A DNA stretch of 64,000 bases from a bacterium 1XD42-54. Lineage in GTDB: Bacteria; Bacillota; Clostridia; Lachnospirales; Lachnospiraceae. Location: assembly GCA_003612585.1 (NCBI GenBank), contig RAZH01000002.1:310001-374000 (forward strand). Direction: 5' to 3'. The position numbers were made by a program, and so were the translations under genes. Below the pieces are notes generated by a model. That model did not search any database and was not told the origin of the DNA. It saw only the letters and a program-made list of their open reading frames with translations. This document shows, piece by piece, positions 1-64,000 of the stretch. The number at the start of each line of letters is the position of its first letter. Positions within the stretch are counted from its first letter, which is position 1.

Positions 1-2
1 GT

Positions 3-113
3 ATTGTAATGAAAATCAAAGAGCTGGCTTATGCGAGAATTGTACTGAGCGGTGTTTTGTTGCTTATGGGACAATGTGTTTGGCAGCTTGTTATAACAAA
101 TCGGTGTGTTTAA
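3..113 (+). CDS. 3' end of a membrane protein gene (truncated by window edge)
   Basis: An open frame enters from the left edge and stops at TAA 111-113, giving the last 36 residues of a protein. The visible part has a short basic stretch and then one hydrophobic segment (about 20 residues, around LSGVLLLMGQ) ending in a short polar tail, as in the last membrane helix of an integral membrane protein. It lies 33 bases before the first glycosyltransferase, so it is probably part of the same polysaccharide operon; a polymerase or acyltransferase would fit, but nothing visible identifies it. Confidence 0.45.
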   Translation: MVMKIKELAYARIVLSGVLLLMGQCVWQLVITNRCV

Positions 114-146
114 AAAGGACATACCAATCATTAAAGGGAAGATCAG

Positions 147-1190
147 ATGAAAATAAGTTTTATAGTTCCTGTTTATTGCACAGAAGCGTACATCGGACAG
201 TGTGTGGAAAGTTTGCAGGCACAAAATGAAGTTGAAATTGAAATAATTCTGGTGGATGATGGAAGCCCGGATCATTCCGGAAAGATTTGCGATGAATATG
301 CGCAAAAGGATAAACGTATTACTGTGATTCATCAGGAAAACAGAGGGGTTTCGGCTGCCAGAAATGCCGGGCTTTGTGCTGCGCAGGGAGATTGGGTCTG
401 CTTTATTGACGGGGATGATGCAGTAGTGCCAAACCTTTGTCAGGATTTTCGGAACTATCTGAACGAGATATACGATGTTTGCTTTTTTGGACATTTGGAG
501 GTATTAAATGAACGGTTTCCCGGATGGATTCATGAGATGGAAGCCGGGAGCTGTACAGAGTTTGATGAGACGGATTTTGCAGAATTTCAGCTTGCGGCGT
601 TTAACAGGGATTATCCGGGAAAATATGATTACCATAAAATAAAACTGTCTACTCCATGCAAGTTTTACCGCAGATCGTTGCTGACTGAACATAAAATTTT
701 GTTTCCCGAGGGGGTTGTAACGGGAGAGGACTGTTTATTTAATTTGTTGGTTTATCGTTATGCGAGGCGGGGGATTTATCTGGACTATACGCCGTATCTG
801 CACCGTGTTTGGAGCCATTCTGTGTCGCAGCGGTACAGTGAATATACAATGGAACGTTTTCAGGTATTTCATAAAAAGTTACAAGAGTATATCATGGATG
901 CATCAAAGCCTGAGCTTTTTGAAAAGGTATATGCACAGCGTTGTATCTGGACTGTGGGTTTTTGCTGTATTTTAGATTATTGCCATAAAGATAATCCAAA
1001 GCCCTATATGGAAAGAAGAGCAGATTTTATGCGGGGATGTGACAGTGAACTCGGCAAGATTGCAGAATATGCTGCGCTTCAGAATTTCAGGCTGGAAAAG
1101 AGAATTTTGTTTTGGTTTGTGAAAAAGAAGTGGTTTTTTATGGTGAATTTGCTTTGTTTTATGAAGAGCAGGATAGGAAAGGGAGCATAG
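147..1190 (+). CDS. Glycosyltransferase family 2
   Basis: Cytoplasmic inverting sugar transferase, predicted to add a sugar from a nucleotide donor to a growing lipid-linked glycan. The GT-A fold shows VDDGS at residues 36-40 (nucleotide binding), IDGDD at 87-91 (metal-binding DxD) and a TGEDCLFN acidic motif near residue 193 where the catalytic base of the family sits. Length (347 aa) is usual for WcaA/EpsH-like enzymes. The ATG follows a GGGAAGA ribosome site. It is followed with no gap by a second GT2 gene starting with TTG right after its stop. Donor and acceptor cannot be read from the sequence. Confidence 0.88.
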   Translation: MKISFIVPVYCTEAYIGQCVESLQAQNEVEIEIILVDDGSPDHSGKICDEYAQKDKRITVIHQENRGVSAARNAGLCAAQGDWVCFIDGDDAVVPNLCQDFRNYLNEIYDVCFFGHLEVLNERFPGWIHEMEAGSCTEFDETDFAEFQLAAFNRDYPGKYDYHKIKLSTPCKFYRRSLLTEHKILFPEGVVTGEDCLFNLLVYRYARRGIYLDYTPYLHRVWSHSVSQRYSEYTMERFQVFHKKLQEYIMDASKPELFEKVYAQRCIWTVGFCCILDYCHKDNPKPYMERRADFMRGCDSELGKIAEYAALQNFRLEKRILFWFVKKKWFFMVNLLCFMKSRIGKGA

Positions 1191-2057
1191 TTGGAAAAGG
1201 TAGCTTTTGTAATTTTACACTATAATGTTCCGGAGACAACGCGTCAATGCGTTGCATCTGTCAGAGCATTGAAGTGTAGAGTAATAAAGAAAATAGTAAT
1301 CGTGGATAATGGTTCGCCGGATGGTTCAGGCCGGATTTTGGCGGCGGATTATGCGAAAGACCCGGATATAACGGTAATTTTAACAGAAAAAAATCTGGGA
1401 TTTGCAAAGGGAAATAATGTTGGTTATCAGTATGCAAGGGAGCAGTTGGGAGCTGACTTGATTGTTGTCACAAATAATGATATTCTTTTTTTGCAGAAGG
1501 ATTTTATTTCAAAGCTGGAATGTTTACAAGCTGAGGTAGTTGGACCTGACATTGTAACACGTTCGGATGAACACCAAAATCCATTCAGAGAGGCCGCGTA
1601 TACGTTGCCAGATATCAGACGTGTGATGCGCAATAAGCGGGTTTTTCTGCTCTATTTTTATTTAAAAAAATATCTTCATTTGGAACAGCGGATTTATATT
1701 TTAGAAAATATGTTTGAGAAAAAGTCAAAACGGCGCAGAGCTTCTATTGATTGGGAGAAGTGTCAATATGATATCGTTCTGCAGGGGGCCTGTCTGGTTT
1801 TTATGCCTGGTTTTGTAAAAAACGAGTTGTGTGCATTTTGTCCGGATACTTTTATGTATGGAGAAGAAGATATTTTAAGTTTTATTTGCCAGAAAAAAGG
1901 TTATAAGATGATGTATTGTCCGGAAATCCAGGTATTACATTTGGAAGGGAAAGCAACAAAAGAGCGTTTCAGAAAATCAGTTGAAAAAGAGATATTTATA
2001 TACAAACACACATTAATGAGTTTAAAAATACTGAAGCGGATGCTGATAGACAAGTAG
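1191..2057 (+). CDS. Glycosyltransferase family 2 (rhamnosyltransferase-like)
   Basis: Second GT2 enzyme of the surface polysaccharide cluster. It has VDNGS at residues 38-42, the NLGFAKGNN signature at 68-76 typical of the WcaE/RfbF-like rhamnosyltransferase branch, and TNNDI at 94-98 as the metal motif. The start is TTG, immediately after the TAG of the preceding gene, with AAGGGAG upstream, so the two are translationally coupled. Length is 288 aa. The presence of rfbD downstream makes dTDP-rhamnose a plausible donor, but this is inference. Confidence 0.85.
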   Translation: MEKVAFVILHYNVPETTRQCVASVRALKCRVIKKIVIVDNGSPDGSGRILAADYAKDPDITVILTEKNLGFAKGNNVGYQYAREQLGADLIVVTNNDILFLQKDFISKLECLQAEVVGPDIVTRSDEHQNPFREAAYTLPDIRRVMRNKRVFLLYFYLKKYLHLEQRIYILENMFEKKSKRRRASIDWEKCQYDIVLQGACLVFMPGFVKNELCAFCPDTFMYGEEDILSFICQKKGYKMMYCPEIQVLHLEGKATKERFRKSVEKEIFIYKHTLMSLKILKRMLIDK

Positions 2058-2073
2058 GAAAAGAGGAAATGGG

Positions 2074-3102
2074 TTGAAGATATCAGTGGTAATTTGTACT
2101 TTTCAGGGAGAACTATATATTCAAGAACAGCTGGAAAGTATTCTGCGTCAGACACGGCCGGTGGATGAGATTCTGTTGCTGGATGATGGGTCAAAGGATC
2201 AGACTGTTGAACTGGCAAGATGCCTTCTGGAGAAATCAGGTATTCGTTGGCAGATTATTCAAAATCAGAAAAATGTAGGAGTAGCGCGCAATTTTGAACA
2301 GGGGATTCGTAAGTCGCAGGGAGATATTGTGTTGACTTCCGATCAGGATGATGTGTGGACAGCAGATAAGGCAGAACATTTTGAAAAGATTTTTTTGGAG
2401 AATCCAAATTGTGTGCTGGCGTTTTCAGATGCAAAAGTGACGGATAGCAATCTGCAGGTTTTGCGTGAAAGTCTTTGGGATGCTTCGGGCTTTGGCCAAA
2501 AGCAGCAGCAGTTGTTTCGGGAACAAAAGTACTTCAGTGTTTTATTTTCAGATAACGTGGTGACCGGCGCGGCTATGGGAATCCGAAAGAGGTTTGCTGA
2601 AATGTGTATTCCGGCTCCAGCGGGAACATTGCATGATTATTGGTTTGCATTGTGTGCTCCTGCATATGGAAGCATTCTTGCGATTGCGGAAAAAGATCTG
2701 ATGTACCGGCAGCATGGGAAAAATGTGGTTGGTATACCGGGAAAAGGCTGGACCGGAAAATTAAAACGATGGGTGCATACGGTAGAAATTATGCAGAAAG
2801 ATCGTACAAATCGGAGGATACGGGCTCAGATGTTGTACGATTATTTGAATATTTTGCGGACAGAAAAAGGGGATATTGAAATAACCAAAGCTCAGCTGGC
2901 TGTTTTGATAGAGGACGCAAAAAAATGGATGGATTTTTCTAGCTGGCGGGATTCACTGAATGAGAAAAGTAGAATAAATGGAATCAGTCAGATTTTATTT
3001 CATGCATTGCAGGGGGATTATAGGAGATATGTAAAAAAGCCAGGAATTGTAATGCAGGAGATCGCAAGTTGCTTTTTGCACAGGAATAAGGAGGAAGCAT
3101 AG
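2074..3102 (+). CDS. Glycosyltransferase family 2 (rhamnosyl/galactosyltransferase-like)
   Basis: Third GT2 enzyme in a row. LDDGS lies at residues 36-40 and TSDQDDVW at about 88-95, the latter typical of EpsE/alpha-L-rhamnosyltransferase-like members. The start is TTG 2074 with GAGGAA eight bases upstream; an ATG at 2069 is followed at once by a stop in its own frame and is not usable. The 3' end overlaps the GTG start of the flippase by one base, indicating one operon. The C-terminal 100 residues are polar and helical without recognisable motifs. Confidence 0.85.
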   Translation: MKISVVICTFQGELYIQEQLESILRQTRPVDEILLLDDGSKDQTVELARCLLEKSGIRWQIIQNQKNVGVARNFEQGIRKSQGDIVLTSDQDDVWTADKAEHFEKIFLENPNCVLAFSDAKVTDSNLQVLRESLWDASGFGQKQQQLFREQKYFSVLFSDNVVTGAAMGIRKRFAEMCIPAPAGTLHDYWFALCAPAYGSILAIAEKDLMYRQHGKNVVGIPGKGWTGKLKRWVHTVEIMQKDRTNRRIRAQMLYDYLNILRTEKGDIEITKAQLAVLIEDAKKWMDFSSWRDSLNEKSRINGISQILFHALQGDYRRYVKKPGIVMQEIASCFLHRNKEEA

Positions 3103-4553
3103 TGAATGAAAAATCTATGAAGAAAAATTTCATGATCAGCTTTCTGCGAACCGGAATTATGTTGTTAGTTCCATTGATTATATTTCCATATGTGTCAAGA
3201 ATTTTAGGAAAAGAAGGGGTTGGACAGGTACAATATATCCAGTCTATTGCGTCTTATTTTCAGCTGTTTGCAACTTTTGGGATATCTTCTTATGGAATCA
3301 GAGAAGGAGCAAAAAGAAAAGGGAACCTGGAGGCGCTTGGCAAGCTGTGTACGGAATTATTGCTGCTTAATTTTATTACAACTACGATTGCGCTGGCTGC
3401 TTATGCCGTGACATTTTTTCTGGAGGGCCTCTCCACATACCGAGAGCTGCTGCTGCTTTATACAGCGTATATTCTTTTTTATGGATTGAATCTGGACTGG
3501 TTTTTTAATGTGCTTGAGGACTACGTTTATATTACCGTTCGGACTTGTATTGTTTATGGATTGGCGCTGGTGATTATGTTCCTTTTTTTGAAGAATAGCA
3601 GTGATGTCAATGTATATGCAATTGTTTTGATTTTTCCTTATGTTGGAATTTTTTTGGGGAATTTCAGACAAATGAGGCGCAGAGTTCCATTGTTTCGTCA
3701 TAGTAAATATAATTTGCGTCAACATATCAGACCGGTTGCGCTTGTTTTCGGAATTATCATTTCTTCCAGTATTTATTCTTTACTGGATACAACAATGCTG
3801 GGAATACTGAATGGCGATGCCGCAGTGGGGCTGTATACGGCCGCGTCAAAGCTGTGCAGGCTGGTGGTACAGCTTATTACAGCAATCTGTGCTGTTTTTT
3901 TGCCAAGATTGTCTTATTATGTCGGAAAAAATGAAACTGGAAAATTTCGGGAAATGGCGCTGACTTCAGCAAATCTGATTGTTTTTATTGCAGTGCCCTG
4001 CTCGTTCGGCCTGCTGATACTGGCAGAACAGGCAATCTGGCTGTTCAGTGGTGTAGGATTTTTAGACGCTGTACCGGCAACAAGGATTTTGGCAGTTAAT
4101 TTGTTTTTTTCTGCTGTTGACGGTTTTCTGGGATGGCAGATTCTTGTGCCAAATAATCGGGACAAGGTTCTTTTGGGGGCAACCATGCTGGGAGCTGGGA
4201 CAGATTTTGTATTGAATCTGATTTTAATTCCACTTGCAGGCGTTGAAGGAGCGGCGGTTGCAACGCTAATATCAGAGGTATCTGTGTTTGGTATATGTCT
4301 GTTTTATTCTGCAAAATATCTGAATTTTGCAAGGCTTTTTGGACATTGCATCAAATGTATGGTTGCTTCGTTGCCGGTCTTTTTGATCGGTCTATTTGTG
4401 AATAACCGGATACATTCTGTTATTGGAAGCAGTATTTTGACCGTGTGTTTAACCGTCGTTGTATATCTTGGGACATTAATTGTGACAAAGGATACTTTTG
4501 TCTGTCTAATCTTAAAGGAAATTCGCAGATTTTTTGACAAGGCAGTTGATTAA
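3102..4553 (+). CDS. Wzx-type polysaccharide flippase
   Basis: Integral membrane protein of 483 aa with about 12-14 hydrophobic segments, of the MOP/MATE exporter superfamily (RfbX/Wzx branch). It is predicted to flip undecaprenyl-diphosphate-linked oligosaccharide across the cytoplasmic membrane. The N-terminus (NFMISFLRTG, then PYVSRILGKEGVG) is the hallmark of this family, in which the first helix is followed by a P-Y-x-S/A-R-x-L-G turn. The GTG start overlaps the previous stop and has AAGGAGG upstream. Three glycosyltransferases precede it and a lipid-linked glycosyltransferase follows, consistent with a Wzx-dependent assembly route. Confidence 0.88.
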   Translation: MNEKSMKKNFMISFLRTGIMLLVPLIIFPYVSRILGKEGVGQVQYIQSIASYFQLFATFGISSYGIREGAKRKGNLEALGKLCTELLLLNFITTTIALAAYAVTFFLEGLSTYRELLLLYTAYILFYGLNLDWFFNVLEDYVYITVRTCIVYGLALVIMFLFLKNSSDVNVYAIVLIFPYVGIFLGNFRQMRRRVPLFRHSKYNLRQHIRPVALVFGIIISSSIYSLLDTTMLGILNGDAAVGLYTAASKLCRLVVQLITAICAVFLPRLSYYVGKNETGKFREMALTSANLIVFIAVPCSFGLLILAEQAIWLFSGVGFLDAVPATRILAVNLFFSAVDGFLGWQILVPNNRDKVLLGATMLGAGTDFVLNLILIPLAGVEGAAVATLISEVSVFGICLFYSAKYLNFARLFGHCIKCMVASLPVFLIGLFVNNRIHSVIGSSILTVCLTVVVYLGTLIVTKDTFVCLILKEIRRFFDKAVD

Positions 4554-4633
4554 AAGCGGTAACTTGCTTTTTACAGGGAATAATGCTAAGATGAAACGAT
4601 ACGGAAATGATAAAAAGAGAGTGAGGGATTTTG

Positions 4634-5656
4634 ATGAAGCTGATTATTCAGATTCCCTGCTATAATGAAGCAGAGACACTGGAAATTGCTTTGAATGCAC
4701 TTCCGAAGAAAATAGACGGAATAGATGTAATTGAATATCTGATTATTAATGATGGCAGTCAGGATAAAACGGTGGAGGTTGCCAGAAATTGGGGTGTGAA
4801 TTATATTGTCAGCTTTCGAAGGAATAAAGGTCTGGCCAGAGGTTTTATGGCCGGATTGGATGCCTGCCTTAAAAATGGAGCAGATATTATTGTAAATACA
4901 GATGCAGACAATCAATATTGTGGGGCTGATATAGAAAAACTGGTACAGCCGATTTTGCGCGGAGAAGCAGGCATGGTGGTTGGGGAGCGCCCGATTGACC
5001 AGACAGAACATTTTTCGCCCCTGAAGAAGAAGCTTCAGCATCTTGGAAGCTGGGTGGTTCGAAAGGCGTCCAAAACAGAGATTCCTGATGCGCCCAGCGG
5101 CTTCCGGGCTTACAGCAGAAATACAGCTATGCGGCTTAACGTAATAAATGAATATACGTATACGCTCGAAACCATTGTCCAGGCCGGGCGCAATAAAATG
5201 GCGATCACGTCAGTTCCGATTCGGACAAATCCGGAACTTCGGGAATCAAGGCTGTTTCACAGTATGTTTGGCTATGTAAAAAAGTCTGTAATTACAATCG
5301 GCCGTGCGTATATGATGTATCGGCCACTGGCTTTTTTCTCTGCGATTGCAGCGATCTTTGGCATTGCAGGAGGCGCAATTGGAATCCGGTTTCTGTTTTA
5401 TTTTTTCCATGATCAGGGAGGCGGACATGTGCAGTCCCTGATTTTGGCCAGTATGTTGATTATTATTGCAGTTCTGGCGGGCGTGATCGGTTTGCTTGCA
5501 GATGTTATTTCCGCGAACCGGAAGTTGATAGAAGAGGTTCAGTATGAAGTGCGTAAACTGAACTATGGAAAAAGTCATGAAGAAATGAAAATGGACAAGA
5601 AAAAGGAAGAATGCGATGAGGATAGAACCGCCTGCAGAATTGATATCGTTGATTGA
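4634..5656 (+). CDS. Membrane-anchored polyprenyl-phosphate glycosyltransferase (GtrB/DPM1-like)
   Basis: GT2 enzyme of the dolichol-phosphate-mannose-synthase type, likely charging undecaprenyl phosphate with a single sugar for use outside the membrane. NDGSQDKT lies near residue 40 and a DADNQY motif near 88. Two long hydrophobic segments lie near residues 230-300, as in GtrB proteins. The ATG at 4634 is preceded by GTGAGGG; the codon before it is TTG, which could also start. The next gene begins 41 bases before this stop. With the GT-C-like protein at 6620 it could form a side-chain decoration system. Confidence 0.8.
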   Translation: MKLIIQIPCYNEAETLEIALNALPKKIDGIDVIEYLIINDGSQDKTVEVARNWGVNYIVSFRRNKGLARGFMAGLDACLKNGADIIVNTDADNQYCGADIEKLVQPILRGEAGMVVGERPIDQTEHFSPLKKKLQHLGSWVVRKASKTEIPDAPSGFRAYSRNTAMRLNVINEYTYTLETIVQAGRNKMAITSVPIRTNPELRESRLFHSMFGYVKKSVITIGRAYMMYRPLAFFSAIAAIFGIAGGAIGIRFLFYFFHDQGGGHVQSLILASMLIIIAVLAGVIGLLADVISANRKLIEEVQYEVRKLNYGKSHEEMKMDKKKEECDEDRTACRIDIVD

Positions 5657-6623
5657 GCATAAAAAAGTTTTGTTTCTTGCAAGTAAGAATCTGGATTATT
5701 TGCGGATCGTGCAGGAGACGGAACTGATTAAGAAGTATGCTGCATCTTGTAAAATTCTTTGTTATCAGGATAAGAGCTATTTAATACGTATCCTCAAGTT
5801 GTTTATAGCGCTTCTGTTTTGCAACACTGGTACTTATGATGTGATTTATGTGAGTTTTTTACCACAGATGGTGATTCCATTTTTCTTCTGGAAATGGAAG
5901 AGAAAACAGGTGATTACAGATTTTTTTATTTCTGTGTATGATACATTGATATGGGATCGAAGAAAATTCCGGGATGGGACCTGGATAGCTAGGTTATTGA
6001 AAAAAATTGATTTTGTAACAATCCAAAGATCGGATTTTGTTATAGCAGATACGCAGGCACATGCAGACTTTTTTGTAGATGAGTTCGAGGCGAAACAGGG
6101 ACAAACTCTGGTATGGTATTTAATGGCAGATACGTCGGTTTATAACTCAAAGATTTGTTATAAGTCCAAGGCGCAGCAGGGGGATTTTCAGGTTTTATAT
6201 TTCGGCTCAATTCTTCCGCTTCAGGGAGTCGGGTATGTGATCGAAGCTGCAGAGATTTTGCAGGAAACTGCCGATATTCAGTTTGTGGTGATCGGTCCCG
6301 TAAAAGAAGAAAAAAAAGCATTGAAAAATATAACGTATATTTCCTGGCTGCCGCAGAAGGAACTTGCAGAACGGATTGCAGGGGCAGATTTATGTCTGGC
6401 CGGGCATTTTGCTCCGGATATTGAAAAGGCGAGAAGAACGATACCCGGAAAGGCATACATTTATGAGGCAATGGAAAAACCAATGATTTTAGGTGAGAAT
6501 CCCGCAAATCATGAATTATTTTCAGAAGATAACCGTCATTTTTTTGTTGAAATGGGAAATGCGCAGGCGTTGGCAAAGGTAATATTAAATTTTTATAAGA
6601 GATGTGTGAGTAAAGAGGAATGA
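5616..6623 (+). CDS. Glycosyltransferase, GT-B fold (GT4/GT1-like)
   Basis: A 335 aa retaining-type glycosyltransferase candidate. The C-terminal half has the GT-B Rossmann pattern: a strand with YFGSILPLQGVG near residue 197, a VVIGP strand near 228, and a PGKAYIYEAMEKPMI segment near 280, which matches the E-x7-E donor-binding region of GT4 enzymes. The N-terminal half is hydrophobic and poorly conserved, as is normal for the acceptor domain. The start overlaps the preceding gene by 41 bases behind AAGGAAG, and the end overlaps the next gene in an ATGA junction. Confidence 0.72.
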   Translation: MRIEPPAELISLIEHKKVLFLASKNLDYLRIVQETELIKKYAASCKILCYQDKSYLIRILKLFIALLFCNTGTYDVIYVSFLPQMVIPFFFWKWKRKQVITDFFISVYDTLIWDRRKFRDGTWIARLLKKIDFVTIQRSDFVIADTQAHADFFVDEFEAKQGQTLVWYLMADTSVYNSKICYKSKAQQGDFQVLYFGSILPLQGVGYVIEAAEILQETADIQFVVIGPVKEEKKALKNITYISWLPQKELAERIAGADLCLAGHFAPDIEKARRTIPGKAYIYEAMEKPMILGENPANHELFSEDNRHFFVEMGNAQALAKVILNFYKRCVSKEE

Positions 6624-8491
6624 ATAAGTTTATTTTAAAAGTAAAAGAACATCGTTTCTTGGTTATTGGGCTAATCTTTACCTGGTTTTATTTGATTGCA
6701 TATGCCATTCCACTGACTGTCCCTGTTATAAGTGATGAGACAGTTACAATGGCAAACGGGGCATATCTGGCAGGTTATGATTGGAGCTATATGATAGCGG
6801 CTTGCGGGGGCTTATATTACAAATACGTTCAGGCACTTATGACAGCTCCGCTGTTTTGGTTGTGTAAAGATCCGGCAATGGTCTATCGTCTGACTATGGT
6901 TATCCATGCACTTTTACACGGAAGTATTGTATGGATTGTCTACGTGATTGGTGTTCGTCATTTACGGATTAAGAAGAAGGAGATTGCTGTTCTACTCGGA
7001 ATAGTTGCGTGCCTTATTCCTGCAAATGTGCTTTATGCATATTATTCCCGGGGAGATGTACTTCTTGGGATTTTTCCTTGGTATGTTCTTGCCTGTTTTC
7101 TGGAAACTGTGAGGGCATGCGAGGAAACGAAACGTGGAAAATGCATGTTGTTTACAGCACTTGCAATTATATTCAGTATTTTATCTTATATGGCACACAC
7201 CAGAGGAATTATTGTAATTATAGCACTTTTCATGACAGCGGTTGTGGTACGTTTTTTTATGAAACGAAAATCACTTTCATGGGCAATAGTAGCAGTCTTT
7301 TGTTTACTTATGCTCTGTGTGGATCATTTTATGGGAAATACGTTAAAAAGTGCGCTTTATGCAGTCGGTGGAGCAAACGCAAATACGGTTGAAAGCACAA
7401 ATATGACAGCTTTCTTTGATATTTTCTCTTTGTCAACAATAAAAGCAATGATTATGCTTTGCATCAGTTGGTTGTATACGCTGTTTTCCTCTACGTATGG
7501 ACTGGTACTGGTAGGACTCTTGGTTTCACTACTTTTTATTGTACATATTTTTTATAAAAAAGAATGTCTTACTTATGAGGAAAAAATAATAGCATTGTTT
7601 GGATTGCTGATTTTTGTAGGGTATTTTTTAGTAGGTGTGCTGTTTTTTAAAGGTATTTTTACAGAGCTGAGCAGCGGTGCATTAAAAAAACGTTCAGACC
7701 GTATGGTTTATGACCGTTATGCTGTTTGTGGTATCAGTATTCTGATGTTTTTGGCCGGATATGTTCTGACCTTGAAAACACATTGGTTAAGTTGGAAAAA
7801 CAAAGGACTATGTGTGCTGTCAGCATGCGGAATTTCAGCTGTTTTTTTCTGGAAGATACATCCTCTTATAACGAAGTATCCGGGATATCTTTACAATACG
7901 ATTATTTTGAATACGTTTCAGAAAATAGAAGATGCATGGTCCATTATGACGGGTGCTGTTTACAACGGGCGTGCCTTAGTTTTATTAGTTGTTTTGGCGT
8001 TTGTTGGTATGCTGGCTTTTTTCTGGATGTCAGGAAAAGGCAGGGCTGTTATTTATATGCTTGCATTGATAATTGCAGGTGAGTGCTGTCTTGTTCATGT
8101 GAATTATTTGAAGATCAGAAAAAGTACAAATGATGCAGTGGTCGAGTCAACAAATGATGTGGTGAATTATCTGCGTAATGTCGATGGGGTTACGACAGAT
8201 TTTCCGTATGTGCTTAAAGGGGGGATATCCGGAACAAAGATTCAGTATTATCAGGCTCAGCTGATGAAGTATAAGTTGTTTGGAAAAAGGCAGGAAGCGC
8301 AGCTTAATACAGAGGATTTTTTGATTATCAGTGCGAGTGGAGATATTGATTTGACATGGTATGAAGACGATTATTATCTTTTTGATGATTTTGATTATGC
8401 TAATGCTGAGTATGATATTGTTTATGTGAAAGGCAATCGTTTGAAGGATAAAATGGAGAGTCTAGGGCACAAAATGAGAAAATATGAATAA
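6620..8491 (+). CDS. Multi-spanning membrane protein, putative GT-C glycosyltransferase
   Basis: A 623 aa protein with roughly 12 hydrophobic segments and a soluble C-terminal tail of about 100 residues. After the first helix comes a loop with SDETVTMANGAYL: an acidic pair in the first extracellular loop is characteristic of GT-C enzymes (PMT/ArnT/GtrC types) that use polyprenyl-phosphate sugars. No specific family could be fixed. The ATGA overlap with the gene before and the nearby GtrB-like enzymes suggest it transfers a sugar to the polysaccharide on the outer face of the membrane. The coding strand is A+T-rich compared with the rest of the window. Confidence 0.6.
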   Translation: MNKFILKVKEHRFLVIGLIFTWFYLIAYAIPLTVPVISDETVTMANGAYLAGYDWSYMIAACGGLYYKYVQALMTAPLFWLCKDPAMVYRLTMVIHALLHGSIVWIVYVIGVRHLRIKKKEIAVLLGIVACLIPANVLYAYYSRGDVLLGIFPWYVLACFLETVRACEETKRGKCMLFTALAIIFSILSYMAHTRGIIVIIALFMTAVVVRFFMKRKSLSWAIVAVFCLLMLCVDHFMGNTLKSALYAVGGANANTVESTNMTAFFDIFSLSTIKAMIMLCISWLYTLFSSTYGLVLVGLLVSLLFIVHIFYKKECLTYEEKIIALFGLLIFVGYFLVGVLFFKGIFTELSSGALKKRSDRMVYDRYAVCGISILMFLAGYVLTLKTHWLSWKNKGLCVLSACGISAVFFWKIHPLITKYPGYLYNTIILNTFQKIEDAWSIMTGAVYNGRALVLLVVLAFVGMLAFFWMSGKGRAVIYMLALIIAGECCLVHVNYLKIRKSTNDAVVESTNDVVNYLRNVDGVTTDFPYVLKGGISGTKIQYYQAQLMKYKLFGKRQEAQLNTEDFLIISASGDIDLTWYEDDYYLFDDFDYANAEYDIVYVKGNRLKDKMESLGHKMRKYE

Positions 8492-8646
8492 TTAAAAAGC
8501 TGAATATTTATAAAAGAATTGTTTTTAAACGAAACATTTTTAAAGTAAGTAAAGAGGATGTAATATTGGATTATAGGGGATAATAGCTGATAATGATCGA
8601 AAACGTTGTTCAAATATAATAAATTGTGAAAGGAAGTATTCGAATT

Positions 8647-9588
8647 ATGAAGGTATTAGTAACCGGTGTTGCCGGCCAGCTTGGCCACGACGTCATGAAT
8701 GAATTACACAAACGCAATTATGAGGGAGTTGGCTCAGATCTTGCTCCGGAGTACAGCGGTATTCAGGATGGAACGCCTGTGACGCAGATGCCGTATGTGT
8801 CTTTGGATATTACGGATGCGAGGGCGGTGGATGAGCTGATTATGCAACACAAGCCGGATGTTGTGGTACACTGTGCGGCATGGACGGCTGTCGATATGGC
8901 GGAAGACGATGATAAGGTAGAAAAAGTACGTCTGGTAAATGCAAAGGGAACAGAAAATATTGTAGCTGTCTGCAAAAAGCTGGACTGTAAAATGGTGTAT
9001 CTGTCTACGGACTATGTGTTTAACGGGCTCGGAGAAGAGCCGTGGCAGCCTGATTGCAGGGCTTATGAACCTCTGAGCGTTTACGGACAGACAAAGTTGG
9101 AGGGTGAGCTGGCAGTATCTGAAATGCTTGAAAAATATTTTATTGTACGGATTGCCTGGGTATTTGGCGTAAACGGCAAAAACTTTATTAAAACCATGCT
9201 GAACATCGGAAAAAATCATGATGTGCTGCGGGTGGTAAATGACCAGATCGGTACGCCGACCTATACGTACGATTTGGCGCGGCTTCTGGTGGATATGATT
9301 GAGACAGAAAAGTATGGTTATTATCATGCGACAAATGAAGGAGGCTATATCAGCTGGTATGAGTTTGCGAAAGCAATCTTTCAGGAGGCTGTGGCGCTTG
9401 GGCGTGAAGAGTACGATGAGACGCATCTGACGGTACAGCCTGTGACGACAGCGGAGTATGGTGCATCGAAAGCGAAGCGGCCGTTTAATTCTAGGTTGGA
9501 TAAGAGCAAGCTCGTGGAAAATGGTTTTCAGCCTTTACCGACATGGCAGGATGCGCTGCAGCGTTATTTGCGGGAAATTGAATTTTAA
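8647..9588 (+). CDS. rfbD: dTDP-4-dehydrorhamnose reductase
   Basis: Last step of dTDP-L-rhamnose synthesis: NAD(P)H reduction of dTDP-4-dehydro-L-rhamnose. The N-terminus has the extended SDR glycine motif TGVAGQLG (residues 6-13), then VVHCAAWTAVD, the catalytic STDYVFNG segment and YGQTK (Tyr/Lys catalytic pair, about residues 147-151). Length is 313 aa, normal for the family. The ATG at 8647 is used because AAAGGAAG lies ten bases upstream; an in-frame GTG at 8626 is less likely. rfbA, rfbB and rfbC are not in the window, so the precursor must come from elsewhere. Confidence 0.93.
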   Translation: MKVLVTGVAGQLGHDVMNELHKRNYEGVGSDLAPEYSGIQDGTPVTQMPYVSLDITDARAVDELIMQHKPDVVVHCAAWTAVDMAEDDDKVEKVRLVNAKGTENIVAVCKKLDCKMVYLSTDYVFNGLGEEPWQPDCRAYEPLSVYGQTKLEGELAVSEMLEKYFIVRIAWVFGVNGKNFIKTMLNIGKNHDVLRVVNDQIGTPTYTYDLARLLVDMIETEKYGYYHATNEGGYISWYEFAKAIFQEAVALGREEYDETHLTVQPVTTAEYGASKAKRPFNSRLDKSKLVENGFQPLPTWQDALQRYLREIEF

Positions 9589-9614
9589 GAAGAAATAGAT
9601 ACCGGGGAGAAACT

Positions 9615-10559
9615 ATGGATAAGTGCGCGGTTCTGATTCCATGCTATAATGAGGAAAAAACGATAGAAAAGGTAATACACGACTGGAAGCGTGAGTTGCC
9701 TGAGGCAGTAATTTATGTTTACAATAACAATTCCAAGGATCGGACAGAGGAGATTGCACGCAGAGCCGGAGCCGTGGTGCGGCGGGAGTATGCGCAGGGG
9801 AAGGGAAATGTGATCCGCAGAATGTTTCGGGAAATTGATGCCCAGTGTTATATTATGGTGGATGGTGATGATACATATCCTGCAGAATACGGGCGACAAA
9901 TGGTAAATGAGGTGTTGGAGCATCAGGTGGATATGGTGGTGGGGGACAGGCTGTCTTCCACCTATTTTATGGAAAATAAACGGCTGTTTCACAATTTCGG
10001 CAATACGATGGTGCGCAGTACGATCAACAGGCTGTTTAAAAGCGACATACGTGATATTATGACAGGGTATCGCGCGTTTAGTTATCCGTTTGTCAAAACG
10101 TTTCCCGTGCTTTCGAAAGGGTTTGAGATTGAAACAGAAATGACGCTTCATGCGGTTGATAAAAATATGCATGTATCTAATGTGGTGATCGAGTACAGAG
10201 ATCGACCGGAGGGCAGTGAGTCCAAACTGAACACATATTCAGACGGGCTTAAGGTGCTGGCGACTATAGGAAGATTGTTTCGAAATTATAAGCCGATGAA
10301 CTTTTTTGGCTTGTTGTCAGCGATACTTGTTCTGATTGCCGCGGCGCTGTTTATCCCTGTATTCTGGACATTTTTACAGACCGGGAAGGTGCCGAATTTT
10401 CCGACATTGATTGTGAGTGGATTTGTGGCAATGGCGGCTTTGCAGTCGTTGTTTTCGGGATTGATTCTATCAACAATGGCAGAAAAAAACAGGCAGGAGT
10501 TTGAGTTGTGGCTACAGTTGGTGAACAGCCAGTATCAGGCAAAGATTAATCTAAAATAA
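9615..10559 (+). CDS. Polyprenyl-phosphate glycosyltransferase with two C-terminal helices (GtrB-like)
   Basis: Second GtrB/DPM1-type enzyme in the cluster, 314 aa. It starts with LIPCYNEEKTIEKV, has NNNSKDRT at 37-44 and DGDDTYP at 83-89 as nucleotide and metal motifs, a DIMTGYRAFS segment near 145, and two hydrophobic stretches near 235-295 that should anchor it in the membrane. The likely reaction is transfer of a hexose from a nucleotide sugar to undecaprenyl phosphate. The ATG follows GGGGAGA. It sits 26 bases after rfbD and is followed by a promoter for the next gene. Confidence 0.85.
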   Translation: MDKCAVLIPCYNEEKTIEKVIHDWKRELPEAVIYVYNNNSKDRTEEIARRAGAVVRREYAQGKGNVIRRMFREIDAQCYIMVDGDDTYPAEYGRQMVNEVLEHQVDMVVGDRLSSTYFMENKRLFHNFGNTMVRSTINRLFKSDIRDIMTGYRAFSYPFVKTFPVLSKGFEIETEMTLHAVDKNMHVSNVVIEYRDRPEGSESKLNTYSDGLKVLATIGRLFRNYKPMNFFGLLSAILVLIAAALFIPVFWTFLQTGKVPNFPTLIVSGFVAMAALQSLFSGLILSTMAEKNRQEFELWLQLVNSQYQAKINLK

Positions 10560-10602
10560 GTATAAATTTGTCTTAAGAAAAAGTGAAATCTGTACTGCTT
10601 TG

Positions 10603-10631
10603 TTGAAAAATACTATATTGTGTGATAGAAT
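10603..10631 (+). promoter_or_regulatory. Sigma-A-type promoter before the CBS-pair gene
   Basis: TTGAAA (10603-10608) and TAGAAT (10626-10631) are separated by 17 bases, about 90 bases upstream of the CBS gene. This suggests that gene can be transcribed separately from the polysaccharide operon. Confidence 0.5.
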
Positions 10632-10721
10632 GTCGACGGATTATGTGCAAATGTATGTACCTTTTCAGGGAATGACAGGAAAATAACCAATATAAAAAAG
10701 ACAACAACGGGAGATGTGTGG

Positions 10722-11144
10722 ATGAATATTTTATTTTATCTTTTACCAAAGAGCGAAGTGATGTATTTATATGATGATTACTCTTTGCGTCAGGCGCTTG
10801 AGAAAATGGAGTATCATAAATACAGTGCGGTTCCTATAATTAACAGAGCGGGAAACTATATGGGGACATTGACTGAAGGCGATATTTTGTGGGAACTTCG
10901 GCGCAGGGGGTCTCTGGATCTTCACAGCGCGCAGGATATTCCAATTCGGCAGCTTGGTCGGAAGCGTGATAACCAGCCTGTGAATGTCAACTGTAATATT
11001 GAAGATCTTGTGATGACTTCGATGAATCAGAATTTTGTTCCGGTTATAGATGATAATGGCATTTTTATTGGGATTGTGACCAGGAAAAGTATTATCGAGT
11101 ATTGTTACAGACAGTACAAGCAGGAGTCGGAGAAAAATCATTAA
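10722..11144 (+). CDS. CBS-domain pair protein
   Basis: A small soluble protein of about 140 aa made of two CBS motifs (roughly residues 12-60 and 80-132) forming one Bateman module. Visible hallmarks are SAVPIINRAGNYMGTLTEGDIL in the first repeat and FVPVIDDNGIFIGIVTRKSII in the second. Such stand-alone modules usually bind adenine nucleotides or S-adenosylmethionine and act as sensors; the partner is unknown here. The ATG at 10722 has GGGAGA upstream; an in-frame GTG at 10716 is an alternative. It lies between a glycosyltransferase and a wall amidase. Confidence 0.8.
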   Translation: MNILFYLLPKSEVMYLYDDYSLRQALEKMEYHKYSAVPIINRAGNYMGTLTEGDILWELRRRGSLDLHSAQDIPIRQLGRKRDNQPVNVNCNIEDLVMTSMNQNFVPVIDDNGIFIGIVTRKSIIEYCYRQYKQESEKNH

Positions 11145-11197
11145 GGATTTTTTGCGATTCTATTTCCTCTGATTTTGAAATGTATGCGAAAAAAGTC

Positions 11198-11226
11198 TTG
11201 CTCTATTTACAAAAAAGTGATAGTAT
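11198..11226 (+). promoter_or_regulatory. Sigma-A-type promoter before the wall amidase
   Basis: TTGCTC (11198-11203), a 17-base spacer and TAGTAT (11221-11226) lie 42 bases before the chosen amidase start. Confidence 0.45.
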
Positions 11227-11267
11227 GTAACATAAATGTAATATATTATCGAGGTGAGATGATTGAA

Positions 11268-12905
11268 ATGAAGGGGAAAATGAAAATATGGTTGTTCTGG
11301 ATGTTGCTTGTCCTTGGGGTGACAGGCAGTGTGGTTGGTGCATCTGCTGCTGAGACGGAACCAGTTCAGGAAGATACGGTTGTAAAGGGAAGCGCTGGTG
11401 CAGCGCGCAGTTCGTCGAAGCGCGGCTGGGTCAAAGAAGGGAAATATCGTTTTTACTATTCCTCCACAGGGAAGATGGCAGTTGGCTGGCGGAAAATAGG
11501 AAGGAATGCTTACTATTTCAGAGAGCAGGCGGAGGGGAAAGCTCCGGTAGGGAGTCGTGTAACCGGTTTTCAGAAAATAGGGAAATATACTTATTATTTT
11601 AATAAAAATGGCGTTTTGCTGACCGGATGGCAGAAGATTAATGGCCAGGCTTATTATTTTAAAAAAAATGGAAGTTTTGGCACAATGGGCTGCATGCATG
11701 TAGGCTTTAATAAGATCGGCGGAAAATGGTATTATTTCAAACCGGAAGGAGCTGCTGCAACGGGATGGACCAAAATTAAAAAGAAGCTTTATTATTTCAG
11801 CAAAAGCTCCAAGCTGGTGACAAGAGGCAGTGCGTATACGGGCTGGAAAAAAATCGGTAAATACAGGTATTATTTCAGCTCTAAGGGGCTTCGTTATACA
11901 AGCCGCTGGATTGATAAGAAATATTATGTGGATAAAAATGGCCGTATGCTCGTGAGCTGTATCACGCCGGATGGATATATTGTTAATGCTTCCGGGGTAC
12001 GCGGCAAACTGGCAAATGGCTGGGTGAAAAGCGACGGACATTATTATTATTACAAGTCGGGTAAAAAGTCTACAGGCTGGACCCTAGTAAAGGGGAAGTA
12101 TTATTATCTGGATGCAGATGGCGTGCGTCAAGTGGGCTGGCAGACGATAAACGGAGCTACATATTATCTGAAAAAGTACCGTATGACCGGATGGAAAACA
12201 ATTAGTGGTAAACTTTATTATTTTGACAGCGACGGTAAAATGGCAGTGAATACTGTGCTGGATGGTTATACGATCGGACCGGATGGAGTTGCGGTGAAAA
12301 CACCCAGAGAAGGGATTTCTGTGTTGCTTATTGCCGGACATGGCCAGGGAGACGTTGGGGCTTTTGGAGTATATGGGAAAACAACGCTTTATGAATATCT
12401 TTATACGAGAGAGTTTGCAACGCTGATTTATAATGCGTTAAATGCAGTCGGCGGAAACTTAAAGGTTACAATGTACGATCAGAATTATGACTGCTATCAG
12501 GTGCTTTCCGGTAAAAAGGTTGGGCCGGTACCGGTTCTGACTGATTATGATTATGTTCTGGAAGTACATTTTAATGCGACGGTTGAAGCAAGTAAGGATC
12601 CGAAAGGTGATGGCAATCCCAAAGGTGTCAGTATGTATATAAATTCTGAGAAGAAAGACGATACAATTGATCGGAATATTTTGGCGGCAATTGCAAATCA
12701 AACAGGTTTTAAAATTTTTAGCAAAGGTATTGAGAGAACTTCAGGGCTTTTCAATGCGAAGACATGCCAGCAAAAAGGTGTATCGTACGGACTTCTTGAG
12801 ACTGCATTTATTGACGACAGAGACGATATGGAGTTTTATAACAATCATAAAAATGCGATGGCACAGGCAGTGGCCGGGGCGATTCGAGACTATTTTGCAT
12901 CCTAA
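11268..12905 (+). CDS. Secreted N-acetylmuramoyl-L-alanine amidase with cell-wall-binding repeats
   Basis: Predicted exported peptidoglycan amidase of 545 aa. A signal peptide (basic start, long hydrophobic core, ending near ASAAET) is followed by about a dozen 20-residue repeats of the pattern G-W-x-K-I-x-G-K-x-Y-Y-F, the choline/glucan-binding type. The C-terminal 190 residues form an Amidase_3-like zinc domain: AGHGQGD (His), LYEYLYTREF (Glu), LEVHFNA (His) and LLETAFIDD (catalytic Glu). The ATG at 11268 is chosen because GAGGTGA lies 11 bases upstream; a longer upstream frame from 11175 lacks a ribosome site and would bury the signal peptide. The repeats may bind the polymer made by the cluster before it (inference). 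Confidence 0.87.
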   Translation: MKGKMKIWLFWMLLVLGVTGSVVGASAAETEPVQEDTVVKGSAGAARSSSKRGWVKEGKYRFYYSSTGKMAVGWRKIGRNAYYFREQAEGKAPVGSRVTGFQKIGKYTYYFNKNGVLLTGWQKINGQAYYFKKNGSFGTMGCMHVGFNKIGGKWYYFKPEGAAATGWTKIKKKLYYFSKSSKLVTRGSAYTGWKKIGKYRYYFSSKGLRYTSRWIDKKYYVDKNGRMLVSCITPDGYIVNASGVRGKLANGWVKSDGHYYYYKSGKKSTGWTLVKGKYYYLDADGVRQVGWQTINGATYYLKKYRMTGWKTISGKLYYFDSDGKMAVNTVLDGYTIGPDGVAVKTPREGISVLLIAGHGQGDVGAFGVYGKTTLYEYLYTREFATLIYNALNAVGGNLKVTMYDQNYDCYQVLSGKKVGPVPVLTDYDYVLEVHFNATVEASKDPKGDGNPKGVSMYINSEKKDDTIDRNILAAIANQTGFKIFSKGIERTSGLFNAKTCQQKGVSYGLLETAFIDDRDDMEFYNNHKNAMAQAVAGAIRDYFAS

Positions 12906-12968
12906 ATGTTTGAATATGAGCATTTTCAAGTTATAGAAGAAAATGTCTCTGATACCAGGTGAAAATGT

Positions 12969-13014
12969 AAAAGGGGCAGCGGGCATTTGAAATGTCTGTG
13001 AGCCTCTTTTTTCT
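12969..13014 (+). terminator. Rho-independent terminator after the amidase
   Basis: AAAGGGGC (12970-12977) pairs with GCCTCTTT (13002-13009), with an inner GGGCATT/AATGTCT stem using G-U pairs, and ends in a T run. Confidence 0.65.
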
Positions 13015-13073
13015 CAATAAATATGACATCAAAAAATGGATGTGAATATAATGTGGCGCTGTGATTTTGCGCA

Positions 13074-13102
13074 TTGACAAAGAAAAGAATAGTTGGTAGA
13101 AT
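13074..13102 (+). promoter_or_regulatory. Sigma-A promoter of ilvN
   Basis: TTGACA (13074-13079), exactly 17 bases, then TAGAAT (13097-13102), 34 bases before the ilvN start. This is close to consensus. The short leader leaves no room for a T-box or peptide attenuator. Confidence 0.7.
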
Positions 13103-13135
13103 GATTAGAAAGTTTTTAGGCAGGAGCAGATGCGT

Positions 13136-13633
13136 ATGAAAAAGAGAGTTTTATCATTGTTAGTGGATAATACCTCCGGTGTACTGAGCCGTGTGGCAGG
13201 GCTTTTTAGCCGCCGTGGTTACAACATCGACAGCCTTACGGTTGGTGAGACCGCAGATCCGCGCTATTCGCGTATGACCGTTGTTGTGTCCGGAGATGAG
13301 CAGATACTGGATCAGATTACAAAGCAGCTTGCAAAGTTGATTGATGTTGTGGATATCAAGATTCTTGAGGCAGATACCAGTGTCAGCAGAGAGCTTGTAC
13401 TTGTGAAGGTGCGTGTGGATGCAAAAGATCGTCAGGAAGTGATTGCGATTGCAAATGTATTCCGTGGGAATATCATTGATGTCGGAACGGATTCCCTGAT
13501 TGTGGAGCTTACGGGACAGCAGTCGAAGTTGGATGCATTTTTGCAGCTTCTGGCAGGACATGAAATTCTGGAACTGGCACGGACTGGTATTACAGGACTT
13601 TCAAGAGGCTCTGATGATGTGCGCTACTTATAG
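13136..13633 (+). CDS. ilvN: Acetolactate synthase regulatory (small) subunit
   Basis: Regulatory subunit of acetohydroxyacid synthase, first committed enzyme of valine, leucine and isoleucine synthesis; it activates the catalytic subunit and confers valine feedback inhibition. The N-terminal ACT domain shows LVDNTSGVLSRVAGLFSRRG then YNIDSLTVG (residues about 8-37), the classical valine-binding region. A C-terminal ALS-ss domain ends with ELARTGITGLSRG. Length of 165 aa matches the long bacterial IlvH/IlvN type. The ATG at 13136 has AGGAG nine bases upstream; ATG 13130 is the alternative. ilvB is not adjacent, which is unusual; ilvC follows after 107 bases. Confidence 0.93.
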   Translation: MKKRVLSLLVDNTSGVLSRVAGLFSRRGYNIDSLTVGETADPRYSRMTVVVSGDEQILDQITKQLAKLIDVVDIKILEADTSVSRELVLVKVRVDAKDRQEVIAIANVFRGNIIDVGTDSLIVELTGQQSKLDAFLQLLAGHEILELARTGITGLSRGSDDVRYL

Positions 13634-13680
13634 TTCATCAATTTCATTTACTGTAAGACAATTGATTTGGATTTTGATAG

Positions 13681-14760
<1,080 letters not shown>

Positions 14761-14788
14761 ATTTGAAATAGTTTTAAATGAAGAGAAT

Positions 14789-14866
14789 GGGCTGCGGCAC
14801 AGAAGAGTTTCATACGGGTGGATTTCAGAACGATTTTTATTCGTATGCAAAACTGTGCCGTAGCCC
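14789..14866. terminator. Long bidirectional hairpin between ilvC and the lysR gene
   Basis: GGGCTGCGGCACAG (14789-14802) pairs with CTGTGCCGTAGCCC (14853-14866) with one G-U pair, and CATACG (14811-14816) pairs with CGTATG (14842-14847) inside. The two genes converge here, so it can terminate both directions, although the T run is weak on the plus side. Confidence 0.65.
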
Positions 14867-14874
14867 TGGTTTGT

Positions 14875-15753
14875 TTAGTTATCAGAAAAAAAGTATTTTA
14901 GTAGCGGTCGATTTTCGTCGTCTTTTCGACAGACAAATCCTACTTCGCGTTTTGGGAAAACGAATCCGATCGGCACTTCAGTGAGCGTTTTTTCGTATAG
15001 TTCCTGTTGAACAAATTCACGAATGACACAAGCAATACCGAGACTGATTTTGGCAAATTGGATAAGCAAATCCATAGAAGTTACCTCGAGGATGTGGCTT
15101 AATTCTGTTTGATGTTCTTTGAGCGTAGTATCTACAAGCTGACGCGTGATGTTTTCTTCATCAAGCATCATAAAAGTGGCTGTATGAAACAGTGGATCTT
15201 CCGGGTATAGTTTTTGCTGATTGTTCAGATATTGTTGTGTGGCGACGAAAGTATCCTGGATGGATAAAAGTGGCCGGAAGTAATAGCCATGCAATTTCTT
15301 TGGGCGTCCGATCAGCCCAAGGTCTATTTTTTCTTCATCCAAAAGGCGCAAAGTCTGGTAGGTAGATTGGCAGGAGATCGTAATTCTTGTCTGTGGAAAA
15401 TGGGTAATATAGGATTTAAGGCGGGAGAGCAGTACATATTTGCTGAGCGTTGAACTGGCTCCGAGACGAAGGCGCGGAATGTCACGGGCACGATTATGGA
15501 GAATGGCAGTCTCCCCTTCCTGGAGCAAGGAGAAGGCTTCTTTTGTTTTGGCATAGAGAAGTTCTCCGTCCGGTGTCAGAATCACGCCGCGAGAGCTGCG
15601 TTTAAACAGTGTTGTGTCGAGATTTTCTTCTAGTTTTTGAAGTGATTTGCTGACTGCGGGCTGGCTGATGAAAAGTTCTTTTGCTGCCTTGGAGATATTG
15701 CCGGTACGGGCAACTGTCGAGAAAATGTGATAAAGGGACAGGTTTTGTTGCAT
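14875..15753 (-). CDS. LysR-family transcriptional regulator, divergent from leuCD
   Basis: DNA-binding regulator of 292 aa. The N-terminal winged helix-turn-helix is clear (FSTVARTGNISKAAKELFIS, then QPAVSKSLQKLEENL, residues about 9-43), followed by the linker helix and a two-lobe effector-binding domain. The start at 15753 is set by GGAGGTCCC just upstream; an in-frame ATG at 15792 would add 13 residues without a ribosome site. It is divergent from leuC with a 231-base gap full of A+T-rich inverted repeats. By the usual LysR arrangement it probably controls leuCD and itself, perhaps sensing a leucine pathway intermediate (inference). Confidence 0.88.
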   Translation of the reverse strand: MQQNLSLYHIFSTVARTGNISKAAKELFISQPAVSKSLQKLEENLDTTLFKRSSRGVILTPDGELLYAKTKEAFSLLQEGETAILHNRARDIPRLRLGASSTLSKYVLLSRLKSYITHFPQTRITISCQSTYQTLRLLDEEKIDLGLIGRPKKLHGYYFRPLLSIQDTFVATQQYLNNQQKLYPEDPLFHTATFMMLDEENITRQLVDTTLKEHQTELSHILEVTSMDLLIQFAKISLGIACVIREFVQQELYEKTLTEVPIGFVFPKREVGFVCRKDDENRPLLKYFFSDN

Positions 15754-15838
15754 GGGACCTCCTTTTATAATTTGCGTTAACTGAAACAGCAATTTCGTTA
15801 TTGTTGGCAGTATTATAATTAATAGTTATGATAAATAT

Positions 15839-15880
15839 TAATAATATGTATTAGTATTATAACAAATGGAGTGTTATAAT
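15839..15880 (+). promoter_or_regulatory. Candidate LysR operator and leuCD promoter
   Basis: TAATAATA (15839-15846) and TATTAGTA (15849-15856) form an inverted repeat with seven of eight positions matching around a TG centre, fitting the T-N11-A style of LysR sites. A perfect TATAAT lies at 15875-15880, but the -35 position 17 bases before it (15852-15857, TAGTAT) is poor, as expected for an activator-dependent promoter. A TATAAT on the minus strand (15812-15817) could serve lysR. Confidence 0.5.
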
Positions 15881-15984
15881 GGCAATATAGAATTGACAAC
15901 GCAGTGGTTGGAGCATTGGGAATCGATAAAATTTGCTGCTTGAACGGGCGTTTGTTTTTGAGAGAAAAGCAGGAGGATTAGAAT

Positions 15985-17253
15985 ATGGGAATGACGATGA
16001 CACAGAAGATCTTGGCGGCAGCAGCCGGACTTGAGAAGGTGGAGGCGGGACAGCTCATTGAAGCGCAGCTTGATCTTGTACTTGGAAATGATATTACTTC
16101 TCCGGTAGCCATTCATGAGATGGATAAGTTCCGTGAGGATAAGGTTTTTGATAAAGAGAAAATTGCACTTGTCATGGATCATTTTATTCCGAACAAGGAT
16201 ATCAAATCAGCAGAGCACTGCAAATGCGTCCGTGAATTTGCATGCAAGCATGACATTACCAACTATTTTGACGTGGGCCAGATGGGTATTGAGCATGCAC
16301 TGCTTCCGGAACAGGGATTAACGGTGGCAGGTGATGTGATTATTGGAGCAGACTCACATACTTGTACGTACGGTGCGCTTGGCGCCTTTTCTACCGGCGT
16401 TGGAAGTACTGATATGGCGGCTGGCATGGTGACCGGAAAAGCGTGGTTTAAGGTGCCGTCCGCAATCAAATTTAATCTGATTGGAAAGCCATCAAAATGG
16501 GTGAGCGGAAAAGATGTGATTCTTCATATCATTGGAATGATCGGTGTGGACGGTGCACTGTACAAGTCAATGGAGTTTGTAGGTGATGGAATTGCAAACC
16601 TCAGTATGGATGATCGTTTTACCATTGCAAATATGGCGATTGAGGCTGGCGGAAAGAATGGAATTTTCCCCGTGGACGACCGGGCGATTGCTTATATGAA
16701 AGAGCATTCTAAGCGGGAATACCGTATCTATGAAGCAGATGAGGATGCCGTGTATGATGAGGAATATACGATTGATCTAAGTACATTGAAGCCGACAGTG
16801 GCTTTTCCGCATCTGCCTGAGAATACTAAGACAGTGGATGAGATTGAAGAGCCGGTGACCATTGATCAGGCAGTGATTGGTTCCTGTACAAACGGACGTA
16901 TGGACGATCTTCGAACGGCTGCTGCGATATTGAAAGGACGTAAAGTGAAAAAAGGTGTTCGCTGTATTATTATTCCGGCAACACAGTCAATCTATTTACA
17001 GGCTATGGAGGAAGGGTTACTGAAGATTTTCATTGAAGCAGGGGCGGTGGTGAGTACTCCAACCTGTGGGCCGTGCCTTGGAGGATATATGGGGATTTTG
17101 GCGGCAGGTGAGCGTTGTATTTCCACGACGAACCGCAATTTCGTAGGACGTATGGGGCATGTGGATTCTGAAGTGTATCTGGCAAGTCCGGCAGTGGCAG
17201 CCGCCAGTGCAGTGACTGGGAAAATTTCAGTACCGGAAGAATTAAGTGAATGA
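15985..17253 (+). CDS. leuC: 3-isopropylmalate dehydratase large subunit
   Basis: Catalytic subunit of isopropylmalate isomerase in leucine synthesis; a [4Fe-4S] aconitase-family enzyme that interconverts 2- and 3-isopropylmalate. Visible cluster ligands are a Cys in GSCTNGR (near residue 301) and a CGPCLGG motif with two Cys (near 361-364), plus the early [14 protein letters not shown] substrate segment. Length of 422 aa is typical of the short HacA/LeuC type in Clostridia and archaea. AGGAGG lies eight bases before the ATG. leuD follows after 25 bases. Confidence 0.96.
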
Positions 17254-17278
17254 AAAAAGAGCAGGAGGACAGGTTTTT

Positions 17279-17764
17279 ATGAAAGCATCGGGAACTGTTT
17301 TTAAATATGGCGATAATGTGGATACGGATGTTATTATTCCGGCAAGATATCTGAATTCTTCAGATCCGGCGGAACTGGCGACGCATTGTATGGAAGACAT
17401 TGACAAAGAGTTTGTGAAACGTGTTTCAAAAGGCGATATTATTGTAGCTGAGAAAAATTTTGGTTGTGGCTCTTCGAGAGAGCATGCACCCATTGCAATT
17501 AAGGCAGCAGGAGTGAGCTGTGTGATTGCAGAGACGTTTGCTCGGATTTTTTATCGCAATGCAATTAACATAGGACTTCCGATTATTGAGTGTCCGGAGG
17601 CTTCCAGGGGAATTGAAGCAGGCGATCAGGTGGAAGTGGATTTTGACAGTGGTATGATTTATAATCGCACGAAAGGCACAGAATTTAAAGGGCAGGCATT
17701 CCCTGAATTTATGCAGAAAATCATTCAGGCTGAGGGGCTGATAAATTACATTAACCGGATATAA
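17279..17764 (+). CDS. leuD: 3-isopropylmalate dehydratase small subunit
   Basis: Swivelling-domain partner of LeuC, 161 aa, the short archaeal/clostridial type. It shows [16 protein letters not shown] near the start, the [12 protein letters not shown] substrate-binding loop (near residue 60) and [15 protein letters not shown]. The ATG at 17279 has AGGAGG ten bases upstream; the frame is open further 5' but without a ribosome site. leuB is not found next to leuCD, so isopropylmalate dehydrogenase must be encoded elsewhere. Confidence 0.96.
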
Positions 17765-17776
17765 GTTCTAAGGTGG

Positions 17777-17811
17777 TTGCCGCGTGGCTGTAAGCTGCGC
17801 GGCAATTTCTT
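17777..17811 (+). terminator. Terminator after leuCD
   Basis: TTGCCGCG (17777-17784) and CGCGGCAA (17798-17805) form a perfect eight-pair stem followed by TTTCTT. Confidence 0.65.
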
Positions 17812-17862
17812 AAAAAAGCCTGAAATAGGCCGAAATTCTTATGTTTTCAGGTGGGTGTGTTC

Positions 17863-17891
17863 TTGTCAACGGGTGGTAAATGTGCTATATT
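17863..17891 (+). promoter_or_regulatory. Sigma-A promoter of the Glu/Thr-repeat lipoprotein gene
   Basis: TTGTCA (17863-17868), 17 bases, TATATT (17886-17891), about 90 bases before the start codon. Confidence 0.55.
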
Positions 17892-17982
17892 TAACTTTAG
17901 CTGATAAAAGTTCCCGAAAGGACGCTTTGTTTGATGTTTAGCGGGACGTGGCGAGACAAGATTTTGGAGGAGGAAGCACACA

Positions 17983-19599
17983 ATGAAAAAAGCGATAGCA
18001 TTTGCTCTGGCTGCAGCACTTACTGTTTCAATGACAGGCTGTAGTTCATCGACAAAGAAGGAAACTGAAAAAGCTACCGAAAAAAAGGTGACTGAAGCAG
18101 TGACCGAAGTAGAAACTGAGGCTGCGACTGAAGCAAAAACAGAAGCGAAGACTGAGGCTAATACAGAAAGTGAAACGGAAGCGAAGACTGAAGCAAAAAC
18201 AGAATTAGAAGCGGTGACAGAGCAGCTTACAGAGAAAAAGGCAGGAGCAGAGGCAACGAAGGAAACGGATGCAGTTGAGACAGAAACTGAAGAGGTAACA
18301 GAGGCAGCTGAGACAGAAACAGAAACCGAAGAAGTAACAGAAGCGCCTGAGACAGAAACCGAAACCGAGACGGAAACCGAAGAAGTAACGGAAGCGCCTG
18401 AGACGGAAACGGAAACCGAAGAAGTGACGGAAGCGCCTGAGACAGAAACAGAAACTGAGATGGAAACTGAAGAAGTAACGGAAGCGCCTGAGACGGAAAC
18501 TGAGACGGAAACTGAAGAAGTAACGGAAGCACCTGAGACAGAAACAGAAACTGAGACGGAAACTGAAGAAGTAACGGAAGCACCTGAGACAGAAACAGAA
18601 ACTGAGACGGAAACTGAAGAAGTAACGGAAGCACCTGAGACAGAAACTGAGACGGAAACAGAAACCGAAGAAGTAACGGAAGCGCCTGAAACAGAAACAG
18701 AGACAGAAACAGAAACTGAGACGGAAACTGAAGAAGTAACGGAAGCACCTGAGACAGAAACTGAGACGGAAACAGAAACCGAAGAAGTAACGGAAGCGCC
18801 TGAAACAGAAACAGAGACAGAAACAGAAACTGAGACGGAAACTGAAGAAGTAACGGAAGCGCCTGAGACGGAGACAGAAACTGAGACGGAAACCGAAGAA
18901 GTAACGGAAGCGCCTGAGACAGAAACTGAGACGGAAACAGAAACCGAAGAAATAACCGAAGCTCCAGAAACGGAAAAGACCGTGAAGAAAGATTATGGTC
19001 TTGGTCTTGCGAAGCCGGTTGAGACAGAAGTAGAAACGGAAACCGAAACTGAAACTGAGGAAGTAACAGAAGCTGAAACAGAGGCACCGGAAACAGAAGC
19101 GGTTACGGAAAAGGCTGTGAAGAAAGACTATGGTCTTGGTCTTGCAAAAGATACAAAGAAAGAAACCGAAGAAACAAAGGAAATTAAGGAAACCAAGTAT
19201 AAAGCAGTTTTGTTTGTAAATGGTACGCTTGGTAAAGATTCTATGTTTGATGCTGCAAATACAGGTCTGGAAAGTCTTCAGAAGGAGCTTGGAAAAGACG
19301 CTTTTGAGTTTGAAATAGTGGAGCTTGGCGATGCATCATCCAACAAGTTAGTATTTAAATCACAGATGTATGAATACTGTGATGGTTCATATGATGTTAT
19401 CATTTGTGGCGATTCCCAGGCACTGTATCCACTCACTCAGGCATCAGGGGAATTTGCAGATCAGAAGTTTATCTTCTTTGACGAGAAGCATGATTTTAAA
19501 GGTGTTGAGGAAAAGAATATCGACAATCTGAAAGTGGAAGAGGACGATAACGTATCTGATTTGATTCGTGAGGCAGTTTCTGAAATGATGAAAAAGTGA
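17983..19599 (+). CDS. Lipoprotein with long Glu/Thr repeat and truncated BMP/PnrA-like domain
   Basis: A 538 aa predicted surface lipoprotein. The signal peptide ends in a lipobox around SMTGCSS (Cys near residue 20). Residues about 25-400 are almost entirely Glu, Thr, Ala, Val and Pro, built from blocks of V-T-E-A-P-E followed by (E-T)n of variable length. An 11-residue unit containing KKDYGLGLAK occurs twice (DNA 18982-19014 and 19117-19149). The last 135 residues resemble only the first lobe of BMP/PnrA nucleoside-binding lipoproteins (LGKDSMFDAANTGLESL, then YDVIICG, then KFIFFDE), so the second lobe is missing. Ligand binding is therefore doubtful. The tract may act as a charged stalk. 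The ribosome site is GGAGGAGG. No ABC transporter genes adjoin it. Confidence 0.8.
   Translation: MKKAIAFALAAALTVSMTGCSSSTKKETEKATEKKVTEAVTEVETEAATEAKTEAKTEANTESETEAKTEAKTELEAVTEQLTEKKAGAEATKETDAVETETEEVTEAAETETETEEVTEAPETETETETETEEVTEAPETETETEEVTEAPETETETEMETEEVTEAPETETETETEEVTEAPETETETETETEEVTEAPETETETETETEEVTEAPETETETETETEEVTEAPETETETETETETETEEVTEAPETETETETETEEVTEAPETETETETETETETEEVTEAPETETETETETEEVTEAPETETETETETEEITEAPETEKTVKKDYGLGLAKPVETEVETETETETEEVTEAETEAPETEAVTEKAVKKDYGLGLAKDTKKETEETKEIKETKYKAVLFVNGTLGKDSMFDAANTGLESLQKELGKDAFEFEIVELGDASSNKLVFKSQMYEYCDGSYDVIICGDSQALYPLTQASGEFADQKFIFFDEKHDFKGVEEKNIDNLKVEEDDNVSDLIREAVSEMMKK
18280..18975 (+). repeat. Tandem Glu/Thr-coding minisatellite inside the lipoprotein gene
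   Basis: DNA made of GAAACNGAGAC-like hexamers (Glu-Thr pairs) alternating with GAAGTAACGGAAGC-type V-T-E-A units, with more than ten block copies of unequal length. Near-identical copies (for example around 18660-18720 and 18760-18800) suggest recent expansion by slippage or recombination. The reading frame is kept throughout because the unit is a multiple of three. Confidence 0.9.
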
Positions 19600-19639
19600 A
19601 ACTCGTGATTGTAAGAAGCAAGAAAATGTAAAATAAGAG

Positions 19640-19683
19640 AACCCCGGCTTTCGGTGAACAGAGAACGAAAGTCGGGGTTTTTG
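19640..19683 (+). terminator. Strong terminator after the lipoprotein gene
   Basis: AACCCCGGCTTTCG (from 19640) pairs with CGAAAGTCGGGGTT (to about 19679), a 14-pair stem with one G-U pair, followed by a T run. Confidence 0.85.
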
Positions 19684-19821
19684 AAGTATTTCAGTCACAA
19701 GTTATCATCTTGAGATTTATTAAAAAAGGAGAAAATGGGGTTCTTCTGATGGTTCCCGAACAATATACTTTAAAGAAGGGGATATTTAATTCTGAAAACA
19801 TAGACAAGCTTGGAGGATATT

Positions 19822-21261
19822 GTGGGACGAAAAAAATGGATGGAAAAAATAATATTTGTGCTTGAGATCTTGGCGGCAATGATATTTGCAGGACTGTCGT
19901 TTTGGATGCTCTGGCATTATATAGAATACAATGGAAATGCTGCAGTAGAAACGAGTGCCTTGGGAAAGAAAACGACAGACATGGTGGAACCGGGTACTTC
20001 GGGAAAAAAGAAGACAAATGATGTGCAAAATGAGACGGAAGAACCTTCTGGCCATAAAAAGCAGGAAGAAGGGTCAGCGATCAGAGCAGAAATATCGGTG
20101 CCCGAAAATATCTGTGTTACGATTATGGATCAGGATTTTCAACATGAATATCATGAAACCGTTGTCCTGTCCTGTGACAAAGGATATGCCGTTTCAGAGA
20201 TGGGCGGAACAGACAGTGAAAAAAAGGAATATGCTCCGGAGGAGACTTTTACGATTTCTGCTTCAGAATTACCGGAAGGGACAATTCTCTGTGTTTCGGG
20301 AAATAAAAATGGGGCCTTGAAAGTGGAAAGTATCACGCGCGGAGACGGCACTCCGCAGTACAGAGGGAAATTGTATCTGGAGGGAACCGAGGACGGAATT
20401 TTGGTTGTGAATGAATTGCCTCTGGAAGAATATCTGTGCGGGGTTGTATCCAGTGAAATGCCATCGGATTATCCGGAAGAAGCTTTGAAGGCACAGGCAG
20501 TTTGTGCTAGAACTTATGCGGTAAACTGTATTCCTGTCCGAGATATGAACGATAGTGTTTCGTTTCAGGTGTATAATAATTACAGAAGCCAGAAGGCGTC
20601 ACGGGAAGCCGTAGCGGCAACGACGGGGGAAATTCTGCCACTCGATGAAGTACTGTATTTTTCGACCTCCTGTCTTTCCGAGCATCGAGAAGATCTGGGA
20701 GATGAGGGTGCATTTGAAAAATTTTTGAAAGAGGAGCCTGAAGAAGGAAAAGAATACGGTTCGCCATGGCTGCGCTGGACAGTAGAGCTTCCTGTGCGCA
20801 TGGTGGTGGAGAACTGTATCAGAGAGTTTGGAGAAGATGTAAAGGAGCTGAAAAAAAAGGCGGAGGCGGCAGAGGGAGAGGAAGAGATTTTTTCTGTTAG
20901 AATTACTGGGCGAAGAAACGATGGACAGATTCAGGCAGTTTCTATAAGCTGCTACGGGGAGCATTTTTCTGTTGAGGGAGAATATCAGATTCGGAAATTG
21001 TTTGGAGACAGAGATCTGGAAATTTTGCTTCAGGACGGAACACTCACAAGTAACATGCAGCTTCTTCCAAGCGCCTATTTTTATCTGGAAGGAGAATCTT
21101 TTAAATTAGACGACAGCATTTCCATTGTGGGAGGCGGTTATGGCCATGGAAATGGAATGAGTCAATGCGGAGCGGCGCAGATGGCGTCAGAAGGACTGGA
21201 CTATCACGCAATTTTAAGGTATTATTATGGAGTGGATACCATAGTAGGAAAAGACACATGA
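19822..21261 (+). CDS. SpoIID/LytB-domain protein
   Basis: Predicted membrane-anchored peptidoglycan lytic protein of 479 aa. One N-terminal hydrophobic helix (residues about 9-32) is followed by a charged linker and the SpoIID domain from about residue 185. That domain contains NELPLEEYLCGVVSSEMP (the Glu of SEMP is the catalytic residue in SpoIID), EALKAQAVCARTYA, and a C-terminal GHGNGMSQCGAAQMA. The start is GTG 19822 with TTGGAGGA just upstream. True SpoIID acts in the engulfing mother cell. This copy is not in a sporulation operon, so its use in sporulation or in general wall remodelling is open. It is followed closely by a BrkB-like gene. Confidence 0.85.
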   Translation: MGRKKWMEKIIFVLEILAAMIFAGLSFWMLWHYIEYNGNAAVETSALGKKTTDMVEPGTSGKKKTNDVQNETEEPSGHKKQEEGSAIRAEISVPENICVTIMDQDFQHEYHETVVLSCDKGYAVSEMGGTDSEKKEYAPEETFTISASELPEGTILCVSGNKNGALKVESITRGDGTPQYRGKLYLEGTEDGILVVNELPLEEYLCGVVSSEMPSDYPEEALKAQAVCARTYAVNCIPVRDMNDSVSFQVYNNYRSQKASREAVAATTGEILPLDEVLYFSTSCLSEHREDLGDEGAFEKFLKEEPEEGKEYGSPWLRWTVELPVRMVVENCIREFGEDVKELKKKAEAAEGEEEIFSVRITGRRNDGQIQAVSISCYGEHFSVEGEYQIRKLFGDRDLEILLQDGTLTSNMQLLPSAYFYLEGESFKLDDSISIVGGGYGHGNGMSQCGAAQMASEGLDYHAILRYYYGVDTIVGKDT

Positions 21262-21287
21262 AACAGCTTTTCCAAAGGGAGAGAGTT

Positions 21288-22160
21288 ATGAGAAACATTC
21301 GCAAAATTGCAGAGCTGATACATTGCTTCACAATAAAAATGAAAAATGACAGGGTGCGGGCGCATTCGGCAGAGGCAGCTTTTTTTATCATAATGAGTGT
21401 ATTTCCTGTGCTGATGCTTCTTTTGACCCTCGTTCAGTTTACGCCGCTGACGCAGAATGAAGTTGTGACAACGATTGAGCGTATTACACCATTTGAGGTC
21501 TCTGAGTTTTTGACTCCGGTTGTAAGCAGCGTTTTTCAGCAGTCTACTGCATTGCTTTCCTGGTCGGCGATTGTGGCCGTATGGGTAGCAGGAAAAGGCA
21601 TTATGGGACTGGCCGATGGCTTGAATTCCATATATCGGATCGAAGAGACCAGAAATTACTTTCTGGTACGGTTTCGTGCGGCTTGTTATACGATTGTCAT
21701 GATTGTGGCGCTTCTTATAAGTCTCAGTATTCTTGTTTTTGGGTATACACTTCAGCGCTACCTGTGGCAGTGGTTTCCAGTTCTTATGGAATATCTGGAT
21801 GATACGGTGATTCTACCAACCGTTATCGCGCTTGCCATTTTGGGAGGACTGTTTTTGATGATGTATATGTTTTTGCCGAACAGACGGCGATCTTTTCGCA
21901 GTCAGTTTCCGGGAGCGGTCTTTACTGCATTTTCGTGGGCGGTGTTTTCTTATGCGTTTTCTATTTATCTGGATTATGCGGTAAATATGTCAGTGGTGTA
22001 TGGCAGTTTGACGACGCTTGTGGTTGCAATGCTTTGGCTTTATATCTGTATGTATCTTGTATTTGTGGGCGCAGAGATCAATGAGTATCTTGTAAGTCCT
22101 GAGCTGTTTCAAAATGATGCCTCCAAAGAGATGCTGGAGAAAATATTTCTGAAAAAATAA
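21288..22160 (+). CDS. YihY/BrkB-family inner membrane protein
   Basis: A 290 aa membrane protein of the YihY/virulence-factor-BrkB family, whose biochemical role is not settled (it was once misassigned as RNase BN). About six hydrophobic helices are visible, with family marks AHSAEAAFFIIMSVFP in the first helix, WVAGKGIMGLADGLNSIY in the second loop and a C-terminal LYICMYLVFVGAEINE. The ATG at 21288 follows GGGAGAG. An ATG at 21258 overlaps the SpoIID-like stop as ATGA and would add ten residues. It is co-transcribed with the gene before. Confidence 0.85.
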   Translation: MRNIRKIAELIHCFTIKMKNDRVRAHSAEAAFFIIMSVFPVLMLLLTLVQFTPLTQNEVVTTIERITPFEVSEFLTPVVSSVFQQSTALLSWSAIVAVWVAGKGIMGLADGLNSIYRIEETRNYFLVRFRAACYTIVMIVALLISLSILVFGYTLQRYLWQWFPVLMEYLDDTVILPTVIALAILGGLFLMMYMFLPNRRRSFRSQFPGAVFTAFSWAVFSYAFSIYLDYAVNMSVVYGSLTTLVVAMLWLYICMYLVFVGAEINEYLVSPELFQNDASKEMLEKIFLKK

Positions 22161-22172
22161 ATCAAAAAGAGT

Positions 22173-22201
22173 TTGGAAAAATGAGGATCTCTGATATAAT
22201 G
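22173..22201 (+). promoter_or_regulatory. Promoter before the Big_2 protein gene
   Basis: TTTGGA (22173-22178), 17 bases, and a perfect TATAAT (22196-22201), 33 bases before the start. Confidence 0.5.
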
Positions 22202-22233
22202 AAAGAAAATATGAAGATGCGGGAGGATGAGGT

Positions 22234-23523
22234 ATGAGAAAGAAAACAAAATTGTTAGGATTATTATTTCTGTTAACAGCGTTTTTATCATTGCCTTCGA
22301 ATACAGTGTGTGCGGCGAAACTGTCAAATATGTCCGGCAAACAGATCATAAGTACACTTAAGACAAATGGCTTCCCTATTCACAGTTATAATATTTATTC
22401 AACAAATAAGTCGGATCCGAATCATCTGCTTGGAAAGCCGCATCAGTACAAGTGTAAAATAGATTTCCAGGATCGCACTTATATGGATGATGATATTGAG
22501 TGTTCCGGAACAGTTGAAATATTTAAAAATTCATCGGATGCAACAAGGAGACGAAAATATTTAAAAACTATATATGATGCGGTACCGTCGTGGTCAATGC
22601 GAATGTATCAGTATTCGAACGTATTGCTCAGGATCGATTATTCTGTTGCATCAAAGCGGGCAAAATACTATAAAAATGCTTTTTCAGATATGAGCAAGGG
22701 CAAAACGCCGCGGTTTCCGATCACTATCAATAAAAAATCAAAGACGATTTATCCTGGAAAAACATATACATTAAAGCTTAACATTAGTTCTAAAAAGGCA
22801 AAATGGTCATCAAGCAATAAGAAAGTAGCGACTGTTTCTAAGGCCGGAAAGGTAACGGCAAAAAAGAAAGGGACAGCGGTGATCAGCGCAAAGTTTAATG
22901 GGTATACGGTAAAATGTAAGGTAACGGTAAAAAATCCTCCTGTAAAAATTAATAAAGAGTATTTGACATTAAAAATGGGGGAATCCTATACGTTGAAATT
23001 GCTGAACACTTCTAAACGTGCTACCTGGATCAGTGATAATGAACGTGTAGCAACGGTAAGTGCGAATGGAAAAGTGACTGCCAAAGCTTCTGGAAGTACA
23101 GAGATAACGGCATTTCTTGGTTCCTATTGTTATAGCTGTGAGGTGATTGTTCCACAGGAAGGCATTGCTATGCCTGGCATTACTGTGAGTACGATCAACT
23201 GGGAAGCTGTGAGCAGTGAAGTGACATTTCGGATACAGAATAATACGGCGCATGCAATTGAAATTTATAAAACAGCATATGCTTATGACGATGACTATGA
23301 ATTGTTAAAAGCAATGGAGATGCCGTATTATTATAATAAGACGATACTGCCAGGGCAGCAGGACGATGTGAATTTTGTGGCTTACTCTTCAAATAATGTT
23401 ATTTATAATACACAGAGAATCACTTTCTTTTTTGATATGGATGGTGTGAAATACCGTTGTGAGGCAGAATACAATTATGAATATGGCCAACCGTATAAGT
23501 TTAGCTACTACAGAGAAGTTTAG
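22234..23523 (+). CDS. Secreted protein with two Big_2 (bacterial Ig-like) domains
   Basis: A 429 aa exported protein. A signal peptide (cleavage near VCAAK) is followed by an unassigned domain of about 130 residues that is lysine- and tyrosine-rich. Two Ig-like domains of group 2 follow (about residues 165-235 and 245-310), each with the hallmark W-S/I-S-x-N-x-x-V-A-T-V-S-x-x-G-K-V-T-A-K. The last 115 residues form a beta-rich domain that I do not recognise. There is no LPXTG motif, lipobox or C-terminal anchor, so it is probably released or held by its Ig domains. Big_2 domains usually act as adhesion or spacer modules. GGGAGGATGAGGT precedes the ATG. Confidence 0.8.
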   Translation: MRKKTKLLGLLFLLTAFLSLPSNTVCAAKLSNMSGKQIISTLKTNGFPIHSYNIYSTNKSDPNHLLGKPHQYKCKIDFQDRTYMDDDIECSGTVEIFKNSSDATRRRKYLKTIYDAVPSWSMRMYQYSNVLLRIDYSVASKRAKYYKNAFSDMSKGKTPRFPITINKKSKTIYPGKTYTLKLNISSKKAKWSSSNKKVATVSKAGKVTAKKKGTAVISAKFNGYTVKCKVTVKNPPVKINKEYLTLKMGESYTLKLLNTSKRATWISDNERVATVSANGKVTAKASGSTEITAFLGSYCYSCEVIVPQEGIAMPGITVSTINWEAVSSEVTFRIQNNTAHAIEIYKTAYAYDDDYELLKAMEMPYYYNKTILPGQQDDVNFVAYSSNNVIYNTQRITFFFDMDGVKYRCEAEYNYEYGQPYKFSYYREV

Positions 23524-23547
23524 ACTGTGGGAAGATTTAATTTTAGC

Positions 23548-23576
23548 TTGACATTCTGAAAAGATGTGATTAGAAT
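23548..23576 (+). promoter_or_regulatory. Sigma-A promoter of the pheST T-box transcript
   Basis: TTGACA (23548-23553), 17 bases, TAGAAT (23571-23576), immediately before the T-box leader. Confidence 0.7.
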
Positions 23577-23582
23577 AAGGAA

Positions 23583-23843
23583 TAGTTTAAAAGAAATAGG
23601 CGCAGATGGTGCACAGTAGCGAACTGTTTTTCCGACAGAGAGAGAATGTCGTCGGCTGGAAGCATTCTCAGGTTCAGGCAGGGAGCGAATTTCACACCGG
23701 AGCTTCGTCCCGGAAGGTATATCTGGTAGGGGATGACGTTTCATGCACGTTACGCATGTCCAAGTGCCTGCCGAATGGCAGGAAACAGGGTGGTACCACG
23801 GAACATATGCTTCGTCCCTATTGAGGGACGGAGCTTTTTTGTT
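23583..23843 (+). ncRNA. T-box riboswitch (phenylalanine) controlling pheST
   Basis: The leader has a long stem I region, the conserved T-box sequence AGGGTGGTACCACGG (23787-23801) and a terminator stem GCTTCGTCCCT / AGGGACGGAGC with a T run (23809-23843). A TTC codon followed by AC at 23691-23693 sits where the specifier is expected and matches the downstream phenylalanyl-tRNA synthetase. Uncharged tRNA-Phe would stabilise the antiterminator and allow read-through. The exact stem I boundaries were judged by eye. Confidence 0.9.
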
Positions 23844-23884
23844 TCTCATATTTATTTAAAATAAAAGAAGGAAGGAAGAAAAAC

Positions 23885-24904
23885 ATGAAAGACAAATTGC
23901 AGGCGATCAAAGAAGAGGCGCTGGCACAGATTGCAGAGGCAGGAGTGCTGGATAAACTGAATGACGTCAGAGTGAATTTCCTTGGAAAAAAAGGCAAGCT
24001 GACAGCAGTGCTGAAGAGTATGAAGGATGTGGCTCCAGAGGAGCGTCCGGCGTTTGGTCAGCTTGTGAATGAGGCGCGGGCGCAGATCGAGGGCGTGTTG
24101 GAAGAGACTAAGAAAAAACTGGAACAGCAGGCGCTTGAGCTGCAGTTAAAGGCAGAAGTGATTGATGTGACACTTCCGGCAAAGAAAAATAACGTAGGAC
24201 ACCGTCATCCGAATACGATCGCGCGGGAAGAAGTAGAGCGCATTTTTATCGGAATGGGTTATGAGGTGGTGGAAGGCCCGGAAATTGAATACGATGAGTA
24301 CAATTTCGAAAAGCTGAATATTCCGGCCAACCATCCGGCCAAGGATGAGCAGGATACCTTCTATATCAATAAAGAAATTGTATTGCGTACACAGACCTCA
24401 CCGGTACAGGCGAGAACGATGGAAAAGGGTAATCTGCCGATCCGTATGATTTCTCCGGGTCGCGTGTTCCGTTCTGACGAGGTGGACGCGACGCATTCTC
24501 CGTCCTTCCATCAGATTGAAGGCCTGGTTGTGGATAAAAATGTCACGTTTGCAGACCTGAAAGGGACCTTGGAGCAGTTTGCAAAAGAGTTGTTCGGGGA
24601 AGAGACAAAGACAAAATTCCGTCCGCATCATTTCCCGTTCACAGAACCGAGTGCGGAGGTGGATGTTTCCTGCTTTAAATGTGGAGGAAAAGGTTGCCGT
24701 TTCTGCAAAGGCAGCGGCTGGATAGAGATTCTTGGCTGCGGTATGGTACATCCGCATGTGTTGGAAATGTGCGGCATTGATCCGGAAGAATATACCGGGT
24801 TTGCATTTGGTGTTGGTCTGGAGCGTATAGCACTACTCAAATATGAAATTGATGATATGCGGTTGCTCTATGAAAACGACGTCCGTTTCCTGAAGCAGTT
24901 CTAA
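23885..24904 (+). CDS. pheS: Phenylalanyl-tRNA synthetase alpha subunit
   Basis: Catalytic subunit of the (alpha-beta)2 enzyme that charges tRNA-Phe, 339 aa. An N-terminal coiled-coil (residues about 1-85) contacts tRNA. The class II core follows: motif 1 around [14 protein letters not shown], motif 2 with [15 protein letters not shown] and FHQIEGL, and motif 3 with [13 protein letters not shown] near the end. A Cys-rich loop ([16 protein letters not shown]) is normal for many Firmicute PheS proteins. The GGAAGGAAG ribosome site follows the T-box terminator. Confidence 0.98.
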
Positions 24905-24996
24905 GGAAAAGTTTGAGAGCAGAGAAGGATGAGCAGGGAGAACGTAGCGTCTCGCACCTGTTTGACCAGATTTAGTTTATAGAAGGAGATATGGAA

Positions 24997-27414
24997 ATGA
25001 ATACAACATTATCATGGATAAAAGCGTATGTTCCGGAGCTGGATGTAACTGCACAGGAGTATACGGATGCAATGACACTTTCCGGAACAAAGGTGGAGGG
25101 ATTTGTGGAGGCTGACCGTGATCTGGATAAGATTGTGATCGGGCAGATTGAAAAAATTGAGCGTCATCCGGATGCGGATAAGTTGATTATCTGTCAGGTA
25201 AACATCGGGAATGGAACGACACAGATCGTAACAGGCGCACCGAATGTACAGGTGGGAGATAAGATCCCGGTCGTTCTGGATGGAGGACGCGTGGCAGGAA
25301 ACCACGATGGAAAAATGACGGAGGGCGGCATTGAGATAAAAAAGGGAAAGCTGCGCGGTGTGGAATCAAACGGCATGATGTGTTCGATTGAAGAGCTTGG
25401 CTCCACAAAAGAGATGTATCCGGAAGCGCCGGAGTACGGAATTTATATTTTCCCAGAGGATGCCGAGGTAGGCTCTGATGCGATTGAGGCGCTTGGCCTT
25501 CACGATGTGACATTTGAATATGAGGTTACTTCAAATCGTGTAGACTGCTTTTCCGTAATCGGTATTGCGCGCGAGGCGGCTGCAACGTTCCGCAAAGAAT
25601 TCCATCCGCCGGTTGTCACAAAGACCGGAAATGAAGAAAATGCAGCAGATTATGTAAAAGTAACGGTAAAAGATCCGGAGCTGTGTCCGCGGTACTGTGC
25701 AAGAATCGTAAAGAATATTAAAATTGCTCCGTCGCCGAAGTGGATGCAGAGACGTCTGGCCGCTGCCGGGATTCGCCCGATCAATAATATCGTTGATATT
25801 ACGAATTATGTCATGGAAGAGTATGGTCAGCCGATGCATGCGTATGATTATGATACGCTTGCAGGCCATGAGATTGTGGTACGTCGTGCTGCAAAAGACG
25901 AGAAATTTACGACACTGGACGGCCAGGAGCGTACGATGGATGAAAACGTGGTAATGATCTGCGACGGAGAGAAATCGGTTGGCATCGGTGGAATCATGGG
26001 CGGCGAAAATTCTATGATTACAGACGATGTAAAAACAATGCTTTTTGAAGCAGCATGCTTTGATGGAACCAATATCCGTCTTTCTTCCAAACGGATCGGT
26101 CTTCGCACGGATGCATCTGCAAAGTTTGAAAAAGGCCTTGATCCGAATAATGCGCAGGCAGCGATTGACCGTGCGTGCCAGCTTGTGGAAGAGCTTGGCG
26201 CTGGTGAGGTTGTCGGCGGTATGGTGGATGTTTACAGCAAAGTAAAAGAGCCGGTACGCATTCCGTTTGAACCAGATAAGATCAATGCGCTGCTTGGTAC
26301 AGATATTCCGGCAGAGCAGATGCTTAGCTATTTCCGGATGGTTGATCTGGAATACGATGAAAAGACGAATGAAATTATTGCGCCGACGTTTCGGCATGAT
26401 TTGTTCCGTACTGCGGATCTGGCAGAGGAAGTTGCGCGATTCTATGGTTATGACAATATTCCGACCACGCTTCCGAGCGGCGAGGCAACGACCGGAAAAC
26501 TGCCGTTTGATCTGAGGGTGCGTGCTGTTGCGCAGGATATTGCTGAGTATTGCGGTTTTTCACAGGGAATGATGTATTCCTTTGAGAGTCCGAAGGTGTA
26601 CGACAAGCTTCTGATTCCGCAGGATTCAAAGCTGCGCGAGGCAGTGAAGATTCAGAATCCGCTCGGGGAGGATTTCAGTATCATGCGTACCGTATCCGTT
26701 GGAGGTATGTTGACCTCTCTGGCATTTAATTACAATCACCGCAACAAAAATGTCCGCCTGTATGAGCTGGGGAATATTTATCTTCCGAAAGAACTGCCGC
26801 TTACAGAGCTTCCGAAGGAGCGGATGCAGTTTACGCTCGGTATGTATGGAGACGGAGATTTCTTTACAATGAAAGGCGTTGTGGAAGAATTTCTGGATAA
26901 GGTTGGCATTACCGGACGCCGTACGTATTCACCGGAAAATGGAAAGCCGTACCTGCATCCTGGACGCCAGGCGGAGATTCTTCTTGGAAAGACGGTACTT
27001 GGCTATCTCGGAGAGGTTCATCCGGCTGTGGCAGCAAATTATGGAATCGGGGAAAAGGCATACATTGCTGTACTCGATATGGATGAAGTGACCAAACTGG
27101 CAACGTTTGACCGCAAGTATACAGGGATTGCCCGCTATCCGGCAGTAACCAGAGATATCAGTATGGTGGTACCGAAGCATATTATGGCAGGCGATATTGA
27201 AACAATGATCCTTCAGAGGGGCGGAAAGATTCTGGAAGACTGTCAGCTCTTTGATATCTATGAGGGTGCACAGATCAAGGCAGGTTTCAAGTCCGTGGCT
27301 TATTCGATTGTATTCCGGGCAAACGACCGGACACTGGAAGAAAGCGATATTACGGCTGCCATGAAGAAGATCTGGAACGGACTGGAGTCTATGGGAATTG
27401 AGATCCGGGCTTAG
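24997..27414 (+). CDS. pheT: Phenylalanyl-tRNA synthetase beta subunit
   Basis: Non-catalytic partner of PheS with tRNA binding and editing functions, 805 aa, the usual bacterial length. Domains in order: EMAP-II-like tRNA-binding fold (residues about 40-150, with HPDADKLIICQVNIG), B3/B4 editing domain (about 210-385), B5 DNA-binding-like domain (about 400-475), a class II core-like fold, and a C-terminal ferredoxin-like anticodon-binding domain (RYPAVTRDISMVV onwards). The ATG at 24997 is eight bases from AAGGAG; ATG 24991 is closer and less likely. It is transcribed with pheS, 92 bases downstream of it. Confidence 0.97.
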   Translation: MNTTLSWIKAYVPELDVTAQEYTDAMTLSGTKVEGFVEADRDLDKIVIGQIEKIERHPDADKLIICQVNIGNGTTQIVTGAPNVQVGDKIPVVLDGGRVAGNHDGKMTEGGIEIKKGKLRGVESNGMMCSIEELGSTKEMYPEAPEYGIYIFPEDAEVGSDAIEALGLHDVTFEYEVTSNRVDCFSVIGIAREAAATFRKEFHPPVVTKTGNEENAADYVKVTVKDPELCPRYCARIVKNIKIAPSPKWMQRRLAAAGIRPINNIVDITNYVMEEYGQPMHAYDYDTLAGHEIVVRRAAKDEKFTTLDGQERTMDENVVMICDGEKSVGIGGIMGGENSMITDDVKTMLFEAACFDGTNIRLSSKRIGLRTDASAKFEKGLDPNNAQAAIDRACQLVEELGAGEVVGGMVDVYSKVKEPVRIPFEPDKINALLGTDIPAEQMLSYFRMVDLEYDEKTNEIIAPTFRHDLFRTADLAEEVARFYGYDNIPTTLPSGEATTGKLPFDLRVRAVAQDIAEYCGFSQGMMYSFESPKVYDKLLIPQDSKLREAVKIQNPLGEDFSIMRTVSVGGMLTSLAFNYNHRNKNVRLYELGNIYLPKELPLTELPKERMQFTLGMYGDGDFFTMKGVVEEFLDKVGITGRRTYSPENGKPYLHPGRQAEILLGKTVLGYLGEVHPAVAANYGIGEKAYIAVLDMDEVTKLATFDRKYTGIARYPAVTRDISMVVPKHIMAGDIETMILQRGGKILEDCQLFDIYEGAQIKAGFKSVAYSIVFRANDRTLEESDITAAMKKIWNGLESMGIEIRA

Positions 27415-27568
27415 GCTGGGAAAACGCGGATGAAGGCGTTTCTCACGCCGGATTTGCGCCGTGAAATGTGCCAGAAAATTGTTTTTTGGCATGTGCAGAA
27501 CGCAGGAAAGAATGCTCAGGCATGATTCAAAATGAAACGTTGGCATTGTATTGTAGAAAGATGTGAAC

Positions 27569-28189
27569 ATGAGATTATATATTGTTAGACACGGGGAAAC
27601 GCCGTGGAATGCGATGCTCCGGCTTCAGGGGCAGACAGACACGAGACTGAATGAAAAGGGGCGCGCGCTTGCGCGTCTCACAGGGGCAGCTCTGCAGGAA
27701 GTCCCGTTTGATCTTGTTGTTTCCAGCCCGCTGCATCGGGCCAGGGAGACGGCAGAGCTGATTCTGGGTGAAAGAAAGATACCGATACTGGAGGATGCGC
27801 GGATTGGAGAAATTAGTTTTGGAGAGCTGGAGGGAAAACAGCTCTCCAAAGAGGAAAAAAACGATCCGTGTTCGGAATTTTACTGCTTTTTCCATGATCC
27901 GGCGCATTATATTCCGCCGGAAGGCGGGGAGACGGTTGCTTCGCTGCTTGAGCGGACACGTGTATTTTTGGATGAATTGAAGGAGCGGAAGGAATGGCAG
28001 GATAAGACGATCCTGATTTCTTCCCATGGAGCAGCCGTGCGTGCGCTTCTGGCAGCGATTAAGGGGCTTTCGCCGAAGGATTTCTGGCAGAACGGAGTCC
28101 CGAAAAACTGTGCGGTTTCGATTGTTGATCTGGAGGACGGAGCTTGGATTATAAAAGAACAGGATGTAGTGTATTATGAAAACGTCTGA
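27569..28189 (+). CDS. Histidine phosphatase family protein (phosphoglycerate mutase-like)
   Basis: A 206 aa member of the branch-1 histidine phosphatase superfamily. The catalytic phospho-histidine motif [12 protein letters not shown] is at residues 3-14. LNEKGRALA, a Glu-containing EISFGELEG segment, and the second catalytic His in [13 protein letters not shown] near 150 are present. It is likely a phosphatase (for example of phosphorylated sugars or cobalamin intermediates) rather than a true glycolytic mutase, which is longer. An in-frame GTG lies six bases before the ATG. Its end overlaps queA by 14 bases, so the two are probably translated together, although a functional link is not obvious. 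Confidence 0.85.
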
Positions 28190-29204
28190 TTTTTATTTTA
28201 ATTTGCCGCAGGAGCTGATTGCGCAGGACCCGCTGGAGGACCGCAGTGCGTCAAGGCTTCTGGTGCTGGGAAAGGAAAGCGGCAGTATCACACACCGGCA
28301 TTTTACGGATATTCTGGATTATCTGCGGCCGGGTGACTGTCTGGTGCTCAATAATACAAAGGTTATTCCGGCAAGGCTTTACGGTGTGCGGGAAGGGACC
28401 GGTGCAGTGATTGAGATCCTGCTTTTGAAGCGAAGGGAACATGATATCTGGGAGACGCTGGTAAAGCCAGGCAAAAAGGCAAAGCCAGGGACTAAGCTGA
28501 TCTTCGGAGACGGGATTTTGCAGGGTGAGGTACTGGATATTGTGGAGGAAGGCAACCGCCTGATTCAGTTTTCCTATGAAGGGATTTTTGAAGAGATTCT
28601 GGACAAGCTTGGCCAGATGCCGCTTCCGCCTTATATTACGCATGAACTGAAAGATAAAAACCGATATCAGACCGTCTATGCAAAACACGAAGGCTCGGCG
28701 GCGGCGCCGACGGCCGGGTTGCATTTTACGCCAAAGCTGCTTGAGCAGGTGAGAGATCAGGGGATTCAAATTGCAGAGGTGACGCTTCATGTGGGGCTTG
28801 GCACATTCCGGCCGGTTAAGGTGGAGGATGTCACACAGCACCATATGCATTCGGAATTTTATGAGGTGACAGAAGAAGCCGCTTCTTTGATACGACAGAC
28901 AAAAGCTTCCGGTGGACGGGTGATCTGTGTCGGAACAACAAGCTGCCGTACGATTGAGTCCGTAGCAACACGTTTTGATGGAAATATCCGCGCGTGCAGT
29001 GGCTGGACTGAGATTTTTATTTATCCGGGATACCAGTTTCAACTCATGGACGGTTTGATTACAAATTTCCATCTGCCGGAATCGACGCTTTTGATGCTCG
29101 TTTCGGCGCTGGCAGGGAAGGAGCATATTTTACATGCCTATGAAGCGGCAGTGAAGGAGGAATATCGGTTCTTCTCATTTGGGGATGCCATGTTTATCGT
29201 TTAA
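28176..29204 (+). CDS. queA: S-adenosylmethionine:tRNA ribosyltransferase-isomerase
   Basis: Transfers and isomerises the ribosyl group of S-adenosylmethionine onto 7-aminomethyl-7-deazaguanine in tRNA, giving epoxyqueuosine. The 342 aa length is typical. Signatures are [14 protein letters not shown] at the start, [14 protein letters not shown] near 52-65, the central APTAGLHFT motif near 180, THVGLGTF-like [11 protein letters not shown] near 210, and [15 protein letters not shown] near the C-terminus. It starts inside the end of the phosphatase gene and is followed by a terminator. No other queuosine genes are in the window. Confidence 0.97.
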
Positions 29205-29300
29205 CACCGCTTTTTAGTATTTGTTAGGGATAAAAAAGAAGCAAAGAACAGCGAAGAAACAATGTTAGTTCGTTTCAACACAAGCATAGAAATTATTAGC

Positions 29301-29340
29301 GGACAGCGTTCGGGATAATCCAAGCGGCTGTCCATTTTTT
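29301..29340 (+). terminator. Terminator after queA
   Basis: GGACAGC (29301-29307) and GCTGTCC (29327-29333) form a stem with a 19-base loop, followed by ATTTTTT. Confidence 0.6.
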
Positions 29341-29607
29341 ATGACATTTGTGCAATAAAAGACAGATTGTCATCTGAAATAAAAATTCCGCTTCTGAGGC
29401 TTCAGACAAACGGAAGCGGGGAGGCTGAAAAAATCAGAACAGCGCTGCGAAATAATCGGATCTCCTGAGAGGTGGAGGTTCTGTTCGGGCATAAATATGA
29501 GACTTTGTTTTAAAGTATGTTAAGAAATGTTAAGAATTGTGCCGATATTTTTTAATATTATCGTGCTAAAGTATAAGAGATTGTGCAATGACAGGAGAGG
29601 AGGGACT
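29341..29607 (+). other. Structured leader region before the Dlt-like operon, unassigned
   Basis: No convincing gene is seen. CCGCTTC (29389-29395) pairs with GAAGCGG (29413-29419). CAGAAC (29435-29440) pairs with GTTCTG (29478-29483), with an inner CTCC/GGAG stem, and GAACAG/CTGTTC offers an overlapping alternative. A repeated GTTAAGAA lies near 29520-29536, and A+T-rich sequence with TATAAG (29572-29577) runs up to the first gene. It does not match a T-box or any riboswitch that I can recognise. Confidence 0.4.
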
Positions 29608-31113
29608 ATGAAAAATATACTGGAGCTTTTGGAAGAGACAGAAGCAAAAAGGAAAGATCAGCCGGCTGTGGATGATGGCTGTATGTGTTTGACGTATACA
29701 GAGCTTGTGGAATTATCGCAGAAAATTGGGACAAAGCTGAGCGGAATGATTGGGCAGGGAGATCCGGTGGTGGTGTTGGCGGAAAAAAGTGCAATGGTTC
29801 TCGCTGCGATGTTTGGCGTGGTATATGCAGGAGGTTTTTATGTTCCTGTCAGTTTGCAGCAGCCGTCCGCGCGGATACATAAGATTCTGGAAACCGTTCA
29901 GGCGGGAGCAGTGATTACAGATCGGGCGAATGCGAAGATGCTGCATGACTGTAATTATCAGGGGACGGTTCTGTTTCTCGAAGATCTGACTCAGGGACAG
30001 AAGGATTCGAAAAAACTGGAGCAGATACGGTTAAGAAGCAAAGAGACAGACCGGCTTTACGGGATATTTACCTCAGGTTCTACCGGAAATCCGAAGGGGA
30101 TTGTCGTGAGTCATAGATCCGTGATTGATTTTATCGGCCACTTTACAGAGCTTTTTGAGATAAAGGAAAAAGATGTTTTAGGAAATCAGGCGCCGTTTGA
30201 CTTTGATGTTTCTGTGAAAGATATTTATTCCTGTGTGGCAACAGGCGCCACGCTTGTGATTATACCGAAAAGTATGTTTTCAACGCCGTCTGTACTCGTG
30301 GATTATCTGTGTGAAAAGAAGGTAACGACACTGATTTGGGCCGTTTCGGCGCTGTGTCTGGTGTCAGGTTTGAAGGGATTGGAATATCGCGTACCGGAGC
30401 ATGTCAGAAGAGTGCTGTTCAGCGGCGAGAGTATGCCAGCTGTTCATCTGAGGCTGTGGCAGAAAGCATTGCCGCAGGCACGCTTTGTGAATCTGTATGG
30501 TCCGACCGAGATTACGTGTAACTGTACGTGGTATGCGGTTCCAGAGACGATATCAGATACGGAAAAGCTTCCGATCGGAAGGGCATTTCCGGGCAGACGG
30601 GTATTTTTGTTGGATGACGACGAAAATGAGGTCTGTGCAGAGGGGGAAACCGGAGAAATCTGCGTGTCAGGGGAATCGCTTGCCGAGGGGTATTATCATA
30701 ATCCGGAGCAGACGCAGGAACGATTTTTGGTATCTGCGTCAGGAGAACGGTTTTACCGGACCGGAGACGTGGGTTATTTCGGGAAAGACGGATTGTTGTA
30801 TTTTGCCGGTCGCAGAGATTTTCAGATCAAGCATATGGGCCACAGAATCGAGTTGGAGGAAATTGAGGCTGTGTTAAACGGGCTTCCGGGGGTTTGGCGC
30901 AGCTGCTGTGTGTTTGACCAGGAGAAACAGAGAATCCTTGCCTATTATGCGGGCGAGCCGGAGCCGGCTGAGGTGCGCAGAAGGATGAAAGAAGGATTGC
31001 CGGTGTACATGGTACCGCACAAATTTGTGAAAGTGGACGAGATGCCAGTGACGAAAAATGGCAAGCTTGACCGGGCCTGGTTTGGTAAGCTTGCGAAAGG
31101 AGCGGCCAGATGA
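29608..31113 (+). CDS. Amino acid adenylation enzyme (DltA-like)
   Basis: Stand-alone NRPS-type adenylation enzyme, about 501 aa, predicted to activate an amino acid with ATP and load it on the carrier protein encoded two genes on. Motifs in order: IFTSGSTGNPKGIVVSH (A3 P-loop, about residue 155), PFDFDVSVKDIY (A4, with the Asp that normally holds the alpha-amino group), NLYGPTEITC (A5), YRTGDVGYF (A7), GRRDFQIKHMGHRIE (A8) and PVTKNGKLDR (A10 catalytic Lys). The ATG at 29608 follows GGAGAGGAGGG; the frame extends to 29527 without a ribosome site. Overall it most resembles DltA. The amino acid is not determinable by eye and need not be D-alanine given the decarboxylase next to it. Confidence 0.85.
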   Translation: MKNILELLEETEAKRKDQPAVDDGCMCLTYTELVELSQKIGTKLSGMIGQGDPVVVLAEKSAMVLAAMFGVVYAGGFYVPVSLQQPSARIHKILETVQAGAVITDRANAKMLHDCNYQGTVLFLEDLTQGQKDSKKLEQIRLRSKETDRLYGIFTSGSTGNPKGIVVSHRSVIDFIGHFTELFEIKEKDVLGNQAPFDFDVSVKDIYSCVATGATLVIIPKSMFSTPSVLVDYLCEKKVTTLIWAVSALCLVSGLKGLEYRVPEHVRRVLFSGESMPAVHLRLWQKALPQARFVNLYGPTEITCNCTWYAVPETISDTEKLPIGRAFPGRRVFLLDDDENEVCAEGETGEICVSGESLAEGYYHNPEQTQERFLVSASGERFYRTGDVGYFGKDGLLYFAGRRDFQIKHMGHRIELEEIEAVLNGLPGVWRSCCVFDQEKQRILAYYAGEPEPAEVRRRMKEGLPVYMVPHKFVKVDEMPVTKNGKLDRAWFGKLAKGAAR

Positions 31114-32333
31114 ATCGGAAAATTCTGGAATACGGTGCACATGCGTACGGGACACCGTTGTACATATTTGACCTGGATGCGCTGGCAGATGAAGTGCATA
31201 GAATACGCGCCTGCCTGGACCAAAAAGCAGAGCTTTGTTATGCAATGAAAGCAAATCCTTTTCTGACCGGCTCTTTTGCAGAATTGACAGACCGGATTGA
31301 AGTTTGCTCGATGGGAGAATTTCGGATATGTCGGGAGCTTGGAATCCATGCGGACAGGCTGGTGATATCCGGTGTCCTGAAAAAAGAGGAGGATTTGCTG
31401 GAAATTCTGGATTACTGCCAAGAAAACAGTGTTTATACGGCAGAATCCATGCGTCAGTTGCGTTGCCTTGCCGGGTGGGCCGAAAGCCATCAGAAAACGC
31501 TTCGCGTATATCCAAGGCTGACCAGTGGAAATCAGTTCGGTATGGATGAAGAGACAATCCGGCATCTGGTGCAGACACGGGCAGAATATCCTTTTTTGAA
31601 GATACAGGGGCTTCATTTTTTTTCCGGCACAGGAAAACGGAGACAGAAAGCGATCGAAAAAGAGCTCCGGTATCTCGATGAATTTTTGCAGAACATAGAG
31701 CAGGAGGCGCAGTTTTCGTTCGCGGAGCTCGAGTATGGACCGGGGATTGGTGTTCCGTATTTTATGGATGAAGAAATCGAGACTTTTTCGGATGAAGGCC
31801 TCCGTATGATTGCAGAAACGATTGACGGCATGAAGTGGAGCGGCCGTGTGCGTCTGGAACTTGGCCGTGCGCTTGCGGCGCGCTGTGGCTGTTATCTTAC
31901 CACGATCAGGGATGTAAAATGCAGCAGAGATAAAAATTACTGTATTGTGGACGGAGGCATTCATCAAATAAACTATGACGGGCAGATTCGCGGGATGTAT
32001 CAGCCTCATGTCATGTTGCTGCCATCAGAGAACAGCGTGACCGGACAGGAAGACGAAAACAGCGAAACTGCGGCGGATCGGGCATGGACTGTGTGCGGTT
32101 CTTTATGTACGGCAAATGACGTTTTGTGTCAGATCACATTGGAAAAAGAGCCGGAAGAAGGCGATGTTCTTGTTTTTGAACGCACCGGCGCATATTCTGT
32201 GACAGAAGGAATGGCACTGTTTCTGAGCCACGAACTTCCAGGAATTGTTTGTTACAGTGAGAAAGATGGCTGGAAGCCTGCCAGAGAGCGTCAGGAGCTA
32301 TACCAGTGGAACATGTGGAAGCAAACAAAGTAG
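31110..32333 (+). CDS. Fold-III PLP-dependent decarboxylase (DAP/ornithine decarboxylase or BtrK-like)
   Basis: A 407 aa alanine-racemase-fold decarboxylase. The PLP lysine lies in CYAMKANP (near residue 47). EVCSMGEF, the HFFSGTGKR loop, a glycine-rich YGPGIGVPYF and ELGRALAARCG (phosphate and PLP binding, near 250) follow. The C-terminal barrel carries CGSLCTANDVL (catalytic Cys and Asp) and ERTGAYS. This is the LysA/ODC group IV architecture, which includes BtrK of butirosin synthesis, an enzyme that decarboxylates an aminoacyl group while it is held on a carrier protein. The ATGA overlap with the adenylation gene and the carrier protein downstream favour that role, but a free amino acid substrate is also possible. 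Confidence 0.82.
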   Translation: MNRKILEYGAHAYGTPLYIFDLDALADEVHRIRACLDQKAELCYAMKANPFLTGSFAELTDRIEVCSMGEFRICRELGIHADRLVISGVLKKEEDLLEILDYCQENSVYTAESMRQLRCLAGWAESHQKTLRVYPRLTSGNQFGMDEETIRHLVQTRAEYPFLKIQGLHFFSGTGKRRQKAIEKELRYLDEFLQNIEQEAQFSFAELEYGPGIGVPYFMDEEIETFSDEGLRMIAETIDGMKWSGRVRLELGRALAARCGCYLTTIRDVKCSRDKNYCIVDGGIHQINYDGQIRGMYQPHVMLLPSENSVTGQEDENSETAADRAWTVCGSLCTANDVLCQITLEKEPEEGDVLVFERTGAYSVTEGMALFLSHELPGIVCYSEKDGWKPARERQELYQWNMWKQTK

Positions 32334-32388
32334 TAAGAAACGAATGAAAGAGAAAGGAACAGAACGATAAGTCTGAGGAGGAAGCATG

Positions 32389-32619
32389 ATGGAGAAAGTA
32401 ATAGAAATTTTAATGGATATTGATGACAGTGTGGATTATGAGACAGAAGAACGGTTGATTGACGACCGGATTCTGGATTCATTCGGTCTGATTTCCCTGG
32501 TAGCGGAGTTTGAAAATGAGTTTGGTGTCCGCATTGAGGCCACGGATATGATTCCGGCAAACTTTAACTCTGCCAGAGCAATGTGGGCCATGATACAGCG
32601 GCTCATGGAGAGGTGCTAA
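32389..32619 (+). CDS. Acyl/aminoacyl carrier protein (DltC-like)
   Basis: A 76 aa carrier protein with the phosphopantetheine attachment Ser in DSFGLISLVAEFENEF (about residues 34-49), four predicted helices and acidic composition. It should receive the activated amino acid from the adenylation enzyme and pass it to the MBOAT protein at the membrane, as DltC does. The ATG at 32389 is six bases from GAGGAGG; ATG 32386 is possible. The stop is directly followed by the MBOAT start codon (TAA then ATG). Confidence 0.88.
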   Translation: MEKVIEILMDIDDSVDYETEERLIDDRILDSFGLISLVAEFENEFGVRIEATDMIPANFNSARAMWAMIQRLMERC

Positions 32620-34209
32620 ATGGCATACCATACGAATTTATATCTGTTTCTTTTTTTGCCGGCGGTGCTTCTGCTGTATCAGATGGCGCCGCGCAGATGG
32701 CGAAGCGGCGTGCTGCTGTGCAGCAGTTATCTGTTCTTTGCTTCAATCAGCAAAGGCCTGGTTATCTACCTTGCGGGGAGCACGCTTCTGACGTACGGCA
32801 CAGGGCTTGCGCTGCTGCATCTGAAACAAAAGTGCAGCAGTGAGACGGCAGAGGTTGCGCGTGCGCAGGCACAGAACATCAGAGAAAAATTCCGGAAAAA
32901 AGAAAAACTTGTTCTTCTGGCCGGGATTTTCTCTCTGGTGTTTCTTTTGGGTTATCTGAAATACTATAACTTTTTTGCAGACAATTTAAACCGACTGGTT
33001 GAAAGAGCAGGCGGCGCTTCCTTTCTTTCTCTAAAAAGGCTGGCTGTACCGGTCGGGATTTCTTTTTATACGCTGGAAGCGATCGGGTACATGATGGATG
33101 TCTACTGGGATCGTATGATCGCGGAACGTCGTCCGTGGAAGCTGGCATTGTTTCTTTCCTTTTTCCCCAAAATGATGGAAGGCCCGATTTGCAGTTATTC
33201 TGCTCTGTCTGAGCAGCTAGGTACAGGCGATGCGCTCAAAGCAGAAAATCTGACGCATGGATTTGTACGGATTCTCTGGGGGCTGTTTAAAAAGATGGTA
33301 GTGGCTGACAGGCTGTATCTGATGGTAAATACAGTATTTGATAATTACAAAGGCTACAGCGGCATGGTGATTGTGATAGGGGCCATTGCTTATACGATAC
33401 AGCTTTATATGGAGTTTTCCGGGAGTATTGATATTGTGATCGGAAGCGGAAGACTGTTTGGCATTGTACTGCCAGAGAATTTCCGTCAGCCGTTCTGCGC
33501 GGTGAATGCGGCGGACTTCTGGCGCAGATGGCACATATCGCTTGGTGTGTGGCTGAAAACGTATGTGTTTTATCCGGTGTCTGTATCGGAATATGTAAAG
33601 AAGTGGAACCGTTTTGCGAGAAAGCGTTTTGGAAAATACTGGGCGAAGGTAGGGCTTTCTGCGCTGTGCCTGTTTCCGGTATGGTTTTTAAACGGACTGT
33701 GGCATGGGGCAAAGTGGAGCTATCTGTTCTATGGTATGTATTATTTTGTGATTCTGCTGATTGGCGTGATGGCGGAACCGCTTGGAAGCCAGGTGCGCAA
33801 AGTGCTGCATGTAAAAGAGAACAGCAGGTGGTGGAGATGCCTTCAGATCGGCAAAACATGGCTCATCATTTTTACCGGAGAACTGTTTTTCAGAGCGGAT
33901 ACACTGCGTGCCGGCCTTGCGATGTTCGGAAGTATTTTCCGGGATTTTGATTTTGCTACCTTATGGAATGGCACGATTTTGAACCTCGGACTTGGGAGAG
34001 CTGATTTGTTGGCAATTGTGCTGGGGTGTATTGTGGTTGGAATTGTGGGTTCATTAAAGGAACGAAATCGCCCGGTACTGGATGGCCTGCTTCAGGCCAG
34101 GATGCCGCTTCGCTGGGCGGTGTACTGTACTTTGATTCTGGCTGTTGTGATTTTGGGCGCGTATGGCAGTGGTTATCAGGAGGTGGATCTGATTTATGCA
34201 GGATTTTAA
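32620..34209 (+). CDS. MBOAT-family O-acyltransferase (DltB-like)
   Basis: Integral membrane acyltransferase of 529 aa with about 11 hydrophobic segments. The family marks are present: [20 protein letters not shown], the [10 protein letters not shown] loop, the [10 protein letters not shown] segment and the catalytic His in [13 protein letters not shown] (near residue 360). In the Dlt pathway this protein takes an aminoacyl group from the carrier protein and passes it across the membrane. Because the operon has a decarboxylase, the transferred group may not be D-alanine. A related alginate/cellulose acetylation enzyme would use acetyl groups, but the adjacent carrier protein argues for the Dlt type. 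It overlaps the next gene by 14 bases. Confidence 0.87.
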
Positions 34210-35173
34210 AAACTGGAAGACAGTAAAAAGAGGCTGCATTTTTTTCCTTTTGGTGACGGCGCTGCTTTTTGTGGCATCCCGAATGGTGGACCCTGTTTTC
34301 TGGTATGCAAAAGGGAACATAGAGGATCGGAACAAGTGCATTGCAGGTGTTTTGTCGGAGGAACCAAATACCGTTGATGTTCTGGTATTGGGAGATAGTG
34401 AGACGTATACTTCATTTTCTCCGTTGCAGCTATGGTCAGAACAGGGGATTCCTGCCTATGTCTGCGGGCAGTCAGGGCAGTGGATGCAGGAGGCTTACTA
34501 TATTTAAAAAAAGGTTCTCAAAAAACAGGATTTAAAGACAGTGGTTTTAGAAACGAATATGTTTTTCCGCTGCCAGGGGATTATGCAGGATATGCAGCTT
34601 TCGCTTGGGGAGCTGACGGCGTATTATTTTCCGATTTTCCGGTATCACAATCTCTGGAAGGAGGCGTTTGACAAGGAAGAAGATGCGCTGACGAGCTACA
34701 AAGGGTTTGAGATCCGGTCTGCTGTGAAACCATATGAGGGCGGAGATTATATGCAGGAAGAGAAGGAGCAGGATAAGCTGTCCGCTTACGGGCAGTTATA
34801 CTTTGATCAGATCCTTCGCCTTTGCAGGAAGCACGAAATCCAGGTGGTTTTGTACAGTGTGCCCTCGCCTTCCAACTGTAATTACCACACCCATGATGTG
34901 ATCAGCAACCTTGCAAAGAAAAAAGAGATATTGTATGTGGATCTGAATCTGAAGCTGGAAGAGCTTGGGATTGACTGGAAAAAAGACAGCCTTGACGGCG
35001 GAGATCATCTGAATTTGTCAGGGGCAAAGAAAGCAACTGCTTATTTGGGCCAATATCTGAAAGACGCGTGTGGTCTCGAGGACAGAAGGGGTCAGGACGC
35101 GTACGACGAATGGGATAAAAAGGCGAAAAAATATAAAAAGAAGGTTCAGAAAATTTTGAAGTCCAGAAAATAG
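34196..35173 (+). pseudogene. DltD-like SGNH-fold protein interrupted by an in-frame TAA
   Basis: One reading frame (325 codons) from ATG 34196, behind AGGAGGTG, to TAG 35171-35173 is broken only by TAA at 34505-34507. Both halves are in the same frame, so this is a nonsense change and not a frameshift; TTA (Leu) to TAA would explain it. The first 103 residues hold an N-terminal membrane helix and the SGNH block [12 protein letters not shown] with the catalytic Ser. The second part holds VVLETNMFFR and the DGGDHLNLSG block with the catalytic Asp and His. A GTG at 34541 could restart the second part, but separated catalytic residues make activity unlikely. In intact Dlt systems DltD works with DltB on the outer face. 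A sequencing error or strain variant is possible. Confidence 0.8.
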
Positions 35174-35198
35174 AATATCTCAATAGATTGATATGATG

Positions 35199-35226
35199 GG
35201 AAGAGGCGTACCTCTTCCTTTTTTGT
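35199..35226 (+). terminator. Terminator of the Dlt-like operon
   Basis: GGAAGAGG (35199-35206), a four-base loop, CCTCTTCC (35211-35218) and a T run: a near-ideal intrinsic terminator. Confidence 0.9.
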
Positions 35227-35500
35227 ATTTATGTAATTGTATATGCGGAGTTTTTGTGGAAAAAGAAGTACAAAGATGAACAGCAGATGAGGGAATATGT
35301 GAAAAAATTTGCGAGAAAACAAAGCATATGAAACAGGTAAATGACCATATGTCTGAATACTCTTTGATACAAGAAGAAAAAGAAATAGCAGAACAGCCAC
35401 TTGACGGCACCGGCCGAAAATGATACGATAGGGAAGTCTGTACATAATCTAGTAGATGCAGACCTTTGAAAATACATGGTATTGTAGAGGACGGGTGTTT
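35227..35500 (+). other. Intergenic region with possible gene remnant and a promoter
   Basis: No complete gene is seen. One plus-strand frame from about 35236 to TGA 35329-35331 would encode a hydrophobic stretch and then a basic helix (AEFLWKKKYKDEQQ) that looks protein-like, but it has no start codon or ribosome site. The rest is A+T-rich filler leading to the promoter at 35401. Confidence 0.3.
35401..35429 (+). promoter_or_regulatory. Candidate promoter before the NrdG-like gene
   Basis: TTGACG (35401-35406), 17 bases, TACGAT (35424-35429), about 70 bases before the start codon. Confidence 0.5.
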
Positions 35501-35992
35501 ATGCGTTATCATAATATTACGAAGGACGATATGTTAAATGGTGATGGCCTGCGTGTAGTGCTCTGGGTTGCAGGCTGTGGACATCACTGTGAGGAATGCC
35601 AGAATCCGGTCACATGGGATTCCGAGGGAGGAATACCGTTTGAAAAAAAGGACAAAGAAGAGCTGTTTGCACAGCTTGAAAAGTCTTATGTTTCAGGGAT
35701 TACATTCAGCGGAGGAGATCCTCTGTTTCCGACAAATGAGCCGGAGGTGCTGGCGCTTGCCAAAGAAATTCGCAGAGAATTTCCCGGAAAAACAATCTGG
35801 CTGTACACCGGGTATCTCTGGGAGTATGTGAAAAACAGGGAGATTGCAAAGTACATTGATGTGCTGGTTGACGGGCCTTATGTGAAGCAGCTGCGCGATA
35901 CGAAACTTTTCTGGCGGGGAAGTGCTAATCAGCGGGTGATTGACGTAAGAGAGTCACTGGAATCAGGCAAGGTAGTATTGCACTGCGGCTGA
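35501..35992 (+). CDS. nrdG: Anaerobic ribonucleotide reductase activating protein (radical SAM)
   Basis: A 163 aa glycyl-radical-enzyme activase of the NrdG type. It reductively cleaves S-adenosylmethionine to place the glycyl radical on class III ribonucleotide reductase NrdD. The radical SAM cluster motif is CGHHCEEC (C-x3-C-x2-C, about residues 27-34), after NGDGLRVVLWVAGC. It is followed by TFSGGDPL and the WLYTGYLWE segment, then a DVLVDGPY end motif shared with NrdG. The ATG at 35501 is preceded by AGAGGACGGG. nrdD is not adjacent, so identity rests on sequence pattern only. Confidence 0.88.
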   Translation: MRYHNITKDDMLNGDGLRVVLWVAGCGHHCEECQNPVTWDSEGGIPFEKKDKEELFAQLEKSYVSGITFSGGDPLFPTNEPEVLALAKEIRREFPGKTIWLYTGYLWEYVKNREIAKYIDVLVDGPYVKQLRDTKLFWRGSANQRVIDVRESLESGKVVLHCG

Positions 35993-36064
35993 TTGATGGA
36001 AAAACGGAAAAGAAAAAATAGAAAAAAACAGAAAAAGCCAAAGAGGCTACAGACAGGAGTGCTT

Positions 36065-36499
36065 ATGAAACAGATTAAAATACAGTATCTTGATGATGAA
36101 ATCAAACGCCTTACGTATATCGACGGAAAATCAGATTGGATTGACCTGCGTGCGGCGGAAGAGGTGACGTTGAAAAAAGGCGAGTTCCGCATGATTCATC
36201 TTGGGGTTGCGATGCAGCTTCCAAAGGGGTATGAGGCGCATATCGTTCCGCGCAGTTCTACGTTCAAAAATTTCGGAATCATTCAGGTAAATCATATGGG
36301 AGTTGTGGACGAGACGTATGCTGGTCCTAATGACTGGTGGAGGATGCCTGTCCTGGCTGTAAGAGACACACAGATTCATAAGAATGACAGAATCTGTCAG
36401 TTCCGCATTATGGAGCATCAGCCGCAGATTCGATTTGAGGAATGCGAGCAGCTCGAAGCCCCGGACCGTGGAGGCTTTGGCAGTACTGGCATGAACTGA
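36065..36499 (+). CDS. dut: dUTP diphosphatase (dUTPase, trimeric type)
   Basis: Hydrolyses dUTP to dUMP and pyrophosphate, keeping uracil out of DNA and feeding thymidylate synthesis. The 144 aa length fits the homotrimeric family. Motifs: a [14 protein letters not shown] start, motif 2 [10 protein letters not shown], motif 3 [14 protein letters not shown] (catalytic Asp and uracil-binding Tyr) and a C-terminal GGFGSTG arm. The ATG at 36065 follows AGGAG; the open frame extends back to 35993 through a lysine-rich stretch without a ribosome site. It sits 72 bases after nrdG, a sensible pairing for deoxynucleotide supply. Confidence 0.93.
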
Positions 36500-36597
36500 C
36501 TGGAGGGAGAATATTTAAGATGACGGACAGGAAATGTCCGTTCAACTTATTAAAATGCACCAAATTGTATGAAAAGTTAAATAATTGGTAATTTTTG

Positions 36598-36627
36598 GCA
36601 TTCGCATGGATTTGCGGATGCTTTTTT
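36598..36627 (+). terminator. Terminator after dut
   Basis: GCATTCGCA (36598-36606) and TGCGGATGC (36613-36621) form a stem around six bases, then six T. A second hairpin, ACGGACA/TGTCCGT, lies at about 36527-36542. Confidence 0.8.
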
Positions 36628-36645
36628 GTGACAAAATTACAGATT

Positions 36646-36686
36646 TTGCTTTACCATATCAGAAAAGTGTATTATGATATATGGTA
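36646..36686 (+). promoter_or_regulatory. Promoter overlapped by a perfect inverted repeat
   Basis: TTGCTT (36646-36651) and TATTAT (36670-36675) are spaced by 18 bases. TACCATAT (36652-36659) and ATATGGTA (36679-36686) are exact inverted repeats that bracket the spacer and -10 box. A dimeric repressor site would fit. It lies 62 bases before the membrane methyltransferase-like gene that heads a three-gene operon. Confidence 0.5.
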
Positions 36687-36747
36687 GCGAAAAAAAGAGT
36701 ATTTTGTAAATAGAACGATAAAACAGGAAGGTACATCAGGTGGAAAG

Positions 36748-37323
36748 ATGATCTGGATAGCCGGAGGACTTTTAACATTTTTTCTGTATTTGATTTATGA
36801 TCTGAACAGTGTTCTCTGGCAGAAAAAGATACTGCACGGATTCTTTTTTCTGGGGAATATTCTGCTTGCAGGGGTGACGGTGGTCCAGATTCTGGAAGCG
36901 GTTTCTGAGGTACGGCTTGGCGCGTGTTTTTGGATTTTTGCCGTACTTTCGGGGGTATTTTTGTTACTCCTGATTGACACCTTATTTTTTGCGCTTCCTT
37001 TTGAGTGTACCTATCTGGAGGTAGGCAAAAAGCCCTGCGTCTGTGACTTTGGAATGTATGCGTTGTGTCGCCACCCGGGGGTGCTGTGGTTTTTTCTGTT
37101 CTATTTTTGTCTAGGGATTGCATTATATCCGGCAGAGTTGATTTATGCTGGGATGTTTTACAGCATATTAAATCTGTGCTACGTAATTTTTCAGGATCAC
37201 TGGACATTTCCGCTTACTTTTGCGGATTATGAAAATTATAAAAGGACGACGCCGTTTTTGATACCGAATCAGAGAAGTATACGGCGGGCGATCCAGACCA
37301 GACGGTCAAAACAGTCAGAATGA
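36748..37323 (+). CDS. Membrane protein resembling isoprenylcysteine/phospholipid methyltransferases
   Basis: A 191 aa protein with about five hydrophobic segments. Its GMYALCRHPGVLWFF segment (near residue 100) recalls the Y-x-x-x-R-H-P-x-Y-x-G motif that binds S-adenosylmethionine in ICMT and PEMT-type membrane methyltransferases, and the later DYENYKRTTPFLIPN resembles the conserved E-Y-x-x-Y-x-x-x-x-x-x-F-x-P end of that family. Key positions are imperfectly conserved, so activity is uncertain. The basic C-terminal tail should be cytoplasmic. It heads an operon with a GH3 enzyme 25 bases downstream. The start ATG lacks a strong ribosome site (GGAAAG). Confidence 0.6.
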   Translation: MIWIAGGLLTFFLYLIYDLNSVLWQKKILHGFFFLGNILLAGVTVVQILEAVSEVRLGACFWIFAVLSGVFLLLLIDTLFFALPFECTYLEVGKKPCVCDFGMYALCRHPGVLWFFLFYFCLGIALYPAELIYAGMFYSILNLCYVIFQDHWTFPLTFADYENYKRTTPFLIPNQRSIRRAIQTRRSKQSE

Positions 37324-37348
37324 TCCTCAAAAGAGGAGATTTTGACTG

Positions 37349-39007
37349 ATGGGGGAGAAGAAGATGCGGTTTCAGGAGAAGCTTCGCAGATACTCAAAAT
37401 CGGAAATCTGGGAAGAATATTGTGGCTTTCTGGATATGACGATGGAAGAGTATATGAACATGCAGAAGCGCCTCGTGGCAGAGGAGATTAAACTGTGGTG
37501 TGGCAGTGAGCTTGGAAAGCGGATTTTAAACGGGAAGTGTCCCGGTACGCTGGAAGAGTTTCGTGCCATGGTTCCACTTACGACTTACGATGATTATGCA
37601 GATATTCTGTTGCGAAAAGAGACGACCAGCCTTCCGGAGGAGCCGGTACTTTGGATACAGACGACGTGGGAAGGCGGGATGTATCCGATGAAAATGGCGC
37701 CGTATACGAAGAGTATGCTGGACACTTATAAACGAAATGTCATGGCCTGTTTTATTCTGGCAACCGGAAAAGAGCGCGGCGATTTTGACATATCAGTTAC
37801 GGATCATATGCTGTACGCTCTGGCGCCGCTTCCGTATGCGACAGGGCTTTTGCCATTGCTGCTTCATGATGAGATTGATATTGAATATTTGCCTCCTGTC
37901 AAGGAAGCAGTCCATATGAGTTTTCAGGAACGCAATGCAAAAGGATTTAAAATGGGCCTGAAAAAAGGAATTGAGTACTTTTTTGGGCTTGGCAGCGTGA
38001 CGTATTTTGTTAGTAAAAGTCTTTCGGCTTTACAGGAAGGCGGGAAAGGTTCACTTGCCGGAAAACTGAACCAGATTTCTCCGAAGATGATGCTGCGCTA
38101 TGTCTCAGCCAGAAAAAGATGCAGACAGGAGGAGCGGGAGCTTTTGCCGCGCGATCTGTTTACACTGAAAGGTTTTATGTGTGCCGGAACGGATAACTGG
38201 TGCTACAAAGACGAGCTGGAAGAGATGTGGGGCATCCGTCCGATGGAGATTTTTGCCGGAACAGAACCGACATGTGTGGGAACTGAGGCATGGTCCAGGA
38301 GCGGTATGTACTTTTTTCCGGATGCCTGCTTTTATGAGTTTATACCGGAAAACGAAATGTACAGAAATCTGGACGACCCGTCTTATGTGCCGCGCACTTA
38401 TCTGATGGATGAGCTGACAGCGGGAGAGAAATATGAGATTGTAGTTACAGTCTTAAAAGGCGGTGCGTTTGCGCGGTATCGTGTGGGTGACGTATACCGT
38501 TGTCTTGGAAACGGCTGCCGGGAAGATGGCACGAAGATTCCAAGATTTTCCTATATAGACCGGGTACCTTGGGTGATTGATATTGCCGGATTTACCCGGA
38601 TTACGGAAAAATCGATTCGTCATGCGATCGAATTATCCGGTCTGAAGATTGAGGATTGGTTTGCAGTGAAGGAATATACAAAGGAAAACAGGCCGCAGCT
38701 TCATATGTATGTGGAGCTTAGGCGAGACTGTATTTCAGGAGCAGCGCTTGGCAGAGAGATTCTGAAAGAGCATTTGAGCGTGTATGTAAAATATGTGGAT
38801 GATGATTATAAGGATCTGAAAAAGATTCTTGGCATGGACCCATTAAATATTACGGTAGTAAAATGCGGAACCTTTGAGAAATATGAGAGCGTGTATGGAT
38901 GCAAAATACGTAAAATAAATCCACCGGCCTGCGAGGTGGCGGACTTTGTTGCGCTGCAAAGCGCCAGAGGCCCGCTGTGGAAGGGAGGCAGTTATGGTGA
39001 GCTATAG
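37349..39007 (+). CDS. GH3-family acyl-adenylating enzyme
   Basis: A 552 aa protein of the GH3 auxin-responsive-promoter family, ANL-fold enzymes that adenylate a carboxylic acid and pass it to an amine. Evidence: LWCGSELGKRIL and TTYDDYADILL in the N-terminal part, a QTTWEGGMYPMKMAPYTK segment (near 105) in place of the usual S/T-G-T-S-x-G-x-x-K nucleotide loop, FAGTEPTCVGTEAW (near 300) for the adenine site, RYRVGDVYRCLG (near 375) and a C-terminal mobile domain. Substrates of bacterial members are mostly unknown. An alternative start is ATG 37364. It overlaps the downstream signalling gene by 14 bases. Confidence 0.78.
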   Translation: MGEKKMRFQEKLRRYSKSEIWEEYCGFLDMTMEEYMNMQKRLVAEEIKLWCGSELGKRILNGKCPGTLEEFRAMVPLTTYDDYADILLRKETTSLPEEPVLWIQTTWEGGMYPMKMAPYTKSMLDTYKRNVMACFILATGKERGDFDISVTDHMLYALAPLPYATGLLPLLLHDEIDIEYLPPVKEAVHMSFQERNAKGFKMGLKKGIEYFFGLGSVTYFVSKSLSALQEGGKGSLAGKLNQISPKMMLRYVSARKRCRQEERELLPRDLFTLKGFMCAGTDNWCYKDELEEMWGIRPMEIFAGTEPTCVGTEAWSRSGMYFFPDACFYEFIPENEMYRNLDDPSYVPRTYLMDELTAGEKYEIVVTVLKGGAFARYRVGDVYRCLGNGCREDGTKIPRFSYIDRVPWVIDIAGFTRITEKSIRHAIELSGLKIEDWFAVKEYTKENRPQLHMYVELRRDCISGAALGREILKEHLSVYVKYVDDDYKDLKKILGMDPLNITVVKCGTFEKYESVYGCKIRKINPPACEVADFVALQSARGPLWKGGSYGEL

Positions 39008-41519
39008 CTGGGTTTCGGTGATTGCTTTGCTGGGATATCTGTTTTTGTTTCTGGCTTTTGCGTCTGCAAAGAAAACAAGGGTAATCAATTCCTTTCTTCT
39101 TCTTTTGCTGATTTTGATTTTTTGGAGCGGCGGCTCTTTTATGATGCGGATTCGCTTCTGGCCATCCGTAAATTTCTGGCATTACGTATCAATTGCTGGA
39201 ATTATGATGGTACCTTATGGATTTTACCGGTTTTATCTGGATTTTCTGGAAGAAAAACAGAAGGGCAGAAGGAAATTGTGGTTTCTGTTTTTCCTGTCCT
39301 GTTTTATTGTGAACTGGTTCACACAGATTTTTATCCCCACGCCTGAAATAGTCACAGGAACAGACGGCCACGTGAAATTTATTTACTGCTACGGATGGCC
39401 GATTTATCTTCTGGCGCTTGCGGTTGTCGTGCTTCTGGCAGAGATCATCCAACTGTTTTTTAAATATTGCAAGGGAGATGTACTGACCTTTCGGCAGCTC
39501 CGTCCGATTCTGATTGGAATTTTAATCGTAGCAGTAGGCAATGTGGCTTCCACGGCAAAGATTTTTTCAGGGATTCCTGTGGATATTATATCGGGGATGC
39601 TTTTTGCATATTTTTTGTTTTATGCACTTTATAAGAAAAAAATGTTTAAGCTTACAGTACTGATTGCCCCGACAAACTGTTATGTGATTGCACTTGTAAT
39701 TAGTGCACTTTTGTTTCAGAATATGTTTTTGCCTCTGAAAACCTGGATGGAGAAAAGGCTTGGAATGGGAGAGTCTGCGGCGCTGCTTTTTATCGCCATG
39801 CTGATGGTTGGCCTGATCTATTTTCTCGTAATTGTAATGAAGAAATTTCTTGATAATCTGTTTGTAAAAGAAGAACAGGTACAGGCGCAGACGATCAAAG
39901 ATTTCAGCCATACGGTGTCGCAGACACTGAAAAAGGAAGAAATATTGTCAAGCCTCGTTGAGGTTATCCTGAAAATGATTGAGGTTGACAGGGTATATGT
40001 ATTTATCCAGAATGCAGACAATGCGTATGTGATGGAACAGACGGCCAGCCCGCTTGAAAAAAGAGGTTTCCTGTTGCCGGAGGATCACCCGTTGATTCAG
40101 TATTTGCGGTCGCATGATCAGTGCCTGCTTATTGAGGACTTCAAGCGTACAAACAGCTACCATTCGATGTGGGAGGCTGAAAAGCGTCAGTTTGAAGACT
40201 GGGGCGTGGCCTGTATTGCCCCCATGAAGGATAACAGCGAACTGGTAGGCGTTATTATGCTTTCTGAAAAAAGAAAAGGGCGTGCATACAGCTACGACGA
40301 TATGAGTCTTTTGCTGTCCGTAAATTCTGTCTGCTCCATGGCTGTGAAAAATTCCAGACTGTATGAACAGGCGTACAATGAGGCGCGCAGGGATGAACTG
40401 ACAAGATTGTTTAACCGAAAAAGGTTTTATGAGGTTATCCAGGAACAGTTTGAAGGGTGCCATGAGTGTTCTCTGGCGCTTGTGATGATCAATGTGGATG
40501 ATTTTAAACTGTATAATCAGCTGTACGGGGCAAAGGAGGGAGATCTTGCTCTGAAGAAAATTGCGTCGATTATTGATGCAGCGACAGCAGACAGAGGAAT
40601 TGCTTTTCGCATGGTCGGAAAAGAATTTTCCATCCTGCTTCCTTCCTATGATATTTATTCGGCGAAGGTGTTGGCTGAGTCTATATCAGATCAGGTGCGG
40701 AGCATGAATGAGCAGACGAGTCTCTACAAAATGAAAACACTGACTTTAAGCTGTGGAGTCTGTGCATCGCCCTATATGGCATCAAGTGCCGAGGAACTGA
40801 TTGCGAATGCAGATCTTGCTGTGTACAGTGCAAAACGTTTCGGAAAGAATGCAGTTGTCATGTATTCTGATGATGTCAAAGCACAGGATAATGAACAGGA
40901 GAAGAACAGAAAAGTCAGCTATTACGATACGTATGCTTCTACCATCTATGCGCTGACGGCGGCGATTGATACAAAGGACCATTATACATTTGGCCATTCC
41001 CAGAATGTCGCTTACTATGCAGCAGAGCTTGCACGGGAAATCGGAATGAACGAGGAATTCATGGATATTGTAAAAGAGGCGGGGCTTCTTCATGACATCG
41101 GAAAAATTGGCGTCCGAGAGGACATTTTGAACAAGCCGGGCAGACTGTCAGCAGAAGAATACGAGATTATGAAAGGTCACGTGGAAAATGCAATCGGTAT
41201 TATCCGTCACCTGCCTTCGCTGGATTACGTGATTCCGGCGGTGCTTTCGCATCATGAGCGCTATGATGGTCGTGGTTATCCGCGTGGGATTGCAGGGGAG
41301 GATATTCCGGTAATGGGAAGAATCCTGTGTGTAGTAGATTCGTTTGATGCGATGATTTCCAAACGAAGCTACAAAAAGGCGATGCCGGTAGAACAGGCAT
41401 TGCGGGTACTGGAGGAAGAGCGGTTTGGCCAGTTTGATCCAAAGCTGGCGGATGTGTTTATCCGAATGGTACGTGAGGAAAAGATTGAGATACGGCTGAT
41501 GGCGCCGGAAAGTCCATAA
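38994..41519 (+). CDS. Membrane GAF-GGDEF-HD-GYP signalling protein
   Basis: An 841 aa sensor. Seven to eight N-terminal hydrophobic helices (residues about 5-290, 7TM-type sensor), a GAF domain (about 330-465), a GGDEF domain (about 475-630) and an HD-GYP domain (about 650-835). The GGDEF signature is degraded (MVGKEFSIL, so G-K-E-F) and probably lacks cyclase activity, perhaps binding GTP. The HD-GYP domain is intact with LLHDIGKIG and HHERYDGRGYP, consistent with c-di-GMP hydrolysis. The ATG at 38994 follows AAGGGAGG. Overlap with the GH3 gene suggests translational coupling and a shared function. Confidence 0.87.
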   Translation: MVSYSWVSVIALLGYLFLFLAFASAKKTRVINSFLLLLLILIFWSGGSFMMRIRFWPSVNFWHYVSIAGIMMVPYGFYRFYLDFLEEKQKGRRKLWFLFFLSCFIVNWFTQIFIPTPEIVTGTDGHVKFIYCYGWPIYLLALAVVVLLAEIIQLFFKYCKGDVLTFRQLRPILIGILIVAVGNVASTAKIFSGIPVDIISGMLFAYFLFYALYKKKMFKLTVLIAPTNCYVIALVISALLFQNMFLPLKTWMEKRLGMGESAALLFIAMLMVGLIYFLVIVMKKFLDNLFVKEEQVQAQTIKDFSHTVSQTLKKEEILSSLVEVILKMIEVDRVYVFIQNADNAYVMEQTASPLEKRGFLLPEDHPLIQYLRSHDQCLLIEDFKRTNSYHSMWEAEKRQFEDWGVACIAPMKDNSELVGVIMLSEKRKGRAYSYDDMSLLLSVNSVCSMAVKNSRLYEQAYNEARRDELTRLFNRKRFYEVIQEQFEGCHECSLALVMINVDDFKLYNQLYGAKEGDLALKKIASIIDAATADRGIAFRMVGKEFSILLPSYDIYSAKVLAESISDQVRSMNEQTSLYKMKTLTLSCGVCASPYMASSAEELIANADLAVYSAKRFGKNAVVMYSDDVKAQDNEQEKNRKVSYYDTYASTIYALTAAIDTKDHYTFGHSQNVAYYAAELAREIGMNEEFMDIVKEAGLLHDIGKIGVREDILNKPGRLSAEEYEIMKGHVENAIGIIRHLPSLDYVIPAVLSHHERYDGRGYPRGIAGEDIPVMGRILCVVDSFDAMISKRSYKKAMPVEQALRVLEEERFGQFDPKLADVFIRMVREEKIEIRLMAPESP

Positions 41520-41531
41520 ACATACATAAAG

Positions 41532-41577
41532 AAGGGCTGCTGCAAGAACTTGAACGAAAGCACTTGTAGCAGCCTTA
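41532..41577. terminator. Bidirectional terminator between the HD-GYP gene and arcC
   Basis: AAGGGCTGCTGCAAG (41532-41546) pairs with CTTGTAGCAGCCTT (41563-41576); flanking A and T runs serve both convergent genes. Confidence 0.85.
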
Positions 41578-41579
41578 TT

Positions 41580-42506
41580 TTATGAGATAACGGTACCTGT
41601 TTTGCCAAGGTATGCGTCTTTTGCATGGTCCGCGGAGGTGATAATCGCCTTGCGGCCATTTTTTTGTGAAACAAAATGTACGGCAGCCTCGACTTTGGGC
41701 AACATCTTATTTTTGCCGAATTCTTTATTTTCAATATGCTTCAGCGCTTCACCTGGAGTGATATTCTGAAGCGGTATCGGATGCTCGGAGTCATGATGCA
41801 GGCAGACAAATTCGTCGTTTGTCAGAAGCATAAGAATATCTGCATCGGTCAGATCTGCGAGCCGTCCGCTGACGAGGTCTTTTTCAATTACGGCGCTGGC
41901 GCCTTTTAAGTTGCTTCCCTGTTTGAGAACAGGAATCCCGCCCCCGCCTCCGGCAATCACGATGTGTCCGGCATCCACAAGCGCATTGATCGCATCAATT
42001 TCTACAATATCAAGCGGTTTCGGAGAGGCTACGATTCGGCGAAAGCCCTTTCCAGGCTCTTCTATAACATAGTTTCCCTTTTTCTCTTCCGCGGCGGCTT
42101 CCTCTGCAGTGAGATAACGGCCGATTACTTTGATGGGATGATAGAAAGCTTCATCGTACGGGTCTACGGTAACTTGTGTAAGTACAGTGGCTACTGTTTT
42201 GTAAATACCACGTTTTAGAAGCTCGCAGCGCAGCGCGTTTTGGATGTCGTAGCCAATATAGCCCTGACTCATGGCAGAGCAGACGGACATGGGAGCTCCG
42301 TATGTATCATGAAATTTGGCAAATTCATTCATGGCAGTGTGAATCATGCCTACCTGGGGAGCATTGCTGTGCGTAATAATAAGCTGCGCTCCTTCTTCGA
42401 TCAGATCTGCCAGAATCGGCACTGAGGCTTTAAGGGCCGACTGTTGCTCAGGAAACGTTGTGCCAAGGGCTTTATGGCCCAGAGCAACCACAACTTTTTT
42501 CTTCAT
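41580..42506 (-). CDS. arcC: Carbamate kinase
   Basis: Makes ATP and carbamate from carbamoyl phosphate and ADP, usually the last step of arginine deiminase or purine/agmatine fermentation. The 308 aa length and amino-acid-kinase fold match: THSNAPQVG near residue 46, a Gly-rich IAGGGGGIPV near 195, EKDLVSGRLA near 215 and a C-terminal MLPKVEAAVHF then AIITSADHA. The N-terminal phosphate loop is VALGHKALGTT rather than the usual V-A-L-G-G-N-A-L, a noticeable departure. No arcA, arcB or other arginine genes are nearby. A promoter of its own lies upstream. Confidence 0.9.
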   Translation of the reverse strand: MKKKVVVALGHKALGTTFPEQQSALKASVPILADLIEEGAQLIITHSNAPQVGMIHTAMNEFAKFHDTYGAPMSVCSAMSQGYIGYDIQNALRCELLKRGIYKTVATVLTQVTVDPYDEAFYHPIKVIGRYLTAEEAAAEEKKGNYVIEEPGKGFRRIVASPKPLDIVEIDAINALVDAGHIVIAGGGGGIPVLKQGSNLKGASAVIEKDLVSGRLADLTDADILMLLTNDEFVCLHHDSEHPIPLQNITPGEALKHIENKEFGKNKMLPKVEAAVHFVSQKNGRKAIITSADHAKDAYLGKTGTVIS

Positions 42507-42553
42507 ATGGGAATCCTCATGCTTTCTTAAATTCAGTTCAATTACCTGACAAT

Positions 42554-42582
42554 ATTATAGTATTTCTCCGGTAAAAAAGCAA
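42554..42582 (-). promoter_or_regulatory. Promoter of arcC on the minus strand
   Basis: Read on the minus strand: TTGCTT (42582-42577), 17 bases, TATAAT (42559-42554), 47 bases before the start codon. Confidence 0.55.
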
Positions 42583-42640
42583 ACAGAAAAAGGAGAGCTT
42601 CTGCCGAGAAAAGGAAGGGAAGGATTTTGGCAAAAAGGAG

Positions 42641-42669
42641 TCATATCAGGAAAGGCTGTCCCATATATT
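42641..42669 (+). promoter_or_regulatory. Candidate sigma-E promoter of the spoIIIA operon
   Basis: TCATATC (42641-42647) fits the sigma-E -35 pattern K-M-A-T-A-T-T in six of seven positions. CATATATT (42662-42669) fits the -10 pattern C-A-T-A-C-A-N-T in seven of eight, with a 14-base spacer. It lies 26 bases before spoIIIAA. In Bacillus subtilis the same operon is under mother-cell sigma-E (known). Confidence 0.6.
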
Positions 42670-42695
42670 GAAAGCAGGAGCAAAAGGAGTCTGGT

Positions 42696-43682
42696 ATGCC
42701 AATGGAAAAGAACGCGTATGAAGAAACAATTTATTGTCTGCTGGCTGTACGTCTGCGAATGCTGCTTGCACAAAGTAGGATTGACCCGGAAGGGTTACAA
42801 GAAATCCGTTTGCGGGCAGGGAAGCCTTTGCTTCTTTCCTATCAGGGACAGGAGTTTGCACTAAACTGTGACGGAATGCTTTCAAACTGTGTGGAAGACG
42901 ACACATGTATTGTGACAGGGGAGGAGATTGCGGAGACGCTGGAATACATTTCCGGATATTCACTCTATGCGTTTTCGGAGGAACTGAAACAGGGATTCCT
43001 TACTGTTCCCGGAGGACATCGGGTGGGATTATCCGGCAGGATTGTGATGGAGGGGGATACGGTTTCGTGTATTCGCCATATATCTTTTCTGAACATCCGA
43101 CTGGCTCATCAGCTTCGCGGCTGTGCAGATTTGGTGCTGCCTTATCTGTTTTCAGAGGAGGGGTTTTGTAACACGCTGATTATTTCACCTCCCGGCTGCG
43201 GTAAGACAACGCTGCTTCGGGATATCATCCGTCAGCTGTCCAACGGTTCGAAAAGACAGGCAGGTATGACCGTGGGCGTTGTGGATGAGCGTTCGGAAAT
43301 TGCAGGCTCGTATCTTGGAGTTCCACAAAATGACATTGGGATTCGTACGGATGTTCTGGACTGTTGCCCGAAACGGCAGGGTATGATGATGCTGCTTCGA
43401 TCCATGGCGCCGCAGGTGATTGCGGTGGATGAGATCGGAAGCCTGGAAGACAGGGAAGCTCTGGAATATGTGAAAAACTGCGGCTGCCGTCTGCTTGCTA
43501 CGATGCATGGATATTCTTTTGAGGATGCGGCAGGGCGTCTGACAGGCAGCGAAATGGCAGCGGATGATCGCGGAGGGGTTTTGCCGGTATTTGAACGCTT
43601 TGTCGTACTTGGGAAAAATCCGGTGGGGACAGTCAGGATGATTCTGGATTTGAAGGGCAATCTTTTGTATCGGGCATCCTGA
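42696..43682 (+). CDS. spoIIIAA: Stage III sporulation protein AA (ATPase)
   Basis: Secretion-type ATPase of the SpoIIIA-SpoIIQ feeding channel across the two membranes around the forespore; in this family it is related to type II/IV secretion ATPases. It is 328 aa with Walker A SPPGCGKTTLLRD (near residue 160), Walker B VIAVDEIGSLED (near 245) and the N-terminal EIRLRAGKPL and GHRVGLSGR segments typical of SpoIIIAA. The ATG follows AAAGGAG by six bases. First gene of the complete eight-gene spoIIIA operon. Confidence 0.95.
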   Translation: MPMEKNAYEETIYCLLAVRLRMLLAQSRIDPEGLQEIRLRAGKPLLLSYQGQEFALNCDGMLSNCVEDDTCIVTGEEIAETLEYISGYSLYAFSEELKQGFLTVPGGHRVGLSGRIVMEGDTVSCIRHISFLNIRLAHQLRGCADLVLPYLFSEEGFCNTLIISPPGCGKTTLLRDIIRQLSNGSKRQAGMTVGVVDERSEIAGSYLGVPQNDIGIRTDVLDCCPKRQGMMMLLRSMAPQVIAVDEIGSLEDREALEYVKNCGCRLLATMHGYSFEDAAGRLTGSEMAADDRGGVLPVFERFVVLGKNPVGTVRMILDLKGNLLYRAS

Positions 43683-43737
43683 AGTGATCTGTGAAGAAAG
43701 GCAGATGGGGAAAAGCAGGCGGTTGGGGGGAGAGAAC

Positions 43738-44265
43738 GTGCAGCTTTATGTGAAAACAATCGGAGCCTGCTGTATTATGGCAGCAAGCCTTCTGATGGGG
43801 ATGCAGATAGACAAAGGTATGAAACATAAATGCATTCTTTTGCGGGAGATGTACGATCTGCTGGCTTTTTTGGAAAAAGAAATGACGTTTCATCGTTCCC
43901 CGGTGCCGGAGGCACTTCAAAATGCAGCCCAGCAGTGTACGACAGAGCTTTCTGATGTATTAAAAGAGACAGCATCAGGCACTGTAAGGCGGGAGGGGAA
44001 AGTGTTTGCTGATATCTGGAGAAACGCTCTGGAACAGTGCATTCCGCCACAGATTCTGACAGAAGAAGAAAAATCTGCTTTTCGGGAGGCAGCAGATGCG
44101 CTGTGCAATGCAGATACCATTATGCAGCGGACCATGCTTCAGAAACATGCCGAACGGTTTAAAAATATGTATCAGAGGGAGCTTGAGCGCTATCAGGAAA
44201 AAAGTACGCTGACACGCAGACTGAGTACGTCGGCAGGCATATTTCTTATTATTGTGCTGCTTTGA
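43738..44265 (+). CDS. spoIIIAB: Stage III sporulation protein AB
   Basis: Small membrane-anchored protein of the mother-cell channel complex, 175 aa, related to type II secretion GspF-like domains. An N-terminal hydrophobic segment is followed by a helical cytoplasmic domain (REMYDLLAFLEKEMTF, a conserved start) and a C-terminal helix RRLSTSAGIFLIIVLL. GTG 43738 is chosen, with GGGGGGAGAG just upstream. Earlier in-frame starts at 43684 (GTG) and 43705 (ATG) would add a basic tail not seen in the family. Confidence 0.9.
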   Translation: MQLYVKTIGACCIMAASLLMGMQIDKGMKHKCILLREMYDLLAFLEKEMTFHRSPVPEALQNAAQQCTTELSDVLKETASGTVRREGKVFADIWRNALEQCIPPQILTEEEKSAFREAADALCNADTIMQRTMLQKHAERFKNMYQRELERYQEKSTLTRRLSTSAGIFLIIVLL

Positions 44266-44293
44266 TAAAGCTGCCAGGAAAGAAGGGTGAGCC

Positions 44294-44488
44294 ATGAGTG
44301 TAAATCTGATCTTTAAAATAGCCGCAGTAGGAATTCTTGTCTCTGTGATGGGGCAGATTCTCAAACAGAGCGGGAGAGAGGAGCATGCATTTTTAACCGG
44401 GATTGCGGGGCTGGTGCTGGTATTGTTCTGGCTGGTTCCTTATATCAGCCAGCTCTTTGAGACGATCAAATCCCTGTTTGCGCTGTAA
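44294..44488 (+). CDS. spoIIIAC: Stage III sporulation protein AC
   Basis: A 64 aa protein with two hydrophobic helices (residues about 5-22 and 32-55), which is the usual size and layout of SpoIIIAC. The helix-turn region SGREEHAFLTGIAGLVLVL is characteristic. AAGGGTGAG precedes the ATG. It follows spoIIIAB by 28 bases and precedes spoIIIAD by 4. Confidence 0.92.
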   Translation: MSVNLIFKIAAVGILVSVMGQILKQSGREEHAFLTGIAGLVLVLFWLVPYISQLFETIKSLFAL

Positions 44489-44492
44489 AAAA

Positions 44493-44876
44493 ATGAATAT
44501 GATAAAAATTGTATGCCTTGGACTCTCCGGCGTGATGCTTGGATTGTTTCTGCGGCAGTTGAAGTCCCCTTTTGCGGAAGTAATCAGCCTGGCTACCTGC
44601 CTGCTGATTATTTTTTACAGTCTGACAAAGCTCTCAGGGGTGTTTGGGATGATTAATACGTTCAGTTCCTATTTTGAAGGACAGAAGGACTATTTCCGGA
44701 TTCTGCTGAAAATCATCGGAATTACATATCTGGCAGATTTTTCTGCAAATATCTGCCGGGATGCCGGATATAGTTCAGTAGCCGGACAGATTGAAATTTT
44801 CGGAAAAATTTCAATACTTGCGATTAGCTCTCCGATTATTCTTGCACTGTTGGAGGCAGTATATGATTTTCTGTAG
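44493..44876 (+). CDS. spoIIIAD: Stage III sporulation protein AD
   Basis: A 127 aa membrane protein with three to four hydrophobic segments and the conserved ITYLADFSANICRDAG (about residues 72-87) typical of SpoIIIAD. Two ATG codons (44493 and 44499) could start it. A longer frame from 44403 overlaps spoIIIAC and is not supported. The ribosome site is weak (GTAAAAAAA), so translation may depend on coupling with spoIIIAC. Confidence 0.92.
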   Translation: MNMIKIVCLGLSGVMLGLFLRQLKSPFAEVISLATCLLIIFYSLTKLSGVFGMINTFSSYFEGQKDYFRILLKIIGITYLADFSANICRDAGYSSVAGQIEIFGKISILAISSPIILALLEAVYDFL

Positions 44877-44888
44877 AGGAGGGCGAGG

Positions 44889-46076
44889 ATGAGACTGATG
44901 TTGGTCCTGTTTTTGGAACTGGCAGTCCTGTTTTGGAATTGCGGTACCCAGGCTGCTGCAGAAGTATCTGACGGAGAAAGTTCTTCCGTGCAGCAGGAAG
45001 ATACCACGTCCGGTTGGATGGAGGAATTAGAAGAAATCAGTGGCCTGCTTGATCTGGAACGTATTGACCAAGAGATTTCCGAACTTCCGGGTAATACTGA
45101 ATTTTCTTTTGCAGATACGTTTCAGAAGCTTTTGCACGGGGAAGTTCCGTTTGACATCAAAGAACTGCCCGGAATGCTTGTGAGGATGTTTCTGTCAGAG
45201 CTGGAACAGCAAAGGAGGATGGCATTACAGATTCTCATTATTGTACTGGCCTCAGCTATTTTTTCAAACTTTATCCGGGTATTTAACAGCAGCCAGATTG
45301 CGGATATCAGTTTTTATATGATGTATCTGCTGATCTGCGGTCTGTTGATCCATTCTTTTATGGCAATGAATCAGATTGTGCTGGATACATGCAGCCAGAT
45401 TAATTCTTTTATGAAAATTTTGTTGCCGGTTTATGTTGGAGCTGTGGTTTTGTGTGCCGGTTCCATATCAGCGCTCGGGTTTTATGAAGTGACTCTGCTT
45501 GGCATCAATCTGACGCAGAATCTTGTGATTCGAATGGTTCTTCCGGTGATCAATTTTTATCTGGTATTGCTAATTCTGAATCAGATGTCGGAGGAGGATT
45601 ACTTTTCGCGGTTTGCAGATCTTCTGGAAATGGGAGTCGGATGGGTACTGAAAACGGTTACGGGCCTGGTGGTTGGTCTGCAGGCAGTGCAGTGTCTCGT
45701 CACGCCATCCGTGGATGCGCTGAAGAGCACGTCATTGCAACGGCTTGCAAAGGCAATTCCAGGAATCGGTGGTTTGCTGGATTCTGCTGCGGAGACGGTG
45801 GGGGCCTGTGCACTGGTGATTAAAAATGCAGCCGGGACTGCCGGGATTCTGGCATTGCTGCTGATCTGTATGTTACCGCTTGTAAAACTGGCTGTATGTA
45901 TTTTTATTTTCCGGCTTTTATGTGCGTTTATTCAGCCAGTCAGTGAGCGGAGAATGGTAGAGGGAATCGGAAGCATTTCCAGAAGCGCGGTACTGCTGCT
46001 TAAAATTTTGGTCATGAATGTGTCTGTATTTGTAATTTCGATTGCAATGGTTACTTCTTCGGTGAAAGGGGGATAA
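44889..46076 (+). CDS. spoIIIAE: Stage III sporulation protein AE
   Basis: The large multi-spanning membrane component of the SpoIIIA complex, 395 aa. A signal-like N-terminal segment is followed by an acidic linker with ITWLEEL-like WMEELEEISGLLDLE, then about seven hydrophobic helices. LPVYVGAVVLCAGSISALGFYE, GLQAVQCLVTPSVDALKSTSLQ and the RLAKAIPGIGGLLDSAAETV segment (near 285) are family hallmarks. AGAGGAGGGCGAGG lies before the ATG. It may form the membrane pore with AB and AD. Confidence 0.94.
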   Translation: MRLMLVLFLELAVLFWNCGTQAAAEVSDGESSSVQQEDTTSGWMEELEEISGLLDLERIDQEISELPGNTEFSFADTFQKLLHGEVPFDIKELPGMLVRMFLSELEQQRRMALQILIIVLASAIFSNFIRVFNSSQIADISFYMMYLLICGLLIHSFMAMNQIVLDTCSQINSFMKILLPVYVGAVVLCAGSISALGFYEVTLLGINLTQNLVIRMVLPVINFYLVLLILNQMSEEDYFSRFADLLEMGVGWVLKTVTGLVVGLQAVQCLVTPSVDALKSTSLQRLAKAIPGIGGLLDSAAETVGACALVIKNAAGTAGILALLLICMLPLVKLAVCIFIFRLLCAFIQPVSERRMVEGIGSISRSAVLLLKILVMNVSVFVISIAMVTSSVKGG

Positions 46077-46079
46077 GTG

Positions 46080-46580
46080 ATGGAGCAGTGGTTGAAAACA
46101 ATGACTGGAAGCATGTGCGTCATAACGATTCTGATGCATTTGCTGCCGCAGGGGAAATTTACCAAGTATGTCCGGTTTTATGCAGGACTGCTGCTGTTTT
46201 TGATTGCGGTTCGCCCTATTTTGAATGTTTTTACCGGAGAGGGAGGATTTGAGCGGCTTTTGCAGATGGAATTTTTGCGCGAGGAATCTTATGATATGGA
46301 GACGTTTGCAATTGGGATGGAAGAACTCAAGGATGATCGGATTGCGCGGGCGTATCAGGAGGAGCTGCGCCGTCAGATTCGGGAAATGACGGCTTCTTAC
46401 GGGCTGGAACCGGTGGAAATTCTTTTCGAGGTTGATGAGGCGGATCCGTATCGGGTGAAAAAAATAGAAATATCGGTCTGGGAATTGAAAGATACAAGGC
46501 AAAGTGATGCTTTGAAAGAAGAGCTTTTTACTTTATATATGGTTGATAAAAAGGATATTGTCATAACGGGGCGGAGGTGA
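46080..46580 (+). CDS. spoIIIAF: Stage III sporulation protein AF
   Basis: A 166 aa protein with two N-terminal hydrophobic helices (residues about 7-22 and 33-48) and a ring-building domain of the SpoIIIAF type, of which the ISVWELK stretch near residue 122 is part. Each gene pair in the operon is tightly spaced; here the ATG lies three bases after the spoIIIAE stop (an in-frame GTG at 46077 is also possible). Confidence 0.88.
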   Translation: MEQWLKTMTGSMCVITILMHLLPQGKFTKYVRFYAGLLLFLIAVRPILNVFTGEGGFERLLQMEFLREESYDMETFAIGMEELKDDRIARAYQEELRRQIREMTASYGLEPVEILFEVDEADPYRVKKIEISVWELKDTRQSDALKEELFTLYMVDKKDIVITGRR

Positions 46581-46586
46581 CCAGGT

Positions 46587-47150
46587 TTGAAGGAATGGCT
46601 GGGGAAAATAAAAAGTCTGAAAAAGGACCAGATTATGATACTGCTTCTGGCGGGTGTGCTTTTGCTTGTCATTTCAATCCCGTCGGAGACACAGCCACAG
46701 CCAGAAATCCTTCCCCAAACCAGAGAAAAAGAGACGGAAGCTGTGACAGAGGATCCGTTTGGCGTTGCAGAACTTGAAAATCGTCTGAAACGGATTCTTG
46801 CCCAGGTAGACGGGATTGGCCGTACTGAGGTCATGCTGACGCTGAAATCAGGAGGCAAAAATATTGTGGAAAAAGATCTGGAGCAGTCCCGGGGAGAGGA
46901 GGTGGGCGGAAATGAGGGAAATTCCGGGAATTCCAGTGAGATAAAAAGCAATGAGAGTACAGTGTATCAAAAGGACAGTTACGGCAATGAAACCCCTTAC
47001 ATCATGGAAAAGTTGGCACCGGAAATAGACGGCGTTCTGGTAATTGCACAGGGAGCGGGAAATGCTTCCATTACAAGTGAGATAACAGAAGCAGTTATGG
47101 CATTATTTAATGTTCCGGCGCATAAAATCAAAGTAATGAAAATGAAATAA
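46587..47150 (+). CDS. spoIIIAG: Stage III sporulation protein AG
   Basis: A ring-forming channel component, 187 aa, with a single N-terminal membrane helix (about residues 15-30) and an extracellular ring-building domain that includes ELENRLKRILAQVDGIGRTEVMLTL (split family block near residues 60-84) and a late LVIAQGAGNASI. The TTG start is supported by GGAGGTGA eight bases upstream and absence of a better ATG. In B. subtilis it forms a large ring in the intermembrane space (known for the family). Confidence 0.92.
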   Translation: MKEWLGKIKSLKKDQIMILLLAGVLLLVISIPSETQPQPEILPQTREKETEAVTEDPFGVAELENRLKRILAQVDGIGRTEVMLTLKSGGKNIVEKDLEQSRGEEVGGNEGNSGNSSEIKSNESTVYQKDSYGNETPYIMEKLAPEIDGVLVIAQGAGNASITSEITEAVMALFNVPAHKIKVMKMK

Positions 47151-47169
47151 TGAAATGAGGAGGATTTCA

Positions 47170-47838
47170 GTGAAACGTATTTTTAAGAAAAACCAGATCA
47201 TTATTACAACACTGGCGATCATGATTGCAATCGCCGGCTATCTGAATTATTCAGGCAGGATCCTGGGTAAAAAGACCGATGTGGTGAACGGAGATGATAC
47301 AGTGCTGCTGACCGATGCAGGGACTTCAGCCGTATCATCGGATACATACACAGATAATTATGCGGATATCGTAAGCCTGGACGATGACGGAATTGAAGCA
47401 TCAGGAAGCGCAACCGATCAGGGTAGCGTAGGTGAAGCCGTACTGGCAAGCTCTCAGGCGAATGACGGTATTCTGGCGGCTGCAAAGCTGAACCGGGAGC
47501 AGGTGCGCGCAAAGAGCAAGGAGACACTGCTTGAGATCATCAATAACACAGGTATTTCAGAAGATCAGAAACAGAACGCAGTCGCTACGATGACAGAAAT
47601 GACGCAGATTGCAGAAAAGGAAGCTGCGGCAGAACTGTTACTTGAGTCAAAAGGCTTCGCCGGTTGCGTTGTAAGCATTTCAGACGGAAGCTGTGATGTT
47701 GTAGTAAATGAGGCCGAGCTGACAGATGCACAGCGGGCTCAGATTGAGGATGCGGTAAAGAGAAAAACGGATATATCCGGCGAAAATATTATTATTACAC
47801 CAAAAGATTATTATGTAGCAGATACAATGGAAAAATAA
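47170..47838 (+). CDS. spoIIIAH: Stage III sporulation protein AH
   Basis: Partner of SpoIIQ in the mother cell-forespore channel, 222 aa. It has a short basic tail, one membrane helix (IIITTLAIMIAIAGYLNY, residues about 9-26), a disordered Ser/Asp linker and a C-terminal YscJ-like ring domain (from about 110; ISEDQKQNAVATMTEM and VVNEAELTDAQ). GTG 47170 is chosen because AGGAGG lies just upstream; ATG 47155 overlaps that site. Last gene of the operon, closed by a terminator. Confidence 0.93.
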   Translation: MKRIFKKNQIIITTLAIMIAIAGYLNYSGRILGKKTDVVNGDDTVLLTDAGTSAVSSDTYTDNYADIVSLDDDGIEASGSATDQGSVGEAVLASSQANDGILAAAKLNREQVRAKSKETLLEIINNTGISEDQKQNAVATMTEMTQIAEKEAAAELLLESKGFAGCVVSISDGSCDVVVNEAELTDAQRAQIEDAVKRKTDISGENIIITPKDYYVADTMEK

Positions 47839-47847
47839 CTGAAGAGA

Positions 47848-47893
47848 GGGATGCTGCCTAAATACAACACTGTATTTTGCAGCATTCCTTTTT
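47848..47893 (+). terminator. Terminator of the spoIIIA operon
   Basis: GGGATGCTGC (47848-47857) pairs with GCAGCATTCC (47879-47888), with an inner AATAC/GTATT stem, then a T run. Confidence 0.85.
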
Positions 47894-47941
47894 CGCATAG
47901 CGAAAACTTTGATGAATTTGAGTAGCTCCGGTGAAATATTC

Positions 47942-47969
47942 TTGTAATGAGAAAAATATATGGTATGAT
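47942..47969 (+). promoter_or_regulatory. Promoter of the Lon-like AAA+ gene
   Basis: TTGTAA (47942-47947), 16 bases, TATGAT (47964-47969), 57 bases before the start. Confidence 0.5.
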
Positions 47970-48025
47970 GGTAGAGATATTTTGGAACTTTCATCTTAAT
48001 TTGTGAAAAATAAGGAGTGTCGATC

Positions 48026-49516
48026 ATGCCGGTATTTGATTTCAGCAGCAGCACATCAGTCAAGACAGACGAGTTTGAGTGTACATACAGGATCGTTCGA
48101 TCCAATGAGGCAAAAGCTTCTCCGGAAAAGCCAATTTTGGTTCTGGATAACAGGGAACAGGAATGGAAACACCATTCCAGCGGCGTTTTCGCAAAGCCGG
48201 ATAAAAAAACAGCGTTCGAATTTGACGAGGCAGGCGAGGTGGTCAGCGCTGATATTTTACAGATTGACGCCCGTTTTGTGAGCCTCATCCGATGGATGGG
48301 GGAAAACCGTATCCATGTGCGGTTGTCGGGAGAGAACCGACAGGAGGGGTATGCGGTTTACCGGATTCGGGAAATTGCCTTCGGCGGAGGAACAAAGCTT
48401 TCTGCAGAGGATGGCTTTTTGCAGTTTATGATTGAACGGCTCCTGGCAAGCAGCGCTCCTGCCGATGAGGAAGAGGATGATGATAAGGAGGAAACCGGCG
48501 ATGTGATGAAGCTTACAAGTCTTCAGAGCATCTCGGATTTTATGACGTGCGCGGGAAAAACATTGCCTGATAATATCCGGCTCTGGGCACGGAGGAATCT
48601 TGCTGTTGCCCGATCCCATGAAGTTACGCCGGAGGAACGGCGTCATGCGCAACGAGCGCTGTCTATTATGATGAATATCCAGTGGAAAAATCAATATTTT
48701 GAATCCATTGATCCTGCGGAGGCGCGCCGGATTCTTGATGAGGAACTTTATGGAATGGAGCGGGTAAAGCAGCGTATTATTGAGACGATCATTCAGATCA
48801 ACCGTACGCATACGCTTCCGGCATACGGTCTTTTGCTGGTAGGACCTGCTGGAACGGGAAAGTCTCAGGTGGCTTATGCGGTTGCACGGATTCTGAAGTT
48901 GCCGTGGACAACTCTGGATATGAGCTCAATCAACGATCCGGAACAGCTAACAGGAAGTTCACGCATTTATTCCAATGCAAAACCGGGTATTATTCTGGAA
49001 GCATTTTCCATGGCGGGGGAGTCCAACCTTGTTTTTATCATCAATGAACTGGATAAGGCAGCAGCCGGAAAAGGCAACGGCAATCCGGCGGATGTACTGC
49101 TGACGCTCTTGGATAACCTCGGCTTTACGGACAATTACATCGAATGTATGGTTCCGACGGTGGGCGTATATCCGATCGCCACGGCAAACGATAAGACGAA
49201 GATCAGCGCACCTTTGATGTCCCGCTTTGCTGTGATTGATATTCCGGACTATACACGGGAAGAGAAAAAAGTGATCTTTTCGAAATTCGCACTACCGAAG
49301 GTTTTGAAGCGTATGGGACTGTATGAGAATGAATGTGCGCTGACACCGGAAGCCCTGGATGAAGTGATTGAGATATACGCAAATACAAGCGGCATCCGGG
49401 ACCTGGAGCAGGCCGCGGAGCATATCGCTGCCAATGCGCTTTATCAGATTGAAATCAATCAGGTGCAGGAAGTGATTTTTGATGGCGAGCAGGTACGGGA
49501 ACTGCTGATGTCATAG
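48026..49516 (+). CDS. Lon-like AAA+ ATPase without protease domain
   Basis: A 496 aa protein. Residues about 1-150 form an N-terminal region I do not recognise, ending in an acidic run (EEEDDDKEE). From about 220 the sequence follows the AAA+ module of Lon: ARRILDEELYGMERVKQRI (helical linker), GPAGTGKSQ (Walker A, about 275), IINELDKA (Walker B with Asn in place of the first Asp), then FTDNYIE, the sensor 1 region IATAND, LMSRFAVIDIPDYTREEK and GIRDLEQAAEHIAANAL. The S16 Ser-Lys protease domain that follows in Lon is absent. The ATG at 48026 is eight bases from AAGGAG. It stands alone. A chaperone or remodelling role is an inference. Confidence 0.75.
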   Translation: MPVFDFSSSTSVKTDEFECTYRIVRSNEAKASPEKPILVLDNREQEWKHHSSGVFAKPDKKTAFEFDEAGEVVSADILQIDARFVSLIRWMGENRIHVRLSGENRQEGYAVYRIREIAFGGGTKLSAEDGFLQFMIERLLASSAPADEEEDDDKEETGDVMKLTSLQSISDFMTCAGKTLPDNIRLWARRNLAVARSHEVTPEERRHAQRALSIMMNIQWKNQYFESIDPAEARRILDEELYGMERVKQRIIETIIQINRTHTLPAYGLLLVGPAGTGKSQVAYAVARILKLPWTTLDMSSINDPEQLTGSSRIYSNAKPGIILEAFSMAGESNLVFIINELDKAAAGKGNGNPADVLLTLLDNLGFTDNYIECMVPTVGVYPIATANDKTKISAPLMSRFAVIDIPDYTREEKKVIFSKFALPKVLKRMGLYENECALTPEALDEVIEIYANTSGIRDLEQAAEHIAANALYQIEINQVQEVIFDGEQVRELLMS

Positions 49517-49655
49517 GAAAATGATGATTGAATCAGTGTTTCCTTAGAATTCTTAAGGAAACTGTCGGTAGCTTTTTACGATACACTATGCTATGATACC
49601 TTCAGAGGGCATTTTGAAACGAGCTTGAATGAAAAAAGAAATACAGGAGAGCATA

Positions 49656-50576
49656 ATGGAAAATACAACATTGGTTATTATGGCTGCCGGAATCGGGAGC
49701 CGCTTTGGCGGAGGGGTAAAACAACTCACGTCATTTGGTCCGTTCGGTGAAATTATTATGGATTATTCCATTTATGATGCACTGGAGGCAGGCTTCAACA
49801 AGGTCGTTTTTGTGATTCGCAAAAACATGTTTGAAGATTTTAAACAGATTATCGGGGAGCGTATTGCAAAACAGGTTCCGGTGGAGTATGCATTTCAGGA
49901 GCTGGAAGATGTACCCGAAGGCTTCTTAGTTCCGCCAGAGCGGAAAAAACCGTGGGGGACCGGACAGGCAATTCTGGCTTGCAAGGGAATCGTAAAGGAA
50001 CCGTTTGCAGTCATCAATGCAGATGATTATTATGGAAAGGATGCGTTCCGAAAGGTGCATGATTATCTGGTAAATGCCGGGGAAGCACAGAAGGGTGTGT
50101 ATCAGTTCTGTATGGCGGGTTTTGTACTGGAAAATACACTTTCCGAGCATGGAGGCGTTACGAGAGGGCTTTGCCGTATCGGAGAGAACGGGGAACTTTC
50201 TGCAATACGCGAGACAAAAAATATCATAAAAACAGAATCAGGCGCTGCCGTATCTCTGCCGGACGGCACACAGCAGTCGCTTGACGCGAAAAGTCTTGTG
50301 TCCATGAATTTCTGGGGCTTTACTCCGGACTTTATCGACGAACTGGAACAAGGTTTCGCAAAGTTTCTGTCAGAGCTTGGCGACTGTATGCTGACGGGAG
50401 AGTATCTGTTACCGACAATCGTGGACGGGCTGATTCAGGAAAAACGTGTAAAGCTTACTGTTTTGCCTTCCAGGGATAAGTGGTTTGGCGTGACTTTCCG
50501 GGAGGACGTGCCTTATGTGAAGCAGGCTTTTCTTGATCTTGTACAGGATGGCGTTTATCCGGAAAAGCTGTTTTAA
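49656..50576 (+). CDS. Sugar-phosphate nucleotidyltransferase-like protein
   Basis: A 306 aa protein with the GT-A nucleotidyltransferase fold. LVIMAAGIGSRFGGGVKQL (residues about 5-23) is the nucleotide-binding loop, and VINADDYYG (about 118-126) is the metal-binding acidic motif. A WGTGQAIL segment and a C-terminal SRDKWFGVTFRED complete it. It resembles glucose-1-phosphate thymidylyl/uridylyl transferases but lacks any decisive specificity signature. The start at 49656 is set by AGGAGAG; ATG 49629 has no ribosome site. It stands as a single gene before tRNA-Pro. Confidence 0.78.
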   Translation: MENTTLVIMAAGIGSRFGGGVKQLTSFGPFGEIIMDYSIYDALEAGFNKVVFVIRKNMFEDFKQIIGERIAKQVPVEYAFQELEDVPEGFLVPPERKKPWGTGQAILACKGIVKEPFAVINADDYYGKDAFRKVHDYLVNAGEAQKGVYQFCMAGFVLENTLSEHGGVTRGLCRIGENGELSAIRETKNIIKTESGAAVSLPDGTQQSLDAKSLVSMNFWGFTPDFIDELEQGFAKFLSELGDCMLTGEYLLPTIVDGLIQEKRVKLTVLPSRDKWFGVTFREDVPYVKQAFLDLVQDGVYPEKLF

Positions 50577-50637
50577 AACAAGCGTGGTTGTGATGCGATC
50601 TGTATCAGAAATGGTTATTTCTAAGAGAAAATAAGAC

Positions 50638-50666
50638 TTTACAACAGAAGACATTTCTAGTAAAAT
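50638..50666 (+). promoter_or_regulatory. Promoter of tRNA-Pro
   Basis: TTTACA (50638-50643), 17 bases, TAAAAT (50661-50666), ten bases before the mature tRNA 5' end. Confidence 0.6.
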
Positions 50667-50676
50667 AGAAATGTTC

Positions 50677-50750
50677 CGGGGTATGGCGTAGCTTGGTAGC
50701 GCGCTCGGCTGGGGGCCGAGAGGTCGCAGGTTCAAATCCTGTTGCCCCGA
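50677..50750 (+). tRNA. tRNA-Pro (anticodon GGG)
   Basis: A 74-base cloverleaf: acceptor CGGGGTA pairs with TGCCCCG, the anticodon arm is CTCGG-CTGGGGG-CCGAG giving GGG, and the T arm is GCAGG-TTCAAAT-CCTGT. The discriminator base is A and CCA is not encoded. GGG reads CCC and CCU codons. Confidence 0.95.
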
Positions 50751-50913
50751 TTGGATGAAAAAAGTCAAAACACCTTTATTTATTAGGGTTTTGGCTTTTT
50801 TATTTGTTTTTTTCAGCCCTAAATTATGCCATGCTTAAAATGAAATTTAGTTGTATCTGTAGTATTGGTTATGGTAAAATATTTTTATTATTATACGAAG
50901 GAGGAAATTTATC

Positions 50914-51480
50914 ATGACAAAATTATCAAAGAGAATTGTTACATGTATGTTGTCAGGTCTTTTAATTTGGCAACCGACAGCTTTTAACGTATCAGATGGG
51001 TTTATGATTACAGCAGAAGCACATTCAGGTCGTACTGACAGTAGTGGTGGACATAATGACAATAAAAATAAAAGTGGGTTAGGCTCTTATCACTATCATT
51101 GTGGTGGTTATCCGGCACATCTACATGATGGAGGTGTGTGTCCGTATTCCTCTGCTGCGACAAGTGGGAATTCAGTTAGTAATTCAGAACCGTCTTCCAA
51201 TAGCAGTACACAAAGTGTTGCATCCGAACCGAGCAACATTATTTCTATGACAGGAAAATCAATAAAGTTAAGTACTGGTGAGAAGCTTGATTTATCTAAA
51301 GATTTGGTTAAGCTTGTACAGGATGTACTGAATCAAAAAGGCTACGATTGTGGAACAGCAGATGGTATAATTGGCGAAAAAACAAAAGATGCTATTAAAA
51401 AATATTTAGATGAAAGCGATGACAAAGATACTGATTCTATGATTATTTCTATGATTTGTGAAGGACTCGAAATTGAATAA
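50914..51480 (+). CDS. Secreted YHYH-motif protein with C-terminal peptidoglycan-binding-like domain
   Basis: A 188 aa predicted exported protein. A signal peptide (about residues 1-36, ending near AEAHSG) is followed by a short domain rich in His, Gly and Asp with the SYHYHCGGYPAHLHDGGVCPY pattern, split here as SYHYHCGG and HLHDGGVCPY, typical of YHYH proteins whose function is unknown. A Ser/Asn linker leads to a C-terminal module (KLVQDVLNQKGYDCGTADG, then IGEKTKDAIKKY) resembling PG_binding_1. Its codons are clearly more A+T-rich than neighbours, and it lies just after tRNA-Pro, so it may be acquired. AAGGAGG precedes the ATG. Confidence 0.75.
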   Translation: MTKLSKRIVTCMLSGLLIWQPTAFNVSDGFMITAEAHSGRTDSSGGHNDNKNKSGLGSYHYHCGGYPAHLHDGGVCPYSSAATSGNSVSNSEPSSNSSTQSVASEPSNIISMTGKSIKLSTGEKLDLSKDLVKLVQDVLNQKGYDCGTADGIIGEKTKDAIKKYLDESDDKDTDSMIISMICEGLEIE

Positions 51481-51503
51481 AATAATAAAGAATAATGTTA
51501 AGG

Positions 51504-51540
51504 AGCATACCAAGTATAGATTTATTTGGTATGCTTTCTT
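51504..51540 (+). terminator. Terminator after the YHYH gene
   Basis: AGCATACCAA (51504-51513) pairs exactly with TTGGTATGCT (51526-51535), followed by TTCTT. Confidence 0.75.
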
Positions 51541-51584
51541 AATAATCTTCACATAGAGTAATCCTTAAATTCTGTGACAAAGAA

Positions 51585-51613
51585 TTGCTTCTGTACTTCT
51601 GTCATGGTATGAT
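51585..51613 (+). promoter_or_regulatory. Promoter of the sodium symporter gene
   Basis: TTGCTT (51585-51590), 17 bases, TATGAT (51608-51613), 35 bases before the start codon. Confidence 0.55.
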
Positions 51614-51648
51614 AGAAAAATGAATGAAATTCTAAGGAGGACAGAAAA

Positions 51649-53046
51649 ATGGAAGAAAACAAAAATGCCGGAGTTTCTCCGAACAACGGAAAGGTACGCA
51701 GCCGTTTTTCAGGAAAACTCGGGTATGTGCTGGCAGTTGCGGGATCTGCTGTAGGTCTTGGAAACATCTGGAGATTCCCGTATCTGGCAGCAAAGTACGG
51801 CGGAGGTATGTTCCTGCTGGTGTATCTGGTTTTAATGCTGACATTCGGCTATGCGTTGATTGTCTCAGAGACTGCGCTGGGACGTATGACAAGAAAAAGT
51901 CCGGTCGGGGCTTTCGGGGCCTTTGGTAAAAGCGCTTCGTTTCGGTTTGGCGGCTGGGTGAACGCTGTAATTCCGATGCTGATCGTACCGTATTACAGTG
52001 TAATTGGAGGATGGGTGTTAAAGTACCTGTTCGAATATCTGAAAGGAAGTACGGCTGTGCTGGCGGAGGACGGCTATTTCAGCGGTTTTATTGCAAATGG
52101 TTTCAGCGCTGAATTCTGGTTCCTTGTATTTACCCTGATCGTTCTGGCCGTTCTTCTTGGCGGCGTTAAGCAGGGCGTGGAGCGCGTTTCAAAAGTGATG
52201 ATGCCGGTGCTTGTTGTGCTGGCTGTTTTTGTTGCAGGTTATTCTATGACCCGTCCGGGAGCCCTGGAGGGAGTAAAGTATTTCCTGATTCCGAACTTCA
52301 GCAATTTTTCGTGGATGACTGTGGTGGCTGCCATGGGTCAGATGTTTTATTCTCTGTCAATTGCCATGGGTATTTTGTATACGTATGGTTCTTATATAGA
52401 AAAGGACGTTGATATTGAAAAATCCACGAAGCAGGTAGAATTGTTTGACACAGCAATTGCAATGCTTGCAGGCCTTATGATTATTCCGGCAGTGTTTGCA
52501 TTTTCCGGCGGGGACCCGGCGATGCTGCAGGCTGGTCCTTCCCTGATGTTTATCACGATTCCGAAAGTATTTGCAAGTATGGGATTCGGAACAGGTGCAG
52601 GAATCACGTTTTTCCTGCTGGTGCTGCTTGCGGCACTGACGAGCGCCATCTCGCTGGCAGAGTCCGGCGTCTCTACTTTTGAGGATCAGCTTGGCTGGAG
52701 CAGACGTCGTTCCACATTGTTGATGGGTGTGGTTATTGTTTTATTTGGTTCCGCTTCAGCGCTTGGATTTGGCGTGCTGGATTTTGTTACGGTGCTTGGG
52801 ATGTCTGTTCTTGATTTCTTTGATTTCCTGACAAATTCGCTCATGATGCCGATCGCTGCTCTGGCGACCTGCCTTCTGGTTACGCGTGTTGCAGGCCTTG
52901 ACAGGATTGCGAAAGAGGTGGAGCAGTCTTCCTCGTTTCGAAGAAAAGGAATGTATTGCTTCTTCATGAAGTATCTGGCTCCGATCTGCATTGTACTGAT
53001 TCTATTGAGCTCTGTTGCAAACGTGTTTGGCTGGATTACGCTGTAA
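51649..53046 (+). CDS. Sodium-dependent transporter, NSS/SNF family
   Basis: Na+-coupled symporter of amino acids or related solutes (LeuT/MhsT family), 465 aa with about 11-12 hydrophobic helices. The first helix carries the family signature GSAVGLGNIWRFPYLA (residues about 26-41) that forms the substrate and sodium sites with an unwound centre; GGGMFLLVYLV follows. The second sodium site region TSAISLAESGVSTFED is near residue 330. Eleven-helix bacterial members often carry tyrosine, tryptophan or branched amino acids; the solute here is not determinable. AAGGAGG lies before the ATG. An ABC exporter pair follows 17 bases after the stop. Confidence 0.9.
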   Translation: MEENKNAGVSPNNGKVRSRFSGKLGYVLAVAGSAVGLGNIWRFPYLAAKYGGGMFLLVYLVLMLTFGYALIVSETALGRMTRKSPVGAFGAFGKSASFRFGGWVNAVIPMLIVPYYSVIGGWVLKYLFEYLKGSTAVLAEDGYFSGFIANGFSAEFWFLVFTLIVLAVLLGGVKQGVERVSKVMMPVLVVLAVFVAGYSMTRPGALEGVKYFLIPNFSNFSWMTVVAAMGQMFYSLSIAMGILYTYGSYIEKDVDIEKSTKQVELFDTAIAMLAGLMIIPAVFAFSGGDPAMLQAGPSLMFITIPKVFASMGFGTGAGITFFLLVLLAALTSAISLAESGVSTFEDQLGWSRRRSTLLMGVVIVLFGSASALGFGVLDFVTVLGMSVLDFFDFLTNSLMMPIAALATCLLVTRVAGLDRIAKEVEQSSSFRRKGMYCFFMKYLAPICIVLILLSSVANVFGWITL

Positions 53047-53063
53047 GGAAAGGGGACGGGCTT

Positions 53064-55250
53064 TTGAAAAAGGTATGCGAGGGGATTACCGGATGCTACA
53101 GGAGATTGCTTCTGATACTTGCTTTATTGGTTTTGCAGGTGGGCTGTACCCTGGCACTGCCTTATCTGACTGCCGGGATGATCGATATAGGAGTAGGTCA
53201 GGGCGGAATTCCCAGCGCACTTGCAACTCATATCAGTGCGGAGGGGATGGAAAAACTGTTGCTGCTCATGAATCAGGAAGAGCAGGAAAAGGTATGCGCC
53301 GGATATCGCAATGAGGGGCAGGTTTATACGAAAAATGAGATGAATCGCGAGGAAGAGGAAGCGCTGGCAGATTTGATGACGCCGCCGATGGTAGCTGTTT
53401 ATGCGCTTTCTACGGATGGCGCAGACTATAAAGAGGTGCTGGGGGAAGATTTGTATGTGCCGCGGGAACTGGACGCATTTGGGATTCTGAAACTACTTCC
53501 GGAAGATGCGCGTCTGGAGCTGACAAAAGCGGCGCGGGAACGAATTGCAGCAATTCCGCTTACCCTGGTGCATCAGGCTGCTGTGAACTTTATTCGTGAA
53601 GATCTGGAAATCCAGGGTGTTCATGTGCAGGAACTTCAGGACAGTTATCTGCTCAAAAAAGTTATTTTTATGGTTCTGTCTGTGGTGGGAATTATCCTGT
53701 CAGCGGTTTTAAGTGCGCGTTTTTTGGCGCGTCTATCAGCAGATTATGCGTTTGAACTGCGAAGAAGAATGGTTCGACAGGTATTTAACCTGGATGAAGA
53801 GCAGGCCGCATCGTTTTCGGTGAACGATCTGATCGGAAGGACGATGGAAGATACGGAAAAAATACAGCATTTTTTGCGGCTGTTTTTACAGGAAATTTTA
53901 TGTCTGCTGTTGCTCGGTGTGGGGGGAACTGTGCTTGCATGGCGCATGAGCCGGCAGCTTGGAACAGTAGTTCTTACTGCTTTTGGTGTGGCACTTTTTC
54001 TGCTCGCATTTTTTACAACAATCGGCCACAGATCTGCAGGGAAGATACAGAATTCTAAAAGACATCTGCTGCGCATGATTCGGGAAAATTTGAGGGGCAT
54101 GATGGTGATCCGGGTGTTTGGCCAGGAAAAACGTGAGCAGGAACAGTTTCACCGGGCGGCAGGAAGCTGGAGCAGGATGAGCGCGCGGGCGGGACGGACA
54201 TGTTTCTTTCTTACGCCCGGGCTTTTGCTTGTTATGAACGTGGGTTTTTTGTGGCTGGCAAAAAACAGTGCATCCGGAATCAATCAGGGCTGGTTGCAAT
54301 CAGGTGAGTATGTGGCATGCATCCAGTATATGATTCTTGTAATTGGTGCATGCTTATCCGTAGCGGACCAGATATCGGCGCTGCCGGAGGGGGTAGCTGC
54401 ATATCGAAGGGTTGCACAGCTACTGGCATTGTCGGAGGAAAAGGAGACTTGTTGCAAAGGAGAAGCAACAGAGGACAAGCGGGCACCCATACTATGCTTT
54501 GAGCATGCGACGTGTCAGTATCCTGGCAGCAGTGAAGCTGTATTGCAGGATATATCTTTTTCGGTACGCGCAGGTGAGACTGTGGCAGTTGTCGGCGGTC
54601 TTGGAACGGGAAAAACAGCGCTTTTGTTGATGGCACTTGGAAAAATGAAGATCCGTGAGGGGCGTGTTCTGATAAATGGAAAGGAGGCAGCGTCGTATGA
54701 CAGGAAATGGCTTGCGGGGGCAATCAGTTACATTCCGCAGAATCCAAAACTTTTCAGCGGGAGTATCGCGCAGAATCTCCGATTTAGGAAGAAGGATGCG
54801 TCAGATGCAGAGCTTATGGAGGCAGTCCGGACAGCGCAGGCGGAAGTATTCGTCAGCCAAATGGAAAAAGGGCTGGAGGCTGCGGTTTCGCCGGGCGGGA
54901 CAAATTTTTCGGGCGGGCAGAGGCAGCGTCTTGCTGCTGCGCGGTCTATGGTTGGCGATGCACGAATCTATCTCTTTGACGACTGTTATTCGGCATTGGA
55001 TGCAAAAACGGCTCTGCAACTTAAAGCGGCGCTTGCCAAAAAGACAAAAGATGCGGCTGTTCTGATGACGGCTTCGCGTCTGGAGCTGATTCAGGATGCA
55101 GATCAGATTCTTGTGCTGGATCATGGAAGAATTGCAGGAGTGGGGCGTCATGAGGAGCTGCTGCAAAGCTGCGATGTTTACCGCGAACTGGCAGCTTCAC
55201 AGGGATGCGATATCCATACTGCCGGGGAGGTGACGCAGGATGTGTATTAG
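53064..55250 (+). CDS. ABC exporter half-transporter with degenerate ATPase site
   Basis: A 728 aa fused membrane/ATPase subunit, probably the inactive-site half of a heterodimeric exporter with the next gene. After helix 1 there is an extra soluble stretch of about 150 residues (about 40-190) before helix 2, likely extracellular. The ATPase domain has Walker A GGLGTGKTALL (near 515) and signature NFSGGQRQRL, but Walker B is LFDDCYSALD (Asp instead of catalytic Glu) and the switch His is replaced (TASRLEL). The start is TTG 53064 with GGAAAGGGGACGGG upstream. The frame is open back to 52956 inside the symporter gene. It overlaps the next gene by 11 bases. Confidence 0.85.
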   Translation: MKKVCEGITGCYRRLLLILALLVLQVGCTLALPYLTAGMIDIGVGQGGIPSALATHISAEGMEKLLLLMNQEEQEKVCAGYRNEGQVYTKNEMNREEEEALADLMTPPMVAVYALSTDGADYKEVLGEDLYVPRELDAFGILKLLPEDARLELTKAARERIAAIPLTLVHQAAVNFIREDLEIQGVHVQELQDSYLLKKVIFMVLSVVGIILSAVLSARFLARLSADYAFELRRRMVRQVFNLDEEQAASFSVNDLIGRTMEDTEKIQHFLRLFLQEILCLLLLGVGGTVLAWRMSRQLGTVVLTAFGVALFLLAFFTTIGHRSAGKIQNSKRHLLRMIRENLRGMMVIRVFGQEKREQEQFHRAAGSWSRMSARAGRTCFFLTPGLLLVMNVGFLWLAKNSASGINQGWLQSGEYVACIQYMILVIGACLSVADQISALPEGVAAYRRVAQLLALSEEKETCCKGEATEDKRAPILCFEHATCQYPGSSEAVLQDISFSVRAGETVAVVGGLGTGKTALLLMALGKMKIREGRVLINGKEAASYDRKWLAGAISYIPQNPKLFSGSIAQNLRFRKKDASDAELMEAVRTAQAEVFVSQMEKGLEAAVSPGGTNFSGGQRQRLAAARSMVGDARIYLFDDCYSALDAKTALQLKAALAKKTKDAAVLMTASRLELIQDADQILVLDHGRIAGVGRHEELLQSCDVYRELAASQGCDIHTAGEVTQDVY

Positions 55251-56910
55251 ATTCCGGGATTATTTAAAAAAATATGGCCTCCGGTTTGCGGCAGCTTTGA
55301 CATGCGGCATTTTATCCTGCGTCCTGCTGGCTTTCGGGCCGCAGCTTTTGGGGGATATCACAACATATATTTTCAGCGGTATTTTAGCGAAACTAAATGG
55401 GACAGGAGCCATGGATCTGGAAGCAATTGCGGGAATTCTGAGGCTTCTGGCAGGAATTTATTTTACTGCATTTGTGTTTCTGGCAATTTGCGGCTGGATA
55501 TTGGAAGGAGTCTCAGCAGATTTCACCTGCCGGTTGCGGGAAGATTCCCTGAAAAAACTGCATACACTGCCGCTTTCTTATTTTGAAACACAGTCGGTCG
55601 GAGAACTGCAAAACTGTGTTGCTTCTGATTCGGAGATAGTGGGCAGAAGTGCTGGACATGGTATTTTTCAGTTTGTGACAGGAATCTCTTCGATTGCAGG
55701 TATTGTGATTATGATGGTGCGAATCAGCGCGCTTCTTGCTGTAACAGTGGGTATTCTTCTGGCGTTTTCAGCAGTACTGATGTATCTGGTATCCAGAAAA
55801 TTTCAAATATATGCAAACAGACGGCAGGAGGCGAATGCTGCGGCAAACGGCTATGCGGAAGAGATATATTCGGGCCGTAGTCTGCTTCAGATTTTTGGCC
55901 GGGAGGAAACGGTGGCGGAAATGTATTCTGTGTACAATGAACGGCAGCGTGAGGCAGCGTGGCAGGCGGATTTCGCGGCAGGGCTTATGTCTGTTGTCAT
56001 GCAGGCCGGTTCCATGGCAGGATACGTTGTAGCAGTACTGGTCGGTGGTATTTATGCACTGCATGGAAATTTGTCAGTAGGTGATATTCAGGCATTTGTT
56101 CATTATATCCGGAACACAGAAAGACCAGTGAAGCAGGTGGCGCAGGCTTTCCGGGAAGTACGTTGTGCTTGTGCTGCGTGGGGGCGGTTAAAAGAACTTC
56201 TGGAGGCAGAATCAGAACCGGAAGCAGAAACAAAAACAAAAGGAAAAACAGAAGCTGCAGCCGGTGAGGTGCGTTTTGAGCATGTTACATTTTCCTATGG
56301 AGACAAAGAGCCGGTGCTTGCGGATTTTTCGGCAGTGATTGCTCCAGGGACGTATACGGCTATCACAGGCTGTACCGGTGCAGGTAAAACCACGATTGTG
56401 AAACTGCTGATGCGCTTTTATGATGTGCAGAGCGGGGCGATTTACATAGACGGAAAAGATATAAGGGAATACGATCGCAGAACGCTTCGGGCAAAATTCG
56501 GTATGGTGCTGCAGGAAGTCTGGTTGTTCCGGGGCAGTATTCTTGAAAATATCCGATACGGGAAACCGGAAGCATCCGAAGAGGAGGTGCGCCTGGCTGC
56601 TACGCGTGCAGGAGCTGATGATTTTATCCGTTTTTTGCCGGAAGGGTACGAAACTGTCGTGGGAGAGGACGGGTATCAGCTTTCCGACGGTCAGAAACAA
56701 CTGCTGACGATTGCCAGAGCAATTCTTGGAAAACCAGAAATCCTGATTCTTGACGAGGCGACAAGCTCTGTAGACACAAGGACAGAACAAAAGATTCACG
56801 AGGCGCTGACGACTCTGATGCAGGGAAGAACCTGTTTTGTGATTGCGCACAGGCCGGGAACCATCCGGGAAGCACAGCAGGTAATTCACATCGGAAAAAA
56901 CGGGGGTTGA
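55240..56910 (+). CDS. ABC exporter half-transporter with intact ATPase site
   Basis: A 556 aa partner subunit: six hydrophobic helices (residues about 15-305) and an ATPase domain with Walker A GCTGAGKTTIV (near 379), signature LSDGQ (family usual LSGGQ), Walker B ILILDEATSSVD with the catalytic Glu, and the switch His in VIAHRPGT. In the heterodimer the consensus catalytic site needs this Walker A/B plus the partner signature. The transported substrate (drug, lipid or peptide) is unknown. The leuA promoter overlaps the stop codon. Confidence 0.88.
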   Translation: MCIRFRDYLKKYGLRFAAALTCGILSCVLLAFGPQLLGDITTYIFSGILAKLNGTGAMDLEAIAGILRLLAGIYFTAFVFLAICGWILEGVSADFTCRLREDSLKKLHTLPLSYFETQSVGELQNCVASDSEIVGRSAGHGIFQFVTGISSIAGIVIMMVRISALLAVTVGILLAFSAVLMYLVSRKFQIYANRRQEANAAANGYAEEIYSGRSLLQIFGREETVAEMYSVYNERQREAAWQADFAAGLMSVVMQAGSMAGYVVAVLVGGIYALHGNLSVGDIQAFVHYIRNTERPVKQVAQAFREVRCACAAWGRLKELLEAESEPEAETKTKGKTEAAAGEVRFEHVTFSYGDKEPVLADFSAVIAPGTYTAITGCTGAGKTTIVKLLMRFYDVQSGAIYIDGKDIREYDRRTLRAKFGMVLQEVWLFRGSILENIRYGKPEASEEEVRLAATRAGADDFIRFLPEGYETVVGEDGYQLSDGQKQLLTIARAILGKPEILILDEATSSVDTRTEQKIHEALTTLMQGRTCFVIAHRPGTIREAQQVIHIGKNGG

Positions 56911-56935
56911 CAAAATCGCTTTTCGATGCTAAAGT
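56907..56935 (+). promoter_or_regulatory. Promoter of the leuA T-box transcript
   Basis: TTGACA (56907-56912), 17 bases, TAAAGT (56930-56935). The -35 box overlaps the ABC exporter stop codon. Confidence 0.6.
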
Positions 56936-56941
56936 GATACA

Positions 56942-57246
56942 AACAAAGCGAAAACAGAGTAAAGTGAAATGCGAAGATGGAGAATAGTACGTTCGTATTC
57001 TTTTTTCAGAGAGATGCCGGAGGGTGCGAGGCATCAAAAGAAATGAACAGAACTCACTCCTGAGCGGCTGTCCCAAATCTGTATGATACAGAGAGTAGAC
57101 GCAGACGGTATCCCGGCCGTTACCCGGGCAGGATATAAGACCTTGGTCCGTATCCGATGAGTGTATGAGCGATCATAAATGAGAGTGGTACCGCGAAAGA
57201 TTGTAATCTTCCGTCTCTTGGGAATTTTCCGGGAGGCGGTTTTTTG
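56942..57246 (+). ncRNA. T-box riboswitch (leucine) controlling leuA
   Basis: A long leader with the T-box sequence GAGAGTGGTACCGCG (57181-57195) and a terminator CCGTCTCTTGG / CCGGGAGGCGG with a T run (about 57211-57246). A CTC codon followed by AC at 57053-57055 is at the expected specifier position and matches leucine and the downstream gene. Uncharged tRNA-Leu would favour read-through into leuA. The rest of the 493-base gap to leuA, 57247-57403, shows no gene. Confidence 0.9.
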
Positions 57247-57403
57247 TGTTGCTGAAACGTTGTGCTGCTGAAGTATTTTTCAATTTTTACATGACACAAA
57301 ATGCGCTCCACAATTTTAATTATTTTACGCATTTTACCGTGATTCTGACTTTGAGAAAAGTTTTGCAATTTTATAAAAGAAAGGGAAAAGGAGAGAGATT
57401 GCG

Positions 57404-59080
57404 ATGATGAATTACAGAAAGTATACGAGACAGTATTTTATGCCGCCCGTTTCCTGTCTGAAATGGGCTGAGAAGGAATATGTGGATCATGCGCCGGTAT
57501 GGTGCAGCGTAGATCTGCGTGATGGCAATCAGGCGCTGGTGGTACCGATGTCGCTGGAACAGAAGATTCAGTTTTTCAAGCTTCTGGTGCAGGTTGGTTT
57601 TAAGGAGATTGAGGTCGGCTTTCCGGCGGCTTCGGATACAGAGTACCAGTTTCTACGCAGGCTGATTGAGGAAGACCTTATTCCGGATGATGTGACGGTG
57701 CAGGTGCTCACTCAGGCGAGAGAGCATATCATCCGCAAAACGTTTGAGGCTCTTAAGGGTGCGAAAAATGCGATTGTGCACGTATATAATTCTACCTCTC
57801 TTGCACAGCGCGAGCAGGTGTTCCATAAGTCCAAAGAAGAGATTCTTCAGATTGCAGTAGACGGCGCAAAGCTTTTGAAAAAGCTTGCTGAAGAGGAAGG
57901 GGCGAACTACCGTTTTGAGTACAGCCCGGAGAGCTTTACCGGAACGGAGGTTGATTATGCGGTGGACGTGTGCAATGCAGTTCTGGATATCTGGCAGCCG
58001 ACAGCTGACCGGAAGGCCATCATCAATCTTCCGAGTACGGTGCAGATGTCAATGCCACATGTCTATGCAAGCCAGGTTGAGTATGTGAATGCGCACCTGA
58101 AATACAGAGAAAACGTTGTGATTTCGCTACATCCGCATAATGACCGTGGATGCGGTATTTCAGATGCAGAGCTGGGGCTTCTTGCCGGTGCGGATCGGAT
58201 TGAGGGCACTTTATTCGGAAACGGAGAACGTACTGGAAATGTGGACATTGTAACGCTTGCCATGAACATGTATGCGCAGGGCGTGAATCCGGAGCTTGAT
58301 TTTTCAGACATGACGGCTGTCACAGAAGCATATGAGACATACACGGGAATGAAAGTGGATGAACGCAGCCCGTACAGCGGCGCTCTGGTATTTGCGGCCT
58401 TTTCCGGTTCCCATCAGGATGCGATTGCAAAAGGAATGAAATACCGTGAGGAGCATCACTGTGAGACGTGGACAGTTCCTTACCTTCCGATTGATCCGAC
58501 TGATATCGGACGTTCCTACGATGCAGATGTGATCCGCATTAACAGCCAGTCCGGCAAAGGCGGTGTCGGTTATATTCTGGAGCAGCATTACGGTCTGCGG
58601 CTTCCAAAGAAGATGCGCGAGGCGATGGGATATATCACGAAGGGTGTTTCCGATACGCAGCATAAAGAGCTTATGCCGGAAGAGATTTTCCAGCTGTTTA
58701 AAGAGAAGTTTGAGAATATCACGGAACCGTACCGGATTGAGGAAGTACATTTCAAACAGCATAACGGTATTATTGCGGAAGTTACGGCCAACTATGACGG
58801 AAAGACCAGCGTGATTGTGGCATCCGGAAACGGACGTCTGAATGCGGTGAGCAATGCGTTAAAGAAACATTTCCGTCTGGAATATGATCTGGTTACGTAT
58901 GAAGAGCATGCGCTGGAGCAGAGCTCAAGCTCCCGCGCAATCGCATATGTCGGAATTCGTGACAAGAGCGGAAAGATTCACTGGGGATCTGGTTTGGATG
59001 TCGATATTATCAGAGCGTCGATTGACGCGCTACTGACTGCGGTGAACCATATGGTTGAATCTCATACGAAAGAAGTTTAA
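57404..59080 (+). CDS. leuA: 2-isopropylmalate synthase
   Basis: Condenses acetyl-CoA with 2-oxoisovalerate, the first leucine-specific step. The 558 aa length matches the long LeuA type (Mycobacterium/Clostridia-like). The TIM barrel begins with CSVDLRDGNQALV (residues about 36-48), holds the metal-binding SLHPHNDRG (near 243) and GTLFGNGERTGNVD (near 272). The C-terminal allosteric domain (from about 430, including GIRDKSG near the end) normally binds leucine. Two adjacent ATG codons (57404, 57407) follow AAGGAGAG. Control is doubled: T-box on transcription, leucine feedback on the enzyme (family knowledge). Confidence 0.96.
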   Translation: MMNYRKYTRQYFMPPVSCLKWAEKEYVDHAPVWCSVDLRDGNQALVVPMSLEQKIQFFKLLVQVGFKEIEVGFPAASDTEYQFLRRLIEEDLIPDDVTVQVLTQAREHIIRKTFEALKGAKNAIVHVYNSTSLAQREQVFHKSKEEILQIAVDGAKLLKKLAEEEGANYRFEYSPESFTGTEVDYAVDVCNAVLDIWQPTADRKAIINLPSTVQMSMPHVYASQVEYVNAHLKYRENVVISLHPHNDRGCGISDAELGLLAGADRIEGTLFGNGERTGNVDIVTLAMNMYAQGVNPELDFSDMTAVTEAYETYTGMKVDERSPYSGALVFAAFSGSHQDAIAKGMKYREEHHCETWTVPYLPIDPTDIGRSYDADVIRINSQSGKGGVGYILEQHYGLRLPKKMREAMGYITKGVSDTQHKELMPEEIFQLFKEKFENITEPYRIEEVHFKQHNGIIAEVTANYDGKTSVIVASGNGRLNAVSNALKKHFRLEYDLVTYEEHALEQSSSSRAIAYVGIRDKSGKIHWGSGLDVDIIRASIDALLTAVNHMVESHTKEV

Positions 59081-59090
59081 AAAAGGAAAA

Positions 59091-59147
59091 GGTTGTTACA
59101 CAATTCGGCTTTTGTAAAATTTTCGGATTGTGCGACAGCCTTTTTTT
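59091..59147 (+). terminator. Terminator after leuA
   Basis: GGTTGTTACACAATTC (from 59091) pairs with GGATTGTGCGACAGCC (59125-59140) with G-U pairs, followed by seven T. Confidence 0.85.
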
Positions 59148-59214
59148 ATGGATGCATGTTATTTCTGAATTATGTGAATACTTTTATAATAGAAAAGAAG
59201 GAGGTAACAGGCAT

Positions 59215-60210
59215 ATGAAAATTTTGTTTTTTGGTACGAAAAGTTATGATGAGAGATTTTTTACAGAGTGTATACAGAAGGAACGCTACCAGGGCATCGA
59301 AATAAACTTTATTGAGCCGGATTTGACACCGAACACGGCAGCATTGGCAAAAGGTTATGATGCTGTGTGTGCTTTTGTCAATATGGACATCGGCACGAGA
59401 ACTGTGGAGATTCTGGGAGACTGTGGAATCCGGATGATTCTGATGCGCTGTGCAGGTTATAACAATGTTGATTTGGAGGAGGCAAAAAAACGTGGCATTC
59501 GTGTGGCGACGGTTCCGGGATATTCGCCGGAATCTGTTGCGGAGTATGCGCTGGCGCTTGCCCTGACTGCAACGCGGAGACTGCACAAGGCTTATATTAA
59601 GGTGCGTGAAAATAATTACAGTCTGGTAGGCCTGATGGGGATTTCTTTTTACGGAAGAACTGCGGGAATTGTCGGTACGGGACGTATTGGTGCTGCGATG
59701 GCCCGTATTTGTTATGGACTTGGCATGAAGGTTTTGGCATATGATATGTATCCGAATAAGAGTCTCGATTTTGCCGAGTATGTTGATCTTGATACGCTGC
59801 TTTCCAATTCAGACCTGATTTCTCTGCATTGCCCTTTGACTGAGGAAAGTTACCACATAATTAATAAGGAATCAATTAGCAAGATGAAGGACGGTGTGAT
59901 TCTTGTGAATACTTCCCGAGGAGGACTGATCAAAACAGATGATCTTGTGCAGGGAATTCGTGACAATAAATTTTTTGCGGTTGGTCTTGATGTGTACGAG
60001 GAAGAAAACGGGCAGGTATACGAGGATAAATCCGATGAGATTTTGCAGCATTCCACAGTTGCAAGGCTTCTGTCTTTCCCGAATGTCATGGTAACCTCGC
60101 ATCAGGGATTTTTTACGGTGGAGGCGCTGCGTGCAATTAGCGAGACAACGCTTGAGAATGCATTGGCTTTTGCGAAAGGAGAGCGTGGAGCAAATGAGCT
60201 GTTGTCCTGA
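59215..60210 (+). CDS. D-2-hydroxyacid dehydrogenase (D-lactate dehydrogenase-like)
   Basis: NAD-dependent reductase of 331 aa, likely pyruvate to D-lactate in fermentation. Family features: LMRCAGYNNVDL (near residue 78), NAD-binding GIVGTGRIG (about 151-159), a RGGLIKTDDLV segment with the catalytic Arg region near 235, a Glu in LDVYEEE (near 261), and the catalytic His in VTSHQGFFT (near 298). The ATG at 59215 follows AAGGAGGT; a longer frame from 59128 runs through the leuA terminator and is rejected. D-lactate specificity is suggested by the VTSHQGFFT end typical of LdhA, but other 2-oxo acids are possible. Confidence 0.9.
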   Translation: MKILFFGTKSYDERFFTECIQKERYQGIEINFIEPDLTPNTAALAKGYDAVCAFVNMDIGTRTVEILGDCGIRMILMRCAGYNNVDLEEAKKRGIRVATVPGYSPESVAEYALALALTATRRLHKAYIKVRENNYSLVGLMGISFYGRTAGIVGTGRIGAAMARICYGLGMKVLAYDMYPNKSLDFAEYVDLDTLLSNSDLISLHCPLTEESYHIINKESISKMKDGVILVNTSRGGLIKTDDLVQGIRDNKFFAVGLDVYEEENGQVYEDKSDEILQHSTVARLLSFPNVMVTSHQGFFTVEALRAISETTLENALAFAKGERGANELLS

Positions 60211-60284
60211 TTGATAGTATAGTCCGAAATTCGGGGAAGCAGATTCGAGGAAAAGATTTCATTACGTAGAAAGTCACAAAAGAT

Positions 60285-60342
60285 GGCTGCCACACAATTT
60301 ATTCGTCGAATACGGACGGTTGTGGCAGCCGTTTTGCTTTTT
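60285..60342 (+). terminator. Terminator after the dehydrogenase gene
   Basis: GGCTGCCACACAA (60285-60297) pairs with TTGTGGCAGCC (60320-60330), followed by a T-rich stretch. Confidence 0.8.
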
Positions 60343-60624
60343 TCATCTGAAGAAATAAAAAAGGAAAAAAGTTAAAAAATATTACATAAATATTAAAAAT
60401 ATGCCAGAAATATTTCTGATTCGACAGGAAAGCTCGAAAAATAAAGGAAAAATGCGAATGAGAAATTTTTGGGGAAATGTCAAAAGTGACAAATACTGGA
60501 AAATAGAACAGTTATATTTTACAAAAAATAAGATGATTATAGAAAAAAATTATATAAAAATAATATATTTTAAAGAACGAAAAAAGTCGTCGAAATAATA
60601 TGTTACAAAAATATAAAAAATATA
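60343..60624. other. Very A+T-rich gene-free stretch
   Basis: About 280 bases composed mostly of A and T, with long A tracts, ending at the promoter at 60625. No ribosome site with a plausible start is seen; a 65-codon open frame from 60401 is lysine-rich filler. Phased A tracts may act as an UP element or bend for the downstream promoter. Confidence 0.5.
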
Positions 60625-60654
60625 TTGACAGATCGTTTCGATATTTTGTATAAT
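60625..60654 (+). promoter_or_regulatory. Consensus sigma-A promoter of the SleB-like hydrolase
   Basis: TTGACA (60625-60630), 18 bases, TATAAT (60649-60654). Both boxes are perfect, with an A+T-rich upstream region, so strong transcription is expected. A leader of about 95 bases follows, with a hairpin TTCCGC (60707-60712) / GCGGAA (60725-60730). Confidence 0.75.
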
Positions 60655-60754
60655 ACAGGTACGTTGTGGGAAGTAGCATTCATGAATAAGTGATAAGGGA
60701 CAGGCATTCCGCAAGGGGAGAGACGCGGAAGCAAAACGAGCGACAGGAGAATTT

Positions 60755-61576
60755 ATGATGCTGTTACAAAACGGACTGAACTCATTCTATGATTTCACAC
60801 GACGTATCATTGGCCGTTATATTCTGGACATTGTGCTGATTCTAACAGGTGCACTTCTGGTCACCTGGGTAGTAGTTGGTATTTCAGAATTTGATACCGG
60901 TGGACATGGACGAGTATATGCTGTAGATTCCTCGGCTGAGGAAGAGGGAAGGGTGCAGCAGGCTCAGACAGGTCTGATGGGAGTCGTTAATGGAGTAGCA
61001 GATATGGAACGATATTCTGATGCTACCAGGCTGGTGAGCGTTGCAAGTGCGAATGAAGAAGTACTGGCAGGAGTCAGCGGGGTGGATAGAAGAGCTATTC
61101 ATAGAACCACCATCGAGGCGGGAACAAAGGTTGCCAGTGAACTTGGCTATTACGCGCAGCAGGCAGTCCATGACAATCAGATGTCATCGGACGAGTATTA
61201 TACGCTGTTGCAGATTGTAGAAGCTGAGGCAACTGGCGGGGATGTGACCAGCAAGATGATGGTGGCCGGCGTTGTACTCAACCGTGTACGGGATTCGCAT
61301 TTCCCTGATACCATTTATGAAGTGGTATGGCAGAAATCACAGTTCCAGCCAACGGCTGACGGCAGGTTCTATTCCTGCACAGTTACAGATACGACGGTGG
61401 AAGCTGTGGAGCGTGTGCTTCAGGGAGAAGATTTTTCACAGGGCGCCTTGTTTTTTGCAGCGCGGGATTCGGCAGAGAGTGTCAACATGCGCTGGTTTGA
61501 TTCCAGCCTTGTAAAGCTGTTCGAGTATGGCGGGCATGAGTACTTCACATACAAAGAATATGTGGAAGAGGCGTGA
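60755..61576 (+). CDS. SleB-like cell wall hydrolase
   Basis: A 273 aa predicted membrane-anchored wall hydrolase. One N-terminal helix (residues about 22-45) is followed by a Ser/Val/Gln-rich linker and a Hydrolase_2 domain from about 140. That domain has LLQIVEAEATGG with the catalytic Glu, the VLNRVRDSHFPDTIYEVVWQ block and a QFQPTADGRFY block, as in SleB and CwlJ spore-cortex lytic enzymes. Unlike SleB it has no PG_binding domain and is membrane-anchored, so a vegetative wall role is as likely as germination. The strong vegetative promoter favours the former. AGGAG is seven bases from the first of two ATG codons. Confidence 0.82.
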   Translation: MMLLQNGLNSFYDFTRRIIGRYILDIVLILTGALLVTWVVVGISEFDTGGHGRVYAVDSSAEEEGRVQQAQTGLMGVVNGVADMERYSDATRLVSVASANEEVLAGVSGVDRRAIHRTTIEAGTKVASELGYYAQQAVHDNQMSSDEYYTLLQIVEAEATGGDVTSKMMVAGVVLNRVRDSHFPDTIYEVVWQKSQFQPTADGRFYSCTVTDTTVEAVERVLQGEDFSQGALFFAARDSAESVNMRWFDSSLVKLFEYGGHEYFTYKEYVEEA

Positions 61577-61579
61577 GTA

Positions 61580-61616
61580 AAAAAGGACTGTTGTTTTCAT
61601 TGCAACGGTCCTTTTT
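61580..61616 (+). terminator. Terminator after the SleB-like gene
   Basis: AAAAAGGACTGTTG pairs with CAACGGTCCTTTTT (61603-61616) around a nine-base loop. Confidence 0.8.
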
Positions 61617-61670
61617 CTGTGCTATACTGCGAAGGTAATGCACTGATAAAAAAGAAAAAGGATGAACGAA

Positions 61671-63158
61671 ATGAATTTAATGTTTAGAAGTACAAGAAAT
61701 GAAGCTCATCAGGTGACCGCTTCACAGGCTGTATTGAAAGGACTGGCACCGGATGGCGGGTTGTTTGTGCCAGAACAGATCCCGGTTCTTGATTTTCCGA
61801 CAAAAGAGCTGGCGCAGATGAATTATCATGAGACGGCATATGCGGTGATGAAGCAATTCCTGACAGATTATACGGAGGAAGAGCTCAAGTACTGTATTCG
61901 TATGGCATATGATGAAAAGTTTGATACGCAGGAGATCGCACCTGTAAAAAAGGCAGACGGCAGGTTTTATTTGGAGTTGTTCCACGGTGCGACGATCGCA
62001 TTTAAAGATATGGCCCTGTCCATTCTCCCTTATCTAATGACGACAGCGGCAAAGAAGAATCAGGAAAAAAATGAGATTGTGATTCTGACAGCGACTTCCG
62101 GTGATACTGGAAAGGCAGCGCTTGCCGGGTTTGCCGATGTGCCGGGCACGAGGATTATTGTTTTTTATCCGAAAAACGGCGTGAGTGCTGTGCAGGAGAA
62201 GCAGATGGTGACACAGAAGGGAAAAAATACTTGTGTCATTGGTATTCTTGGCAATTTTGATGATGCGCAGTCCGGTGTTAAGAAGTTGTTTGGCGATGAA
62301 GCGTTAAAGGAAGAACTGGATCGAGCAGGCTTTTGTTTTTCTTCTGCGAATTCCATTAACATCGGAAGACTTGTTCCGCAGATTGTTTATTATGCCTATG
62401 CATACGGAAGGCTTTTGAAGTCAGGCGAGATAAAAGACGGGGAAAAGGTGAATGTTGTGGTTCCTACCGGGAATTTCGGAAACATTCTGGCCGCATATTA
62501 TGCGAAAAATATGGGGATTCCGATTGGCCGCCTGATCTGTGCATCCAATGAAAACCGCGTACTGTTTGATTTCTTCGAGACCGGAATTTACAATCGCAAC
62601 CGTGACTTTATTCTTACGACCTCTCCGTCCATGGACATTTTGATTTCGAGCAACCTGGAACGACTGATCTATCGTATGGCGGGAGATGATGCAAAGACGA
62701 ATCAGGAGCTTATGCGTGCGCTTTCTGAGCAAGGCAGCTATGAGATTACGAGTGAGATGAGAAACAGAATGCAGGATTTCATCGGCGGATATGCGACGCA
62801 GGAGGATACTGCAAAGGAGATCGCGCGACTTTATCAGGAGACGGGGTATGTACTGGATACGCATACGGCAGTTGCGTCTTGTGTCTGCTGCCGGTATCAG
62901 GAGCAAAGCAAAGACGATACAAAGGCATTGATTGCATCTACGGCAAGTCCGTATAAGTTTGCACGCAGTGTGATGGAGGCAATTGATGAAAAGTATAGCG
63001 GCATGGATGATTTTGCTCTGATTGACGAGCTGAGTCGGCTTTCAGGCACGGCGATTCCGAATGCAATTGAGGAAATTCGAAACGCTCCGGTTCTTCATGA
63101 TAAAGTAATTGAAAAGGATGCGATGGAAGAAGCAGTAAAAGCTTTTTTGGGTATATGA
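61671..63158 (+). CDS. thrC: Threonine synthase
   Basis: PLP enzyme converting O-phosphohomoserine to threonine, 495 aa, the long class I type of many Firmicutes and proteobacteria. Visible signatures are FRSTRNEAHQVTASQAVLKGL split at the start, the PLP lysine in ATIAFKDMALS (near residue 107), TATSGDTGKAAL (near 141) and VVPTGNFGNILAAYYAK (near 265), the last being the phosphate-binding loop. The ATG at 61671 is nine bases from AAAGGA; ATG 61662 sits inside that site. No hom or thrB is adjacent. Confidence 0.95.
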   Translation: MNLMFRSTRNEAHQVTASQAVLKGLAPDGGLFVPEQIPVLDFPTKELAQMNYHETAYAVMKQFLTDYTEEELKYCIRMAYDEKFDTQEIAPVKKADGRFYLELFHGATIAFKDMALSILPYLMTTAAKKNQEKNEIVILTATSGDTGKAALAGFADVPGTRIIVFYPKNGVSAVQEKQMVTQKGKNTCVIGILGNFDDAQSGVKKLFGDEALKEELDRAGFCFSSANSINIGRLVPQIVYYAYAYGRLLKSGEIKDGEKVNVVVPTGNFGNILAAYYAKNMGIPIGRLICASNENRVLFDFFETGIYNRNRDFILTTSPSMDILISSNLERLIYRMAGDDAKTNQELMRALSEQGSYEITSEMRNRMQDFIGGYATQEDTAKEIARLYQETGYVLDTHTAVASCVCCRYQEQSKDDTKALIASTASPYKFARSVMEAIDEKYSGMDDFALIDELSRLSGTAIPNAIEEIRNAPVLHDKVIEKDAMEEAVKAFLGI

Positions 63159-63215
63159 TAGCAGCTGTACCGCAGGGCGGATACAGGAGTGTGAAAAAAG
63201 AGAGGTGAACGAAGG

Positions 63216-63569
63216 ATGAATACGGATTCCATTTATGCATTGATGGATGCAGTGATTGTCGGCAGCGGCGTGTACATCATCTATCTGTATATAAACATGA
63301 TCACAACGGGTAAGCTCAGGCAGTCGATGCTGATTCCGCAGAACCTCGATGTGAAAAAATGCAAAGACGTACCGGGATATATTGCATATACAGGGACAAA
63401 GCAGCTGATTTTCGGGATAGTCGCCATTGTCTGTGGGGCAGTTGGGCTTGTTCAGGATTTTACGCAGCTGATTGGAGTGGTTCCTTATCTGATTACAATT
63501 GTACTTTTTTTTGCTTATGCGATCTGGTTTGGTTTTCAGATCAAGAAAGCAGCGAAGATGTTCTGGTAG
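63216..63569 (+). CDS. Small membrane protein of unknown function
   Basis: A 117 aa protein with three predicted hydrophobic helices (residues about 8-30, 62-82 and 85-105) and a cytoplasmic basic tail. A loop with MLIPQNLDVKKCKD lies between helices 1 and 2. I do not recognise the family. AGAGGTGAACGAAGG precedes the ATG. It lies 57 bases after thrC and ends at a strong terminator, so it may be the second gene of that operon, though no link to threonine synthesis is evident. Confidence 0.7.
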   Translation: MNTDSIYALMDAVIVGSGVYIIYLYINMITTGKLRQSMLIPQNLDVKKCKDVPGYIAYTGTKQLIFGIVAIVCGAVGLVQDFTQLIGVVPYLITIVLFFAYAIWFGFQIKKAAKMFW

Positions 63570-63587
63570 AATCTTAAAATTGTGTGA

Positions 63588-63625
63588 ACCGCATCAAAAG
63601 TAATTGCTTTTGATGCGGTCTTTTT
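63588..63625 (+). terminator. Terminator after the thrC operon
   Basis: ACCGCATCAAAAG (63588-63600) and CTTTTGATGCGGT (63607-63619) form a perfect 13-pair stem, followed by CTTTTT. Confidence 0.92.
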
Positions 63626-63711
63626 GTATACTGAAAAAGAAATATGCTTTCGAAAGAAAAGGGGATCTTTGTCTGTACGGAAGGAACAAAAGAGATAAAG
63701 GGGAAGATAAA

Positions 63712-64000
63712 ATGAAACGATTGAAAGAGTGGCTGTCTGACTATCTCAGATATTTTATGCTGATTCTGGCAGCCGGATTGCTTTTTATTATCATTATGAT
63801 CGGGGTTAAAGTGTATCAGCAGTATGATTCGGAGACTTCCGGACAGAATATCGAGATTCTGAAAGAGGGCGGTAAGCCGAAAAAAGGAAGCGGAACGCTT
63901 ACAGAGGATGCGACGAAGGAGCAGAGCGAAAAAACAACGGAAAACGTTGATCAGAAAGTGCCGGGAAATGATGGCCAGAAGGCAGAGACTTTACCAGTGC
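63712..64000 (+). CDS. 5' part of a membrane-anchored protein (truncated by window edge)
   Basis: An open frame runs from ATG 63712, behind AAAGGGGAAGA, to the end of the window (96 codons seen). The protein has a short basic cytoplasmic tail, one membrane helix (residues about 15-33, LILAAGLLFIIIMIG) and then a polar Glu/Lys/Thr-rich linker, as in surface-exposed proteins with a distal domain not visible here. The function cannot be assigned. Confidence 0.7.
   Translation, partial: MKRLKEWLSDYLRYFMLILAAGLLFIIIMIGVKVYQQYDSETSGQNIEILKEGGKPKKGSGTLTEDATKEQSEKTTENVDQKVPGNDGQKAETLPV

Follow-up and report, generated by a model that had tools for sequence, protein, structure and literature searches.

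What does a PLP decarboxylase do inside an operon that otherwise resembles dltABCD, and which group would such an operon place on the cell surface? The question is raised by five genes in a 64,000-nucleotide stretch of the genome of the Lachnospiraceae bacterium 1XD42-54 (hereafter, the window). An original prediction, made from the letters of the window, proposed that their products load a dicarboxylic amino acid such as Glu, Asp or meso-DAP onto a carrier, decarboxylate it there and esterify an envelope polymer with the product. Here, we report that the five genes form a conserved Dlt-like operon of which the decarboxylase is a true member, and that some Lachnospiraceae gut bacteria may thereby attach a small amine, such as beta-alanine or GABA, to an envelope polymer where D-alanine would be expected.

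Results

Operon layout and genomic setting

The five-gene unit predicted at 29608-35173 was found there in full (Table 1), and the couplings described for it were borne out. The adenylation enzyme and decarboxylase genes overlap by 4 bases, a 52-base gap leads to the carrier gene, carrier and MBOAT genes meet at a TAA-ATG junction, and the MBOAT and SGNH genes overlap by 14 bases; a putative terminator lies directly 3′ of the SGNH gene, the last one.

Table 1. Features of the operon and the evidence for each (positions in the window)
Feature	Position	Strand	Evidence
Adenylation enzyme, stand-alone, DltA-like	29608..31113	+	TIGR01733 over cut-off; pocket code DVKSLSLCNK
Fold-III PLP decarboxylase, BtrK type	31110..32333	+	Best PDB match BtrK; PLP Lys47, Cys333 in GSLCT
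Phosphopantetheine carrier protein	32386..32619	+	Ser32 in LDSFG; PF00550 just under cut-off
MBOAT acyltransferase, DltB-like	32620..34209	+	PF03062 over cut-off
SGNH (DltD-like) protein gene, in-frame TAA 34505-34507	34196..35173	+	Homologues; fold of intact relative
Intrinsic-terminator-like stem-loop, then T run	35198..35219	+	Consensus scan; function putative

The operon is flanked by queA (507.5 bits) and nrdG (187.7 bits), neighbours for which no match at E 1e-10 was found across the 80 decarboxylase loci described below; six other ORFs of the window gave scattered, weaker matches among these loci. No polymer-synthesis gene adjoins the operon, and a tie to a neighbouring polysaccharide cluster was rejected on its position between queA and nrdG. 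Foreign base composition was also rejected: the GC content of the five genes is 44-49%, and that of the window as a whole is 44.8%, with an sd of 3.4 among stretches of 1.5 kb. An Rfam search over 28000-36600 returned no match.

Conservation of the gene set

The genome search suggested along with the original prediction showed that the gene set recurs, though in several arrangements. Among 80 loci collected by decarboxylase similarity alone, an adenylation gene stands beside the decarboxylase gene in all 80 and an MBOAT gene in 78, and a carrier match is absent in three; the adenylation stop lies within 20 bases of the decarboxylase start in 74/80, with start codons chosen by script. Related operons retain the decarboxylase, whose absence from close relatives had been named as the finding that would tell against its membership. 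The 80-row alignment used below comprises the window and 79 loci, with L037, whose adenylation gene runs off its contig, and L064, for which a decarboxylase frame of 243 aa was read, left out and five carrier ORFs trimmed to their last 78 residues.

Within its own genus the operon is patchy: among 35 other species, 32 gave no match at E 1e-20, two carry only a divergent subtype and one a different cluster. In 45 of 82 loci a two-component system is encoded close by, which fits regulated use. Five loci (L145, L148, L149, L153 and L158) hold the adenylation-carrier-decarboxylase trio with no MBOAT in the stretch read, and the trios of L153 and L158 adjoin polysaccharide-like genes.

The adenylation enzyme and its pocket code

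The adenylation enzyme exceeded the cut-off of TIGR01733 (353.2 bits; cut-off 317.4) and fell under that of the DltA model TIGR01734 (317.4 bits; cut-off 559.85); DltA was among its top matches, and in the tree the adenylation enzymes of these operons stand apart from the two canonical DltA. Their pocket code, DVKS(L/M)SLCNK, is nearly invariant, with D, K, C, N and K fixed in 80/80 rows, and six of its ten positions depart from DLMSLCTVAK, the D-Ala code as read in two canonical DltA from this order and the code of the canonical DltA of this very genome. The specificity prediction called for originally therefore points to a substrate other than D-Ala. As judged from the residues of the pocket, Lys239 suggests a second carboxylate on the substrate, and the predicted dicarboxylic substrate is also supported by sister operons with an Asp/Glu racemase.

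The code is coupled to the decarboxylase. Among 68 genomes of the order, the decarboxylase occurs in 18/18 with the code DVKS.S.CNK or a second decarboxylase-linked code, IAR..SQASK, which lacks Asp235, and in 0/50 with other codes only. The 68 derive from 70 by omission of G124 and G183, whose matches lie inside large synthetases, and the truncated row G186:C246 was omitted as well; presence was scored at a threshold of 1e-100 set after the matches had been viewed, and 12 of the 32 genomes with decarboxylase matches have weaker ones. The link between code and partner gene is partly shared ancestry, since the decarboxylase group needs four label changes on the adenylation tree and well-supported branches force two of them.

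Other Dlt-like operons of the order lack the decarboxylase and have other codes. In sister operons an Asp/Glu racemase gene or a GNAT gene is present, each with its own adenylation code, and Lys239 is kept in 17/17 rows with a racemase neighbour, in 19/19 with a GNAT neighbour and in 11 of 22 without a recognised partner gene. Racemase-type codes with no racemase nearby were seen in four genomes, as well as in G082 (a variant code) and in a fragment of G165. In the surfactin initiation module, a change at K239 shifts a Glu domain towards Gln, as described in PMC11355689; the surfactin Glu code itself was not found in the literature searched.

A decarboxylase of the BtrK type

The comparison with BtrK made in the original prediction was supported, BtrK being the best match among solved structures by sequence (E 4.7e-26) and, narrowly, by fold (Foldseek, 7ru7, TM 0.83, nearly level with rank 2). 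The PLP-binding Lys47 and the catalytic-type Cys333 are present in 80/80 rows and Thr334 in 79/80. An LC(T/S) motif is common to the operon decarboxylase, BtrK, a VinO-like row (so labelled by its context) and a TIGR03099 protein; together with Y(D/Y)GQ it replaces the LCE and RPAMY of LysA, a contrast that draws on two LysA rows (the genome's own and E. coli) and is crossed by L012, which groups with LysA yet has LCT. In the tree, the operon decarboxylases form their own clade (100/100) and join the VinO-like row (93/92, with a long-branch warning), and the weaker-match decarboxylases of G051 (L013) and G040 (L012) fall with LysA.

A housekeeping LysA was rejected as the identity of the gene: LCE and RPAMY are missing from it, it reached 143 bits against the LysA model TIGR01048 (cut-off 297.9), and the genome has a separate LysA gene, itself just under that cut-off at 290.7 bits.

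Carrier, MBOAT and SGNH protein

The carrier scored 20.7 bits against PF00550 (cut-off 20.8), and 38.6 and 33.8 bits against the NCBIfam models AmcB and DltC (PRK05087), both below cut-off (68 for DltC); its phosphopantetheine Ser is present in 78/78 rows. The MBOAT passed PF03062 (33.5 bits; cut-off 27), and its sole NCBIfam match was DltB TIGR04091, under cut-off (141.7 bits; cut-off 375); His362 of its W-H-G motif is invariant in 13 rows.

The SGNH gene is present as predicted but not open, a stop that the first reading of the sequence had passed over: a TAA follows 103 codons, after which the same frame stays open to 35173. Relatives have intact copies, the 70 complete homologues read in other loci measuring 312-365 aa, and an SGNH fold was predicted for the one of L035 (pLDDT 88). 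As the gene is interrupted in the sequenced strain, group transfer may be impaired there. Membership in DltD was rejected: neither open part gave a DltD match at E 0.01 in the HMM libraries, the E. faecium DltD 6pfx came at rank 31 with Foldseek (E 1e-4, TM 0.41), and no DltD was among the 50 VIA-align matches listed. PatB was among the structural matches. Given the missing HMM match and the poor Foldseek rank, SGNH protein is the only safe name.

Discussion

From these data we infer a substrate, an order of steps, a product, an acceptor and a physiological role. The adenylation enzyme would activate Asp or Glu, most likely via the side-chain carboxylate, and load the carrier; the BtrK-type decarboxylase would strip the alpha-carboxylate from the carrier-bound group, giving a beta-alanyl thioester from Asp or a 4-aminobutyryl thioester from Glu; and the MBOAT with its SGNH partner would carry this group through the membrane and esterify an envelope-polymer hydroxyl with it, which might render the surface charge less negative. 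We consider this loading, decarboxylation on the carrier and esterification somewhat probable. Beta-alanyl is slightly favoured over GABA, since 4-aminobutyryl thioesters tend to cyclise and Asp-type loading before decarboxylation is known. Adenylation enzymes loading 3-methyl-Asp or Asp ahead of decarboxylation are exemplified by VinN, with the decarboxylase VinO, and by FlvN; as PMC11284099 describes it, VinN loads 3-methyl-Asp but not the acid that decarboxylation would give, and VinO works once the thioester has formed. BtrK likewise decarboxylates BtrI-S-Glu (PMC7857480).

Several observations point the other way, namely the IAR..SQASK code without Asp235, Lys239 in half of the rows that have no recognised partner gene, the trios without an MBOAT, the broken SGNH gene of the window and the absence of a polymer-synthesis gene next to the operon. 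The pocket itself is a further one. Asp235 with Lys239 is also the arrangement seen in ordinary Glu domains that activate the alpha-carboxylate; as a PLP decarboxylase requires that carboxylate to be free, such activation would leave it nothing to act on, which counts against the mechanism.

The same gene set would also serve if the decarboxylase acted on free Asp or Glu and finished beta-alanine or GABA were then loaded and transferred in the Dlt-like manner, for which IdnL3, acting on beta-glutamate before loading within the same antibiotic class, offers a precedent (PMC11284099). However, Lys239, invariant in 80/80 rows, would lie idle in a pocket for beta-alanine or GABA, which have no second carboxylate, and this argues that loading precedes decarboxylation; the closest solved relative, BtrK, also works on a carrier-bound substrate, and we regard the free-amino-acid route as unlikely. 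Loading of meso-DAP or another diamino diacid by one end, with decarboxylation at the other to give a lysyl ester, is more doubtful. It would be chemically simplest if the alpha-carboxylate is activated, the fold family includes DAP decarboxylase, and the lysA model gives 143 bits; but LCE and RPAMY have given way to LC(T/S) and Y(D/Y)GQ, and with free lysine at hand the detour would presumably gain nothing. Of the originally predicted reading, the non-D-Ala, dicarboxylic substrate and the BtrK type are supported, whereas the meso-DAP/lysyl option is disfavoured by the absent LysA motifs.

The acceptor might differ from a teichoic-type wall polymer and be an exopolysaccharide, a peptidoglycan sugar, a lipid or a secreted metabolite. 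MBOAT and SGNH proteins cooperate in peptidoglycan O-acetylation, the structural matches to the SGNH protein include PatB, and relatives with the trio lie beside polysaccharide-like genes (L153, L158 and S. meliloti pSymB); against this, the MBOAT's one NCBIfam match is DltB and the window operon has no adjoining polysaccharide gene, which makes such an acceptor improbable. Ordinary D-alanylation, with the fold-III protein as an alanine racemase, is highly improbable and was rejected: an N-terminal fold is shared with alanine racemase (alr, 19.6 bits), but the protein retains the decarboxylase Cys and the C-terminal domain, the pocket code is not that of D-Ala enzymes, and a canonical dlt operon lies at another place in the genome (L123), with DltA, DltB and DltD at 565.7, 482.6 and 308.7 bits, over cut-off, and a carrier frame.

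Beyond the preferred route from Asp or Glu to a beta-alanyl or GABA ester, the sister operons may, with about even chances, reflect a modular Dlt-like family in Lachnospirales-like bacteria and at least one member of the Erysipelotrichaceae, in which the parts are shared and one swapped tailoring enzyme sets the surface group: the decarboxylase would give beta-alanyl or GABA, the racemase D-aspartyl or D-glutamyl, and the GNAT possibly an N-acylated group. Carrier-bound decarboxylation, for which antibiotic assembly is to our knowledge the sole known setting, would then have been turned to surface decoration in place of D-alanylation. A beta-alanyl or GABA product, if true, would be a surface group without a parallel that we know of in other bacteria. 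How sensitive a cell is to cationic host peptides and lantibiotics depends on its surface charge.

A whole set of systems that modify the envelope may escape the usual "dlt" test, since DltA was over cut-off in 2 of 295 genomes sampled from the order and an adenylation enzyme related to that of the window was found in 70 of them; of the 75 rows read, 61 have an MBOAT within the same stretch. A published survey, using HMM and BLAST, counted no complete dltABCD in any of eight gut commensals, among them "...formicigenerans", B. obeum, Coprococcus eutactus and B. luti (PMC10877564). Among the open-literature titles and abstract openings listed, a body that mostly excludes subscription papers, none described an operon of the Dlt type that includes a decarboxylase, a racemase or a GNAT, a silence that is weak evidence of novelty.

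Comparison with known systems

Canonical DltABCD likewise unites an adenylation enzyme, a carrier, an MBOAT and an SGNH protein (interrupted in the window) in one unit. However, the window operon has another pocket code and an extra decarboxylase, and it reaches none of the curated cut-offs for DltA, DltB, DltC and DltD, missing them by far.

Three systems share the carrier-decarboxylase part. BtrI-BtrK of butirosin has the decarboxylase fold, the LCT motif and a stand-alone carrier in common with the operon; there, an ATP-grasp ligase does the loading and an antibiotic side chain results, whereas the window operon uses an adenylation enzyme and has an MBOAT. VinN-VinL-VinO and FlvN offer an Asp-type adenylation enzyme, a stand-alone carrier and a PLP decarboxylase acting on the loaded carrier (PMC11284099). 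VinN-VinL-VinO, however, feeds a polyketide synthase and includes neither an MBOAT nor an SGNH protein. The carboxylate contacts in the VinN pocket are reportedly located elsewhere. The TIGR03098-TIGR03099-carrier trio ("exosortase A system-associated") has the same three-gene core, the window proteins scoring 209.8 bits against TIGR03098 (cut-off 592.35) and 157.4 against TIGR03099 (cut-off 478.45), both under; on S. meliloti pSymB this trio adjoins glycosyltransferases, with no MBOAT annotated in the stretch read.

Organization of the operon and assignment of its parts

The five genes that the original prediction had assigned to a Dlt-like operon were all found at its stated positions in the window (G000:C23:310001-374000, from a genome of 3.70 Mb), and the operon is flanked by queA and nrdG. 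The adenylation enzyme passed the general amino-acid adenylation model (353.2 bits, cut-off 317.4) and fell below the DltA model (317.4 bits, cut-off 559.85), and the MBOAT scored 141.7 bits against the DltB model (cut-off 375). The top family models of the decarboxylase (TIGR03099, 157.4 bits; lysA, 143 bits) each lay far below cut-off, and those of the carrier (AmcB, 38.6 bits; DltC, 33.8 bits) each below it. Pfam supported the AMP-binding, Orn/DAP decarboxylase and MBOAT domains, with the carrier marginally under its cut-off (20.7 vs 20.8) and the signal of the SGNH part weak.

Features of the operon and its downstream end (window coordinates, + strand)
Feature	Position	Remark
Adenylation enzyme	29608-31113	
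Decarboxylase	31110-32333	
Carrier	32386-32619	
MBOAT	32620-34209	
SGNH protein	34196-35173	frame with in-frame TAA at 34505-34507
Stem-loop and T tail	35198-35219	directly after the operon

The TAA in the SGNH gene comes after 103 codons, with the same frame then open to its end, and may be a mutation, a sequencing error or a read-through codon; intact homologues elsewhere have 312-365 aa (70 complete ones from other loci). For one of these, from locus L035, the predicted structure (pLDDT 88) shows the SGNH fold plus a helix at the N terminus, and structure search with this model returned TesA-like and other SGNH hydrolases as top matches, PatB and DltD being further down the lists. The G-D-S and D.G.H residues do not vary across the 15 rows compared.

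A GH3-family-like protein lies 2 kb past the operon (37349-39007; PF23571 45.9 bits, PF03321 slightly below cut-off), for which the NCBIfam search gave no match; the GH3 family is known chiefly for amino-acid conjugases of plants.

The decarboxylase most resembles BtrK

By sequence, the best solved-structure match of the decarboxylase is BtrK (E 4.7e-26), followed by SbnH (9.8e-20; name from the fold search), the first DAP decarboxylase standing at 1.2e-18. BtrK also ranked first in the fold search with the predicted model (pLDDT 85; TM 0.83), with D-ornithine/lysine decarboxylase and others barely behind. In a 29-row comparison the family carries the motif LC(T/S), LCT being found as well in BtrK, the S. 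meliloti TIGR03099 protein and a VinO-like protein (labelled from its neighbouring genes), whereas LCE and RPAMY mark the two LysA rows; at the RPAMY site the family reads Y(D/Y)GQ, with YDGG in one outlying row. PLP Lys47 and Cys333 are kept in 80/80 rows, and the family forms a single clade (100/100) with proteins of another cluster type, its nearest relative beyond this clade being uncertain owing to long branches. This enzyme is not the cell's ordinary LysA, an identity that formed part of one refuting condition of the original prediction: a second, distant gene of the genome (27% identity) has the LysA motifs and scores 290.7 bits against the lysA model, slightly under the cut-off of 297.9.

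The operon was likewise rejected as the cell's D-alanylation system, as a canonical dlt operon sits on contig 11 (L123:2483-6798), with DltA (565.7 bits), DltB (482.6) and DltD (308.7) all above cut-off, a DltC-like frame, read by eye, between the other dlt genes, and the DltA pocket code DLMSLCTVAK. DltA was above cut-off in only 2/295 genomes of the order. Another MBOAT-SGNH pair, with 508 bits to the MBOAT alignment and no adjoining adenylation gene, is on contig 31 (L124:3696-6808).

Conservation and distribution of the gene set

Contigs scanned with three decarboxylases yielded 246 relatives, the best 80 of which were retained; since these loci were picked by the decarboxylase, its presence in them proves nothing. 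Among these best 80 of 246, the adenylation gene (80/80), MBOAT (78/80), carrier (77/80) and SGNH gene (71/80) recur, in the window's order adenylation-decarboxylase-carrier-MBOAT-SGNH at 52 loci, as MBOAT-SGNH-adenylation-decarboxylase-carrier at 13, without SGNH at 8 and otherwise at 7; further genomes hold additional orders (L014, L016, L154, L155, L156). Constant content despite shuffled order argues for a joint function. The named records are mostly Lachnospiraceae (Mediterraneibacter, Blautia, Lacrimispora, Anaerocolumna, Dorea, Merdimonas), with one Erysipelotrichaceae (Lactimicrobium), and many are metagenome bins. At 45/82 loci, genes for a histidine kinase and a regulator of the OmpR type lie within 6 kb of the operon (Pfam on one example each); the window operon has neither beside it. 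In [Ruminococcus] faecis JCM 15917 (L064:9001-10137) the decarboxylase frame is open for only 243 aa while similarity runs on, which may reflect a draft error or a broken gene.

Counting against the reading, the window's type is patchy in its own genus, because only 3/35 other species gave a match at E 1e-20 and none is of this type: G003 and G007 have a divergent subtype ordered adenylation-carrier-decarboxylase, and G032 a different cluster. The nearest matches of the window's type are in G318, of another genus (52% identity), and in taxonomically unplaced records (L021, 57%); gain by transfer is plausible. Order-wide, 20/295 genomes had a decarboxylase match at E 1e-100 or better, 18 of them with the matching adenylation gene and two (G114, G215) with another cluster and a distant adenylation gene; in 12 of these genomes the MBOAT shares one fetched region with the adenylation and decarboxylase genes. 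In the other cluster type (L015 in G032, L159 in G114, L226 in G215), a BtrK-like decarboxylase is accompanied by a distant adenylation enzyme, and at L015 also by a carrier, an NAD-synthase-like ligase and a radical SAM protein; this type looks like a small-molecule pathway.

Pocket codes and sister operons

The ten code positions, in GrsA numbering, were assigned by us from motifs. Most rows read DVKS(L/M)SLCNK, with D235, K239, C330, N331 and K517 invariant (80/80). The adenylation alignment, searched in 295 genomes, found 70 genomes, in 68 of which codes and neighbour genes were compared. The decarboxylase lay in the same stretch as a DVKS.S.CNK gene in 12 genomes and an IAR..SQASK gene in 4, and elsewhere in the genome in G201 and G186, which have the DVKS.S.CNK gene. 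It was present in 18/18 genomes with either code vs 0/50 others (Fisher p 8e-17, overstated as rows share ancestry). The IAR..SQASK subtype lacks the usual Asp235 (L014:5654-11235, L016:5149-12060, L149, L153, L154, L158).

In 17 genomes a DAKS-type code accompanies a racemase gene next to that of the adenylation enzyme (e.g. L129:1904-7171, L135:7450-9682; 212.9 and 198.6 bits to TIGR00035, Asp/Glu racemase, in two examples), and four more have such a code with no racemase in the stretch; these racemase operons are likely a D-acidic amino acid system. With a GNAT gene, which sits between the adenylation gene and the carrier (PF00583 in two examples), the code is DSKS..IVDK in 17/17 genomes, all of one family (e.g. 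L126:2468-7670, L127, L128). The racemase, GNAT and main decarboxylase rows all retain Lys239, as do 11/22 rows that lack a recognised partner gene; in the IAR rows Arg takes its place. A tree of 85 adenylation enzymes sets the 83 Dlt-like members apart from two canonical DltA, and partner labels require four changes for decarboxylase, three for racemase and one for GNAT. In G281, an adenylation-carrier pair has the near-miss code DVKAFSMGNK (L216:3780-5496), with no decarboxylase or MBOAT within the stretch read.

The gene observation behind the original prediction is confirmed, and its interpretation is partly supported and widened: the window operon would be one of at least three Dlt-like variants with a swapped tailoring enzyme.

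Mechanism and comparison with known systems

Based on these findings, we propose that Asp or Glu would be loaded via its side chain, that the loaded group would be decarboxylated on the carrier, and that a beta-alanyl or GABA group would be transferred. The racemase gene of the sister operons suggests that the variants share Asp or Glu as their class of substrate. The Glu-domain code of the surfactin initiation module is DAKDLGVVDK, which was not found in print in the open literature searched. A change at position 239 shifts this domain, and Asp235 is the usual alpha-amine contact (PMC11355689).

The weak step of the mechanism is the regiochemistry, as the visible pocket code would also suit alpha-loading; the decarboxylase could not use an alpha-loaded substrate, a diamino diacid excepted. 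The IAR..SQASK code, in which Asp235 is missing, hints at a variable amine contact, which would be compatible with side-chain loading.

As for the acceptor, pairs of MBOAT and SGNH proteins act on teichoic acid, peptidoglycan and polysaccharides. A sulfatase-fold, LtaS-like membrane protein (PF00884; L020:9491-11470) lies immediately upstream of the genome's lysA, and together with the canonical dlt operon it makes a teichoic polymer possible. Relatives with the adenylation-carrier-decarboxylase trio stand near polysaccharide-like genes, one (L153) adjoining an acyltransferase-3 protein, and these neighbourhoods suggest that different transferases can receive the acyl group. On S. meliloti pSymB (L163:5316-8445), a TIGR03098-TIGR03099-carrier trio adjoins glycosyltransferases and a polysaccharide deacetylase, and this trio core may decorate a polysaccharide.

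Carrier-bound decarboxylation has precedents: BtrK converts BtrI-S-Glu to the GABA thioester (PMC7857480), and in the vicenistatin pathway VinN puts 3-methylaspartate, not the decarboxylated acid, onto the carrier VinL, VinO acting once the thioester is formed, while FlvN recognises Asp (PMC11284099). Compared with VinN-VinL-VinO, the window operon has the equivalent adenylation enzyme, carrier and decarboxylase, and an additional acyltransferase pair.
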